From a virus, in IMG/VR virus record IMGVR_UViG_3300027621_000012, positions 1 to 44,535 of that record: 44,535 nt of DNA; one strand, given 5' to 3'. The translations under genes and the position numbers were made by a program. How positions within the stretch are numbered: the first letter of the stretch is position 1; every line of letters starts with the position of its first letter. This document shows, in pieces, positions 1 through 44,535 of the stretch. A model generated the notes under the pieces. The model searched no databases, was not told the DNA's origin, and was given only the letters and a program-made list of their open reading frames with translations.

Positions 1-746
1 AGCGCCAGTGATATTTGCTAAAGCCTCAGATGTAATAATTAAGTTCGTCCTAGCCTCCTCCACCAGCAGGCCAAGGCTTTCACCCGTGGTCGGGTTGTGG
101 TCGAAGCGTGGGGCAGAGTTGATCGCGGACGTGGTTGGGATGTATTCGCCGACGGTGGAGGCTGCTTCAATTTGAGCGCCCCAGGCTATAAATGTTTGAG
201 CGGATCCTGCGCTGTTTGGCCTGATAAGGCCGCGCACAGAAGTAGTGTCTGCGACATACGTCATTGAATACCTGTACCACCCATCGCCTAAAGGTTGCGA
301 TACAGGTGTTGATACAAAAGTACCAGATGTTGCTGTGATCACTCCGGTTGATGGATTAAAAACAATGTGACGACCTGCTCCAGTGTCATCTCGGAACATC
401 ACTGATGTAGCAGTCCCGGCTTTTACATACGCTGAATTGGTGTAACTTGTTCCGACAACCGAGTTAATGTTTTGTAAGATACTGATTCCGGAGTCAGCGG
501 TTACCGTATCTGCAGTGAGCGTCCCAACGGGAGAAATTGTTGTGTTGGGCGCAACAGAAACTCCTACTCCTTTTGTCCACGCCGCGTTATCAAATTGCTC
601 GCTATAAGTCAGCAGGTTCGTCACCGCCGTCTTAATCAACCCATCACTGCCGACGTACATGCCGGTGCTGGCGCGGGTGAAGGTGATTAGACTCTTGCCG
701 CTGGTCGAGTCGATCAAGGACTTGCTGGAAGCAAAGTTGAGATCAA
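1..746. repeat. Left copy of the divergent terminal overlap
   Basis: Bases 1-746 align end to end with 43772-44535. The outer parts (about 1-205 and 560-746) are nearly identical with scattered single-base changes; the middle is clearly diverged. The right copy is 18 bases longer, keeping the reading frame. Direct terminal repeats of T7-like phages are expected to be identical, so this looks like two alleles of one locus at the ends of a circular contig. Confidence 0.8.
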
Positions 747-837
747 GCGACGGAACGCTTTTAGCGCTGCGCCACAGCCTGTTGCGTGCCCAGCCAGGGT
801 CGAGCGCCTGCCTGACGCCGGGAAGGACGATGCTCAT
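1..837 (-). CDS. Modular tail adhesin, N-terminal part (runs off the left edge)
   Basis: Open frame of 279 codons from the ATG at 837 to base 1 with no stop. The ATG overlaps the stop of the 173-aa gene (ATGA), so the two are translationally coupled. The protein begins MSIVLPGVRQALDPGWARNR and carries one module of the type TNLLTYSEQFDN...GWYR...WGAQIE...EYIPTTS, repeated three more times in the frame at 42215-44535. The left edge cuts it at residues ALANITGA, exactly where the right-end frame continues SILNN, so the two are probably one gene across a circular junction. Such GWYR/WGAQ beta-sandwich modules occur in phage fibres and head spikes; a receptor-binding role is inferred. Bases about 210-555 are AT-rich and differ from the right-end copy. 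Confidence 0.75.
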   Translation of the reverse strand, partial: MSIVLPGVRQALDPGWARNRLWRSAKSVPSLDLNFASSKSLIDSTSGKSLITFTRASTGMYVGSDGLIKTAVTNLLTYSEQFDNAAWTKGVGVSVAPNTTISPVGTLTADTVTADSGISILQNINSVVGTSYTNSAYVKAGTATSVMFRDDTGAGRHIVFNPSTGVITATSGTFVSTPVSQPLGDGWYRYSMTYVADTTSVRGLIRPNSAGSAQTFIAWGAQIEAASTVGEYIPTTSAINSAPRFDHNPTTGESLGLLVEEARTNLIITSEALANITGA

Positions 838-1355
838 GATTGCAGGCCCAGGCCAACACCTACCAGATGCACTTCAAAAGATGCCGCCGAGACTGGAGTA
901 AAAGCATTGACGGTGACCAGCTCAGCCCAAAGGCTGCTACTGACAAGCTGGAATGGAATCCCGACATAGCTGACGGTGCGAGCGATGAAGTTGCCGCCGA
1001 TCAGCTCAGGGGCAGGAATGTCGATGTAGTCGATGTAGGACGGCATCTCCCCTGCTGTCGTAACAAATGCGGCGTTGTCGGCCGCAGAGGCCGGGGATGC
1101 GCTGAAAAGATGCAAGCGAAATGCGCCGATCCCACTGGGCAGGGCCGTTCCAGACATCCTCAGCCTGCAGGCGCTGATTAGGGCGACGCCACCAACAGGG
1201 CCGACCAGGGGCAGCTGAAGCGTTGCGCCTGACGTGCCAGAAGCGCCGATCACGTCGCCCGCTGCGTAGGCAGTGGTGTCCGCAGGGCGGCTGAAGGTCT
1301 TGACTGATCGAAAGGCGTTGCCGTTGGCAACAGTGCCACCCCAGTAGTCGGACAT
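834..1355 (-). CDS. Predicted virion structural protein (173 aa), unrecognised family
   Basis: ATG start at 1355; the stop overlaps the adhesin ATG at 837. The sequence is rich in Gly, Ala, Ser and short beta-type stretches, with no transmembrane segment or Cys, like small phage decoration or tail proteins. It lies between the fibre/lysis-type genes and the modular adhesin, and a candidate phage promoter (1381-1397) lies just upstream, so it probably heads a late unit with the adhesin. Function cannot be assigned; a virion or fibre-attachment protein is the inference from position. Confidence 0.65.
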   Translation of the reverse strand: MSDYWGGTVANGNAFRSVKTFSRPADTTAYAAGDVIGASGTSGATLQLPLVGPVGGVALISACRLRMSGTALPSGIGAFRLHLFSASPASAADNAAFVTTAGEMPSYIDYIDIPAPELIGGNFIARTVSYVGIPFQLVSSSLWAELVTVNAFTPVSAASFEVHLVGVGLGLQS

Positions 1356-1380
1356 GGTAGTAGGCGCAGAACTTGCCCCA

Positions 1381-1397
1381 TGTTACGAGGGCGTAGG
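1381..1397 (-). promoter_or_regulatory. Candidate phage RNA polymerase promoter (late motif)
   Basis: Minus strand reads CCTACGCCCTCGTAACA, matching the repeated pattern ACG-N4-CGTA. It lies 26 bases before the ATG at 1355 and after the stop of the 62-aa gene, in the only gap of this stretch. It resembles the Syn5 promoter (ATTGGGCACCCGTAA, from memory). Confidence 0.5.
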
Positions 1398-1412
1398 AGG
1401 ACCTGCCAGCAG

Positions 1413-1601
1413 TTACCGCTTCACCAGTGGAGTGACAACCCCAGCCAACACTTCAATGGCCCTGTAGAGCTTCACCATGACTGCCGAATACTTTCCAAGG
1501 ATTACGTCGTCCTTAGGCGTTGGTGTCAGGTTGACGATCGCCACGGCCGCGGCATGAACTGCTACGGCTGCTTCGGCGAAGTCAGTAATTCTGTTGGCCA
1601 C
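1413..1601 (-). CDS. Small hypothetical protein (62 aa)
   Basis: Starts MANRITDFAEAAVAVHAAAV and ends ..VVTPLVKR. Mostly helical, Ala/Val-rich, with two amphipathic or weakly hydrophobic stretches; no clear transmembrane helix. It follows the membrane-anchored 1615-1911 gene by 13 bases in the same operon, between fibre and lysis-type genes. Not recognised; a holin-partner or virion role would be guesswork. Confidence 0.5.
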   Translation of the reverse strand: MANRITDFAEAAVAVHAAAVAIVNLTPTPKDDVILGKYSAVMVKLYRAIEVLAGVVTPLVKR

Positions 1602-1614
1602 TGGAATGAATGGC

Positions 1615-1911
1615 TTACTTGCTTGATTCTAGTCGAGTTACGCGAATTTCAATCCGCTGGACAGTTCCCTCGGTCTGACCGACGCGGGCTTCCAGGGCAT
1701 CAGTCTTGTCGGTGATGACCTTCTGGGTCTGGATCACCAGGTCAAGCTGGCGGGGGACTGTGTAAGCGATGAAAGCAATCCCTGCTACTGATGCCAGGAT
1801 CAGGCCTGCGGCGACCTGCTGCTCGACCTCCCGCCAGGAGAAGCGATGGCTTGAGGAGTCCTTGGGGTCCATCGCTCGGGGAAGCAGTGTGCCGCGCCAT
1901 GCTGAGACCAT
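1615..1911 (-). CDS. Membrane-anchored coiled-coil protein, spanin- or holin-like (about 98 aa)
   Basis: One transmembrane helix (VAAGLILASVAGIAFIAYTV) follows a short hydrophilic N-terminus, then a charged stretch with heptad character (VITDKTDALEARVGQTEGTV) to the C-terminus. This N-in, single-helix, periplasmic coiled-coil plan is typical of inner-membrane spanins and also of some phage holin-like proteins, and T7 places lysis genes in the gp17-gp19 interval. Possible starts are the ATG at 1911 (used here), an ATG at 1872 (MDPKDSSS) and a TTG at 1944; none has a strong Shine-Dalgarno. Lysis function is inferred from topology and place. Confidence 0.55.
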   Translation of the reverse strand: MVSAWRGTLLPRAMDPKDSSSHRFSWREVEQQVAAGLILASVAGIAFIAYTVPRQLDLVIQTQKVITDKTDALEARVGQTEGTVQRIEIRVTRLESSK

Positions 1912-1947
1912 GCTACCGGTTCCAGCGGCGCGGCACACCCGCAAGGG

Positions 1948-2129
1948 TCAAAGCTCCAGCAGTGCCTTGAGGTCGTCCACCGTCAGGCCGGCTGCTGCAA
2001 GTTTTTCGGCTGGAGTGCGGGGGCCTGGGGCTCTGTTTGTGGGCGTGACTGAATCTCCAGGATCTCCTCTGCAGTCAAAGGAATGATTGTCTGCTTCCCA
2101 GTGATGACATTGACTTCAATCCGTTCCAT
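1948..2129 (-). pseudogene. Frameshifted small fibre-associated protein (about 60 aa if joined)
   Basis: The ATG at 2129 opens a 48-codon frame (MERIEVNVITGKQTIIPLTA...) that stops at 1983. A second frame continues with RTPAEKLAAAGLTVDDLKAL and ends at the TGA at 1948-1950. Phage proteins that begin with this I-V-x-TG-L-T-EE type of sequence often end in A..LAAAGLTV.DLKALL, so the two pieces look like one protein split at the run of five C on the minus strand (2019-2023). One extra C, or a -1 slip there, restores a single protein. Sequencing error, programmed frameshift or real mutation cannot be told apart here. Confidence 0.55.
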
Positions 2130-2131
2130 GT

Positions 2132-3721
2132 TTAGCTTTCGTATAGGATGTTGATGATACCTGCTGTAAACGTGTTAGCGTCCACAGTTGCAACACTGAC
2201 TCGGTCTATTGCGCTAGTAAAAGTCTTGCTACCCGAAACATAACCCATATAATTCACTATGGGCTGAAGATAGGTACCAGATGCAACCCAAGTCAAATTT
2301 GCGCCTTCGTCAAGCAAGGCTAAAGTAATTGCACCAGTTATATTAAAAGTAAGACTACCTCTATTGACAAGAAAACCGGAAGTTGACATACTGACACTTA
2401 GGCTCCCACTGGTTTGATTTGAAGCATTAGAAACATAGCCAGTGCTTGATATGCCACCAGCCGCAGTGCCAAGACGGACGATTAAGTTAAAATTATTAGT
2501 TGCCGTTGTACTTACTCCGTTAAACAGCACTGTTATTCGCTTAACTCCTGCCGGAATGTTGGTAAAGTTAATTGATGCGCCACTGGTGGATGCAACGGCG
2601 ACACTAGAAGTAATACCACCACCACCACCAGATGCATTTGCCCAAGTAGGGGCTGCGTTAGTGCCACCCGACGTAAGAACTTGACCACTTGCGCCATAGG
2701 TAGCGCCACCGATTCCTAATTGACCAACACTGCCAATACGGAGTTTTTCTACTCCTTGAGTAGTAAAGGCTAGTTGGTCTGAACCTGGACTATAAATACC
2801 AGTGCTGGTGTCACTGGTAAAAGTAAGTGCAGGTAGAGCTGCTGTTCCTAGTGCGTTAGTAAGCGGACCAGTTAAAGTACCACCCAACAACCTCAAATAC
2901 CGAGCATCTGAGTTGTTGGTGTAGTAGTCGATCCACACCCAGCTGGTTGTTGCCGTCTTGTAGACCAGGCGGGCGGTCAGCCCAGCGTCGCCAGCAAACC
3001 CCGCAGGGATTCCGCTCAGCGGCGTGAAGGACTGCAGCCCAGTTGAATCCGTGACCGATATGTAGGTGTCGTTGGCAGGTGAGCCAGGGATTGCCGCGAC
3101 ATTTGCCACAAACGTGTAGCCCACTGATGCAGCCACAGCGGCAATCGCAGTGTCTGACTTGGTGTTGGCCGTGTTGGCCGTCGTTACCGCTGCGGTGGCG
3201 TTGGTGCTGGCGGTATTTGCGGTAGAGATTGCTGCTGAGACGTTGCTGATGGCCGTGTTGGCCGTTGTCGTCGCAGCCGCAGCAGAAGCCTGGGCCGCCG
3301 TCGAGTTCGTCAGGGCCGTGTTGGCCGTGGTCGTCGCCGTCTGACTCAGGGCGCTGCTCAAGTCCGTCAGGTCGGTGGTCTCCTGGACGACGTAGAGGTT
3401 TTGCCGGTCTGAGGTCAGCAGGTCCTCAGCGATCAAAGTGGACCCGTCCTGCCACTGAACCGCCAGGTCGCTGGAGGGGGTGGTCCGCATCACGCTCAGC
3501 GTCACACCCGTGGCCGGTGCCGTGGTGGTGCGGATGCTGCCGTCGTTGGTCCAGGTGTAACCGGTGCCGTCCACCAGCTTTGTGGTGTAGACGCCGGTCG
3601 CCACGTTCAGGCCCAGGTAGACGCCTACATGGGCCCGAAGCAGGAAGGGGAAGGGGACAGAGAAGTCGCGGTTGGAGCCGTCCCCCGGGTACTGCCTGTA
3701 GGAGTAGGGGGTGGCGGCCAT
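2132..3721 (-). CDS. 17: Tail fibre protein, T7 gp17-like N-terminus (529 aa)
   Basis: Residues 1-115 match the T7 gp17 tail-attachment domain: the start MAATPYSYRQYPGDGSNRDF parallels T7 YPLDGSNRDF, followed by the W.DGS...DL motif. Residues about 120-195 are Ala/Thr/Asn heptad-like repeats (TANTA..), a likely trimeric coiled coil; then a beta-rich shaft and a distal domain ending FTAGIINILYES. It trimerises on the tail and binds the host surface. The distal third (about 2130-2900) is visibly more AT-rich than the N-terminal part, a sign of module exchange. A promoter motif lies 6 bases before the ATG and no Shine-Dalgarno is visible. Confidence 0.92.
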   Translation of the reverse strand: MAATPYSYRQYPGDGSNRDFSVPFPFLLRAHVGVYLGLNVATGVYTTKLVDGTGYTWTNDGSIRTTTAPATGVTLSVMRTTPSSDLAVQWQDGSTLIAEDLLTSDRQNLYVVQETTDLTDLSSALSQTATTTANTALTNSTAAQASAAAATTTANTAISNVSAAISTANTASTNATAAVTTANTANTKSDTAIAAVAASVGYTFVANVAAIPGSPANDTYISVTDSTGLQSFTPLSGIPAGFAGDAGLTARLVYKTATTSWVWIDYYTNNSDARYLRLLGGTLTGPLTNALGTAALPALTFTSDTSTGIYSPGSDQLAFTTQGVEKLRIGSVGQLGIGGATYGASGQVLTSGGTNAAPTWANASGGGGGITSSVAVASTSGASINFTNIPAGVKRITVLFNGVSTTATNNFNLIVRLGTAAGGISSTGYVSNASNQTSGSLSVSMSTSGFLVNRGSLTFNITGAITLALLDEGANLTWVASGTYLQPIVNYMGYVSGSKTFTSAIDRVSVATVDANTFTAGIINILYES

Positions 3722-3727
3722 GGTGGA

Positions 3728-3745
3728 GTGCTACGGGGGCGTTGG
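3728..3745 (-). promoter_or_regulatory. Candidate phage promoter before the tail fibre gene
   Basis: Minus strand CCAACGCCCCCGTAGCAC, almost identical to the motif before gp11 (19391-19410). It ends 6 bases before the gp17 ATG, in the 54-bp gap after the 1167-aa gene. Confidence 0.6.
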
Positions 3746-3775
3746 AATCATTGTGGCTCCCTGCCGCCCCAGTTG

Positions 3776-6700
3776 CTACCGCGCTGTCTGCTGGAGGAAC
3801 CGCTGGGCTGATGGCACTTCCCTGGCATCGAGCTGGAGGTTCTCCTTGTCCGCTCTCCACTGAACTGCTGCCGGCGTGGCGCTTTTTTCCATTTCGGATT
3901 CAGCAAGGTCCGCGTAGTAGTCCTTGATGTGTTGAATCAGGGTCGGGCCGGGCTGGCGCTGGCGCATCTGCCTGGGCAGGTCGTTGATCCGGGGGTTGGT
4001 GGTGAAACGTGGGTCGGCATCCCAGGTTTTGTACTGCTTGCTCTGCAGCAGGTGATTGAGCGCTTCCCGCACCGTGCGGCCGTTGGTTGCCTCATCCATT
4101 AGCCGGGTCAGGTCAACCGTGGGTCGAGCCGTTCTGGTGCGCCCACCAGGCAACTGCTCAACAGCTTCAGGGCCCCTCCAGATCACTGTGCCGCCGTGCT
4201 GAGAGTCGCGGGAGAAGGGTCGGGCGGGCTTCACCTGGCCCAGGGCGAAGTTGTACTCCTCCTCCAGGTCGGGGGTCATGAAACCTGAGCCGAGCTTGCC
4301 GGACATCAGCGCCTTGGGCGGGTTCAGCATCCCAAGTTCTTCGAGCTTTTGCTCCACCAGGGAGTCGCCCTGGTTGGTTTGCCAGATGCCAGGAACCCCA
4401 ATGGGCCATTCACCACGGAAAATGCCATCGGGGCGGACAAGATCCCGACCAAGCCAGGTCTTTTCCTTGGTTCGCAAGCCCATCCAGTGAGAAATGCCAG
4501 GGTTGGATTCGTAGACCCATCTCCGCACCCCACTCCAAGTGGACTTAAGGGGGTGATCCTCCGGCAGCCTGTTGAAGTCGTAGCGATCCTGGCCGCTGCC
4601 GAAGCCCCTAGGTGCCACTAGGTCGTTGGCCTGGGTGCCGCTGGCCCATTCCGCCATGCGCTCACCTGCCGAGAAGGGGTTGGCCTGTCCATTAAGGAAC
4701 CAACCCGACAGCTTGCGGAAGGCGTTTTCATTGCCGTTGGCGAAGGCGTCATAGGTCATCTGCACCTGACGGAAGGCAGGCATCCTCATCACGGTGCCGG
4801 CTCCGACCTGGACAAGTCCCTGGAAAGCATTGAGTTGGTCGTTTTTGCTGACGTTGCCCTGGTCGATTACGTCCATGGCGTCAACCAGCAGGAAGAGGCT
4901 GTTCAGCACGGGGATGCCGCCCATGTTGAAGGGGATGCCGAAGACACTGTTGGGGACCTTGTGCTCAGCGTTCAGGCGCTGTACCCACTGCTTCCGGGCC
5001 TGTGGATCCAGGGGGCCATTGCCGGTAATCAATCCCTGGCTCCTGAGCGCCAGCGCTGCTGTAGCCAGCGACAACCAGGTCAAGGTGGATGCCTGGGCTT
5101 CGGCCAGCATCTTGGGTGTCACCTTCCCTTGGGGCAGGTTGTAGGCCACCTGGGCCACCTTCATGGCGGGGCTGAAGGGATTGGCCAGGCTCACGTCCCA
5201 GATCACCTGGTTGAAGGGTGCTCGCCAGAACGGAACGGTTGCATCACCCAGCTCTGACTGCCGCAATTCGGTCATGGCGTTGTCGACAAATCCAGCAGCA
5301 CCTCGCGTGTGGCGTTCCTGCATCCGTTGCCGGATGGATTCGGTGATCGAGCCGTACTGGCCCGGGGTGCTCAGGACTGGATAGCCAATCCGTTCCGCCG
5401 CTAGGTAGGCCGCAACCTCGTCATCGGTGAGCTCGTCAGGCGCCAGGTTGAACTGCTCGCGGGCGTCCTTGATGTTCTGCGGGGTTGGTTCCGCCTGGTA
5501 CAGCTGATCGGCCAGCTGATCGTCAATCGCGTCCCCCCACTCCTTGATGGTGCGGTCGGGGTACATGGCGGCCTGCTCGATCATCAGGTCGTTGGCCCGA
5601 TCGGTCATGAAGACCCGAAGCCCAGCTCGTTGGTCCACGGCCGTGTTGGCCTGCAGCGCTGAATAGACGGGCAGCCGCGGCCCTCCCATCGCCTCGATCT
5701 TGCTGTTGGCCAGCAGCTTCAGGCCGGTGTGGAGCTTGTCCCTGAGCTGAAACAGGAAACGCTTCGGGTCGAGCGGTTCATCCATCACCTCATGGGCCGC
5801 TTTGTACTGGCCCTCAACGTCCAACTGTCCAAGGCGGCCAACAAAGTGATCGGTGTTCCCGCCGAACGGGGTGTCGCTCTCAAAGAAACCCTTCTGGAAT
5901 GACTCGGCCCAGGTCTGCTTGATGATGGCTTCAGCCCGGCGGCCGGCCTCCACAGCGATGCGCGAGCCGTCCAGCTGGTCCTTCAGGGCATCCCGGAAGA
6001 AGCCGGTGGCCAGGGGGTTGATGTAGGTGGGCTGCTTCGATCGGAGCTGCGTCGGGTCGCCTCCATCCAGTGAAGGTTGATACCCCCGCAGCCGCCTGGT
6101 GCCCAGCTCGCCCGCATTGCGACCCACAACCCGCTTAAAGCCTTCAGCCACGAAGACGATCTTCTGGGAGGCGTAGTTGGAGAGGAGCTCCGACCGCAAG
6201 CTGCTCAGGATCGAGTCCTTGTAGCCGGCCCGGGCATTGCGGCGCCAGATCGACTCCCAGCCGTCGTTGTCGTCACCAACCGGATCGACGCCTTCCTCGG
6301 TCTTGAGCGTTTGCTGGATGGCTTCGAGGTCCTTCAGGCCGGCCTCGCCCTTGTCAGCAGCCTCAACCACCTGGCGGGCCAGGCTGCCTTCTCTAACCAT
6401 TTCCTCAGGTGTCAGGGCGATCACTTCGTCGGCCATTACCTGGGCTTCCGCTTTGGCCTCGGCGCCTGTCGACTGCCACAGGGACTCCGGCATGTTGGAG
6501 TCCTCAGTAATGAGCCGCTTGTAGTTGTTCAGCAGCTGGCCTGAACGGCGGGAACCAATCCGCTTGGAGCGGTGCGCAAAGATCGCTTTGGCATAGGAGT
6601 CGAGAAACTCGACCTTGATCTCGCGGGTCGGGGCAACCCCGGTCGCAGCGATTTGATCCGCCATCGCCGCAACCTTGTTCATCAGATTGAGGCGGGTCAC

Positions 6701-7279
6701 ATGGGCAAACACTTCCAACTTGGCCTGGTTGTTCAAGATCCCCAGGAAGGGGGCCACGTTCTTGGCGATTGCCTGGCTGATCTTGTCGGTGTCGATGTTG
6801 ACGCGGGCTTCCTTGAACGCATTGGCCATCCGGGCCATTTGAGTGGGCTCATCGTTGACCTGGGTGACCAGGTTGAAGTCGGCCGGGTTCAGCCGCTCCC
6901 AGTCGCCGGTCATCTTGGTTAGCAGTGCCGTCAGCTTCTCGGCGTTGTCCAGGCCGATCTGATCGACCAGCAGGCCGACGTTCTCGAATTGGCCTTCTGA
7001 CCCCACCGGCTTGTAGCGACCATCGACGGCCTTCCGGGCCCATTCCTGCTGGGCAAGGGGGTCCTTGCTGATCTGGCGCCACAGGTCGTCAAAATTGGCC
7101 TCAAACTCCTGACCGTTCTTGTCCTTGAACAGGAACGTGCGGGCAGGGTCGGGGCCATCACCGGGGCCGGGGCCATCACCGGGGCCAACACTGCTCAGGG
7201 TTGTGTGGCTGTTCTTGAGGCCCTCACGCCTGGCCTGAAGGGCCTGGATCTCGTTGAAGATGTCGTCGCAGTTGGTCAT
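3776..7279 (-). CDS. Large internal virion protein, gp16-like C-terminal part (1167 aa)
   Basis: Follows the 1737-aa protein by two bases and is the last large gene before the fibre, the place of T7 gp16 (internal core/ejection protein D). The N-terminus (1-45) is a short linker with Gly-Asp-Pro repeats. The rest is long, mostly helical and soluble, with a hydrophobic stretch (STLTWLSLATAALALRSQG) around residues 690-710 and an SVFGIPFNMGGIPVL segment, reminiscent of the membrane-active part of T7-like ejection proteins. No transglycosylase Glu motif was recognised. Assignment rests on length and synteny; it may make up, with the 1737-aa neighbour, what is one gp16 elsewhere. Confidence 0.75.
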   Translation of the reverse strand: MTNCDDIFNEIQALQARREGLKNSHTTLSSVGPGDGPGPGDGPDPARTFLFKDKNGQEFEANFDDLWRQISKDPLAQQEWARKAVDGRYKPVGSEGQFENVGLLVDQIGLDNAEKLTALLTKMTGDWERLNPADFNLVTQVNDEPTQMARMANAFKEARVNIDTDKISQAIAKNVAPFLGILNNQAKLEVFAHVTRLNLMNKVAAMADQIAATGVAPTREIKVEFLDSYAKAIFAHRSKRIGSRRSGQLLNNYKRLITEDSNMPESLWQSTGAEAKAEAQVMADEVIALTPEEMVREGSLARQVVEAADKGEAGLKDLEAIQQTLKTEEGVDPVGDDNDGWESIWRRNARAGYKDSILSSLRSELLSNYASQKIVFVAEGFKRVVGRNAGELGTRRLRGYQPSLDGGDPTQLRSKQPTYINPLATGFFRDALKDQLDGSRIAVEAGRRAEAIIKQTWAESFQKGFFESDTPFGGNTDHFVGRLGQLDVEGQYKAAHEVMDEPLDPKRFLFQLRDKLHTGLKLLANSKIEAMGGPRLPVYSALQANTAVDQRAGLRVFMTDRANDLMIEQAAMYPDRTIKEWGDAIDDQLADQLYQAEPTPQNIKDAREQFNLAPDELTDDEVAAYLAAERIGYPVLSTPGQYGSITESIRQRMQERHTRGAAGFVDNAMTELRQSELGDATVPFWRAPFNQVIWDVSLANPFSPAMKVAQVAYNLPQGKVTPKMLAEAQASTLTWLSLATAALALRSQGLITGNGPLDPQARKQWVQRLNAEHKVPNSVFGIPFNMGGIPVLNSLFLLVDAMDVIDQGNVSKNDQLNAFQGLVQVGAGTVMRMPAFRQVQMTYDAFANGNENAFRKLSGWFLNGQANPFSAGERMAEWASGTQANDLVAPRGFGSGQDRYDFNRLPEDHPLKSTWSGVRRWVYESNPGISHWMGLRTKEKTWLGRDLVRPDGIFRGEWPIGVPGIWQTNQGDSLVEQKLEELGMLNPPKALMSGKLGSGFMTPDLEEEYNFALGQVKPARPFSRDSQHGGTVIWRGPEAVEQLPGGRTRTARPTVDLTRLMDEATNGRTVREALNHLLQSKQYKTWDADPRFTTNPRINDLPRQMRQRQPGPTLIQHIKDYYADLAESEMEKSATPAAVQWRADKENLQLDAREVPSAQRFLQQTAR

Positions 7280-7281
7280 GA

Positions 7282-10200
7282 TTAGCAGCCTCCAGCGATT
7301 GCTTGGGATTTGAGAGCACTGACTCGCTCGTCAATGCCAGAAATGGCCTCACCAATGTTGGCAAGGACTTCATTGGGATTTTTCCGCCATTTCCGAATTC
7401 GATCTAATCGCTTGATCTGATTGGGTTCAATCTCCTCAACAGCAAAGTCCAGCGCTCGCTCTTTTGCCATCCGGCCTGAGTAGGCCTTTTCAAAGATGTC
7501 GTCCACGCTGGTAAATCCTCGCAAGTGAATGGCATTGTTCAGTCGTTCGACAAACTCCAGAGACCTGTCAAATACTTTCAAGATCGTGGAGACGGCCTGC
7601 TCGGTCAACGTGTCTTCCCATGAACTGCCATCCTTCCGTGGGAATTGCTCGTTAAGAACGTTGATTACCTCATCCCTTATTCCGTCTCCGTGCCAATCCG
7701 CGCCGGATTCCTTCGCCATGGAGAAGGTTTGGAAAGCGACTGCCTGAACCTCGATTCGCGCCGCCTCTTGATCCAGTGTCCCCGTGTAGTTCTGAAGACG
7801 CCACTTGCCAAAAACTGAATCAAAAACGTCCATTTCCTTCAGTGTCATCAAGGCAAACTGAATACGGTGCCAAGCTTCGTGATAGGCAGTGCTTATTAGA
7901 TCGGAAAACGGCTGGCTCTTCATGCCATTGATCGTGACAACATCTGAATATGCTTCATAGGTTCCGTATATGGCGGACGTCTGCTTCCCATCTCCTCCCC
8001 AGGCTGCTGGCACAATGCCTTCCGGCAAGTCATCGACAAAATTGATTTGCAGTCCTTCATCGCCAGCAACTTTCTTGATAGTTTGTGTTAATAATTCCTT
8101 GACAATCGCTTGATACTTGCCTTTTGCGCCGGAAATTATGTCGTCGATATTGCCGCGCCCCACGTTGAAATGGGCGGGATGGCTGATGCTTTGCAGGGGT
8201 TGAGGGCTTGCTGCTGGCCCTTGAGCAAGAGCTTTGATCCGGCCCTCAAGCTCAGGCATCTCTTGCCCCTGCATGAGCTTTTCCCAGTTGGCTTTCCCGC
8301 CAACCAGATCAAACCAGTCGGGGACGCCGCCTAGGCGATCAAAAGTATCCAGCCATTGCTGCTCGGTGACGCCCCACTTGCCTTTGCCGTTGTTAAGGCT
8401 GCCAAATTGCCGTGCTGTTCTTTCTGGATTGGCGTTGGGATCTAGCTTGACGGCAGGGGCGGCCGCGGGGGCCCTGGCGGCAGGGGCAGTAAACGCCTGG
8501 TCGGGGATGCTCAGCGTCATTGCCGATTGGGGCGCAGCACCCCCGCCAGCGGCCTGCTTGATGGCCTCTTTGACCTTGCTGCCGTGGGCGCGAATGGCGG
8601 CAACGTCGTAGCCGCCTGCCTCCAGGGCGCTGACTAGGCGATCTTCCCCCTTGGACTTCTTGGCCCCATCCCGCAGCATGTAGGCCGCCCGGTCCAGGTC
8701 GGAGCCGAACTGGACAGTCGCCATGCCGTAGCGGGGGTCGGACTTAGATAGGTCGGCGGGGAAGGTGAAGGCGGGCTCCTGCCTTGCGTAAGGATTGCCG
8801 GTTAGCTCCTTGTACTGCTGCTTCCAGTTGGGCAGCGCCTTCTGTAGTTGGGCAACCAGTCCTTCTGGACCGTCGCCGTCATTTCTCGCCAGCGCGGCCG
8901 GCAATCGAACTTCTTCTGTGAAGCGGATTCTCTCCGCCAGGCCAGCGATCTCCTTGGCCTTCTGCTTGCCGGCGGCACTGTTGGCAGGCGGCTCGGGCGC
9001 AGGCGGCTTTGCCGCAGGAAGATTCTTGCCACTAAATGGATCCCAGTCCCCAATCTCTTCTCCCGATGAATTGACTTTTTTAACGTCTACGCTGTTGGCC
9101 GGATCCCAGTAAATGCGGACCTGATGCAATTCCTTGCCACGTCCAGCGAGGTGCCCTCCCTCATGAGTAAACCCGCCGTAGCCGTCTTTTTGCAGTTTGA
9201 GCGTGAACTCGTGCCACATTTCCTGCAGCTCGAACGCTGGGACGTTGTACTCCTTGGAATAGGCTCGCATTTCATCAAAAATGCTAGCTAGTGATGGACT
9301 GTCGCCAAGCTCGTCAATCGAAGTCTCCGTCAGCTCTCTCATGGAGTCATAGCCGGCCACGCCACGCAGCTTATTGAGCACTTCCGCTGACGCGGGTTCA
9401 TCCATGTTAAAGAACTTTATTGGCTTCTTTTCAGTTACTTCGTAAATAACGCCGTTAATCATTGCTCCCCTAGTCCTATTCTTTTTCTGGTACTTACCTG
9501 CAAGGTTGAGGCTGTCAGTTGCGTATAGGCCGCTTCCATAGATATTCATTCCATCGCCGCCAAACTCTCCTCCGTCCGTGAGCTCAAACTCGCCGGCAGC
9601 GCCATGGAAGAACCGGCCCTGCCCACGGCTATCCATGGGTGCTTCTTCCTTCCAGCCATCCAGCATCCCGTTGGCCTTCTTCTGGTCCAGGGTCATGTCG
9701 TCCCAGCCCATGCGCTTGCGGGCTGCTTCCAGCTCCACCTGCTCGCGGATTGCATCGCGCCGGCCGTACTCCTCCGCCAGGCGCAGCTCGTCCTCCATGG
9801 CCAGCGCTGGATCTGACAGGTTCCGGGGGCCATCGGGCAGTTCAGGGATCGGCAGCGCACTCGGGCGCACCTCGCCGTTCTGGATTGCCTTCTTGATGAG
9901 CTGCTTCTTGAGCTCGTTGCGTTGCTCCGGCAGCAGCGGGGCATCGACTGGCTCCACCGGGGCAGGGGCCGGCTCCTCGGGCTTGATCGCGGGCGGCGCC
10001 GCTTCGGCGGCCTGCTCCAGCTGCTGCAGGATCCGCTTCTTGATCGCGTCAGGCTTTGCCCCGGCGGCGATGTCACTTGCGCCCTGATTCAGCAACTCGC
10101 TGATCGGTGTGCCGGCCAGGTACTTGTCCCGATCGAACTCATCGAGCACTCCCCGGGCCACGTCAGCAGCAGTCATCACCTGGCCCTGGTTGACCTGAGT

Positions 10201-12495
10201 TCCGCCCTTCTCTGCCAGCGCCTGGGTGGCCTTGCTTTTGCCAACCCTGCCGAACAGGTTCTTATTGCTGATTAGCTCCGCACGGACCTTGGCTGAGAGC
10301 TCAGCCTTTTGCAGCACGGATGAGTCCTTCATCCATTCATCCATGCCAGGGATGCCTCCCTGGGGCCCATCGGCGGCCTTCGGGGCCGAGGCTGCCATCT
10401 GCACCAGCTCAGCAAATCCGCGCTCGCTGATGTCCTTCTTGGCACCCAGGCCAGCGATGCGGATCATGTCCGCTGGATCCAGCCCGCTGCCGCCAAGGGC
10501 CAGGGCCCGGCCCAAGGCCAGTTCGCTATTGATTGCCTGCTGGAACAGGCCGTCCGGCAGCTTGCTCAGGGCCAGGCCTTGAACTCCCAAGCTCTTCTCG
10601 CCCTGGCCAGCCTTGAGAGGAATACCGGCAGCATCTAGCCCGGCAGCATCTTGGATTCCCTCCTGGCGAATGATCTTGGCCGCATCAAAGGCTGTGCCAG
10701 CGCCAGAAGCGATGTTGGCCTTGGCTCCAACGGTCCTGGCTTCTTCTGCGGTGTTGGCGAGGATCTCCTTCGTCTGGATCGAGCGAACGCCCAGCTCCTT
10801 TGCCTTGGCCAGGGAGTTGTGACCATTGACGATGTAGGTCTGGCCGTCCTGGGGGTCATTCCAGATCAGATTTACCTGCTCAAGGTCGGTGTTCCATTTG
10901 GTGACGCCATCAAGGGAGCCGCCGGCCTGCTGGCCCTGGGCGTTCACGTTGTCCTTGTACTGGAAGCGCGGGGGATCAACGGAAAGTGATCCGACATCCG
11001 TTGAGGACTGCCCAGGCTGAAGCCGGCTTGGCAGCACCGTTGTCCCATTGGCCTGAAGCGTCTTCAACCCATCGAGAACGTCCTGGCGGGTGAACTCCTG
11101 GTAGTCGCGTCCGGTCTGGCTCTGGATTGCCTGAAAGAGGTCTGGGTTGTTGTCGGGTGAGGCAAAGGACAGCAGGGAGTTGTTTGGCAGCTGCTGCCAT
11201 TGCGCCTCGTAGGGCACGACTGGATCAGCCAGGTTTCGGGAGGGTGCGCTGACCTGCTCGACGGATTGGGTCGGCTGGGGCTGGTAGTTGTCCTGCTGGT
11301 TTGTCAGCTGGTTCTCCAGCTCGGTCAACACCGGGCCGCCGCCCTGGGCCGCTGCTTTCAGGTGGTCGTCATCAAGCTGATCGGCGGCATGGATGGCCGT
11401 GTCGATCTCAGGCGCCTGGGGGTCGTAGGCCGGGGGTTCTTCGGGGCCGAGGAGCTGGTCCTCTGCTGCCTTGGCCGTGGCGGGCGCTGCTGGTGCTGCT
11501 GGTGCTGCTGGTGCCGCCGGGGCTGCTGCTGCCGGGGCTGGGCTGGGCTTCTGGGCTTCAGGGGTGAACTCATGGCCGTCATCGACTTCGGTCTGGAGGC
11601 CGTTCTCGGCCGCCCAGCTCCGGGCCTTCCTCACCTCGTCCATCACCCGGCCTTCCTTGAGCCGGCGGCCGACGTTTTTAAGGCCCTTGCCAACAGCCAG
11701 AAAGCCCAGCGATGCCGCTGCTTCAGCCATCGCATTGGGAAGCAGCGACTTGCCTGCAGCCGACACCATGTCGTCGCTTGGCTGCACAGCCCCGGGGGTG
11801 TTGGGGCCAAAGAGGTTGGCGGCGTTCCCTAGGCGGTTGTCCGTCAGCAGGGTGCTGATTGATGACTCGATGCCTGTACCGGCACTCCAGCGCAGGGCCT
11901 GCTGAACGCCAGGGTGCAGCGCTGCAAAGGCTCCTTTGGTGAAGGCATTGGCCCCAATGGCGAGATGGCCCCCATAGCCACCAAGGATTCCCGTCGAAAT
12001 GTCGGAGGAGAGCTGCTGAAGCCCAAGGTCCTCGGGCAATCGCTGCTCGTCCTGCTTGATGCCGAGGGCGGTCTTGATGCTGCGATCCGTGCTGGTGATG
12101 GCCCGGCCAACAGGGGAGGAGTTGGGGTCAGCAGGCTTTAAGCCGTTGGTGGCCCGCTGGACCAGGTTGGTCGCCAGTAGAGCCCCTGTGACGACAGGCT
12201 TGACCGTGGCGCCATAAAGGATGTCCCTCTGGGTTGGCAGCGGGCCTGAGGTGATCTTTCCGTTCGGTCCCCGGTAAAGGTTCATCAGGCCAACGCGGCC
12301 GGCGTAGGTGTACCCCTTGTTGATGCGTAGCTGCTGCGTCTGCCGATAGCGCACCTCGTTGCTGATGCCGGCCGGCGACATGTACCACCACCACGGATGG
12401 GATGCCTGTGCAGCTGCTGGTGTTGCCTTGACGCCTTCTGCCGGCAGCACGGGCGTTGCTTCGCTGACGGACAGACCGCGCCGTTCGGTAGCCAT
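7282..12495 (-). CDS. Giant polyvalent internal virion protein: ParB-like, ADP-ribosyltransferase-like and metallopeptidase-like segments (1737 aa)
   Basis: Start ATG 12495 has a good ribosome site (AGGAG, 5 bases upstream). Pro/Ala linkers near residues 318-340, 831-852, 1160-1172 and 1333-1350 separate domains. Residues about 505-620 carry a ParB-like nuclease pattern (YIVNGHNSLAKAKELGV at 554-570, then TAEEAR and GTAFDAAKI). Residues about 960-1140 look like an ADP-ribosyltransferase of the H-Y-E/Q type: FFHG (His964), GSGLYATD (Tyr991), QVRIYWDPANSVDV (from 1125). Residues about 1490-1600 hold a zincin motif, YHEAWHRIQ (HExxH at 1539-1543), with candidate third-ligand Glu in DQEAARIE. It sits where T7 has core/ejection proteins, so it is probably packaged and injected. 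Domain calls are by motif; activities are untested. Confidence 0.8.
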   Translation of the reverse strand: MATERRGLSVSEATPVLPAEGVKATPAAAQASHPWWWYMSPAGISNEVRYRQTQQLRINKGYTYAGRVGLMNLYRGPNGKITSGPLPTQRDILYGATVKPVVTGALLATNLVQRATNGLKPADPNSSPVGRAITSTDRSIKTALGIKQDEQRLPEDLGLQQLSSDISTGILGGYGGHLAIGANAFTKGAFAALHPGVQQALRWSAGTGIESSISTLLTDNRLGNAANLFGPNTPGAVQPSDDMVSAAGKSLLPNAMAEAAASLGFLAVGKGLKNVGRRLKEGRVMDEVRKARSWAAENGLQTEVDDGHEFTPEAQKPSPAPAAAAPAAPAAPAAPAAPATAKAAEDQLLGPEEPPAYDPQAPEIDTAIHAADQLDDDHLKAAAQGGGPVLTELENQLTNQQDNYQPQPTQSVEQVSAPSRNLADPVVPYEAQWQQLPNNSLLSFASPDNNPDLFQAIQSQTGRDYQEFTRQDVLDGLKTLQANGTTVLPSRLQPGQSSTDVGSLSVDPPRFQYKDNVNAQGQQAGGSLDGVTKWNTDLEQVNLIWNDPQDGQTYIVNGHNSLAKAKELGVRSIQTKEILANTAEEARTVGAKANIASGAGTAFDAAKIIRQEGIQDAAGLDAAGIPLKAGQGEKSLGVQGLALSKLPDGLFQQAINSELALGRALALGGSGLDPADMIRIAGLGAKKDISERGFAELVQMAASAPKAADGPQGGIPGMDEWMKDSSVLQKAELSAKVRAELISNKNLFGRVGKSKATQALAEKGGTQVNQGQVMTAADVARGVLDEFDRDKYLAGTPISELLNQGASDIAAGAKPDAIKKRILQQLEQAAEAAPPAIKPEEPAPAPVEPVDAPLLPEQRNELKKQLIKKAIQNGEVRPSALPIPELPDGPRNLSDPALAMEDELRLAEEYGRRDAIREQVELEAARKRMGWDDMTLDQKKANGMLDGWKEEAPMDSRGQGRFFHGAAGEFELTDGGEFGGDGMNIYGSGLYATDSLNLAGKYQKKNRTRGAMINGVIYEVTEKKPIKFFNMDEPASAEVLNKLRGVAGYDSMRELTETSIDELGDSPSLASIFDEMRAYSKEYNVPAFELQEMWHEFTLKLQKDGYGGFTHEGGHLAGRGKELHQVRIYWDPANSVDVKKVNSSGEEIGDWDPFSGKNLPAAKPPAPEPPANSAAGKQKAKEIAGLAERIRFTEEVRLPAALARNDGDGPEGLVAQLQKALPNWKQQYKELTGNPYARQEPAFTFPADLSKSDPRYGMATVQFGSDLDRAAYMLRDGAKKSKGEDRLVSALEAGGYDVAAIRAHGSKVKEAIKQAAGGGAAPQSAMTLSIPDQAFTAPAARAPAAAPAVKLDPNANPERTARQFGSLNNGKGKWGVTEQQWLDTFDRLGGVPDWFDLVGGKANWEKLMQGQEMPELEGRIKALAQGPAASPQPLQSISHPAHFNVGRGNIDDIISGAKGKYQAIVKELLTQTIKKVAGDEGLQINFVDDLPEGIVPAAWGGDGKQTSAIYGTYEAYSDVVTINGMKSQPFSDLISTAYHEAWHRIQFALMTLKEMDVFDSVFGKWRLQNYTGTLDQEAARIEVQAVAFQTFSMAKESGADWHGDGIRDEVINVLNEQFPRKDGSSWEDTLTEQAVSTILKVFDRSLEFVERLNNAIHLRGFTSVDDIFEKAYSGRMAKERALDFAVEEIEPNQIKRLDRIRKWRKNPNEVLANIGEAISGIDERVSALKSQAIAGGC

Positions 12496-12541
12496 TGGCT
12501 CCTATCGCTTTACTGCCCTCATTCCAACGCATTAGCGCGGA

Positions 12542-12561
12542 GTTGTCCGGGGTCGTAATTG
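12542..12561 (-). promoter_or_regulatory. Candidate phage promoter before the polyvalent protein gene
   Basis: Minus strand CAATTACGACCCCGGACAAC, in the 74-bp gap between the gp15-like stop and the ATG at 12495. It shares TACGACCCCGGA with the site at 25231-25249, a variant of the late motif that lacks the right CGTAG half. Confidence 0.45.
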
Positions 12562-12569
12562 AGTAGGTC

Positions 12570-14948
12570 CTAGCCGACCGAGGCGCCCGTCAGCACATCA
12601 AGGAAGCGCCCTCCAATCATCGACAACTTGGGGTGCTGGGGCGCCATGGAGACCAGGCCCTGGTTGGCATTGGTGACCGTCACAGAAGAGGTCAGGCGCT
12701 TGCGGGCCTTATTCAGCTCGCCAGGGGTCCACTCAGGCCTGTAGTTCGGATAGAACTTCAGCTGATCCTGGAAGAACTGGTAGGCGTTCGGGGCGCCAGC
12801 ATCGCGCCAGGCCCGCTCCAGCTTCATGCTCATGGGCTTGCCGTCGATCGTGCCCAGCAGGGCATCACGGATCACCCCAAGGGACAGGACGGGCTTGGAT
12901 TGATACTGCCTGAGCTCGACTGAGCGGTTGGGAATGTCGTCCAGCTCCTTGAGGTCGTAGACCCTGGGCATGGGCGTGGTCGTGACCTTCGGCTTGCCGT
13001 CAGGGCCAAGCTGGATCGGCTTGATGGTGCCGTAGGGATCGACCGATTTGCTTTGCGGATAGGCAGCGCTGCCGGGAAACAGGTACTCCACCTGGGATTT
13101 GTCTTTTGAGCCGTAATCGTCAATCGCTTCCTGAGTGATCGAGCGGACTTGGGTGTCGGAAAGGGGGCCCTTGTTCCTTGCCTCAGCCTCCTTGAGCCTG
13201 GTGTTGACGTGATTCACATAAGCAAACCGTTGGCGGCGCTCTGACTCAACCCTGTCGGGCTTGGTGTAGTCGGTGGCCCCTGAGCCGATCTCGTAATTGC
13301 GCTGCAGCCGGGCCTTGATGTTGTCGTTGACAATCTTGTCCCTGGGACCTGAGTAGCGGCTGAACCCCTGCGCCTCGATCTCCTTGCGACGGATTTCTCC
13401 GTTTGCCTGAACCAGGAACTGCTGGGCCCGCTTGGGGTCGCGGATTGTCGCTGCCAAGGCCTGCACCTGGGCCCGCTCCTTCCTGCCATCAAAGTCGGAG
13501 CCGTATTTCTGGCCAAGCTGGCCCATGTAGGACACCTCGACCCTCGGGTCGTCCAGCTCAAACACCAGATCCGAGTTGAGTTCAAGGGCCTCCTTGAAGT
13601 CCTTGCGGATCTGATAAATCTCCGTTGGGTTTAACCGTCGGCCAAGTCTTTGCTGTTCAGCTTGCACGAAGCCATCAAGCGCCCTTTTGCCAGCCTCCAT
13701 CCGACCCGGACCTGGCGGCATGTCCTCGATTGCCATGGAGATAACGCCGGCAGCCCGCTGGCCGATGTCCTTCATTTGGCCATTGCGAGACGCATAGCCG
13801 GCCTGCTGGTACTTAATCTTGCTGTCGATCGTTTCCTTGCTGTAGAGCTGATCCCAGCTGAGGTAGATGTCGTTGCCGTCGGGGTCTTTTGCGGGCTTGC
13901 CATCGAAGCCCCTGAGCGGTTCAGAGCTTTGAAGCACCCCCAACGCCTTGCGGGCTCCTGGGTTGTCCCGAAACTCGGCATCAGCGCTCATGATCTCGTA
14001 GGCCTCCCTGGTCCACTTGCTTGCCGCGCCAGGCAGGCCAGCTGATTGCAGGTAATCCCTTTGCATGTCATTGAGCTTTTTGCCCATCAAGTAATAGAAG
14101 GGTGACAAGTCTTTCCCGAATTGAGCGGTGGTGTAGGCAACTCCTCTGTATTCAAACTTTTTGTCTTTAAGTATCACGGACATTTCGTTGCTCAGCAGTG
14201 CTGCCAACTGCCTTGGCTTCATTTCGTCATAAAACTTGGTGCGATCTTCCTGGACTTTTTGCGCCACGCTCTCGCTGGCCCTTTCAATCTTTGGTGCCGT
14301 GTAGGCCTGGAAGCCTGGTGAGTTTTCGTTGACGCCGTACTTCTTGGTGACCTCGCTGATGTACTCAGAGCGGATCACGCTCAGCGCACTGAAGCCCTGG
14401 TCGGGGGAGTTGTAGTCAATGCGGCTGGATTGCTTCGCCACATAGCCAGCCATCCCCATCGCAATTTCCTGGCCAGCCAGCTTGCTGTTGCCGCGCTCAA
14501 CACCCATCCGGGCGTAGGGGTTGAGGATGTGCATCAGCCAACCCGCCTGGGGGTCCTTGATGGCCAGCGCCCGGTTCGAGTGGGCGTGATCCTTTTCGGC
14601 AATTTCGGAGCTGAGATCGACGTTCACCTGGGCCCGGCGGAACGCTTCCATCGCCTGAGCCTCACCCCTGTCCATCTGCCAGGCGGCGTACTGCAGGCCA
14701 GCGGTCTGAGCTGTTTTGACGAGCTGCTCACTGAAGGGCTTTAGGGCCACAGCCAACTGCTCGAAGCTGTTGTAGCCCTGCACATTGGGAGTGCCTGACG
14801 TGCCGACCATTGAGGCGCCCTTCGGGCTTGGCAGTCCCTGCGGCTGAGAGGGCTGAGCGTTTTGGTAGTTGACCGGACTGATGAAGGCATCGACCGGCTT
14901 GGCCGCTGCGTTGATCTGGCCGTAAGGGAGCGATTCGATGTTTGGCAT
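12570..14948 (-). CDS. 15: Internal virion protein, T7 gp15-like (792 aa)
   Basis: Soluble, largely helical protein starting MPNIESLPYGQINAAAKPVD, close in length to T7 gp15 (747 aa), and placed after the gp14-like gene as in T7. T7 gp15 forms the inner core and, with gp14 and gp16, is ejected to build the channel for DNA entry. A Pro/Gln-rich N-terminus (residues 1-55) precedes a helical body; no enzymatic motif was seen. The product is called from order, length and composition rather than from a diagnostic motif. Confidence 0.8.
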   Translation of the reverse strand: MPNIESLPYGQINAAAKPVDAFISPVNYQNAQPSQPQGLPSPKGASMVGTSGTPNVQGYNSFEQLAVALKPFSEQLVKTAQTAGLQYAAWQMDRGEAQAMEAFRRAQVNVDLSSEIAEKDHAHSNRALAIKDPQAGWLMHILNPYARMGVERGNSKLAGQEIAMGMAGYVAKQSSRIDYNSPDQGFSALSVIRSEYISEVTKKYGVNENSPGFQAYTAPKIERASESVAQKVQEDRTKFYDEMKPRQLAALLSNEMSVILKDKKFEYRGVAYTTAQFGKDLSPFYYLMGKKLNDMQRDYLQSAGLPGAASKWTREAYEIMSADAEFRDNPGARKALGVLQSSEPLRGFDGKPAKDPDGNDIYLSWDQLYSKETIDSKIKYQQAGYASRNGQMKDIGQRAAGVISMAIEDMPPGPGRMEAGKRALDGFVQAEQQRLGRRLNPTEIYQIRKDFKEALELNSDLVFELDDPRVEVSYMGQLGQKYGSDFDGRKERAQVQALAATIRDPKRAQQFLVQANGEIRRKEIEAQGFSRYSGPRDKIVNDNIKARLQRNYEIGSGATDYTKPDRVESERRQRFAYVNHVNTRLKEAEARNKGPLSDTQVRSITQEAIDDYGSKDKSQVEYLFPGSAAYPQSKSVDPYGTIKPIQLGPDGKPKVTTTPMPRVYDLKELDDIPNRSVELRQYQSKPVLSLGVIRDALLGTIDGKPMSMKLERAWRDAGAPNAYQFFQDQLKFYPNYRPEWTPGELNKARKRLTSSVTVTNANQGLVSMAPQHPKLSMIGGRFLDVLTGASVG

Positions 14949-14973
14949 TGGTTAATCGACCTTTGTGGTGGAT

Positions 14974-15774
14974 TTAGCGCAGTCCTTTGACGGACGCGGC
15001 AGTGCTGAAATAAGTGTTGACGCCGCCAAGCACGGCTGTTCCTGCGTTCAGCAGGCCATTGCTTGTCGGTGCGGCTCCCCGCATAGATGGGCCAGCAGGG
15101 GCGAGCATCGTCGGCAGCGGAGGGAACGGAGCCACGGGATCCATGTAGGGAGTCTTCTCGTAGAACTGCTGGCTGTTGTATTGGTTCAGATAGGTGGTGA
15201 TGGTCGACAGCTGGTCCCTTCGGTACTGCCTCTCCTGCAGCTTTTGCCCGATCGCTTGCAGGGCGCTGTAGTCACCTGCCTGCCTTGCGAAGTTGGCCAC
15301 ATGGCGATCCATGGATTGGCCCTCTTGCCCCATTGCGGCGTAGCTGGCGGACGCCTGCAGGGCCCTGTAGGTGTACTGCTGCATTGCCACGGCCTCCTGC
15401 ATCCCCCGCTCCTGGAGGGCCTGCTGGATGGCCTCTGAGTTGACGATGTAGTTGGTGCCGGCGCCTGTACGGGCTTCTCCGACACGCTTGGCCTGGTCCA
15501 GCTCCTTGGCCAGCTCGTAGTTCCTGAGCTGGTTGGTGTGTGCCAGCTGTTGGTTGTAGTTGACCGTCTCCGCCCAGTAGCCGTACTGAGAGTTGAGGTT
15601 GTTCATCTGAGCGTTCATGCCCGCCTGCCAGCGGTTGAACTCCCCCGACGCATCCTGGAAGGCGGTCTGGTTGACGTAATCCTGCTGTTTGGCGCTCTCA
15701 GCGGCGGAGCTGCCAAGCAGGTTTAGCCCCATCGAGAGGCCGCCGACTACCGCTGAGATGGGATCAATAATCAT
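14974..15774 (-). CDS. 14: Internal virion protein, T7 gp14-like (about 266 aa)
   Basis: The frame opens upstream at 15789, but the ATG at 15774 (MIIDPISAVVGGLSMGLNLL) overlaps the gp13 stop (TGATG), so I choose it. A hydrophobic N-terminal stretch (residues about 5-22, ISAVVGGLSMGLNLLGSS) is followed by a long Gln/Ala-rich helix (NQTAFQDASGEFNRWQAGMN...) and a Pro-rich then Gly-rich tail. This is the plan of T7 gp14 (196 aa), which enters the outer membrane on ejection. Position between gp13 and gp15 supports the call. Confidence 0.8.
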   Translation of the reverse strand: MIIDPISAVVGGLSMGLNLLGSSAAESAKQQDYVNQTAFQDASGEFNRWQAGMNAQMNNLNSQYGYWAETVNYNQQLAHTNQLRNYELAKELDQAKRVGEARTGAGTNYIVNSEAIQQALQERGMQEAVAMQQYTYRALQASASYAAMGQEGQSMDRHVANFARQAGDYSALQAIGQKLQERQYRRDQLSTITTYLNQYNSQQFYEKTPYMDPVAPFPPLPTMLAPAGPSMRGAAPTSNGLLNAGTAVLGGVNTYFSTAASVKGLR

Positions 15775-16220
15775 CAGCGTGACCTCCAAAAGGGACAGAA
15801 CAAAGCAGCGCTTGGTCCGTAGGGTTCAGGTTGGCTCACATGGAAGCCAAGGTGCTTCAGCCAGCGTATCGACATTCGGTTCTTGGCATAGACGTAATTG
15901 CCAATCGGCGCGTCAACCTTGTCCTGGCAGTAATCAACCCATTCCCTGCCGCGATGGATTAGCTGCAGGCGATGACTGCGGGTTGCCGTGAGGCCTTCTG
16001 TACCCAGCAGCCAGATCGTGTTGTCCACCAGGCCGCTGATGCCAACGGGCACGTCGTCATCCCCCAGGATCGCCCGGCAGACACTGCTGTTGGCCCAGCT
16101 GCTCAGCACCGCAACAGGCCCGCTGATGGCATGGCTGAGTTGCACCTCCTGCTCGTCTTGAGGCCTGATGTTGTCGGCGATGAAGTTGACGACATAAGCG
16201 TCTGGAAAGGCCCACCTCAT
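15774..16220 (-). CDS. 13: gp13-like protein with acetyltransferase-type fold (148 aa)
   Basis: The frame can open at 16259, but the ATG at 16220 (MRWAFPDAYVVNFIADNIRP) overlaps the gp12 stop as ATGA, the usual coupling here. T7 gp13 has the same place and belongs to a family (DUF2833-type) related to GNAT acetyltransferases; the pattern NYVYAKNRMSIRWLKHLGF near residues 110-128 (a neighbour-residue, helix, L-x-x-LGF) fits the end of a GNAT fold. T7 gp13 is needed for virion core assembly. Enzymatic activity is not implied. Confidence 0.78.
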   Translation of the reverse strand: MRWAFPDAYVVNFIADNIRPQDEQEVQLSHAISGPVAVLSSWANSSVCRAILGDDDVPVGISGLVDNTIWLLGTEGLTATRSHRLQLIHRGREWVDYCQDKVDAPIGNYVYAKNRMSIRWLKHLGFHVSQPEPYGPSAALFCPFWRSR

Positions 16221-18724
16221 TGCATTGACCTCGCCTTGCCCGTAATCAGGCCGATCCATTCGCAGGTGCTGAACTTGCAGGGATGGGGGGTGCCATTCCT
16301 GATCTCCACCGTGCAGCGCTCACCCCTCGACATCACAGGGATGTTGAAGACACCCTCGTAGTAGCGGGAGGTCGACATCTGGCTGGCAGTCGGACCCACC
16401 AGGGAGTCCCTCACCCCCAGCAGGGTGCCATCAAAGGTGTAGAGGTTCTCGTCGCGTCCTTCCGGCTTGACGGCGATCTGGAAGAAGCCGCTTTCGTGGT
16501 AGCGGAGCTTGGCCTGGCGGACCTGGGTTCGCATGGCGTTGGCTGATGCCTTGCCACCGCCGATCTCGCGCATCAGCTTGAAGCGGGTGAATCGGTACTG
16601 GAAAGCAAACGCCTCTCCAGCAACGACATTGGTGGTGGACCAATTCCCTCGGCCGGTGATGGTGCTTCCTGAGCTGGTTTCACCCAAGAGGACATTCCCA
16701 GGCTTCGCCGTCGGGTCTGCGCTGAACTCTGACCAAAGCTGCGTCCGCGCACTGACGACATAAGGCAGGGTCCAGGTGGTGATCTTGGTGACTGAGTTGT
16801 AAGTACCAAGGGCAATCCGCAGCGCCGTTGGCGTGGCCGTGGTGCTGTCAACCTTGCGATCGAGGAGCATCGGGTAGGCCAGGGGATCGACGCTGCCTGA
16901 TTCCGCCAGGCGGTCCTGAACCGGGATCTTCTCCAGGAAGACCTTGCTCCCGTACCGCATCAAGCAGTAAAGGGTTTCCCGGACGCACAGGATCTGCAGC
17001 ACCTCGTCCACACCACTGAACTCCCAATGGCTCCAGCTGGACTGGGCCCGCTCAGCTCCCTGGCCGGTGTTGCGGAAGAAGTATTTGTAGAGGTAGATCC
17101 GATCCTTGTAGCCGGTATTTCCGCTGATCGCAAAAGCGGTGCTGCTGGTGTCATTCATGGCCAGCTTGAACACCCCGCTGGGGATGTAGCTCGACACGTT
17201 TTGGGTCAGGTCCTGGGCGTCAGCAGTCAGGGCAGTGCCGGCCCCCCGGATGCTGAACTCCCGAAACCGGGTCCACTGGCCGTTGGCCTGGGCGAAGACG
17301 ATCGCTCCACCCATCTGCTGGGGCCTGACGGTGACGTCAACCTCGAACTGGGTCAGCACTGTGATCTGCGCCGTGGCTGGCGTCAGGACCGTCTCAGCCG
17401 CGTTGAAGCGGAACTGGTACTGACTGCTGAACAGGATCAGCTCGTCCTGGTACGGGACGGCGTAATACAGCACTGACACCCGGTTGTTGGATGCCACAAC
17501 GTCGATCGGATCCGTGTCGAGCACGGTGGTGACCGTCTCTGGGAAGAACTCAAAGAACTCCCTGGTGCGGCTGAGCACGACGTTCTCGTCTGCCAGGAAG
17601 CCCAGCCTGTTCTTGTAGATGAAGACGTCGTTGATCGTTCTGCCGACAAAGCTGGGGTCAGGGGCCGTGACGTAATCGCCCGCCGTGCGCTGGCCCCAGC
17701 TGGGCAAAGTGACCCCTTCCACGGTGGCGCCATTGGCTGGCCCGTAGTAGAAGCTCCCGCTTGGCAGCCGCACCAGCAGGTGGGGCATGGTCAGTGGCGC
17801 CAGCTTGTATTCCACCCCTGGGCTGACCGTCTCGCTCCAGGTGCCTTCCCCAAAGCTGCCGCTGCGGGGCTTGAACTCGACGTAGTAGCCATCGAAGTTG
17901 TTGCCCGGATCGCCAACGATCTCCACCTGGTAGCCAGTGGGCGCAATCGTTGGCAGCTCGGTGAAGGCCTGCACCTGGGACAGGATCGCCGTGATGTCGG
18001 CATTGGCCCGGGCATCAGTGGCTGAAATGGTGAAGGCAGTGTTGGATCTGATCCACAGCACCGAACCTTCCCGGCTGATCGTCACCCCGCTGACACCGGC
18101 CAGGGCGACCTTGATCTGTTCGGCGATGTCGGCAGAGCTGATCCGGTTCTCGGTCACCGTTGTCCCCGAGGAGATCACAGGCGCCACTGCTGTCGTGACC
18201 GTGGCCAAGGTGCCGTTCAGGAACACCTTGTAGGTTTGGCCGTAGTTGGCAGCCTTCACCCACACCAGCGCCTCATAGGTGTAGGGCCGGGCTGTGATGG
18301 GCGCCACTGCCGCATCCATCGCCGCCGCGGTGTTGGTGTTGAGGATGAAGGTGTAGTCAGCAATCGTCTGGGCCCTGATCTGCTGGCGGGCGTCAGTGAT
18401 GCTGGTCAGGTAGCTAAAGCCACCAGGCGTCAGAACCGTTTTCTGAACGCCGGCCAGGTCAAACACCTTGATGGCGGTCGTGGTGATGACAGCCAGATAT
18501 TCCTCGCTGGAATCGCGCAGGATCGAATGGATGAAGCAATCGCCAAAGGAGGTGTCCGACACCTTGGCCAGGCAGACGCTCCCGTCACGCTTGCGCAGGC
18601 CCTCGGCAATCGAGCTAACCGCATTGACCTGCAACTCGGCCTGGCTGGGGTCCCGCTGGGCGTCCGGTTGCTGGCTGATCCCCTGAATCAGGTTGGGGAT
18701 TGTGTAGCTGTAAAGCTCAGCCAT
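16217..18724 (-). CDS. 12: Tail tubular protein B, T7 gp12-like (835 aa)
   Basis: N-terminus MAELYSYTIPNLIQGISQQP is the hallmark of T7-type nozzle proteins (LxQGxSQQP then R.. Q...N....GL.KR). Length is near T7 gp12 (794 aa). The body is beta-rich, ending at the C-terminal ..GLITGKARSMQ. It forms the hexameric tail nozzle that carries the fibres. Start ATG 18724 overlaps the gp11 stop (TAATG) and the stop overlaps gp13 (ATGA). Confidence 0.93.
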   Translation of the reverse strand: MAELYSYTIPNLIQGISQQPDAQRDPSQAELQVNAVSSIAEGLRKRDGSVCLAKVSDTSFGDCFIHSILRDSSEEYLAVITTTAIKVFDLAGVQKTVLTPGGFSYLTSITDARQQIRAQTIADYTFILNTNTAAAMDAAVAPITARPYTYEALVWVKAANYGQTYKVFLNGTLATVTTAVAPVISSGTTVTENRISSADIAEQIKVALAGVSGVTISREGSVLWIRSNTAFTISATDARANADITAILSQVQAFTELPTIAPTGYQVEIVGDPGNNFDGYYVEFKPRSGSFGEGTWSETVSPGVEYKLAPLTMPHLLVRLPSGSFYYGPANGATVEGVTLPSWGQRTAGDYVTAPDPSFVGRTINDVFIYKNRLGFLADENVVLSRTREFFEFFPETVTTVLDTDPIDVVASNNRVSVLYYAVPYQDELILFSSQYQFRFNAAETVLTPATAQITVLTQFEVDVTVRPQQMGGAIVFAQANGQWTRFREFSIRGAGTALTADAQDLTQNVSSYIPSGVFKLAMNDTSSTAFAISGNTGYKDRIYLYKYFFRNTGQGAERAQSSWSHWEFSGVDEVLQILCVRETLYCLMRYGSKVFLEKIPVQDRLAESGSVDPLAYPMLLDRKVDSTTATPTALRIALGTYNSVTKITTWTLPYVVSARTQLWSEFSADPTAKPGNVLLGETSSGSTITGRGNWSTTNVVAGEAFAFQYRFTRFKLMREIGGGKASANAMRTQVRQAKLRYHESGFFQIAVKPEGRDENLYTFDGTLLGVRDSLVGPTASQMSTSRYYEGVFNIPVMSRGERCTVEIRNGTPHPCKFSTCEWIGLITGKARSMQ

Positions 18725-19386
18725 TAGATCCGATGCCCCGCGCCAAGCCGACGGGTAACCAGGCCAGCACCAGGGCTGTAGGTGGGGAAGGGCCGCAGGT
18801 TGGGACCACCCGTCAGGTAGTTGTACTGGCCCTGCTGGAGCTCCATCTGTTGCAGCTCAGCCCGGGCAGCCCGCTCGTCGAGCTCGGTGTACTTGAAGAT
18901 TGAGTCGCTGCTCAAGATCCGATCGGAGAAGACCCGGGCAGAACGGATCACCACCCAGCGGTTGTAGGCCTCAGGGCAGTCATCCCAAGGCAGCATCCAG
19001 ACCACATCAGCAGTCAGCTCTGTGATGTCGTCGGTGAGCTGGTAGGTGCGGTTGTCGCGGTCATAGACCCGCTGGCCCCTGAGCTGGAAACGGCCGGCCC
19101 ATTGGTACGGGTCAATCGTCCAGCGCAGCACGTTTGCTGGGACGCTGATCTCCTTGGTAGTTGCGTCACGGGTGAAGGGGTAGGCCTCCTCAGCGTTCCA
19201 ACTCCAGCCGCTGGTCTGTCCTTCCTTGTGGAACTCCAGCAGGGTGCGCTCCGCCACCCGGGCGTCCTGGATCTGTTCGTTCTCCAGGCTGTCGACCGGC
19301 TGTTCGCCGATGTTCTCCAGCAGGATCCCAACGGCTTCAAGCAGGGTGGTCCTGTTGTGCGTTCGAGATTGGTTGGCAAGGCCCAT
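18724..19386 (-). CDS. 11: Tail tubular protein A, T7 gp11-like (220 aa)
   Basis: The frame opens at 19467, but that stretch contains the terminator and promoter after the capsid gene, so the ATG at 19386 (MGLANQSRTHNRTTLLEAVG) is chosen. LLEAVN/G-x-x-L..IGE..V..L..........A...L....R..Q..GW.WN is typical of gatekeeper proteins of the gp11 family (T7 gp11, 196 aa). It forms the ring between portal and nozzle. It is coupled to gp12 by TAATG. Confidence 0.92.
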   Translation of the reverse strand: MGLANQSRTHNRTTLLEAVGILLENIGEQPVDSLENEQIQDARVAERTLLEFHKEGQTSGWSWNAEEAYPFTRDATTKEISVPANVLRWTIDPYQWAGRFQLRGQRVYDRDNRTYQLTDDITELTADVVWMLPWDDCPEAYNRWVVIRSARVFSDRILSSDSIFKYTELDERAARAELQQMELQQGQYNYLTGGPNLRPFPTYSPGAGLVTRRLGAGHRI

Positions 19387-19390
19387 CAGA

Positions 19391-19410
19391 TCCCTACGGG
19401 GGCGTTGCTC
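19391..19410 (-). promoter_or_regulatory. Candidate phage promoter between capsid and gp11
   Basis: Minus strand GAGCAACGCCCCCGTAGGGA, 4 bases before the gp11 ATG and directly after the capsid terminator. It shares CAACGCCCCCGTAG with the site before gp17. A second partial match (GGCCCGTAGCATG) lies at 19412-19424. Confidence 0.6.
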
Positions 19411-19426
19411 ACATGCTACGGGCCAT

Positions 19427-19455
19427 AAAAAAAGGGGCCAGCCTCCGCCAGCCCC
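19427..19455 (-). terminator. Rho-independent terminator after the major capsid gene
   Basis: On the minus strand GGGGCTGGC-GGAG-GCTGGCCCC (arms 19447-19455 and 19434-19442; 9 pairs with two G-U) is followed at once by seven T (19427-19433). It begins 24 bases after the capsid stop. T7 has its late terminator (T-phi) at the same place, after gene 10. Confidence 0.85.
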
Positions 19456-19479
19456 CCAGGGTCTCACCCAAGCGGAAGG

Positions 19480-20520
19480 CTAGGGGATGACAACTGCCAC
19501 AGCTGCCTCAGAGCGCAGGGTGCCCATGCCCAGGGCCTGGCGGGCCACAAGCAGGGAAGCCTGGTACTGAATGTTGAAGTCGCCGCTTGTGACCTGCAGG
19601 GAGGGGGACAGCAGGGTGAGGACACCCACTGCTTCCTTGCTGTAGATCAGGCCGCGGCACTTGCTCAGGTTCTGGGCATAGTCCGGGTTGTAGTCACCGG
19701 CCACGTTGGTGTAGGCGGCTTGGGTGACGTGGTTGGAGCTCTTGATCGAGATCCCAGCCACCCGCATGGTCTTGCCGTCGGCGATGGTGCCGTTGGAGCC
19801 GCCAGAACCGTTGAAGTCGGTGTTGATGGCCCGCGAGGAATTGGTGATCGCGTAGTAGTCGTCAGGAGTGAAGACTGCGGTCATGCCGTCGATCGACACG
19901 TCTTTGGATTCCAGCGCAATGCGGGCATCAAAGATTGCGTTGACCAGCTCATCACCGCGGGATTGGCGGGTGGCAGCCGCAAAGCCTGAGGTGAGGGTGA
20001 TCTTGGAGCCGATGCGGCCGCTGTTCTTGGCCAGGGCCAGGGGCTCAGTGGTGTTGCTGGCAGCAGCAAAGATCATGCGGGCGACCCGCCTGTCGTACTC
20101 ATAAGCCAGGGCCCGGCCCAGCTCAGTGGTGTAGATGCTGCGGACGTCGTAGTAGGCCATCAGCTCGTCGAGCTGGGGGATGGCCGCGTCGGCAATCATC
20201 AGGGCATCAAGGTTGATGATGCGCTCGTTCAGGTCCGAAGGGCTGTTGCCTTCGCCCAGAATTGGGGTGCCGGGCTGGTGGTAGCGGGCGCTCATCTTCC
20301 CGCTGATGGGGAAGGCGACGGACTTGCCGCCACGGATGTTGCGCTCGCGGACTGTGCCTTTAAAGACCGTGGCCCGCAGGTAAGCGTCCAGGACTTCAGC
20401 AGCACCCAGCTTCAGGAATAGGGCGCGGTCGGTATCGAAGTGGGAAGTACCGGCAGCCCAAGTACCGGCAACGCCTTTGATCTGGCCAAGCCGATTTAGT
20501 ACAGCGTCATTGACAGCCAT
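19480..20520 (-). CDS. 10: Major capsid protein, T7 gp10-like (346 aa)
   Basis: HK97-fold T7-type capsid subunit. MAVNDAVLNRLGQIKGVAGT, then LFLKLGAAEVLDAYLRATVF..T..R.I.GGKS..FP..G......H..G..I are typical of the gp10 N-arm and E-loop region. T7 gp10A is 345 aa. It follows scaffold, has its own upstream promoter motif (20593-20610) and a strong terminator behind, consistent with very high late expression. No frameshifted long form (gp10B type) is evident, because the stop is followed by the terminator. Confidence 0.95.
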   Translation of the reverse strand: MAVNDAVLNRLGQIKGVAGTWAAGTSHFDTDRALFLKLGAAEVLDAYLRATVFKGTVRERNIRGGKSVAFPISGKMSARYHQPGTPILGEGNSPSDLNERIINLDALMIADAAIPQLDELMAYYDVRSIYTTELGRALAYEYDRRVARMIFAAASNTTEPLALAKNSGRIGSKITLTSGFAAATRQSRGDELVNAIFDARIALESKDVSIDGMTAVFTPDDYYAITNSSRAINTDFNGSGGSNGTIADGKTMRVAGISIKSSNHVTQAAYTNVAGDYNPDYAQNLSKCRGLIYSKEAVGVLTLLSPSLQVTSGDFNIQYQASLLVARQALGMGTLRSEAAVAVVIP

Positions 20521-20592
20521 TGTTCTGACTCAAGGGAAGAAGTTTGGGAACCGCTTTCCTTTGCTGTCATGGGTTATCCCCTCGGGGGCCCA

Positions 20593-20610
20593 CCGCTACG
20601 GGGGTGTAGT
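20593..20610 (-). promoter_or_regulatory. Candidate phage promoter before the capsid gene
   Basis: Minus strand ACTACACCCCCGTAGCGG, in the 105-bp gap between scaffold stop and capsid ATG, 73 bases upstream of the start. The CTAC...GTAG ends form an imperfect palindrome, as in the other copies. T7 phi10 is at the equivalent place. Confidence 0.65.
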
Positions 20611-20625
20611 TCTCCCCAGACGCTA

Positions 20626-21483
20626 CTAGAAGACATCACTTGTGGCGAGGATCTGCTTCAGCCTGTTCTGGTAGGCCTCATCGACGTCATAAAGGCGTTC
20701 GCCCCGGGCATTGCGCTTGTTCATTGCATCAAGCACCTGTTGCTGGGACTCGAAGCGGGTCGGGGCTGAAGCATTGCCACCGCCCAGCAGCTTCGGTTCC
20801 ACCACTGCATCAGGACTGGCGGCCCGTGCCTGCAGTGCTTTCAGAGCCCAACGGATGGCGTCCTTGTTGCCACCATCGACGACGGCGTTGTAGTCGGCCA
20901 GCTCCTGCGGGGGGAGGCTTTTTGCTGCCCACTGGCTGAGCTGATTGAAGCTGTCCTCACCGCCGACCATGGCCTTGAGCTCAGCCTCATCGCCAGAGGT
21001 CAGGCTGGCCTGGCTGGATTCAGCTGCGGCAACGGGCTTGAAGCTGGCCAGGTACTGCTCAACGATGCCGGCGGGATAGCCCGTGGCCTCGGCCAGCTTG
21101 GGAACGTACTGGCTGTAATCCTGGCCGCCTTCCACCAGGGCCTTGATCTCATAGGGGTTCAGCTCGGCTGACTCAAGAGCCGTGGCCAGGGTTTCCCCGT
21201 AATCTGTAACTGTTTGCTCGCGGGTGAACTCCTGCGGTGCGGTGGTTGCGGGATCAGCGGTGCTTTCGGTCTCCTGGGACTGGCGGCCCTGTTTCCTTTC
21301 GAGCTCCTGATAGGCCTTGGCCAGGTCTTCCTGGGTGCGGAACTTGCCAAGCAGCAGCTCGGGCTCCTGTTGCTGTTGCTGTTCAGCGATGAACTGCTCA
21401 AGGAGGTTCTCCTGGCCCGGGGCCACCATCCCTTCAGCGGCTGCCTCGGGGGTCGTGATGGTGGGACCTTGCTGGATGTTCAT
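20626..21483 (-). CDS. 9: Capsid scaffolding protein, T7 gp9-like (285 aa)
   Basis: Acidic, Gln/Glu-rich, largely helical protein between portal and capsid, as T7 gp9 (307 aa). The N-terminus has a run of Gln (residues 35-40), then LLGKF.T.EDLAKAYQELERK, a pattern shared by many podoviral scaffolds. The C-terminus is basic (QNRLKQI), as needed to bind capsid subunits. The ATG at 21483 overlaps the cupin gene stop (ATGA). Confidence 0.9.
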   Translation of the reverse strand: MNIQQGPTITTPEAAAEGMVAPGQENLLEQFIAEQQQQQEPELLLGKFRTQEDLAKAYQELERKQGRQSQETESTADPATTAPQEFTREQTVTDYGETLATALESAELNPYEIKALVEGGQDYSQYVPKLAEATGYPAGIVEQYLASFKPVAAAESSQASLTSGDEAELKAMVGGEDSFNQLSQWAAKSLPPQELADYNAVVDGGNKDAIRWALKALQARAASPDAVVEPKLLGGGNASAPTRFESQQQVLDAMNKRNARGERLYDVDEAYQNRLKQILATSDVF

Positions 21484-22007
21484 TCGGGTGTTATTGCGGA
21501 GGGTTGTTGTGCAGCGTCACCAGTGGTGATCTGCTGGTTGTGCTCTGGACCCATTGGGGCCCCGGTCCAGTCATTCTCGACGCTGGTTGGCGTTACACCA
21601 TTAAGCCATTTTTGGAATGAAAAAAAGTAGGCACCTTCCGGCGATGCAGTTCCACCGTGCCAGTCACCTGGGCGGACTCTTATGCCCCAACCCCGTCCAA
21701 GCTCCGCCATGCCAAACGGCAGCACCACCTCTCCTGAATGGCGAAACTGCATCCCCCAGCCGGCCACCTCAATGCTGTCGACATTTGGGTGTATGTGATC
21801 TGGCACCTCAAAGCCTGGGGCCAGCGTGAACATTTCAACTTGCAGGCAGTCCTGGCGGAATAGGCAAACACCCCTGACACCATCGGCAAAGTTGAATCCG
21901 GCTGCCGGGCCGTAAAAGAGCGGTGCCTTCAATCCAAGAAACCACTGGACGAAGGATTCCAGGTCATCGCTGGGCTCGAAATCCCGGGCATCGAAGGTCT
22001 TGCTCAT
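21480..22007 (-). CDS. Cupin-fold protein between portal and scaffold (175 aa)
   Basis: Residues about 50-140 fit a single cupin barrel: VEMFTLAPGFEVPDHIHPNV (H-x-H of motif 1), E/W...Q then IRVRPGDWHGGTASPEG (PGxxH of motif 2). It is linked by ATGA overlaps to portal and scaffold and is therefore co-translated with head genes. T7 has no gene here. It could be a head-assembly accessory or an enzyme; metal-ligand His are visible, but no substrate can be named. Confidence 0.75.
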   Translation of the reverse strand: MSKTFDARDFEPSDDLESFVQWFLGLKAPLFYGPAAGFNFADGVRGVCLFRQDCLQVEMFTLAPGFEVPDHIHPNVDSIEVAGWGMQFRHSGEVVLPFGMAELGRGWGIRVRPGDWHGGTASPEGAYFFSFQKWLNGVTPTSVENDWTGAPMGPEHNQQITTGDAAQQPSAITPE

Positions 22008-23662
22008 GCAGGTTGCTGTTCGGGGGGCGCTTGTTGGTCAGCAGGTTGCTGGCCCTGCTGCATTTGCTGAGCCGTGGCTGCAGCATTGGCGAGCTTTTGC
22101 GGGTCAGCCATGGGCGAAGCCATGGCCTGCTGTTGCATCGCCATCTGCTGCTGCTGCTGCTGTTCGGCAGCCAGTTCCTGCTCGCTCTTGACCAGGCCCA
22201 GCACGTCGATGCCCATGGAATAGGCCAGGCGCTTAATCAGCTCGGACGGCTTGATGTAGGCGGACAGGGCCTCAGGTCCCATCGTCTGGCCCAAGGTGGT
22301 GACAAAGCGGACGATCTGCTCCAGGTCATTGCCGCGGCCAACTGCTGCCAGGCCGACCGTCATCACCGGCTTGACCAGATCCTTGGGCAGCTTGGGCACC
22401 TTGCCTGCGCGGGTAAGGATGTCGAGCTTGCGGCTGACATAAGGGACCTGGAACTCGGTAGTCAGGATCGAGTAGATGGAGCCCAGGCTGTTCTCGATCT
22501 GGAGGGCCTGCAGCCTGACTTCCTCAGCTGTTGTCCTCTCGCTGTCCCGCACATCGGCGAGCATGAAGGCCTGGCTCAGGCGGGCCTCGATCTGTGCCTT
22601 GCCTTGCATGGCAACTGACAGGTCCTGGGCCTTCTGCACCTGCAAGGCCACCACGTCATTCGGGTCACCAGTGACGAAGGAGCCATTGGGGGCCTTGGCT
22701 AGATCGGCCGCTTTAGTGACACCAGAAGGCTTCACCAGGAACAGCACCTTGGCTGATGCCAGCGATCCTTCCGCCACTGCCTGGCACAACACCTCAACGG
22801 TCTGCAGGTCAGCGATGGCAGCGGCCTCCACATAGCCGACCCCATAGGGCTGGCCGTCGATCCGCGTCATGCGCAGCGGCAGCCATGGCGAGACATCCAG
22901 CGGGGCCTTGCCCTCAGTGCCGGGGATCTTCATGCCCTTGACTTCCTGATGCCAGAGGACCTGCTTCTCGGTCCACTCCACATAGGTGAAGAGCTTGACG
23001 GTCTTCTCGTCGTCCTTACGGGTGATCGGTTCGCGGTCCTCAAGGATGCCCTTGAGTTCGTCGTCCTCCTTGGCCAGCAGGGCCTGGACCTTGGCGGGCA
23101 AGGTATGGACCGGGAGCTCCTCGCAGACCACTGCCTCCATCGGGTTACCCATCGGGTCCCGGCTGCAGACGTAGCGGTTCAGGTGAAAGACCCGAAGCCC
23201 CTCAGGGGAGATGTAAAGCAGGGCATTGCCTGAGACCAGCAGGTGAAGCAGGGCCTCATGGAAGGCGACCCGATCGTTGCTGGCTTCGATCTCGCGCAGC
23301 ACCTGGCGCTCGATCTTGGAGAGCGCAACCTCGAAGTCGGCCTTCTGTTCGGGGGAGACGCCTTGCGCCGCGAGGGCTGCTTCATCCAGAGCGAACCGGA
23401 AGAACGTCTGGGTTGGTGGCAGCAGGGCAAGCAGCATCCGGCTGGCCAGGTTCAGCACACCCCGGGCGCCGATGCCATTCCAAGGAACGGGATAGCTTTC
23501 CCGCGTCTTGGTGGTGGGTTCGTTGCTGGTGGGGATCAGCCAGGGGATAGTCAGCCTTGCTGATGTCCTGGCCCGGTCCAGGTAGTAGTTCCGGTCGGAC
23601 TCCAGGGCCCGGTAACGCTGTTCTGCAGTGGCCATTTCAGGTTCCGAGGTTGGTGCCGACAC
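22004..23662 (-). CDS. 8: Head-tail connector (portal) protein, T7 gp8-like (552 aa)
   Basis: Collar/portal of the T7 type: R..LE..R..YLDRAR..A.LTIP.L at the N-terminus, then a G.GARGVLNLASRMLLALLPP.Q.FFRF block (about 55-90), diagnostic of gp8-like portals (T7 gp8, 536 aa). The C-terminal 60 residues are Gln/Pro/Ala-rich. It forms the dodecameric ring through which TerL packages DNA. The start overlaps the upstream 200-aa gene and the stop overlaps the cupin gene. Confidence 0.94.
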   Translation of the reverse strand: MSAPTSEPEMATAEQRYRALESDRNYYLDRARTSARLTIPWLIPTSNEPTTKTRESYPVPWNGIGARGVLNLASRMLLALLPPTQTFFRFALDEAALAAQGVSPEQKADFEVALSKIERQVLREIEASNDRVAFHEALLHLLVSGNALLYISPEGLRVFHLNRYVCSRDPMGNPMEAVVCEELPVHTLPAKVQALLAKEDDELKGILEDREPITRKDDEKTVKLFTYVEWTEKQVLWHQEVKGMKIPGTEGKAPLDVSPWLPLRMTRIDGQPYGVGYVEAAAIADLQTVEVLCQAVAEGSLASAKVLFLVKPSGVTKAADLAKAPNGSFVTGDPNDVVALQVQKAQDLSVAMQGKAQIEARLSQAFMLADVRDSERTTAEEVRLQALQIENSLGSIYSILTTEFQVPYVSRKLDILTRAGKVPKLPKDLVKPVMTVGLAAVGRGNDLEQIVRFVTTLGQTMGPEALSAYIKPSELIKRLAYSMGIDVLGLVKSEQELAAEQQQQQQMAMQQQAMASPMADPQKLANAAATAQQMQQGQQPADQQAPPEQQPA

Positions 23663-24239
23663 CGCTGCCGGTCATGGTTGAACCAATGCGCAGGCCGGTT
23701 GGGTTGCTGCTGGACGCACTGACCCGGCCCTTGACCTTTGGCGCCATCGCTGCTGTTGGCCCTTGATTGCGAACTGAATCGCCAAGGATCTGCAGGGAGG
23801 AAGCAACGGCCTGGCCGCTGGCCTTGATCTCGCCAGTGCGCTGGACCTGCTGGGCCTGCAACTCGGCCACCTGCTTGCGCTGTGCGGCTTCCTGTTGGAC
23901 TTGCTTGGCCTGGGCATCGACCAGGTTCTGCTGGATCTGGGCCTGGGTTTCCCTCATGGCCTTCTCCTGTGCTGCGATCTGTGCGCGGAGATCGGCGCGG
24001 CGTTGTTTTTCAGCCTGGGCGCTGTTGTATTCACCCATCGCCATGTCGTATCTGGCCTGGTCGATGACGTACTTGGGTTCTTGATACCCGTCCAGTTCCG
24101 TGTGTTCCCTGATCCACTGCCCGCCGTCATCGGTTTGCCTAAAGGCGGCTTGATCCGGCATCTCCATGTTCTCCAGTGCCCCGTCGGAAGCGGCTTGCCA
24201 GCCGCCGCCACCACCACCGCCGCCACCACCACCGCACAT
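23637..24239 (-). CDS. Minor virion protein, gp6.7/gp7.3-like paralogue 3 (200 aa)
   Basis: Starts MCGGGG with a run of Gly, has a long charged coiled coil (about residues 70-140: AQAEKQRRADLRAQIAAQEK...), and ends GLRIGSTMTGSGVGTNLGT. T7 gp6.7 also begins MC and T7 gp7.3 ends SLSVARSSGGGINI; both are small virion proteins encoded just before the portal. This is the largest of three neighbouring genes with the same head and tail signatures. It overlaps the portal start by 26 bases. Confidence 0.7.
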   Translation of the reverse strand: MCGGGGGGGGGGGWQAASDGALENMEMPDQAAFRQTDDGGQWIREHTELDGYQEPKYVIDQARYDMAMGEYNSAQAEKQRRADLRAQIAAQEKAMRETQAQIQQNLVDAQAKQVQQEAAQRKQVAELQAQQVQRTGEIKASGQAVASSLQILGDSVRNQGPTAAMAPKVKGRVSASSSNPTGLRIGSTMTGSGVGTNLGT

Positions 24240-24241
24240 GG

Positions 24242-24640
24242 TCAGACTCCGATGTTGAGCCCAGTGCCAGCAGAAGCCGGGGTGCCGGCCGTGCTGATCC
24301 TGAGGTTGGACTTGGGCTTGTCCTTCTTCATCACCGCTGCTGTGGTCTGGGCGGTGGTGGGGGCTTCTGATTGAGTGGCTGATGCGGCATAGGCCCCGGC
24401 CTGCTGGGACGCGGAGGCGGCAGCAGCAGCAGCAGCCTCCTGGTCGTACCGGCCCTTGAGATCAGTGGTCTCCCTGTTGGCCGCGTCGATCTGGGCCTGC
24501 AGCTGGGTCGCAAACATTCCCTGCTGCTGCGTCATCTGCGTCTTGTAGGCATCGAGCGACGACTGGTTAGCGGCGATCTCTGCCTGGCTGGGGCCCTGGT
24601 AGACGATTTGTGGAGCTTGCGGAGCGCTGGCCATACACAT
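24242..24640 (-). CDS. Minor virion protein, gp6.7/gp7.3-like paralogue 2 (132 aa)
   Basis: Starts MCMASAPQAPQIVYQGPSQA and ends NLRISTAGTPASAGTGLNIG, the same MC start and LRI...GLNI end as its neighbours. The middle (about 25-95) is a Gln/Ala-rich helix with an Ala run. The C-terminal signature is close to the T7 gp7.3 end (S..S.GGGINI). Probably a tail or connector-associated virion protein; role inferred from place before portal. Confidence 0.7.
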   Translation of the reverse strand: MCMASAPQAPQIVYQGPSQAEIAANQSSLDAYKTQMTQQQGMFATQLQAQIDAANRETTDLKGRYDQEAAAAAAASASQQAGAYAASATQSEAPTTAQTTAAVMKKDKPKSNLRISTAGTPASAGTGLNIGV

Positions 24641-24650
24641 GGGTCAATCC

Positions 24651-25040
24651 TCAGGAGATATTCAGGCCAGCGCCTGGAGCGGTGCTGGTGGCTGTGGCTT
24701 GGTTGATGCGCAGGCCGGCCTTGCCTTTGACAGGTGCGGGCCCACGGTTGCCGGCCACCGTTGGCGCAGCTGCTGATTTCTCGGGAGGGGGAGGACCGAT
24801 CAGTTGGGCCAGCCGGGCCGCCTGGGCAGACGTGTTGTCGGCCAGGAGCTTCCTCTGCTCCACTCCTTTGGTCATCGCGCCCTGCTGTTCAGCGATGGCA
24901 GCGTTGAGTTTCTGTTGCATCAAGCTGCTGGCGCCGTTCATCGACTGCTCGATGGCGGACTTCTGCAGATTGAACTGGTTGTTGTAGGCGCCGTAGTCGG
25001 GGACGGTGATCGTCGCCGGGCTGCCTCCACCGCCACACAT
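24651..25040 (-). CDS. Minor virion protein, gp6.7/gp7.3-like paralogue 1 (129 aa)
   Basis: Starts MCGGGGSPATITVPDYGAYN and ends GLRINQATATSTAPGAGLNI. It has a helical centre (NLQKSAIEQSMNGASSLMQQ...). Its ATG overlaps the stop of the 63-aa gene (TGATG). Same family as the next two genes by the MC-Gly N-terminus and the paired GLRI/GLNI C-terminal motifs. Confidence 0.7.
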   Translation of the reverse strand: MCGGGGSPATITVPDYGAYNNQFNLQKSAIEQSMNGASSLMQQKLNAAIAEQQGAMTKGVEQRKLLADNTSAQAARLAQLIGPPPPEKSAAAPTVAGNRGPAPVKGKAGLRINQATATSTAPGAGLNIS

Positions 25041-25231
25041 CAGCTTGCCTCCAAGGAAAGAACGCCTTCTTCTTGCTCAGTGAACTTGGCTTCCACGAAC
25101 CGCGCAACAGAGGCCTGGCCCGCACGGAACCAAACCTCCTTCTCGCTCCAGCTCAGATCAGCAGACCGCTCTGGGTACTGAGCCGATAGCGCAAGCACCA
25201 GGGCTTTGTTGATCGGTGGGAAGTAAGCCAC
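25040..25231 (-). CDS. Small protein at the head of the structural operon (63 aa)
   Basis: GTG start at 25231 (MAYFPPINKALVLALSAQYP), ending ..FTEQEEGVLSLEAS. Soluble and helical with a conserved-looking WFRAGQASVARFVEAKFTEQ segment. The first 74 bases overlap the 3' end of the exonuclease frame, and a promoter motif lies immediately before the start, so it is probably the first gene of the late head operon. Small genes are also common before T7 gene 8. No function recognised. Confidence 0.65.
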   Translation of the reverse strand: MAYFPPINKALVLALSAQYPERSADLSWSEKEVWFRAGQASVARFVEAKFTEQEEGVLSLEAS

Positions 25232-25979
25232 TCTCCGGGGTCGTATGTCCCTCTAAGGCTACCGGGGGGTTCCATAGGATCGCCCGCTGCTTCTCGAAGT
25301 CGTACTCACCTACCCGCAGGATGCGAGCACAGCGGGCCATCTGCAGGGCAAAGTCAGCGCCCAGCTCGGCCTTCTCGTAAGCGGCCAGCACGGCGCTCCA
25401 CAGCTCCTGCTCAGTGCTGCGGCCAGCCAAGACCTTCCCTGCAGCAACGGGTCCGACCTTGGGGCAGCCGGGGTAGCCGTCTGTTGCATCGCCCGTCAGG
25501 GCCTGGCTGTAGAAGGACAGGTCAGCTTGCTGCTGGGTGATTTCCACCACCCCTTCGTCGCCCAGGTGCAGGCCAGCGATGGTCTTCAAGTCCTTGTCCT
25601 TGGTGACGATGATGTCTCCGGCCTCGTACTGGATGCCCAGCACGTCATCGCCTTCCACGTTGGCCAGCTTGGTTGAGGGCCAGGTGGCAGCCGCCCATTC
25701 TTTCAGGGCCTTGTAGCCAGCAGCCCGTCGGGTCTTCTTCCGGTTGGACTTGTACTGCCGGTAGACGCCATAGCGAAAGTTGGTGGAATCGCCGAAGGCC
25801 AGGTGGATGTCGTGGTCCGGCATGATCTCCTTGATCCTGTTGATCTCCCCCTCGAACACGGTCTTGGCATCGGAGATCCGGCAGAGGTAGGTCCAGGCGT
25901 CGGGGCTGAACTCGACCTCAAACTCGGCGCCAACGGCTGCCCGGTAGAGGTAAATCTCAGCGTCAATCAGGGCTTTCAT
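25158..25979 (-). CDS. 6: 5'-3' exonuclease, T7 gp6-like (273 aa)
   Basis: FEN/PIN-type nuclease: MKALIDAEIYLYRA (first metal Asp), YKSNRKKTR (arch), VEGDDVLGIQ and IIVTKDKDL (metal-binding Asp clusters), and a helix-hairpin-helix GDATDGYPGCPKVG near residue 175-190. T7 gp6 degrades host DNA, removes primer RNA and acts in recombination. The last about 25 residues lie over the late promoter and the start of the 63-aa gene, so the tail may be weakly constrained. The start overlaps the upstream gene by 17 bases. Confidence 0.9.
   Translation of the reverse strand: MKALIDAEIYLYRAAVGAEFEVEFSPDAWTYLCRISDAKTVFEGEINRIKEIMPDHDIHLAFGDSTNFRYGVYRQYKSNRKKTRRAAGYKALKEWAAATWPSTKLANVEGDDVLGIQYEAGDIIVTKDKDLKTIAGLHLGDEGVVEITQQQADLSFYSQALTGDATDGYPGCPKVGPVAAGKVLAGRSTEQELWSAVLAAYEKAELGADFALQMARCARILRVGEYDFEKQRAILWNPPVALEGHTTPESGLLPTDQQSPGACAIGSVPRAVC
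25231..25249 (-). promoter_or_regulatory. Candidate phage promoter before the structural operon
   Basis: Minus strand GACATACGACCCCGGAGAG, ending at the GTG start of the 63-aa gene, inside the 3' end of the exonuclease frame. It shares TACGACCCCGGA with the site at 12542-12561. ATACGAC also recalls the upstream part of the T7 promoter, perhaps by chance. Confidence 0.45.
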
Positions 25980-26403
25980 GGTTGGCTTCCTTTTGGGTGT
26001 AGCAGTTGCATTTCTTGGCCTCCCTGTAGCCGCTCTTTAGGCACTCAGGGAAGCCGAAGCCGCATAGGCCGTTGTCGTTCAGGTGCAAGCAGCTGCGGCA
26101 TGAGCGTGGCGGCGCTGGAGGGTCCGGGCCGATGGGCCCCTTGGTCTTCTTCTTGGTCTTCGGCAAGTGATACCTGATGCCACCCTTGTGCCCAGGCTTA
26201 GGGATGACTTGAAGGTCATTGTCCTGGCCTGCCCATGCCTTCCAGTTCACGATCCTGCTGATGCAGGACACGGTTACCTCAAGATCACGGGCAATCTGAG
26301 AAGCGGAGACTCCATCACAGAGGTGCAGCAACCGGATCTCGCGCACGGTCTTGCTATCGAAGGAGGAGTTTGGGTTGGCCATCCCGTAGCGGGGGAAGCT
26401 CAT
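25963..26403 (-). CDS. DNA-binding protein: helix-turn-helix plus Cys cluster (up to 146 aa)
   Basis: Residues about 15-52 form a homeodomain-like helix-turn-helix (VREIRLLHLCDGVSASQIAR then DLEVTVSCISRIVNWKAW). A basic, Pro-rich linker (KTKKKTKGPIGPDPPAPPRS) leads to a Cys cluster CRSCLHLN..LCGFGFPEC...CNC, a probable zinc site. It lies between the RlpA-like gene and the exonuclease with overlaps at both ends. An ATG at 26382 (MANPNSS) is an alternative start. It may be a regulator or recombination accessory; no HNH nuclease motif is present. Confidence 0.7.
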   Translation of the reverse strand: MSFPRYGMANPNSSFDSKTVREIRLLHLCDGVSASQIARDLEVTVSCISRIVNWKAWAGQDNDLQVIPKPGHKGGIRYHLPKTKKKTKGPIGPDPPAPPRSCRSCLHLNDNGLCGFGFPECLKSGYREAKKCNCYTQKEANHESPD

Positions 26404-26720
26404 CAGTAAGAAATCCTCACTTTTGCTACCCCATCAAGGGGGACATGTAAGCGATAAGCGGCACCTGCTGACAGGTCGATGCTGTTGCAGTCGCAGCGGT
26501 CACGGATCGGCACAACCAACGACCGGCCGGCATGGGTGACGCGGACCAGGGTTCCGCATTTGATGAAGGCATGTGCTGCCGACAGGCCCCAATGCCGATA
26601 CGGTTTTCCCGTGCAGTAGTCAGGCTGGCCGTTGAAGTCCGGGTGATAGACCGTGGCAGTGACGGTGCGGGCCTGGGCTGGAGCGGTGAGCATCGCCAGC
26701 AGTAGGAGGAATCGCCTCAT
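26403..26720 (-). CDS. Exported RlpA-like double-psi beta-barrel protein (105 aa)
   Basis: The ATG at 26720 gives a clean signal peptide (MRRFLLLLAMLTAPAQA, cleavage after AQA) and overlaps the DUF3310 stop as ATGA; the longer frame from 26765 is rejected. The mature part has T.YHP........G......A....KCGTLVRVTH and VPIRDRCDCNSIDLSAGAAY, the pattern of RlpA/expansin-type barrels (RDR...IDLS). Two to four Cys could form disulfides in the periplasm. RlpA proteins bind or cleave peptidoglycan glycan strands, so an accessory lysis or wall-remodelling role is inferred. It is unusual among early/replication genes. Confidence 0.72.
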   Translation of the reverse strand: MRRFLLLLAMLTAPAQARTVTATVYHPDFNGQPDYCTGKPYRHWGLSAAHAFIKCGTLVRVTHAGRSLVVPIRDRCDCNSIDLSAGAAYRLHVPLDGVAKVRISY

Positions 26721-26956
26721 TCGGCCTCCCCCTCGGTGCGCTCGATGATGCGGTTCAAATACCACTCAGCCTTCAGTAGATCCTGCCGGCGGTTGCCTGA
26801 CTCCTTGTAGTCAGCCCTCCAGATGTACTTGATGACATTGCCCTTGCAGTAAGCAGCGAAGCCATAGGGGCCCAGCGCTGCTTCAATCGCTTGGATGCAC
26901 TCGATGTCTCCGTGGGTCTTGTAGTGGGGAGGGTTGTTGACCAGATCAATCGGCAT
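26717..26956 (-). CDS. DUF3310 family protein (79 aa)
   Basis: From the ATG at 26956 the protein reads MPIDLVNNPPHYKTHGDIEC...KGNVIKYIWRADYK...DLLKAEWYLNRI, matching the common phage DUF3310 pattern (VN.P.HY....IECI..I......F..GN.IKYI.R.......DL.KA.WYL). The family is frequent in replication regions of phages, and its biochemical role is unknown. The start overlaps the upstream gene by 11 bases and the stop overlaps rlpA-like by 4. Confidence 0.88.
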   Translation of the reverse strand: MPIDLVNNPPHYKTHGDIECIQAIEAALGPYGFAAYCKGNVIKYIWRADYKESGNRRQDLLKAEWYLNRIIERTEGEAE

Positions 26957-27119
26957 CGGTGTTCTCCTGTTCGGTTTGCTGGAATGTTGTGGCCATGTAG
27001 CTCTCCCAGAGACCCGTGTAGACCCCGTGCAGGGGATGTCCTGAGTCGTGGCGGCCGTCGTCGGCATAAAGCTGTTCGAGCTTGTCCTGACGGGCCTGGT
27101 CTTCGTTGAAGTCAGTCAT
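26946..27119 (-). CDS. Small hypothetical protein (57 aa)
   Basis: The ATG at 27119 (MTDFNEDQARQDKLEQLYAD) overlaps the upstream stop as ATGA. Acidic, with DGRHDSGHPLHGVYTGLWES in the middle; the His/Asp-rich part has no recognised motif. Start choice rests on operon coupling; the frame extends to 27203. Confidence 0.6.
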   Translation of the reverse strand: MTDFNEDQARQDKLEQLYADDGRHDSGHPLHGVYTGLWESYMATTFQQTEQENTDAD

Positions 27120-27343
27120 TTGAGGATTTCGACCTGGGATCCAGGCCAGCGATTGGTTGCATAAAGCAGGGCAGCTTTTCGATTGGGCGCCTGGGTGACC
27201 CACTTCATTGGCTTGTAGCCAGACTTGTGGACCATCAAGGTGAACTCCTTGGTCTTCTCGCCCTTGCTGGGCCGGCTTTGACCGGGCCCAATGATCGGGC
27301 TGTATTCGTCAGGGGTGAGCGGTGCGCCGAAGATGAATGGCAT
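27116..27343 (-). CDS. Small hypothetical protein (75 aa)
   Basis: The ATG at 27343 (MPFIFGAPLTPDEYSPIIGP) overlaps the upstream stop as TGATG. The second half, KEFTLMVHKSGYKPMKWVTQ..NRKAALLYATNRWPGSQVEI, looks like a small alpha/beta domain. Not recognised. It is part of the run of small genes in the slot where T7-like phages carry DNA polymerase. Confidence 0.6.
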   Translation of the reverse strand: MPFIFGAPLTPDEYSPIIGPGQSRPSKGEKTKEFTLMVHKSGYKPMKWVTQAPNRKAALLYATNRWPGSQVEILK

Positions 27344-27564
27344 CAGTTGCCTTCCGCTTCGAGAATCCAGTGCAGGTGCCGGATGCCACCGTCCCACCAC
27401 ATTGCCCTGGCGTTGTCGCCTTCGGTAAAAGCAATGTTGTAGTTCTGGTAGGCATCAGCCAGCATCCTGTTAATCGTGTCTCGATCAACGTCAATCGGCT
27501 TCCTTTTCAGCGCTTGGCTTGATGTTACGGACATCGTAAACTCGGACGATTCTGGTGTCAGCAT
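27343..27564 (-). CDS. Small hypothetical protein (up to 73 aa)
   Basis: The ATG at 27564 has a usable ribosome site (TTGGAAGC, 4-8 bases upstream) but overlaps the upstream gene by 74 bases; the ATG at 27534 (MSVTSSQALKRKPIDVDRDT) is the alternative. The C-terminal half (NRMLADAYQNYNIAFTEGDN..AMWWDGGIRHLHWILE) is helical with conserved-looking aromatics. No family recognised. Confidence 0.55.
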   Translation of the reverse strand: MLTPESSEFTMSVTSSQALKRKPIDVDRDTINRMLADAYQNYNIAFTEGDNARAMWWDGGIRHLHWILEAEGN

Positions 27565-27682
27565 TTTGCTTCCAAATTACTGTGATTGAATTGGATGAAA
27601 TGACGCGGATCGTGCCCTTCCTCCAGCCGTTGGCCGTATAGAAGCTCACCGCCTGATGGGGCTTGAAGTCGGAGAAGTTCAC
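27491..27682 (-). CDS. Small hypothetical protein with SH3-like pattern (63 aa)
   Basis: MNFSDFKPHQAVSFYTANGW then KGTIRVISSNSITVIWKQN and DVRNIKP give the alternating strand pattern of a small SH3/Tudor-like barrel. The ATG overlaps the primase-helicase stop (ATGA). A nucleic-acid- or protein-binding accessory of replication is possible, but unproved. Confidence 0.55.
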   Translation of the reverse strand: MNFSDFKPHQAVSFYTANGWRKGTIRVISSNSITVIWKQNADTRIVRVYDVRNIKPSAEKEAD

Positions 27683-29265
27683 CAGGTCAACCCCGGCTCA
27701 CTCCAGGTCTGCTGCATCTGCTGGGTGTCCTCAGTGAAGATGAAGCTCCCGGCATAACCCTGACGGCCCAGCATCCTGTTTTTCAGGCAGTAGCTGTGGG
27801 TCTCCTGGCTGCCACGCTTGCGACCCAGGGCCCAGATCGTGTCGGCCAGCTGGACGATGGAATGGCTGCCTCTTATGTCGTGGAGCTCAGGGACGCCACC
27901 GTCCTCCATGTTCTTGTCCTTACTAGATCCACGGTTGAGGTGATTGATCGCCACCACCGTGCATTTAGTAGCGGCAATAAAAGAGCGGATCTTGGTGACC
28001 ATGGCATCCAGGTGGCGGGTGTCCTGGGCCAGGCCGCTGCCGATGATCGTTAGGTGGTCAAGGAACAGGAACTCACAGCCCAGGGAGCGGACCATGTAGC
28101 TCATGCGCTGCAGGATCACCTGCTCGTCCAAGGAACCGAAGTGATCGAACAGCTCCAGCGAGCCAGAGCCGGTGACGAACTTGTCAGCAGCGGCGATCCG
28201 CTCCATCTGCTCGTCAGTGATTCCGGCGTAGCTCTCGCGGGCATGAAGCTGGACCCCGGCGGCCAGGCCAACGAAGCGGAAGATCGCCTCCTCGACTGTT
28301 TCCTCCAGACCAATCCAGCCAACCTTGTGCCCCCGTTCCATCAACCCCAGGGCCAGGGCCCGGGCGAAGGTGGTCTTGCCAACTCCTGAACCAGCAACCA
28401 GGACGATCAGCTGGTTGTCATAGAAGGGGGCCTTCTGGTTCCAGAACTCAAACGCGCAGGGTGTTGCCTTGCGGGTGGGTGGCTTGAGTGCCAGGCCCTG
28501 GTATTCGCGGGCAGCCTTGATGCCGTCTGGCCTGATCTCCTTGGCGGCCTGAATGGCCTCCCGGACAGCCATCGAACCCAGCTCCTGCAGGGTGTCGTTC
28601 GCATCCTTGCGGGGGAACATCACCCGGCGGACCTTGCCCGACTCGAACAGGCCGACGATCGCCTTGGCCGCAGCCTCTCCTGGCTCGTCCATGTCGGTGG
28701 CGACATAGATGGTCTGGAACTGCAGGTAGAAATCCAGCTGGTCCTTGATGAACTTGCCGGCGGACTGGGCCCCATTGGGGACTGAGATCCCGATGACCTT
28801 GCCGCTTGTGCCCTGGGTGATTGAAGGGGCATCGAGCTCCCCTTCGCAGATAGCAACTGCGGTGTGGTGGGCCGGGTTGGCCAAGTGGGCGCCGAAACCT
28901 GTTACGGCTTTGGCATCGCCAACCCAGCTGATCTTCTTCTCGTCGGTGCGGGTCTTGCGGGCCACCACCTGGCCGCCCTTGTCGCGGTAGCTGAAGACAA
29001 CTGCCCCATCGACCCGGCCGATGCCGTACTGCTCCAAGGTCCTGGCATCGATGCCGCGGTAAGGGGCCTGCCAGGGGGTTAGATCAAGGTCTCTCATTGG
29101 TCGAACGCGCTCCCTGGTGGGAGGCTTTTCAACGGATGGGTCCTTGGTGTAGGTCTGACAAACGAAGCAGTAGCTGTGCGGTTTTGGAGCGCCATAGAGC
29201 GCAAGACCGTCAGAGCTGCCACAAGCAGGACAAGCACAATGCCCGAGGAATCCTTCGTCACTCAT
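27679..29265 (-). CDS. 4: Primase-helicase, T7 gp4-like (528 aa)
   Basis: Full-length bifunctional type. The N-terminal zinc finger has Cys12, Cys15, Cys33, Cys36 (CPAC...CFVC); the TOPRIM region includes ICEGELDAPS and YVATDMDEPGEAA; the RecA-like hexameric helicase has the Walker A GSGVGKTT, then LFLDHL (Walker B) and INHLNRG. T7 gp4 is 566 aa. The zinc finger suggests it can prime. The start at 29265 (ATGAGTGA) overlaps the zinc-ribbon stop and has GGAGG 4 bases upstream; an ATG at 29277 is possible. It unwinds and primes DNA, but no cognate DNA polymerase is found next to it. Confidence 0.94.
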   Translation of the reverse strand: MSDEGFLGHCACPACGSSDGLALYGAPKPHSYCFVCQTYTKDPSVEKPPTRERVRPMRDLDLTPWQAPYRGIDARTLEQYGIGRVDGAVVFSYRDKGGQVVARKTRTDEKKISWVGDAKAVTGFGAHLANPAHHTAVAICEGELDAPSITQGTSGKVIGISVPNGAQSAGKFIKDQLDFYLQFQTIYVATDMDEPGEAAAKAIVGLFESGKVRRVMFPRKDANDTLQELGSMAVREAIQAAKEIRPDGIKAAREYQGLALKPPTRKATPCAFEFWNQKAPFYDNQLIVLVAGSGVGKTTFARALALGLMERGHKVGWIGLEETVEEAIFRFVGLAAGVQLHARESYAGITDEQMERIAAADKFVTGSGSLELFDHFGSLDEQVILQRMSYMVRSLGCEFLFLDHLTIIGSGLAQDTRHLDAMVTKIRSFIAATKCTVVAINHLNRGSSKDKNMEDGGVPELHDIRGSHSIVQLADTIWALGRKRGSQETHSYCLKNRMLGRQGYAGSFIFTEDTQQMQQTWSEPGLTW

Positions 29266-29452
29266 CTCCCTCCGCATATGGGTGGGGCTGCTCGATCATT
29301 CCCTGCTTGCTGCCAGAGAAAAGGACGTACTTCTCCTGTGACGTGAAGGACTGGTTGCAGCTTTTGCAGAATCGCCAGCGCCAGTTGATGCCGTTGCGCA
29401 TCTTGGTGTCAAACACCCGCGTCTCTGACGATCCGCAATGCGGACACTTCAT
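29258..29452 (-). CDS. Zinc-ribbon protein, NrdR-type finger (64 aa)
   Basis: The ATG at 29452 overlaps the RusA stop (ATGA). Sequence MKCPHCGSSETRVFDTKMRN...RRFCKSCNQSFTSQE-like: two CxxC pairs (CPHC, CKSC) and T.V.DT....WRWRFC..C...F.S.E match the N-terminal zinc ribbon of NrdR, but the ATP-cone is absent. Such short ribbons are common phage nucleic-acid-binding proteins. Role unknown. Confidence 0.75.
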   Translation of the reverse strand: MKCPHCGSSETRVFDTKMRNGINWRWRFCKSCNQSFTSQEKYVLFSGSKQGMIEQPHPYAEGDE

Positions 29453-29814
29453 GATTCCTCCCAGATAATTTTGATGTAAATGCGGGCTTCTTTGATCGAG
29501 GCCTTGGACCACCTGGCGGCGATCGCTGGGATAACCAACACGCAGTCGTCTTTCCAGACCAGGCCATTGCCGGCATCAAGAACAGCGCCGACCCGGTTAT
29601 CCAGGTCTCCACGGGCAGGGCCCTTGAAGGAGAAGATCAGGCAGTTGATCTTGGTGAGCGGGGGGAGGGTCCACCATTCGCCCATCACTGCCCGAACCCC
29701 GTTCTTCCAGTCGACGTAAACCTTGTCCATGTAGGGCCTGGCCCGGCTCATCGTTGAGCGGGGCCTGGGCTTGGACATGGGCCGAAAGGGCAGCACCAGG
29801 TCAGCTGTCCGCAT
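29449..29814 (-). CDS. RusA-like Holliday junction resolvase (121 aa)
   Basis: Matches the RusA family: PF.P.SKPRPR near the N-terminus, YM..VY..WK, then GDLDNRVGAVLDAGNGLVWKDD with the paired Asp residues of the active site (DLDN, DD). About 120 aa is the normal family length. It takes the place of T7 gp3 (endonuclease I), which resolves branched DNA before packaging. The ATG is adjacent to the SSB stop (TGATG-type junction at 29814). Confidence 0.88.
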   Translation of the reverse strand: MRTADLVLPFRPMSKPRPRSTMSRARPYMDKVYVDWKNGVRAVMGEWWTLPPLTKINCLIFSFKGPARGDLDNRVGAVLDAGNGLVWKDDCVLVIPAIAARWSKASIKEARIYIKIIWEES

Positions 29815-30356
29815 CAGAAGGGACAGGCCTGAGCAAATCCGCCTTCCACTACGTCAAAGACGTTGCTGGCATCGCGGCTGGGCGCTTCCACCAGGTCGAC
29901 GATCATTGCGGCCCGGGGCTGGAAGGTCATCCCATTGCCGGTGGGGGTCTGCCAGCCGTAGATGTCGAACGCCACGATCACCTTGGAGCCGTTTCCGATC
30001 TCGACAGTCCGGTCCCAGGGGGTCTTCCTGGAATCCATCAGGGTCGGGCCAGCGCTTTTGTTGCCGTCCTTGTAGGTGAACTCAGGCAGCTTGAACTTGA
30101 CCACCGTGCGCTCTGCGGGCTTGTCCTTGTCAGCGCCCCAGGGGAAGGCATGGGTGTTCTTCTTGGTGATGCCGTGGATCACGGCGTACTGGTCCTCCAT
30201 CTCAGCCAGCCAGGCCTGGTGCTCTGAGTTGGCGTTATCGAGCAGCAGCTCACAGCTGTAGGCCAGGGGCTTGGTCTCGTCGAACTGCTTGCGAGCTTCG
30301 AGGAGCTTGCACCAGCGAATTTCGGCCAGGGGGGTCTTAATCAGTTCCTTCGCCAT
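29814..30356 (-). CDS. 2.5: Single-stranded DNA-binding protein, T7 gp2.5-like (180 aa)
   Basis: MAKELIKTPLAEIRWCKLLE, PLAYSCELLLDN, AFPWGADKD, ..VKFKLPEFTYKDGN and a final Phe follow the pattern of podoviral gp2.5-type SSBs, whose C-terminal aromatic residue is essential. Here the tail is EGGFAQACPF, less acidic than T7. It coats ssDNA and coordinates helicase and, in T7, polymerase. It lies directly after RNA polymerase, as in cyanopodoviruses, with its own promoter-like motif upstream. Confidence 0.85.
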   Translation of the reverse strand: MAKELIKTPLAEIRWCKLLEARKQFDETKPLAYSCELLLDNANSEHQAWLAEMEDQYAVIHGITKKNTHAFPWGADKDKPAERTVVKFKLPEFTYKDGNKSAGPTLMDSRKTPWDRTVEIGNGSKVIVAFDIYGWQTPTGNGMTFQPRAAMIVDLVEAPSRDASNVFDVVEGGFAQACPF

Positions 30357-30400
30357 GGGCGGCGGGCTGGTTCGTGGGACCCCAGCAATTTATCGCTGTC

Positions 30401-30417
30401 CTACGACCTCGTAAAGG
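30401..30417 (-). promoter_or_regulatory. Candidate phage promoter between RNA polymerase and SSB genes
   Basis: Minus strand CCTTTACGAGGTCGTAG(GAC), fitting ACG-N4-CGTAG-x-AC like the late copies. The core TACGAGGTCGTA is an inverted repeat, so the plus strand (CTACGACCTCGTAAAGG) also fits. It lies 45 bases before the SSB ATG. Confidence 0.5.
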
Positions 30418-30432
30418 TCTAGCTGGTAAGTC

Positions 30433-32874
30433 TCATGAGAAGCAGTATGGGTTTTGCCCGATCTCCCCAGGGCACAGGGTCCCCACCATGGGTGGTGCTG
30501 GCAGCTTGAGCCCTGTCCTGGACTCGACCTCAGCCCTTGTCACAGCAAGCCAATCGACGGAGTAAAAGCCCCGCAGCGTGTCGTGCAGCAATCCGTGAAG
30601 TGTCCCAGCGTCGGCTGGTGCGGCCCCAAAACAGTCGTGATTGGTCAGAAGCGGAAGGCCAATGCTTGCGGCCCCGTAGGTGACCTGCATTAGGAAGGCA
30701 GCGTCAATCCCATGCACGAAGTTGGCCCCGATCCCCTTATTGGCCATGGTTGCGCTCAGTGGAGCATCAAGCGGCTGGTCGGCGATGTTCAGGTGGATCT
30801 TGGTTCCGAACAACATGCTCGTCACCCTTGAGACCTTCGGTTCCCGATCGGCCAGGCGCATGGGGAACCCCATCGAGGTAGTCCATTCGAGGGGTTGGCC
30901 GCTGCCCAGCACGATCTGACAGACCTTCCGCAGCCAGGCCTTCACCTCAATGCACGGCTGGACCTCGGCCTTGAGCTCGCGCCAGACGTGGCTGGCCAGG
31001 TATCTGCTGGGTACGGCAACCCGGTAAGCGAACTCTTCGATCGGCACAAAACCCAGGTGGGCGTCCAGTGCATCGACCAGCGAATCGGTCAGCGATTGGT
31101 AGGAGCCCCCATAGGGCGTGGCCAGGATCGGTCCTTTGACCAGGCCCCGGCTAATCCCCATCTCCAGCCACAGCTCCGCCAGGCCCCGCTTCTTGGCCGC
31201 TTCGGTGTCATCCCCTGGGGTTTGCAGGTCAGACATCAGGGCCTTGATGACGGCTTCTGCCACCACCGTGTAAAGGTCCCTCGGGTTCTGGCCCCATAGG
31301 TTGCACAGCCGGCCGACGTGGCGATCCCGGATCAGTGCCGACAGGATTCCGCAGCCGCTGGTGGTCTGGTCCAGCCGCACCGGCACACCTGATCCCTTGC
31401 CGTGCAGGTGGACGTCCCTGATCGAGCGGGCCATCTGCAGGAACTGCCAGGGGTCCTTGGCTGATCGCCACAGTTCCCGCTGCCCCAGGGGGTCTTCAGC
31501 AGCAGCCACCATCCGGGCCAGGTTCTGCTTGCCCCAGCTCAACCGCTCGGCCCAGGTGTTGCGGCTCAGGCCGTAGTGACCAGCGGCAGCCTTGAGCATC
31601 CACTGAAAGGCCTCGTCATCGACGGGCTTCTCCTCCTCGAAGCGCAGCAGGGCCTTCTCGGTATCGGGTCCCTGGTGGGTGACGTATTTATTGCCGGTGT
31701 AGGCCCTGCCCCTGTGGTCCAGGTGGTAGCCCTGCCAGATCGTTCGCCCGGCCAAGCCTTCGGCCAGCTGCAGGGTTCGCTCGATCCTGATGCGGTTGTG
31801 CCGATTCTTCTCCCGGTCCCTGTGTGCCATCTGGGCGATCCGGTTCCGGGCCCGCAGCTCGTCGATGGATGGATCGCTGCCAAGCCTGGCCGGCGGCTCC
31901 TGGGGAACCCTGGCGCAGGGAAACAGGCCGTCGATCCCGTTCTCCCAGGACGCTCGCTGGAGCTCCACCATTTCGGCGTCGACATGCAGGGTGCTGCTCT
32001 GCAGGTGGTTGACCGCGGCATAGACCCGGCTCAGGTCTGCCTGGCGCAGGTGCTCGATCGCGGTGGTGTGTTTCTCCTCGATGTCCTGGACCGGCACCCG
32101 CACCAGGCAGTCCTCGTTCTCCAGGTGGCCGCCGCCAAACAGATCGACCCAGGGCCTGGGCGGGCAAACCATCGCCGTCTGGGGCACCTGATAGCTACTG
32201 AGCGGACAGGCGCGAATGAACTCCTCAGCCTCGGCGCTGGGATGGACAAAGCGGGGAGTGGTCCGCCCGACCCGGTGCTTTCTGACGATTACCAGGTTGG
32301 TTGCCGTGCCGATGTGATCCAGCAGCAGCATCCCCACGGCCAGCCGGGCCTGGTCCCCCCACTTCATGACAGGAACCCCTAGCCGCTTCATCGTCTGCTC
32401 GCTGGCGATCCGCTGCCGGGCTGTGCCTTCCCTAAATAGGTGGCGCAACACGATCGGGGCCTGCTGCTGGGCCCGGATCAGCCGGTCCTCCTTCTCGATC
32501 TGGGCGCCGAGGTTCTGGCAGAAGGTGGCGTGGCGCTGCTTGCGGCTGAGCTGATCGAGGCAGGCCACCAGGGCCACCGTTGCGATGTGCTCGGCCCCCT
32601 TGAAGCGGTTGAAGAAAGGGAAGGCCTTGGCATGGGGAACGGCCCGGCCTGGGTTTGCGGTGAAGGCCTCCAGCGATGCGGCCAGGCTCTGACTCAAGGC
32701 CCCGGCATGGAGCTGGAACAGCTGCTGCCCATGGCTCAAGGCCGACTCATGCCCGTGCTCCTTGAGCCGGCGCTGGGCGCTCAGGTGGGCCGATTCCGCC
32801 CGCTGCCGGGCCTTCTCCTGGCGTTGCAACTGCTCCGATTCGAGCGTGTGGACAACTTGCAAATCATTTTTCAT
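30433..32874 (-). CDS. 1: Single-subunit DNA-directed RNA polymerase, T7 gp1-like (813 aa)
   Basis: T7-type polymerase. Numbered from a TTG at 32922, the catalytic Asp518 is in VRLDQTTSG, Lys596 and Tyr604 are in LVKGPILATPYGGS, and Asp763 is in NHDCFGAAPADA preceded by NFVHGIDAAF; all core residues (T7 D537, K631, Y639, D812) are kept. I prefer the ATG at 32874 because AGGAG sits 9 bases upstream; this shortens it by 16 residues. Length is slightly under T7 (883 aa), mainly in the N-terminal domain. The enzyme ends with the aromatic ..NPYCFS. It should transcribe the middle and late genes from the ACG-N4-CGTAG sites. Confidence 0.95.
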   Translation of the reverse strand: MKNDLQVVHTLESEQLQRQEKARQRAESAHLSAQRRLKEHGHESALSHGQQLFQLHAGALSQSLAASLEAFTANPGRAVPHAKAFPFFNRFKGAEHIATVALVACLDQLSRKQRHATFCQNLGAQIEKEDRLIRAQQQAPIVLRHLFREGTARQRIASEQTMKRLGVPVMKWGDQARLAVGMLLLDHIGTATNLVIVRKHRVGRTTPRFVHPSAEAEEFIRACPLSSYQVPQTAMVCPPRPWVDLFGGGHLENEDCLVRVPVQDIEEKHTTAIEHLRQADLSRVYAAVNHLQSSTLHVDAEMVELQRASWENGIDGLFPCARVPQEPPARLGSDPSIDELRARNRIAQMAHRDREKNRHNRIRIERTLQLAEGLAGRTIWQGYHLDHRGRAYTGNKYVTHQGPDTEKALLRFEEEKPVDDEAFQWMLKAAAGHYGLSRNTWAERLSWGKQNLARMVAAAEDPLGQRELWRSAKDPWQFLQMARSIRDVHLHGKGSGVPVRLDQTTSGCGILSALIRDRHVGRLCNLWGQNPRDLYTVVAEAVIKALMSDLQTPGDDTEAAKKRGLAELWLEMGISRGLVKGPILATPYGGSYQSLTDSLVDALDAHLGFVPIEEFAYRVAVPSRYLASHVWRELKAEVQPCIEVKAWLRKVCQIVLGSGQPLEWTTSMGFPMRLADREPKVSRVTSMLFGTKIHLNIADQPLDAPLSATMANKGIGANFVHGIDAAFLMQVTYGAASIGLPLLTNHDCFGAAPADAGTLHGLLHDTLRGFYSVDWLAVTRAEVESRTGLKLPAPPMVGTLCPGEIGQNPYCFS

Positions 32875-32894
32875 TTGCAACTGCTCCTGCAACT
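32871..32894. repeat. 24-bp direct repeat, copy A (attP region)
   Basis: TCATTTGCAACTGCTCCTGC plus AACT, repeated without change at 33123-33146, on the other side of the tRNA-Leu core. A shorter form (TTGCAACTGCTCC) is at 32824-32836. CAACTTGCAA occurs at 32853-32862, 32890-32899 and 33105-33114. They may be integrase arm-type sites; copy A also carries the RNA polymerase Shine-Dalgarno and ATG on the minus strand. Confidence 0.75.
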
Positions 32895-32956
32895 TGCAAG
32901 GGTCCGCATGGGAGTCCTGCAACCCTGTATGGCGCCCTTAGTCTCGCCAATAACAA

Positions 32957-32981
32957 GGCCCTGGAGTTGATCTCCAAGGCC
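32957..32981 (-). terminator. Terminator-like hairpin between integrase and RNA polymerase
   Basis: Arms 32957-32966 and 32972-32981 form a 10-pair stem (GGCCTTGGAG / CTCCAGGGCC on the minus strand, one G-U) with a 5-base loop ATCAA. On the minus strand it is followed by TTGTTATT, a moderate U-tract. It is in the 3' region of int transcription, just beyond the tRNA-like core. Confidence 0.55.
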
Positions 32982-32998
32982 GTAAGGGTGTTTTTGTA

Positions 32999-33039
32999 GA
33001 TTTTAAGTCCGCTGCGGCTACCAATTACGCCATGCCCCC
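32999..33039 (-). other. attP: Putative attP core: 5' half of a tRNA-Leu(UAA) gene
   Basis: On the minus strand 41 bases read as the 5' part of a leucine tRNA: acceptor GGGGGCA, D-arm GCGTAATTGGTAGCCGC with paired GCG/CGC, anticodon 5' arm GCGGA and loop CTTAAAA with anticodon TAA. After ..AAAATC the similarity stops (the 3' arm does not pair), so it is not a tRNA gene. It lies 120 bases downstream of the integrase stop. P-SSP7 is known to carry about 42 bp of a host tRNA-Leu next to int; this appears analogous. Confidence 0.8.
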
Positions 33040-33122
33040 GAACCGTTAGATGCCTTGCAATGACTGGCTTTTGGAGGATGATCTTGGGTTGAGACTCCTT
33101 CGACCAACTTGCAAAACTGCCC

Positions 33123-33146
33123 TCATTTGCAACTGCTCCTGCAACT
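33123..33146. repeat. 24-bp direct repeat, copy B (attP region)
   Basis: Second exact copy of the 32871-32894 repeat, 12 bases downstream of the integrase stop. On the minus strand it also contains AGGAG followed by ATG, opening only a 26-codon frame (33125 leftward) that ends inside the tRNA-like sequence. Confidence 0.75.
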
Positions 33147-33158
33147 AACAAATGCACT

Positions 33159-34211
33159 TTACGGACGGGTGGACACAGCGGACGTTGACCTTCCAGAGCG
33201 TTCGTTCAGCGCGTCGACCGCCTGCCCCAGAGAAGCGACGTCGACGTGCATGTAGCGCTCCACTGCGCTCAGTGTTTTCCAGCCGCCCCAGGCCATGATT
33301 TTTGGCAGGCTCACCCCCTCACGGGCCAGGCGGCTGGCGCAGGTGTGGCGGCAGCTGTGCAGCACCAGCCCAACGTCGTGGCCCAGCCCCAGCGCCGCCT
33401 TGGCCTTGAGGAACAGGCGTTCATATTGGAAGTATTCGTAAGGCCAGATCCGGTGGGTCCCTACAGCTGGCAGGTGGGGCGCCAGGCAGTCCACGGCCCG
33501 GCGGGTCAGCGGTGTGGTCCTTGGGGTCTTGCCCTTGGTCTTCCAGAAGGTGACGCAGTTGGCCGATAGGTCGATGTCCCGCAGCAGCAAGCGCTCGGCC
33601 TCGCCCCAGCGGCAGCCGGTCTCCACCAGGAAGACGAACAGGTTGGCCGCGGCGGGTTGGCAGATTGCCTCGAAGTAGGCGCAGAACGCTGCAACCTCCC
33701 CATCGGAGAGCACCCGCTCGCGGCGGTTTTCGATCTTGAGCTGTTTAGGCAGGGGCGGCAGCTGGTCGATCAGGCCCCGCTCCATCGCGTCCTGGCGCAT
33801 GGCCTTGAGCGCTGAGACCTTGTGATTGACCGTTGTCGGGCTGTTGCCCTGGGCTAGCCAGTGCTGGCGGAAGCGATCAACGTCCAGGGGGCCCACCGCC
33901 TCAACCTGGTACTTGGCCCCAAGGAAGTCGACCCAGGTCAGTGAGTAGATCCCGGCCGTGCGTTCGTAGGGGGTGCCGGCCCATCTGACCTTCATCGACA
34001 GGTCACGGGCCTGGGCGATGGTGAACCCTGCCGGCTTGGCCGCGGCCCGCTGCGCTGCTGGCGTTGCCTTCTCGATGGCAAGGGCCAGCCGGGTCTCTGC
34101 TTCTGCCTTGGTTGGCGCCTTGAGCTGCCGGCGTTTGCCGTCAATGGTTACATCAGCGATCCATCCCCCGGCCGGATTGCGGCGGAGGTGTGCCCTGGTT
34201 TCGGTTGTCAT
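33159..34211 (-). CDS. int: Tyrosine-recombinase integrase (350 aa)
   Basis: Catalytic set present: Arg201 (ETGCRWGEAERL), Lys around 224-226 (WKTKGKT), His285-x-x-Arg288 (LHSCRHTCASRL), Trp311 (GGWKTLSAVERY) and Tyr320. An N-terminal arm-binding region (about 1-60) and a SAM-like core-binding domain (about 60-160: VNHKVSALKAMRQDAMERGL) precede it, so the enzyme is complete. It should integrate phage DNA at a tRNA-Leu gene through the adjacent attP. The ATG follows a YCCACGA-type motif by one base and no Shine-Dalgarno is seen. It ends near the repeats flanking attP. Confidence 0.95.
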   Translation of the reverse strand: MTTETRAHLRRNPAGGWIADVTIDGKRRQLKAPTKAEAETRLALAIEKATPAAQRAAAKPAGFTIAQARDLSMKVRWAGTPYERTAGIYSLTWVDFLGAKYQVEAVGPLDVDRFRQHWLAQGNSPTTVNHKVSALKAMRQDAMERGLIDQLPPLPKQLKIENRRERVLSDGEVAAFCAYFEAICQPAAANLFVFLVETGCRWGEAERLLLRDIDLSANCVTFWKTKGKTPRTTPLTRRAVDCLAPHLPAVGTHRIWPYEYFQYERLFLKAKAALGLGHDVGLVLHSCRHTCASRLAREGVSLPKIMAWGGWKTLSAVERYMHVDVASLGQAVDALNERSGRSTSAVSTRP

Positions 34212-34212
34212 T

Positions 34213-34228
34213 GGTTCGATCGTGGATT
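34213..34228 (-). promoter_or_regulatory. Early-type motif before the integrase gene
   Basis: Minus strand AATCCACGATCGAACC, one base before the int ATG. It is a weaker copy of TTCCACGACCGCCCC found before three other early genes. Confidence 0.3.
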
Positions 34229-34237
34229 GTTGGTGCG

Positions 34238-34594
34238 TTAAGCCAGGGTCTCGAGCGTGCGGATCAGGCCCTTGCCTTTACGGGTGAGGCGAACCCGATA
34301 GCGGCGGCCTTCTGCTGGGTCGATGAACTTCTCCACCAGGCCGAGGTTGTTCTTGCGGTGGTTGGAGTTTTCGGTCAGTGAGTCAATCGAGCGGGAGATC
34401 GAGGCGTTGGAGAAGTTGAGCTCCAGCTCAAGCTCCCGATAGGTGCAGGACCCCCGTTCGGCGATCACCAGCAAGAGCTGGACGTGATGAAACGCAAGCG
34501 CCCCCGGATCAAGAGCGCCAAAGACAGCAAGAGCGCGGGATAGCAGAGGTAAATCCATGGCGAGCACCTGGTCGCGGTTCTGGGAGTCTGGCAC
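34238..34594 (-). CDS. MarR-like winged-helix regulator (118 aa, or 106 aa from 34558)
   Basis: Pattern FHHVQLLLVIAERGSCTYREL..ELNFSNASISRSIDSLTENS....GLVEKF.DPAEGRRYRVRLTRKGKGLI is a MarR-type winged helix: recognition helix around NASISRSIDSL and wing around EGRRYRVRLT. The start is a GTG at 34594 or an ATG at 34558 (MDLPLLSRALAVFGALDPGA). It sits 26 bases upstream of int in the same direction and could control lysogeny genes. Ligand and operator are unknown. Confidence 0.8.
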   Translation of the reverse strand: MPDSQNRDQVLAMDLPLLSRALAVFGALDPGALAFHHVQLLLVIAERGSCTYRELELELNFSNASISRSIDSLTENSNHRKNNLGLVEKFIDPAEGRRYRVRLTRKGKGLIRTLETLA

Positions 34595-34834
34595 CGGTGT
34601 AGTGATATGTGGCCCCTCCCGTGGGAGGGTTCTCCGCCCTTTGGTATCTCCAGCTCGGCCCTAAAGCATTGCCATGACTGGCGCCAGGCGATTTCGACGA
34701 AGCCGATTGGGAGGACGTGCATCAAGGACGAGTCGTGGGACTGCTGCGCATTTACAGCTGGATGATCTTACGCGGGTGCAGAACTGAAGAAGGGGGGGCG
34801 GGGGTTCATGCAACATTTGCATGGCCGCCTGATG
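34595..34834. other. 240-bp intergenic region between the two winged-helix genes
   Basis: No convincing ORF. It contains the short G-rich stretch GAAGGGGGGGCGGGGG (about 34787-34803) and no clear hairpin with a U-tract. It is the only sizeable gap within the early region and could hold the promoter or operator of the MarR-like gene, but no phage-type motif was found. Confidence 0.4.
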
Positions 34835-35134
34835 TCAAGGGGTCTGGGCCTCCTTCAGCAGGGCCTGGCCCGCTTCGCTGAGCCTGTAGCTGTGCCCCCG
34901 TAGCGGCTTGGGCCTATTGGTCCGCACCAGCAGGGACAACTGGGGCTGGATCACCCGGCCTTTTGTGCGGCTGTGGTGGGGCAGCCAGACCCTTACGGCC
35001 CTGGAGACCTGGCCATTGACTGCTCCGGTCAGGCGTTCCAGCTCTTCCAGGGTGCGGGCCCCACCAGCCACCAGCAGCAGCACCTCCACCGGCAATAGGC
35101 CGACCTGATGGCGTCCGGTATTGAGCCGCAGCAA
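34835..35134 (-). CDS. Second winged-helix (MarR-like) protein (about 99 aa)
   Basis: The wHTH part reads LLPVEVLLLVAGGARTLEEL..LTGAVNGQVSRAVR.. then GHSYRLSEAGQALLKEA, parallel to the MarR-like gene to the left (HVQLLLVIAERG.CTYREL.., YRVRLTRKGKGLI). The frame extends to 35383, but that part overlaps the 60-aa membrane gene and is poor protein-like sequence. I use the TTG at 35134, 2 bases beyond that gene's stop; an ATG at 35266 is the alternative. Start uncertain; domain fairly clear. Confidence 0.55.
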   Translation of the reverse strand: MLRLNTGRHQVGLLPVEVLLLVAGGARTLEELERLTGAVNGQVSRAVRVWLPHHSRTKGRVIQPQLSLLVRTNRPKPLRGHSYRLSEAGQALLKEAQTP

Positions 35135-35136
35135 TG

Positions 35137-35319
35137 TCAGGAGCCGGGCAAGGGACGGCAGATCATCACCAGCAGGAGCACGGGCAAGGCCACCAGCAGC
35201 AGGGGCTTCAGGAGCTCCGCCAACAGGAACAGCGGCAGCATCAGGGCAAGGCATAGGGCAGGCCATAGGAGAACGCTCCCCACCAGCAGGCAGGGAGCGC
35301 GTGGGATTGGTCGAGGCAT
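35137..35319 (-). CDS. Small integral membrane protein (60 aa)
   Basis: Starts MPRPIPRAPCLLVGSVLLWP; almost wholly hydrophobic with two predicted membrane helices (about 10-32 and 34-54) and a short basic C-terminus. It is one of several tiny membrane proteins in a row (35137-35997). It resembles no family I can name; phage early membrane peptides often act in exclusion or host takeover, which is only a possibility here. Confidence 0.55.
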   Translation of the reverse strand: MPRPIPRAPCLLVGSVLLWPALCLALMLPLFLLAELLKPLLLVALPVLLLVMICRPLPGS

Positions 35320-35330
35320 CGCGGTTTCCC

Positions 35331-35495
35331 CTAGGGGGTTTCGGATGGGCGGTCAAACAGGGGGCCCAGCACTGAGCCATCAAGGGCCAGCCGGCCCTGT
35401 TCGGGCGGGGCCAGCTCCTGGGGCTTGGGGCTGTAGTCGAGGGCCTGGGCGCCAGGCAGGGGCAGGGCGTCCTGCCGGTAGCGGTGGCGGGGCAT
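35331..35495 (-). CDS. Small hypothetical protein (54 aa)
   Basis: ATG at 35495 (MPRHRYRQDALPLPGAQALD) overlaps the upstream stop (TGATG). Pro-rich, soluble, no motif. Called mainly from translational coupling. Confidence 0.45.
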   Translation of the reverse strand: MPRHRYRQDALPLPGAQALDYSPKPQELAPPEQGRLALDGSVLGPLFDRPSETP

Positions 35496-35707
35496 CAGTT
35501 GGGGCCCCCTTCCTTGAGGGACTGGGCGGCCAGCCATTTGACGTAGCGGGCCTTCTCCTCGGGGCTTGGGTTCTTCTTGAGTTGAGGGCGCAGGCAGTCC
35601 CAAACGGGGCCCTTGTATTTGATGCGGCTAGACCTCCAGCGGGAGGCGGCAACGGCCAGCCAGACAAGGCCAGCGCCTTGGGCCAGGAGAAGTAGGGCAA
35701 GGAGCAT
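35495..35707 (-). CDS. Small membrane-anchored protein (70 aa)
   Basis: N-terminal helix MLLALLLLAQGAGLVWLAVA spans the membrane or acts as a signal anchor, followed by a basic soluble part (SRWRSSRIKYKG... PSPEEKARYVKWLAAQSLKE). Start and stop are both coupled to neighbours by TGATG overlaps. Unknown function. Confidence 0.55.
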   Translation of the reverse strand: MLLALLLLAQGAGLVWLAVAASRWRSSRIKYKGPVWDCLRPQLKKNPSPEEKARYVKWLAAQSLKEGGPN

Positions 35708-35997
35708 CAGGCCGCCACCGGGGCTGGTTTCATTGTGCGGGGCTTCCGTGTTGCTGGCTTGCGGACGGGTGCCGCTGCCGTGACTTCTACGGGGTCCACA
35801 GGGGCCAGCAGGGCCAGCGCAGGGCCAGCCGGGGCAGGTGTGGGCGCTGGAGCCTTTAAGGCCTGCTCCTGAGGCATATAGCCGCAGATCAGCAGCACCA
35901 GGGCCACCAGGGCCACCAGCAGGGGACGCAGGGCCAGGGCCAGGGCCAGCAGGCCGATCAGGGCCAGCTCGATGGGGTCGGGGGTGGTGTTCTTCAT
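35707..35997 (-). CDS. Membrane protein with Ala/Pro-rich tail (96 aa)
   Basis: The ATG at 35997 (MKNTTPDPIELALIGLLALA) is chosen because the longer frame to 36237 overlaps the 85-aa gene. A strongly hydrophobic stretch, ELALIGLLALALALRPLLVA plus LVALVLLICGY (residues about 9-40), can form one or two helices; the rest is Ala/Pro/Lys-rich and probably disordered (APVRKPATRKPRTMKPAPVA). Possibly a scaffold or periplasm-spanning factor; not recognised. Confidence 0.55.
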   Translation of the reverse strand: MKNTTPDPIELALIGLLALALALRPLLVALVALVLLICGYMPQEQALKAPAPTPAPAGPALALLAPVDPVEVTAAAPVRKPATRKPRTMKPAPVAA

Positions 35998-36001
35998 GGG
36001 T

Positions 36002-36259
36002 TCAGGCGTAAGGGGGTAGGTCGTAGTGGTCAAGCATCGGGTCAGGGTGGACAGGCGGGCCGGCTGCGGCATCCCGCACTGCGACCAGGTGGCCGGGCCA
36101 GCGCTGCCGGTCTTCCCGGGCCCATTGGTGGGCCATCCGTCGGTGGCGCATGGCGTCGGCCGGGGTGTCAGCCCAGGGGGTGGTGTTGATGAGATCCCAG
36201 GGGAGCCAGCTTTCGCCGTCGTCACCAGGGCAGGCAAGCCATAAGGCGGTGCGGGTCAT
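36002..36259 (-). CDS. Small hypothetical protein (85 aa)
   Basis: Starts MTRTALWLACPGDDGESWLP, Trp/Asp/His-rich, soluble, ending MLDHYDLPPYA. The ATG is preceded within 6 bases by the early-type motif and has no Shine-Dalgarno. No family recognised; it lies directly downstream of the antirestriction gene. Confidence 0.55.
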   Translation of the reverse strand: MTRTALWLACPGDDGESWLPWDLINTTPWADTPADAMRHRRMAHQWAREDRQRWPGHLVAVRDAAAGPPVHPDPMLDHYDLPPYA

Positions 36260-36265
36260 TTGCTT

Positions 36266-36281
36266 GGGGCGGTCGTGGAAA
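36266..36281 (-). promoter_or_regulatory. Early-type motif before the 85-aa gene
   Basis: Minus strand TTTCCACGACCGCCCC, 6 bases before the ATG. Nearly the same 15 bases precede ArdA (36946-36961). Confidence 0.45.
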
Positions 36282-36309
36282 CAGCGGGTGAGCGCTGCAA
36301 GGAACCCGA

Positions 36310-36323
36310 GGGGGTGATCCCCC
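36310..36323 (-). terminator. GC hairpin after ArdA (no U-tract)
   Basis: GGGGG-TGAT-CCCCC perfect hairpin 18 bases beyond the ArdA stop. There is no T-run on the minus strand, so it may be a weak terminator or an RNA-stability element. Confidence 0.35.
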
Positions 36324-36341
36324 GGGGGCTCGATGCAGGGG

Positions 36342-36941
36342 TCAGCAGGAGCGGAAGATATGAACCCCGCCTGAGGCGCAGTCCTCCTCCCGGTAGCCGT
36401 CGTGGGTGAGATCGCGCCAGGCGCTTTCCCAGTCGATGCAGGTCAGGGGCCAGGCCGGCTGGCTGGGCACGGCGTCCAGCTCCTCGGCCAGCTCGTAGGC
36501 GTAGTCCTGGCCGCTGCTGTACTGGCCGCAATAGGTCTCGCGGAAGGCCTCGTCCTCGATGGTCTCGCCCTGGTCCTCGCAGGCCAGGCGGTAGGCCTCG
36601 CGCTCGTCCTCGTCGATGTAGGCGCTGATCCCGTCAGCCCAGGCGATTAGATCGGCAAGGGCTGGCCATTCGGTCCGGCTGAGATAGCTGGGCAGGCCGG
36701 CGGAATCGTGGATGGCCCACTCCTCAGCGCTGAAGCGCAGGGGGCTGGTCTGGATGACGTGATCCATCCCGGCCTGGATGTCCTCGGGCTCTTTGCAGCG
36801 CTCTAGGTCAATCCAGAAGCCGTGGAGGATCCCGTCGTTGTAGGCGGCCAGGCAGGCGACATAGATTCCAACTTCTGGCAGGCCCAGGGCGATGCAGTCC
36901 GGGGCGGTTGGTGCTGGTGCTGGTGCGGTGGTTGTGGTCAT
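36342..36941 (-). CDS. ardA: ArdA-like antirestriction protein (199 aa)
   Basis: Clear ArdA pattern: P.VGIYVACLAAYNDGILHGFWIDLE near residues 22-48, then SPLRFSAEEWAIHDSAGL and the acidic ..DEDEREAYRLACEDQGE..  ArdA proteins mimic B-form DNA and block type I restriction-modification enzymes; the protein is strongly acidic as expected. It is an early gene near the entering right end of the leftward block, where T7 has its unrelated mimic gp0.3 (Ocr). Its ATG is preceded by the early-type motif within 4 bases. An Ala/Pro/Thr N-terminal stretch (1-17) is extra. Confidence 0.93.
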   Translation of the reverse strand: MTTTTAPAPAPTAPDCIALGLPEVGIYVACLAAYNDGILHGFWIDLERCKEPEDIQAGMDHVIQTSPLRFSAEEWAIHDSAGLPSYLSRTEWPALADLIAWADGISAYIDEDEREAYRLACEDQGETIEDEAFRETYCGQYSSGQDYAYELAEELDAVPSQPAWPLTCIDWESAWRDLTHDGYREEDCASGGVHIFRSC

Positions 36942-36945
36942 AACT

Positions 36946-36961
36946 GGGGCGGTCGTGGAGT
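36946..36961 (-). promoter_or_regulatory. Early-type motif before ArdA
   Basis: Minus strand ACTCCACGACCGCCCC, 4 bases before the ArdA ATG, where a ribosome site would be expected. Shares CCACGACCGCCCC with 36266-36281. Confidence 0.45.
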
Positions 36962-37014
36962 GGCTGTGAGGGCCACAGGGAGGGAAGGGCTGGGCCGATC
37001 CCTCCGGGTGGTCT

Positions 37015-37218
37015 TCAACCCCAGCCCGACGTGTCGGCGAACTGGTAGGTGTCCTGATGCGGGGGCTCGGTGCTGATCTCGAACCGGGGGAGGGAGAAGC
37101 CCCAGGCCAGGCCCTCGGCCTTCATGCGGCTAATGACGGCGGCGGCTTCGGCTTTGGTGTCGCATCGGCCGGCGTAGTCGACCTGCCCTAGATCGTGGGC
37201 GTAGATAAAGAAGGCCAT
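37015..37218 (-). CDS. Small hypothetical protein (67 aa)
   Basis: MAFFIYAHDLGQVDYAGRCD...AEAAAVISRMKAEGLAWGFSL..PPHQDTYQFADTSGWG has a compact alpha/beta look (strand, loop, helix KAEAAAVISRMKAEG, strand). Unrecognised. It follows the 42-aa membrane peptide by 4 bases. An imperfect hairpin (arms 36979-36985 and 36999-37005) lies between it and ArdA. Confidence 0.55.
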   Translation of the reverse strand: MAFFIYAHDLGQVDYAGRCDTKAEAAAVISRMKAEGLAWGFSLPRFEISTEPPHQDTYQFADTSGWG

Positions 37219-37222
37219 CGGT

Positions 37223-37351
37223 TCAATCCGGTAAGGGGTGGAATAGTTGAGCGATTGCGGGGAGCGGGTGGCGTTGCTCCACTTGTTGGGCCCTGAGTTC
37301 GACCAGATGGCCGAACAGCAGGACCAGGGCCACCAGGGCGAGGCGCTTCAA
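37223..37351 (-). CDS. Tiny membrane or secreted peptide (42 aa)
   Basis: A TTG start overlapping the upstream stop (TTGA at 37348-37351) opens MKRLALVALVLLFGHLVELR (first residue as Met) followed by AQQVEQRHPLPAIAQLFHPL and PD. A short basic N-terminus and a 13-residue hydrophobic core look like a signal or membrane anchor. It fills the gap between two small genes with the same coupling seen elsewhere. Below usual gene-finder length. Confidence 0.45.
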   Translation of the reverse strand: MKRLALVALVLLFGHLVELRAQQVEQRHPLPAIAQLFHPLPD

Positions 37352-37545
37352 TAGCCCAGCCAGGCGAGAAGGGCCTCACCGTTGCGGGCGTCAAGCGCTA
37401 CCCACGAAACGTCGTGGTTGTCGGCGTAGGTGTCTTCCAGGGAGAAGCCGTGATCGGCCAGCAACTTGGCGGCGTCGCCGTGGCTGAGGTTGCCGGCCTG
37501 GTCCGTGTAGCTGAGGACCGAGTCCTCGTAGGTGCAGCAGTTCAT
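37348..37545 (-). CDS. Small hypothetical protein, first leftward gene (65 aa)
   Basis: MNCCTYEDSVLSYTDQAGNL...AKLLADHGFSLEDTYADNHD..VALDARNGEALLAWLGY: acidic, helical, with a Cys pair near the start. It is the first gene of the leftward block, downstream of the long non-coding region and of an early-type motif (37565-37582). Possibly an immediate-early host-takeover protein; no homology recognised. Confidence 0.55.
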   Translation of the reverse strand: MNCCTYEDSVLSYTDQAGNLSHGDAAKLLADHGFSLEDTYADNHDVSWVALDARNGEALLAWLGY

Positions 37546-37564
37546 GAGACAAAGGGCCAGCAGG

Positions 37565-37582
37565 GGCTCAGGTCGTGGAACC
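37565..37582 (-). promoter_or_regulatory. Early-type motif before the first leftward gene
   Basis: Minus strand GGTTCCACGACCTGAGCC, 19 bases before the ATG at 37545. Shares TTCCACGACC with the ArdA and 85-aa gene sites. Confidence 0.4.
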
Positions 37583-38176
37583 TGCTGGCTTGCCCATCCT
37601 GCTTGGACTTCTGCGGGGGTGCAGATAATCAGAGCGCGTCCCAGGGATATTGTCGCAACTCTTTACAAAAGGGGCTGGGCCTGGGGCCGATGGGCTGGGC
37701 CTGGGCCTGAACCACTGGGGCATGGCCTGGGCATGGGCCGCCACCAGCCCGGCAAGGCAGGGCGGCTTTGGTGGGGGTCGTCGGGAGTCTTGGGCGGGGG
37801 ACACTCCAGACGTTCGCCCCGTGTGAGCGCTTGCCACCTGCTGGGCCGGGCCGGACGTGGATCAATGGCTGCCTGGCTGCTGGCTGCTGGCTGTCACCCA
37901 ACCTCCGCAGGGCTGAGGCCGGAGGCCGATGCCTGCTCCAGGGCCTGGGCCTGCTGGCTGTTTGGTGGACAGCGGATCTGCAATCCGCAGGCGGTCAGTC
38001 AGGGCCTGGGCTGGGCTGCCTCAGTTGCGAGACTGGTTGCAATCGACCTGGGGCTGGGCCTGGTGTCTCGGATCTGGGGCCTGCCCGGGCAGCGGCAAGA
38101 GGGCCAGCTGGCGGCAGCCAGCGACCAGGCCGACAGGCCTGGGGTCCGGCCGCTGCTGGGAGGGATGAAGGCAGGG

Positions 38177-38224
38177 GGCAAGGGGGGGATTGGCTCGCCC
38201 CGCGTATAAACAGCCCCCCTTGCC
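38177..38224. repeat. 11-bp perfect inverted repeat in the control region
   Basis: Arms GGCAAGGGGGG (38177-38187) and CCCCCCTTGCC (38214-38224) enclose 26 bases including ATTGGCTCGCCCCGCGTATA. The loop loosely recalls the Syn5 promoter. It could be an operator, origin element or transcript hairpin. Confidence 0.6.
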
Positions 38225-38393
38225 GCGCACACCATTTTTCACCCCTGGTACATTCATGCCACCCTTGTGGGGGAGGGGTTTCTCGGGGTAAGGCGGGTGA
38301 GGGCACGGTTGGGGCCAGCTGCCAGCACTGTTCCCCCATGGTCCCTAATAGATAATGAGAGTCACTTTCGGATTCCCTGTCCCCAACTGGCTT

Positions 38394-38411
38394 GTTCTAC
38401 GACCTCGCAAG
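38394..38411. promoter_or_regulatory. Candidate phage promoter near the rightward block
   Basis: Plus strand GTTCTACGACCTCGCAAG; minus CTTGCGAGGTCGTAGAAC. It matches the site at 30401-30417 (CTACGACCTCG[T/C]AA). Being quasi-palindromic it could face the terminase block (starting 118 bases to the right) or the leftward genes. Confidence 0.4.
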
Positions 38412-38511
38412 ACCTGAGGTACTCTGGGGTCGGTTCAAACCCCTGTCACCCCAACAAGCTGCGAACTTGATGGGATGACGTGTACCGGGGCCACCTGTCA
38501 GGAGCAGGCTT

Positions 38512-38904
38512 TTGAAATCTAAATGGGACGACGAGCGCAAATTCGTGAAAAAGCACCATGTCGAGATCGGCGAAGTTCTGGACCTGCTGGCAGGGCGGGA
38601 GCTGGAGCTGAGGGATGCGGCGGTGTTGATGGCTTTGGAGCACTACGTCAACTGGAGGTCAGGGCGGATCCGGGTGACACCCAAGAAGATCGCAGAGCGG
38701 TTGAAGATGAATGAGAAGCACGTCTTGAACAGCCTTGCCAGGCTGAAGGCTGTGTCTCTGTTGGCCAAGGTTGTGGATGAGGAGACGGGGGAGTGGTACT
38801 TCCTGATGTCTCCGAATTTGCTTTCAGTTGGCACGGACCAGACGAGGGCGATTTTGTGGGTCCTGTTCGACAGGGCCTTGAGCGCAGCTGATCCCCTCGG
38901 CTAG
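38512..38904 (+). CDS. Winged-helix DNA-binding protein, first rightward gene (130 aa)
   Basis: The TTG start is supported by GGAG 7 bases upstream. After a basic N-terminus (MKSKWDDERKFVKKHHVEIG), residues about 35-95 form a winged helix: ELRDAAVLMALEHYVN, TPKKIAERLKMNEKHVLNSL (recognition helix), ARLKAVSLLAKVVDEETGEW (wing). This resembles plasmid/phage replication initiators (RepL-like) and ArsR/MarR regulators. It stands alone before a hairpin and the terminase block, so it may regulate the divergent region or help start replication. Confidence 0.7.
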   Translation: MKSKWDDERKFVKKHHVEIGEVLDLLAGRELELRDAAVLMALEHYVNWRSGRIRVTPKKIAERLKMNEKHVLNSLARLKAVSLLAKVVDEETGEWYFLMSPNLLSVGTDQTRAILWVLFDRALSAADPLG

Positions 38905-38913
38905 CCTCCCCAT

Positions 38914-38949
38914 CTACCCCGATAAAACTTGGTCGTGGAGTCGGGGTAG
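38914..38949. repeat. 9-bp inverted repeat between the winged-helix gene and the terminase block
   Basis: CTACCCCGA (38914-38922) and TCGGGGTAG (38941-38949) pair perfectly around an 18-base loop that contains GGTCGTGGAG, a copy of the early-type motif. There is no U-tract. It may be an operator or a transcript hairpin that also presents AGGAGG (38948-38953). Confidence 0.55.
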
Positions 38950-38968
38950 GAGGAAGCTTGCGGGCCCT

Positions 38969-39211
38969 TTGGGGCTGGGGCTTCCTTGTGCCTGGGACCC
39001 AGCTAATCTGGCCTTACGTCTCCGTAGCAGTCCTGTGTATCTGAGCAATGACGTTGCGTTGGCCCTGCATCTAGAGGGCTATCCCGACCCATCACTGGAC
39101 GTTGTGCAGGCTGCTGTCGCTGGCACTGGCTACACGGGTTATGTGTCACCTGACTATGTGGTCCCTGAACCCGAGCAGGAGGTTCCTGCAGCGCCTCGGC
39201 GTAAGCGCTGA
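38969..39211 (+). CDS. Small hypothetical protein upstream of TerL (up to 80 aa)
   Basis: The stop overlaps the TerL ATG (TGATG), favouring translation of this frame. The C-terminal part (VYLSNDVALALHLEGYPDPS..VVQAAVAGTGYTGYVSPDYVV) looks protein-like and ends in a Pro/Glu then Arg/Lys tail. The start is uncertain: a TTG at 38969, or a GTG about 25 codons further in. It is at the TerS position, but it does not resemble TerS, which is found on the other strand. Confidence 0.55.
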   Translation: MGLGLPCAWDPANLALRLRSSPVYLSNDVALALHLEGYPDPSLDVVQAAVAGTGYTGYVSPDYVVPEPEQEVPAAPRRKR

Positions 39212-40986
39212 TGACTGAAGCGTGGGAACCGCTGCCTGAGGTGTTGGCCAGCAGCTTCCCGAACTTCACCTGCTATTTGCTGCGGGAGATGGGGTTGGCT
39301 GATACGCCTACCAAGCAGCAGATCAGCGTTTGCGACTGGATGCAGAACGGTCCCAGCAGGTCATTGACAGTGGCCTTCCGGGGGTTGGGGAAGTCGATCC
39401 TGGCGTCCTTCTATGCGTTGTGGCGTTTGAGGGTGGATCCAAACGAGAAGATCCTGGTGGTGTCTGCCACAGCAGTGAAGAGCACGGACTTTTCGTCCTT
39501 CATGTTGAAGTGCATTGGTGAGGTGGACCTGCTGCATTGCTTGGCACCAGGGGCAACCAACCGCTACTCGAACGTCGCCTTTGATGTGGGGCCAGCCCAG
39601 GTGGAGCAATCTCCATCGGTCCGGTCAATGGGGATCATGGGCCAGACGACAGGCCAGCGCTGCACCTGCGCCATCTTGGATGACGTCGAGACCTTGGCGA
39701 ATGTCATCACCCAGCTGAAGCAGGAGCGGGTGGCCCATGCGGTTGGCGAGATCGAGTCGATCCTGAAGCCTGATGAAGGCCAGGTGTTACCTCGCAAGGT
39801 GCTGTACCTGGGCACACCGCACACGGAGACGTCGATCTACCTACGTCTGGTCAGGGAGAGGGGGTACAAGGCCCGGTACTGGCCGGCGCTGTACCCAGAG
39901 GAGCTTGAGTGCTATGACGGCAACCTGGACCCAGGGATCCTGCAGGAACTGACTGACGATCCGTCTTTGGTGAATGAACCAACGGATCCTGAGCGGTTCA
40001 GCCATGAGGACATCCTGCAAAGGCAGGCCTCAATGACCCGGGCCAGCTTCTTGCTGCAGTTCCTGCTGAACACCCGTCTGGCCACGCTCGACAAGTTCCC
40101 GATTCGTCTCGGGGACCTGGTGGTGATGGACATTGACGGTTCAGCGCTGCCTGAGACGGTGGTCTGGTCCAACCAGCCGGACGTTCGTCTCAATGAACTG
40201 GTCTGCGTCGGGATGGGCGCCGATCACTTCTACCACCGGCCGATCTTTTACAACGGCTGGATCACCCGCGCAGAGACCTGGCGTTGTGTCCTCTCGGTGG
40301 ACCCTGCTGGCCGCGGCGCTGATGAGCTGGCCTGGGCAGTGGTGGCAGAGCTGAACGGCAACCTGTTCCTGCTGGAGTCAGGCGGCAGCACGTTGGGCTA
40401 TGCCGATGAGGTGCTGCAACACCTGGCCCGGGTGGCCAAGAAGTGGGAGGTGAATTACGTCGTGGCGGAATCCAACATGGGCGACGGCATGTTCTCGGCC
40501 CTGCTGAAACCGCACCTACTGAGGGAGCACCCCGTCACCATCGAGGAGGTCCGTCACAGCCAACGGAAGGAGGTGCGGCTGTGCGACACGCTTGGCCCCT
40601 TGGTGCAGCAGCACCGGCTTGTTGTCACCACTGCTGTCATCAAGCAGGACTATCGGATGACGGAAGAAGACCCAGAAAGTGGGTACAACCGCTCACTGAT
40701 GTTCCAGATGTCACGGCTGACACCTGAAAGGGGTTGCTTGAGCTTTGATGACCGCGTTGATGCCTTGGCAATCGCCTGCGCGTTCTTCGTGGAGGCCGCG
40801 GCCCAGGACCAACAGAAGGCCCAAATCAGCCGATCCCAGGCCCTGCAGGACGAAGCGATGGAAGCCTGGATGGATGAGTCCGGCGCCCTGGTGGATCAAC
40901 TGGCCCTAGGGATGCGTCCTAGGGCTTCCAGCAGGGCCCAGGGGGGCGTCAGCCGGCTTCGGGTTGGCGATCCTGTACGTCGCTAG
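39211..40986 (+). CDS. 19: Terminase large subunit, T7 gp19-like (591 aa)
   Basis: Packaging ATPase-nuclease. Walker A FRGLGKS at residues 56-62, Walker B CAILDDVE at 153-160 (with catalytic Glu160), coupling motif VSAT at about 84-87; nuclease Asp364 in VDPAGRGADELAW, ESNMGDG in the middle, and Asp513/Asp514 in SFDDRVDALAIA. All expected motifs are intact and the length equals T7 gp19 (586 aa). It docks on the portal and cuts concatemers. It is on the opposite strand to the virion genes and overlaps TerS tail to tail by 38 bp. Confidence 0.96.
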   Translation: MTEAWEPLPEVLASSFPNFTCYLLREMGLADTPTKQQISVCDWMQNGPSRSLTVAFRGLGKSILASFYALWRLRVDPNEKILVVSATAVKSTDFSSFMLKCIGEVDLLHCLAPGATNRYSNVAFDVGPAQVEQSPSVRSMGIMGQTTGQRCTCAILDDVETLANVITQLKQERVAHAVGEIESILKPDEGQVLPRKVLYLGTPHTETSIYLRLVRERGYKARYWPALYPEELECYDGNLDPGILQELTDDPSLVNEPTDPERFSHEDILQRQASMTRASFLLQFLLNTRLATLDKFPIRLGDLVVMDIDGSALPETVVWSNQPDVRLNELVCVGMGADHFYHRPIFYNGWITRAETWRCVLSVDPAGRGADELAWAVVAELNGNLFLLESGGSTLGYADEVLQHLARVAKKWEVNYVVAESNMGDGMFSALLKPHLLREHPVTIEEVRHSQRKEVRLCDTLGPLVQQHRLVVTTAVIKQDYRMTEEDPESGYNRSLMFQMSRLTPERGCLSFDDRVDALAIACAFFVEAAAQDQQKAQISRSQALQDEAMEAWMDESGALVDQLALGMRPRASSRAQGGVSRLRVGDPVRR

Positions 40987-41215
40987 CAGGAGGTCTCTTG
41001 AGGGGCACCACCTTGCCTTCCATTGAGGAGAAATCGAGCTTGGCGGCCAGTTTGGACAGGGTGGAACCTTCCTGAGCCACAGCGCTGATGTTGGACTGCT
41101 TCAGAAGTGCCAGCGCTTCGCCTCGGGCCTTGCGATCCCCATTCCTGAGGTCATCAAGAACCTGGTCGATCAGCTCTTCGTGCATGTCGGCAAGCTTCCC
41201 AAGGAGATCGGCCAC
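40949..41215 (-). CDS. 18: Terminase small subunit, T7 gp18-like (88 aa)
   Basis: The GTG start at 41215 gives MADLLGKLADMHEELIDQVL...  The arrangement L..MHEEL...VL.DLR.GD.......AL.LLKQSNISAV......L..L...L matches the autographiviral small terminase pattern (L.ELHE.LA..LL..I..GE......L..A..FLK.N.I......  .L..L) and the length of T7 gp18 (89 aa). It should recognise concatemers and stimulate TerL. It is convergent with TerL and overlaps its last 38 bases, whereas in T7 both genes are read in the same direction. Motif-level call, not confirmed by search. Confidence 0.72.
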   Translation of the reverse strand: MADLLGKLADMHEELIDQVLDDLRNGDRKARGEALALLKQSNISAVAQEGSTLSKLAAKLDFSSMEGKVVPLKRPPASDVQDRQPEAG

Positions 41216-41226
41216 GGCAAGATGGG

Positions 41227-41237
41227 GGTCGTAGAAC
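41227..41237. promoter_or_regulatory. Motif copy between TerS and the endolysin gene
   Basis: Plus strand GGTCGTAGAAC (minus GTTCTACGACC), identical to part of the site at 38394-38411. It lies in the 32-bp space between the divergent TerS and endolysin starts and could serve either. Confidence 0.4.
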
Positions 41238-41247
41238 TCCCGCCATC

Positions 41248-41910
41248 ATGCAGTCGCTTTCCGCCGCCGGCACGAAGCTCATTCAGGAGTTTGAGGGCTG
41301 TCGGCTGACCGCCTATGTGTGCCCTGCGGGTGTTTTGACGATCGGCTATGGCCACACGGGCCCTGATGTCAGAGGCGGCGAGTCAATCCCCCAGTCCAAG
41401 GCCGATGAACTGCTGGCCAAGGACGTTGCCCGCTTTGTTCGGGCCGTCAATGAGCTGATCGCCATTCCGCTGAACCAAAACCAGTTCGATGCCCTGGTCT
41501 CCTTTGCCTTCAACTGCGGTGAGGGGGCCCTGCAGGACTCAACCCTGCGGCGTCGTCTCAATGCTGGTGAAGACCCCAACACCGTTGCGCGTCAGGAGCT
41601 GCCCCGCTGGAACAACGGTGGGATGCCTGGCCTGGTGCGGCGCCGCTGGGCTGAGGTTGACCTGTTCTGTGGTGCCGTGCAGGCCAAAGCGCCCAGCAGC
41701 TTCACCTGCAAGGTCCCGACCTTCCTCAAGAAGCACCCAATCCCAGGTGATGACCTTTCAGCGATCGCCAAGGTGGCCGTCCCGGCAGGTGAGACCTACA
41801 AGGACTGCAAGGTGATCCGGGAGGAAAGCGGCCACAAGCTGATCGAGATCGGCAACAAGGCCGGCCGGTGGTTCATCTACTCAGGGCATTGGCAGTCCAG
41901 CTTTGAGTGA
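41248..41910 (+). CDS. Endolysin, glycoside hydrolase 24 lysozyme with C-terminal domain (220 aa)
   Basis: Catalytic E-8-C-5-T arrangement: Glu16, Cys25, Thr31 in EFEGCRLTAYVCPAGVLTIG followed by YGHTG. Cys in place of the T4 Asp20 is common in this branch of muramidases. The lysozyme domain ends near residue 145 (MPGLVRRRWAEVDLF); residues about 150-220 form a second domain (KHPIPGDDLSAIAKVAVPAG ... GRWFIYSGHW) resembling an SH3-type wall-binding module. There is no signal peptide, so a holin is needed. It replaces the T7 amidase gp3.5. Confidence 0.92.
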   Translation: MQSLSAAGTKLIQEFEGCRLTAYVCPAGVLTIGYGHTGPDVRGGESIPQSKADELLAKDVARFVRAVNELIAIPLNQNQFDALVSFAFNCGEGALQDSTLRRRLNAGEDPNTVARQELPRWNNGGMPGLVRRRWAEVDLFCGAVQAKAPSSFTCKVPTFLKKHPIPGDDLSAIAKVAVPAGETYKDCKVIREESGHKLIEIGNKAGRWFIYSGHWQSSFE

Positions 41911-41912
41911 GA

Positions 41913-42218
41913 TCACGCAAACACCCGATACGGCGAAGCTGGGCTGACCACAAACCCATCCCACCCATCAGGCAGCTCACCTGCAAAGTTCACATGGAAC
42001 CCAGCCATGTCAACGATCTCACCAACCACGTCGATCGCACGGTCATGCGTGTAGGCAGCCAGGGTGCCAGTCCAGGCTTCGTTTACTGGAGGGGATGGGT
42101 CGTCTGCGGTGAAGGTGCCGTCATCGTTGCGAGCGCGGACAGGCTCGGAATAGAACCCAGCCTCAGCAGCAGCCGCAAGCCAGGCGGATTCATCGGGAAA
42201 TCGTAGGAACTGCGTCAT
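41913..42218 (-). CDS. Small protein coupled to the adhesin (101 aa)
   Basis: MTQFLRFPDESAWLAAAAEA...DDGTFTADDPSPPVNEAWTGTL...YTHDRAIDVVGEIVD: soluble, acidic, ending SPYRVFA. The ATG overlaps the adhesin stop (ATGA), so the two are co-translated. Such small partners after fibre genes are often chaperones or tip-attached proteins; which applies here is unknown. It is convergent with the endolysin, 2 bases apart, with no terminator between. Confidence 0.65.
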   Translation of the reverse strand: MTQFLRFPDESAWLAAAAEAGFYSEPVRARNDDGTFTADDPSPPVNEAWTGTLAAYTHDRAIDVVGEIVDMAGFHVNFAGELPDGWDGFVVSPASPYRVFA

Positions 42219-44535
42219 GGTGCTGTGATGGAAACTAGGGTGGGGTTGGCTAAGCGGACGGGCCAGTAGGTGAGGCGTTGGATAGTGCCGTTCAGATTTC
42301 GCACTCCATCTTGGCGATCTCCAATTCTTGCTTGAGTTACGGTGGGAATATTACAAGCCGTGTCCAAAGTTTCAGCACTTCCGTTAAAAGATGCGTTTGA
42401 ATTATTTAACTGATAGCCGAGAACTTCCTTGATACTCGCGCCAACCGTAAAACCTGAAGGCGTCCAAAGCGCTTGCGCTGTTGTTGCAGTTATTTGAGCA
42501 GAAGGGTTTGAAGCACCTGTTTGATAGATTTCAAGCGCGTTGGTGTTGCTGCCATCACTAAAACTAAAGACTCGACCTTGCTGTGTGTTGGTTGAAGCAG
42601 TTCGCAGAAATTGACCAAACACCGTCCCCTCCGCCTGGTTGTAGAACGAGCTTTCAAACACGCTCACCGCTGCGGTCGTGGTTGGGATGTAGGCCGTTGC
42701 CGTTGAGCCAGTTTCTAGTTGGGCGCCCCAGATCAATAGGCCAGAGGTGCCATTGCCTGTCGTAGGTAATCTACTGTAAATTCTAGATTGAATACTTGTC
42801 TCTGTGCCAGTAGTAACCGTAAGACTGCATCTGTACCAACCATTTGCAAATTCAGTAATAGTACTAGACGCATTGGTAAAAGTTCCTTGAGCAGATGCTG
42901 CAACTGTAATAGTTCCAGATACAGCTGAAAAACTTGAAGTTGCACTATTACTAGTTGTAGCAGTATCAGTAAAAATTATTTGCAAGGTGCCCGTTCCGCT
43001 TTCTCCTGTTTTTGCAAATACCGTATGAGTATAAGTTGTTGCCGATGCTGCTTTAACAATAGTTTGCGTAATACGAGCGGATGAAGAAGTTATGCCATTG
43101 TTAACAATTAATTTATCTGCTGTTGTTGTACCATCTGGTGCTGTAGCGGCATTTGTAGTAACCGATGAATTTGTTCTTGCCCATGTAATTGAATCACTAA
43201 AATCTTCGCTTTGCAATATCAAATTCGTCCTCGTCACCCCAAAGTTCGACCCGGTAATGCTCGCCACATCAGCAGCGCGGGTGGCGGTTGCGGTCGTGGT
43301 GGGGATGTAGCTGGTGGGGAAGGCTCCGGCTTCTAGTTGGGCGCCCCAGAAGAATAAGCCAGACGTGCCGTTACCTGTGTAAGAAGTTGCTCCTACATAC
43401 AATTGAGTTTGCACAGCGCTCGATCCTGGTACGGCAACAGTTGTAGCAGTAATCCTACAGCGATACCAACTATTTAAAAAAGGTTCAATAGACGCAGTAA
43501 CCGAACTGCCAGCCGTTGCTATAACTGTTCCAGCAGACAAATCAAAAACAGCATTTCTTTGGCCATTTACCCAAAATGTAGATGATCCAAATGCAAGATT
43601 TACCTGGTTACGAGTGTTTGCTTTTAAGAAAATAGAAAAAGTGTATGTAGTGTTTCCAACCCATGTAATTGAAGCTGTGTTTACCGAATGGCCACCAGTT
43701 GATGTATCTTCGATCAGGGTATCTGCTGTAACCAATCCATCTGGAGCTGTTGTTGTATTGTTTAAAATTGAAGCGCCAGTGATATTTGCTAAAGCCTCAG
43801 ATGTAATAATTAAGTTCGTCCTAGCCTCCTCCACCAGCAGGCCAAGGCTTTCACCCGTGGTCGGGTTGTGGTCGAAGCGTGGGGCGGAGTTGATCGTGGA
43901 CGTGGCTGGGATGTATTCGCCAACGGTGGAGGTTTCCTCGAATTGGGCACCCCAGATATACAAACCTTTAATGCCATCATTTGCTACAACAGTTTGTATA
44001 ACACGAAGGCTGCGCGTAGTACCAGTTATAGACGCAACCGTGGCTACGCATCTATACCAACCATCTCCAACTGCTTCAATACTGGCAGTCATTCCAGCGG
44101 TTGGTGTTCCTGAAACGGTTCCGGTAATTAAGTCAAAATCTGCAGATCTTCCTGTAACACCATCAGAAATAAATAAACCGAATACACTTGTTTCACCTTG
44201 TTTTGCAAAACAAGACAAGGTTGCAGGAGACCCTGTTACTGCAGCAGTTACTGAAACGCTTGCTCTGCCACTAGACGCGGCATTATTTGTAATTAGTTTA
44301 TCCGCCGTCAATGTTCCATTAGGAGCTGTAATTGCATTTGTAGTAACAGTTGAATTAGTTTTTGTCCACGCCGCATTATCAAATTGCTCGCTATAAGTCA
44401 GCAGGTTTGTCACCGCCGTCTTAATCAACCCATCACTGCCGACGTACATGCCGGTGCTGGCGCGGGTGAAGGTGATTAGACTCTTGCCGCTGGTCGAGTC
44501 GATCAAGGACTTGCTGGAAGCAAAGTTGAGATCAA
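42215..44535 (-). CDS. Modular tail adhesin, central and C-terminal part (enters from the right edge)
   Basis: The frame is open to the right edge; the first internal Met is at 44506, but the homologous left copy shows coding continuing upstream to an ATG at 837. Three tandem modules share the pattern R/TNL...SE..........TAPDG..TADKL......GWYRC......SG...WGAQ.E....YIPTT (about residues 30-205, 235-410 and 425-612 from 44506), then a C-terminal LamG/ConA-like domain (TVFGQFLRTA...RNLNGTIQRLTYWP). This suggests stacked carbohydrate-binding domains used for host recognition. The region is clearly AT-richer than the rest of the genome. Confidence 0.8.
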   Translation of the reverse strand, partial: DLNFASSKSLIDSTSGKSLITFTRASTGMYVGSDGLIKTAVTNLLTYSEQFDNAAWTKTNSTVTTNAITAPNGTLTADKLITNNAASSGRASVSVTAAVTGSPATLSCFAKQGETSVFGLFISDGVTGRSADFDLITGTVSGTPTAGMTASIEAVGDGWYRCVATVASITGTTRSLRVIQTVVANDGIKGLYIWGAQFEETSTVGEYIPATSTINSAPRFDHNPTTGESLGLLVEEARTNLIITSEALANITGASILNNTTTAPDGLVTADTLIEDTSTGGHSVNTASITWVGNTTYTFSIFLKANTRNQVNLAFGSSTFWVNGQRNAVFDLSAGTVIATAGSSVTASIEPFLNSWYRCRITATTVAVPGSSAVQTQLYVGATSYTGNGTSGLFFWGAQLEAGAFPTSYIPTTTATATRAADVASITGSNFGVTRTNLILQSEDFSDSITWARTNSSVTTNAATAPDGTTTADKLIVNNGITSSSARITQTIVKAASATTYTHTVFAKTGESGTGTLQIIFTDTATTSNSATSSFSAVSGTITVAASAQGTFTNASSTITEFANGWYRCSLTVTTGTETSIQSRIYSRLPTTGNGTSGLLIWGAQLETGSTATAYIPTTTAAVSVFESSFYNQAEGTVFGQFLRTASTNTQQGRVFSFSDGSNTNALEIYQTGASNPSAQITATTAQALWTPSGFTVGASIKEVLGYQLNNSNASFNGSAETLDTACNIPTVTQARIGDRQDGVRNLNGTIQRLTYWPVRLANPTLVSITAP
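43772..44535. repeat. Right copy of the divergent terminal overlap
   Basis: Aligns with 1-746; 18 bases longer, in frame. The two flanks are near-identical, the middle (about 43975-44345) diverged. The last bases (..AAAGTTGAGATCAA) correspond to 733-746, after which only the left copy continues. Confidence 0.8.

Follow-up and report, generated by a model that had tools for sequence, protein, structure and literature searches.

Half of a tRNA gene lying directly after a phage integrase gene raises the question of whether it serves as the phage attachment site (attP) and, if so, which host chromosome the phage enters and with what kind of recombination machinery. We addressed this question for a 41-nt stretch on the minus strand (GGGGGCATGGCGTAATTGGTAGCCGCAGCGGACTTAAAATC, 32999-33039) of the window, the complete 44,535-bp virus record that was analyzed. 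Profile searches identified the window as the genome of a T7-like cyanophage, with a single-subunit RNA polymerase, a primase/helicase, a gp2.5-like SSB, RusA, an exonuclease, a head-tail adaptor, the major head protein, terminase, and endolysin. The order on the minus strand is a small winged-helix/MarR-like protein (34238-34594), the tyrosine integrase gene int (33159-34211), the tRNA half, and the gene of the T7-type RNA polymerase (30433-32874), whose likely start is the ATG at 32874, judged by a Shine-Dalgarno-like AGGAG (the longest frame extends to 32922). The int stop at 33159 leaves 119 nt to the tRNA half, and the arrangement matches that of P-SSP7, in accordance with a sequence-only reading of this DNA that had placed an attP candidate 120 bases past int. 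Among the proteins scanned, no lysogeny genes besides int and the MarR-like candidate regulator were identified. Positions 1-114 of the window are exactly repeated at 43772-43885, and the similarity is gradually lost beyond that point. This suggests a circularly closed contig whose overhang of about 650 bp diverges, and given this overhang the frame 42215-44506 may be chimeric. An ArdA-like antirestriction protein is encoded at 36342-36941.

ARAGORN and Rfam detected no complete tRNA or other RNA family at the site (the Rfam matches were at chance level), and only half a tRNA is present. The 41 bases are exactly nucleotides 1-41 of tRNA-Leu(UAA), as had been read from the letters, and comparison with host tRNA-Leu genes, the proposed check, returned exact matches in two freshwater Cyanobiaceae MAGs titled Cyanobium/Synechococcus. 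These were the only two loci matching the 41-mer in a genome collection of 84,980 species, and both are empty host sites; the 41-mer was not found in a second viral contig. Among 400 sampled Cyanobiaceae genomes, it was present in two. Whole-genome searches of both host MAGs showed that tRNA-Leu(UAA) is single-copy in each, and ARAGORN annotated it as an intact, continuous 84-nt gene, which bears out the expectation that the target gene is probably free of a group I intron. Counting the preceding C, the identity between core and host extends over 42 nt (to 33040), and its 3' limit lies at nucleotide 41. The variant bases T13 and C23 occurred together in only those two of the 95 Cyanobiaceae genomes that have a continuous gene by a loose pattern for the tRNA-Leu 5' half, a partial pattern whose count of 95 does not equal the number of intronless genes. 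As the exact match includes this T13/C23 variant, seen only in the two MAGs, the putative attP follows one particular host, and it points to the host lineage of this uncultured phage, a freshwater Cyanobium/Synechococcus with the T13/C23 tRNA-Leu variant. We take it to be a virus of freshwater picocyanobacteria. Elsewhere in one of the host MAGs (L017, G001:C26:8211-8233), a 23-nt copy of tRNA-Leu nucleotides 54-76 was observed, which may belong to another tRNA or represent the scar of an integration.

The best interpretation of the stretch 32999-33039 is that of a T7-like cyanophage attP, and this site in the 5' half of tRNA-Leu(UAA) is almost certainly where the phage can enter the host chromosome. 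Besides the identity to a rare host variant, the assignment is supported by the adjoining integrase with all of its catalytic residues and by a corresponding site in other phages. An integrase alignment led to 60 IMG/VR loci, overlapping six from the first scan and including several without a recognized core, and a tRNA-Leu 5' half that ends in the anticodon region was found after int in about 40 distinct IMG/VR relatives, in S-SRP02, and in P-SSP7. In three relatives of the window integrase (L032, L043, and L046), the 5' half found at the same place comes from a tRNA whose anticodon is CAT, to all appearances a target switch within the integrase lineage. Among the known phages, the anticodon is CAG in marine Synechococcus phages and S-SRP01, and UAA in P-SSP2/3/7. 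No convincing sigma-70 promoter was found upstream of the tRNA half in the window, whereas P-SSP7 and P-SSP2 have a TATAAT there. The identity to the host ends just beyond the anticodon loop (CTTAAAA, 33001-33007, minus strand, located by the ARAGORN anticodon position), which fits strand exchange within the loop; the loop would then be the 7-nt overlap region, and the anticodon stem (GCGGA / TCCGC in the host) would provide the half-sites. Joined on paper, the phage 5' half and the host 3' half give exactly the host tRNA.

The integrase comprises 350 residues. Its catalytic set R-K-H-R-H/W-Y is complete (R201, K226, H285, R288, W311, and Y320) and invariant in a 26-member alignment. The protein has core-binding and catalytic domains, and ahead of them AlphaFold2 (mean pLDDT 82.5, pTM 0.56) predicted an N-terminal domain of residues 5-48 with three strands (5-11, 17-23, 26-32) and a helix (35-48), at an N-terminal pLDDT of about 70-86. 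This beta-beta-beta-alpha pattern is that of the arm-binding domains of the lambda and Tn916 integrases. In Foldseek searches, full-length lambda Int (1z1b, 1z1g) aligned over about 341-353 columns with a TM-score of about 0.6. The best E-values, however, went to recombinase constructs lacking the N-terminal arm domain, and the reading of the integrase as three-domain and lambda-like, with a predicted N-terminal domain of the arm-binding type, therefore rests mainly on predicted topology. The relatives of the window integrase share about 56-63 residues ahead of the core-binding domain, with the motif WIADVTxxGxRR, a count that runs higher where the longest reading frame was used (the frame of L085 was unreadable). 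The marine integrases have 5-35 residues there by the longest frame and an H in place of W at the fifth catalytic position; judged from these sequences, the N-terminal domain of the arm-binding type is absent from the integrases of marine T7-like cyanophages.

The sequence-only reading had described arm-like repeats on both sides of the core. An exact 24-bp repeat (32871-32894 and 33123-33146) is present on the two sides of the core as described, and the 10-bp word CAACTTGCAA was confirmed at 32853, 32890, and 33105. The 24-bp repeat is nested in a 47-bp direct repeat of 83% identity (32853-32899 and 33105-33151). The second copy of the latter, with one exact 24-bp copy and CAACTTGCAA, forms the P-side arm-like repeat (33105-33151, minus strand), and the first copy, together with more GTTGCA/TTGCAA words, forms the P'-side repeats (32824-32923, minus strand), which overlap the RNA polymerase start codon. 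The left/right repeat reached p = 0.003, the minimum obtainable with 300 dinucleotide shuffles, and the left and right flanks have 41 7-mers in common, compared to a maximum of 13 against 93 other stretches of the genome segment tested.

We extended the comparison to the related phages, with flank-repeat and hairpin-survey analyses that were chosen after viewing the sequences and for which several thresholds and word sizes were tried; the flank test was run at three clustering thresholds, after an initial one had retained too few lineages. In lineages with the long integrase, more 6-8-mers are common to the two flanks of one phage than to flanks taken from different phages (p 0.0002-0.004, n = 11-20). 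Short-integrase phages gave a weak positive signal in this test as well (p about 0.01-0.06), and shared composition therefore contributes. When the left flank was compared to the own right flank and to other parts of the same genome, the similarity to the right flank was higher in the long-integrase phages (Wilcoxon p 0.002-0.004, n = 15); in the short-integrase phages the same test gave p 0.19-0.47 (n = 8, with lower power). The repeat words differ between lineages, although over the long-integrase lineages the two flanks of a phage have more words in common than expected by chance. Together, the comparison favors the view that the flanking repeats are integrase arm sites. Of the earlier description as arm-like, the existence of the repeats stands, but when the 15 lineages of the same-genome test were taken one by one, the left/right similarity reached significance in only 5-7 of them.

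Other proteins could in principle use these flanks. A TCCAC/GTGGA pattern recurs family-wide at fixed distances from the core and could belong to the integrase, to the MarR-like protein, or to both. It was conceivable that the repeats and these conserved palindromes are not arms but operators of the MarR-like protein, acting as a repressor of int and RNA polymerase or as an excision-direction factor. The winged-helix gene directly upstream of int, which is also found in the annotated relatives and, as gp0.7, in P-SSP7, speaks in favor of operators, as do the GTGGATGCGTCCAC-type palindromes present in most relatives at about -110 to -95 and +177 to +186 from the core. The window, however, has only single TCCAC words, one at the 3' end of int (33169-33173) and one just inside the RNA polymerase gene (32848-32852), both on the minus strand, and the sequence of its strongest repeats is different; moreover, two-sided repeats go along with the presence of the arm-type domain of the integrase. 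We consider the operator explanation unlikely, albeit worth keeping in mind.

The position of the P' repeats offers a second explanation that leaves the attP itself untouched. As the flank repeat includes a Shine-Dalgarno-like sequence along with the start codon of RNA polymerase, duplication of a translation start could account for part of it: the 24-bp repeat AGTTGCAGGAGCAGTTGCAAATGA holds AGGAG and the ATG at the likely RNA polymerase start, and the duplication could have been left behind by insertion or exchange of an int-attP module. Such modules seem to be exchanged independently, since phage S37-C6 (L012, MedDCM-OCT-S37-C6), whose RNA polymerase is the closest known (58%), has only a distantly related integrase (28%) and lacks a recognized tRNA-Leu core. 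Lineages with the same type of integrase nevertheless have different repeats at comparable positions, and in L004/L005 the core is flanked by a different 16-bp word in the form of an inverted repeat, which cannot be a duplicated start. The correspondence of left and right words within phages also argues against this origin, as do repeat words of the window that lie outside the duplicated stretch (32824-32836 and 32915-32923). We regard a duplicated initiation region as the whole explanation of the repeats as rather improbable, and we prefer their interpretation as arm sites.

A terminator-like hairpin, GGCCTTGGAG-ATCAA-CTCCAGGGCC followed by TTGTTATT (32957-32981, minus strand), comes after the core and ahead of the RNA polymerase gene. 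A similar element was found on the same strand, 68-103 nt from the core start, in six of eight distinct marine phages (L090-L100), compared to 0.2 expected from shuffles. Among 20 long-integrase lineages, only the window has a terminator-like hairpin; many of the others have long stems in that place that lack a T-tract. We infer that the hairpin would act as an insulator, preventing expression of the phage RNA polymerase from the promoter of the host tRNA once the phage is integrated; termination of the int transcript in the free phage is an equally good role for it. No relevant description of a terminator beside a cyanophage attP turned up in a literature search. The hairpin, the overlap of the P' repeats with the RNA polymerase start codon, and the lack of the arm-binding-type domain in P-SSP7 are points that the sequence-only reading did not contain.

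The search for integrated copies with junctions at tRNA-Leu, also suggested by that reading, detected neither a prophage nor a junction of the window phage in the 84,980-species genome collection or the viral contigs. An integrase search in 400 Cyanobiaceae genomes found six with close relatives, none with tRNA-Leu junctions (of G344, part of the 44.8-kb contig was read); in two of the six, a tRNA-Leu half follows int, with no complete tRNA in the fetched stretch. In two others, the Cyanobiaceae MAGs G203 and G049 (L018 and L021), the integrase relatives are located near tRNA-Thr(GGT) and are possibly genomic-island integrases of the same family. Two observations had been named as speaking against an attP, the absence of a host tRNA match and junctions at another place; both were looked for and neither was found. 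Although the missing prophage and the failure of marine relatives to give stable lysogens (PMC8776855) would suit a relic or captured host fragment without a present role in integration, or one with another use such as a tRNA-fragment RNA or decoy, this is very improbable, as the perfect identity to a rare host variant, the fixed position after an intact integrase in dozens of phages, the end of identity in the anticodon region, and the retargeting of other phages to other tRNA halves (CAT or CAG) are what selection for recombination predicts, and the half-core of the window alone folds in no unusual way.

Taken as a whole, we consider it highly probable that the tRNA half is an attP, which the adjoining integrase would recombine with the host tRNA-Leu(UAA) gene (attB). 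In both sites, the integrase would recognize the core formed by the anticodon stem-loop, and strand exchange would take place in the 7-nt anticodon loop. The repeated words on either side (the P and P' arms) would be contacted by the N-terminal domain, which would in this way determine the direction of the reaction. Because the attP carries the whole 5' half, integration would join the phage 5' half to the host 3' half next to int and so restore an intact tRNA-Leu of 84 nt there. The RNA polymerase side would keep the host promoter and a dead 5' half, and the hairpin would stop transcription there, ahead of the phage RNA polymerase gene. If the marine relatives are a guide, integration may be a rare and transient event that does not lead to stable lysogeny.

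The wider question is whether T7-like phages can be temperate; marine cyanophages integrate without forming stable lysogens. The window phage might represent a freshwater lineage with true lambda-style directional integration, combining a three-domain integrase, lineage-specific arms, a winged-helix direction or repressor protein, and, in this phage, a terminator insulating the RNA polymerase from the host tRNA promoter. We find this doubtful, but if it holds, regulated and stable lysogeny would be possible, unlike in marine phages, whose arm-less integrases give transient integration only. The two types of integrase, with and without the arm domain, share the gene position and mostly the kind of tRNA target, which makes it directly testable what arm sites contribute to integration as opposed to lysogeny.

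The attP as such is of a known kind, since T7-like cyanophage attP sites matching the first half of tRNA-Leu have been published, integration at this half has been experimentally shown for P-SSP7 and S-TIP37, and the integration of S-TIP37 was found to require int and attP; stable lysogens of marine T7-like cyanophages were not found (PMC8776855). P-SSP7 has the same tRNA gene and half just after int, the same order of MarR-like gene, int, attP, and RNA polymerase gene, and a terminator-like hairpin after the core. It differs in its integrase, which is missing the approximately 60 residues of the N-terminal arm-type domain and carries H for W at the fifth catalytic position, and there is at most a weak 10-bp repeat across its core (p 0.013 in the shuffle test, p 0.09 in the same-genome test). 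S-TIP37 and related marine Synechococcus T7-like phages also carry a tRNA-Leu 5' half after int and a hairpin after the core, but by sequence their target half has the anticodon CAG, and their short integrase is without the arm-type domain. The closest isolate integrase (48%), of the same three-domain type, is that of the tropical freshwater Synechococcus phage S-SRP02 (MW822601), whose paper mentions no attP (PMC8790148). S-SRP02 likewise has a tRNA-Leu(UAA) half between int and RNA polymerase, but three extra genes separate its int from the core, and the core bases and flanking words differ. With the heterobivalent systems of the lambda type, the window shares the predicted three-domain fold of the integrase and an attP core with repeats on both sides; the integrase is only 15-18% identical to lambda Int, and the background is that of a T7-like phage. 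What goes beyond the known marine sites is the longer, lambda-like integrase and the flanking repeats that the studied marine phages lack.
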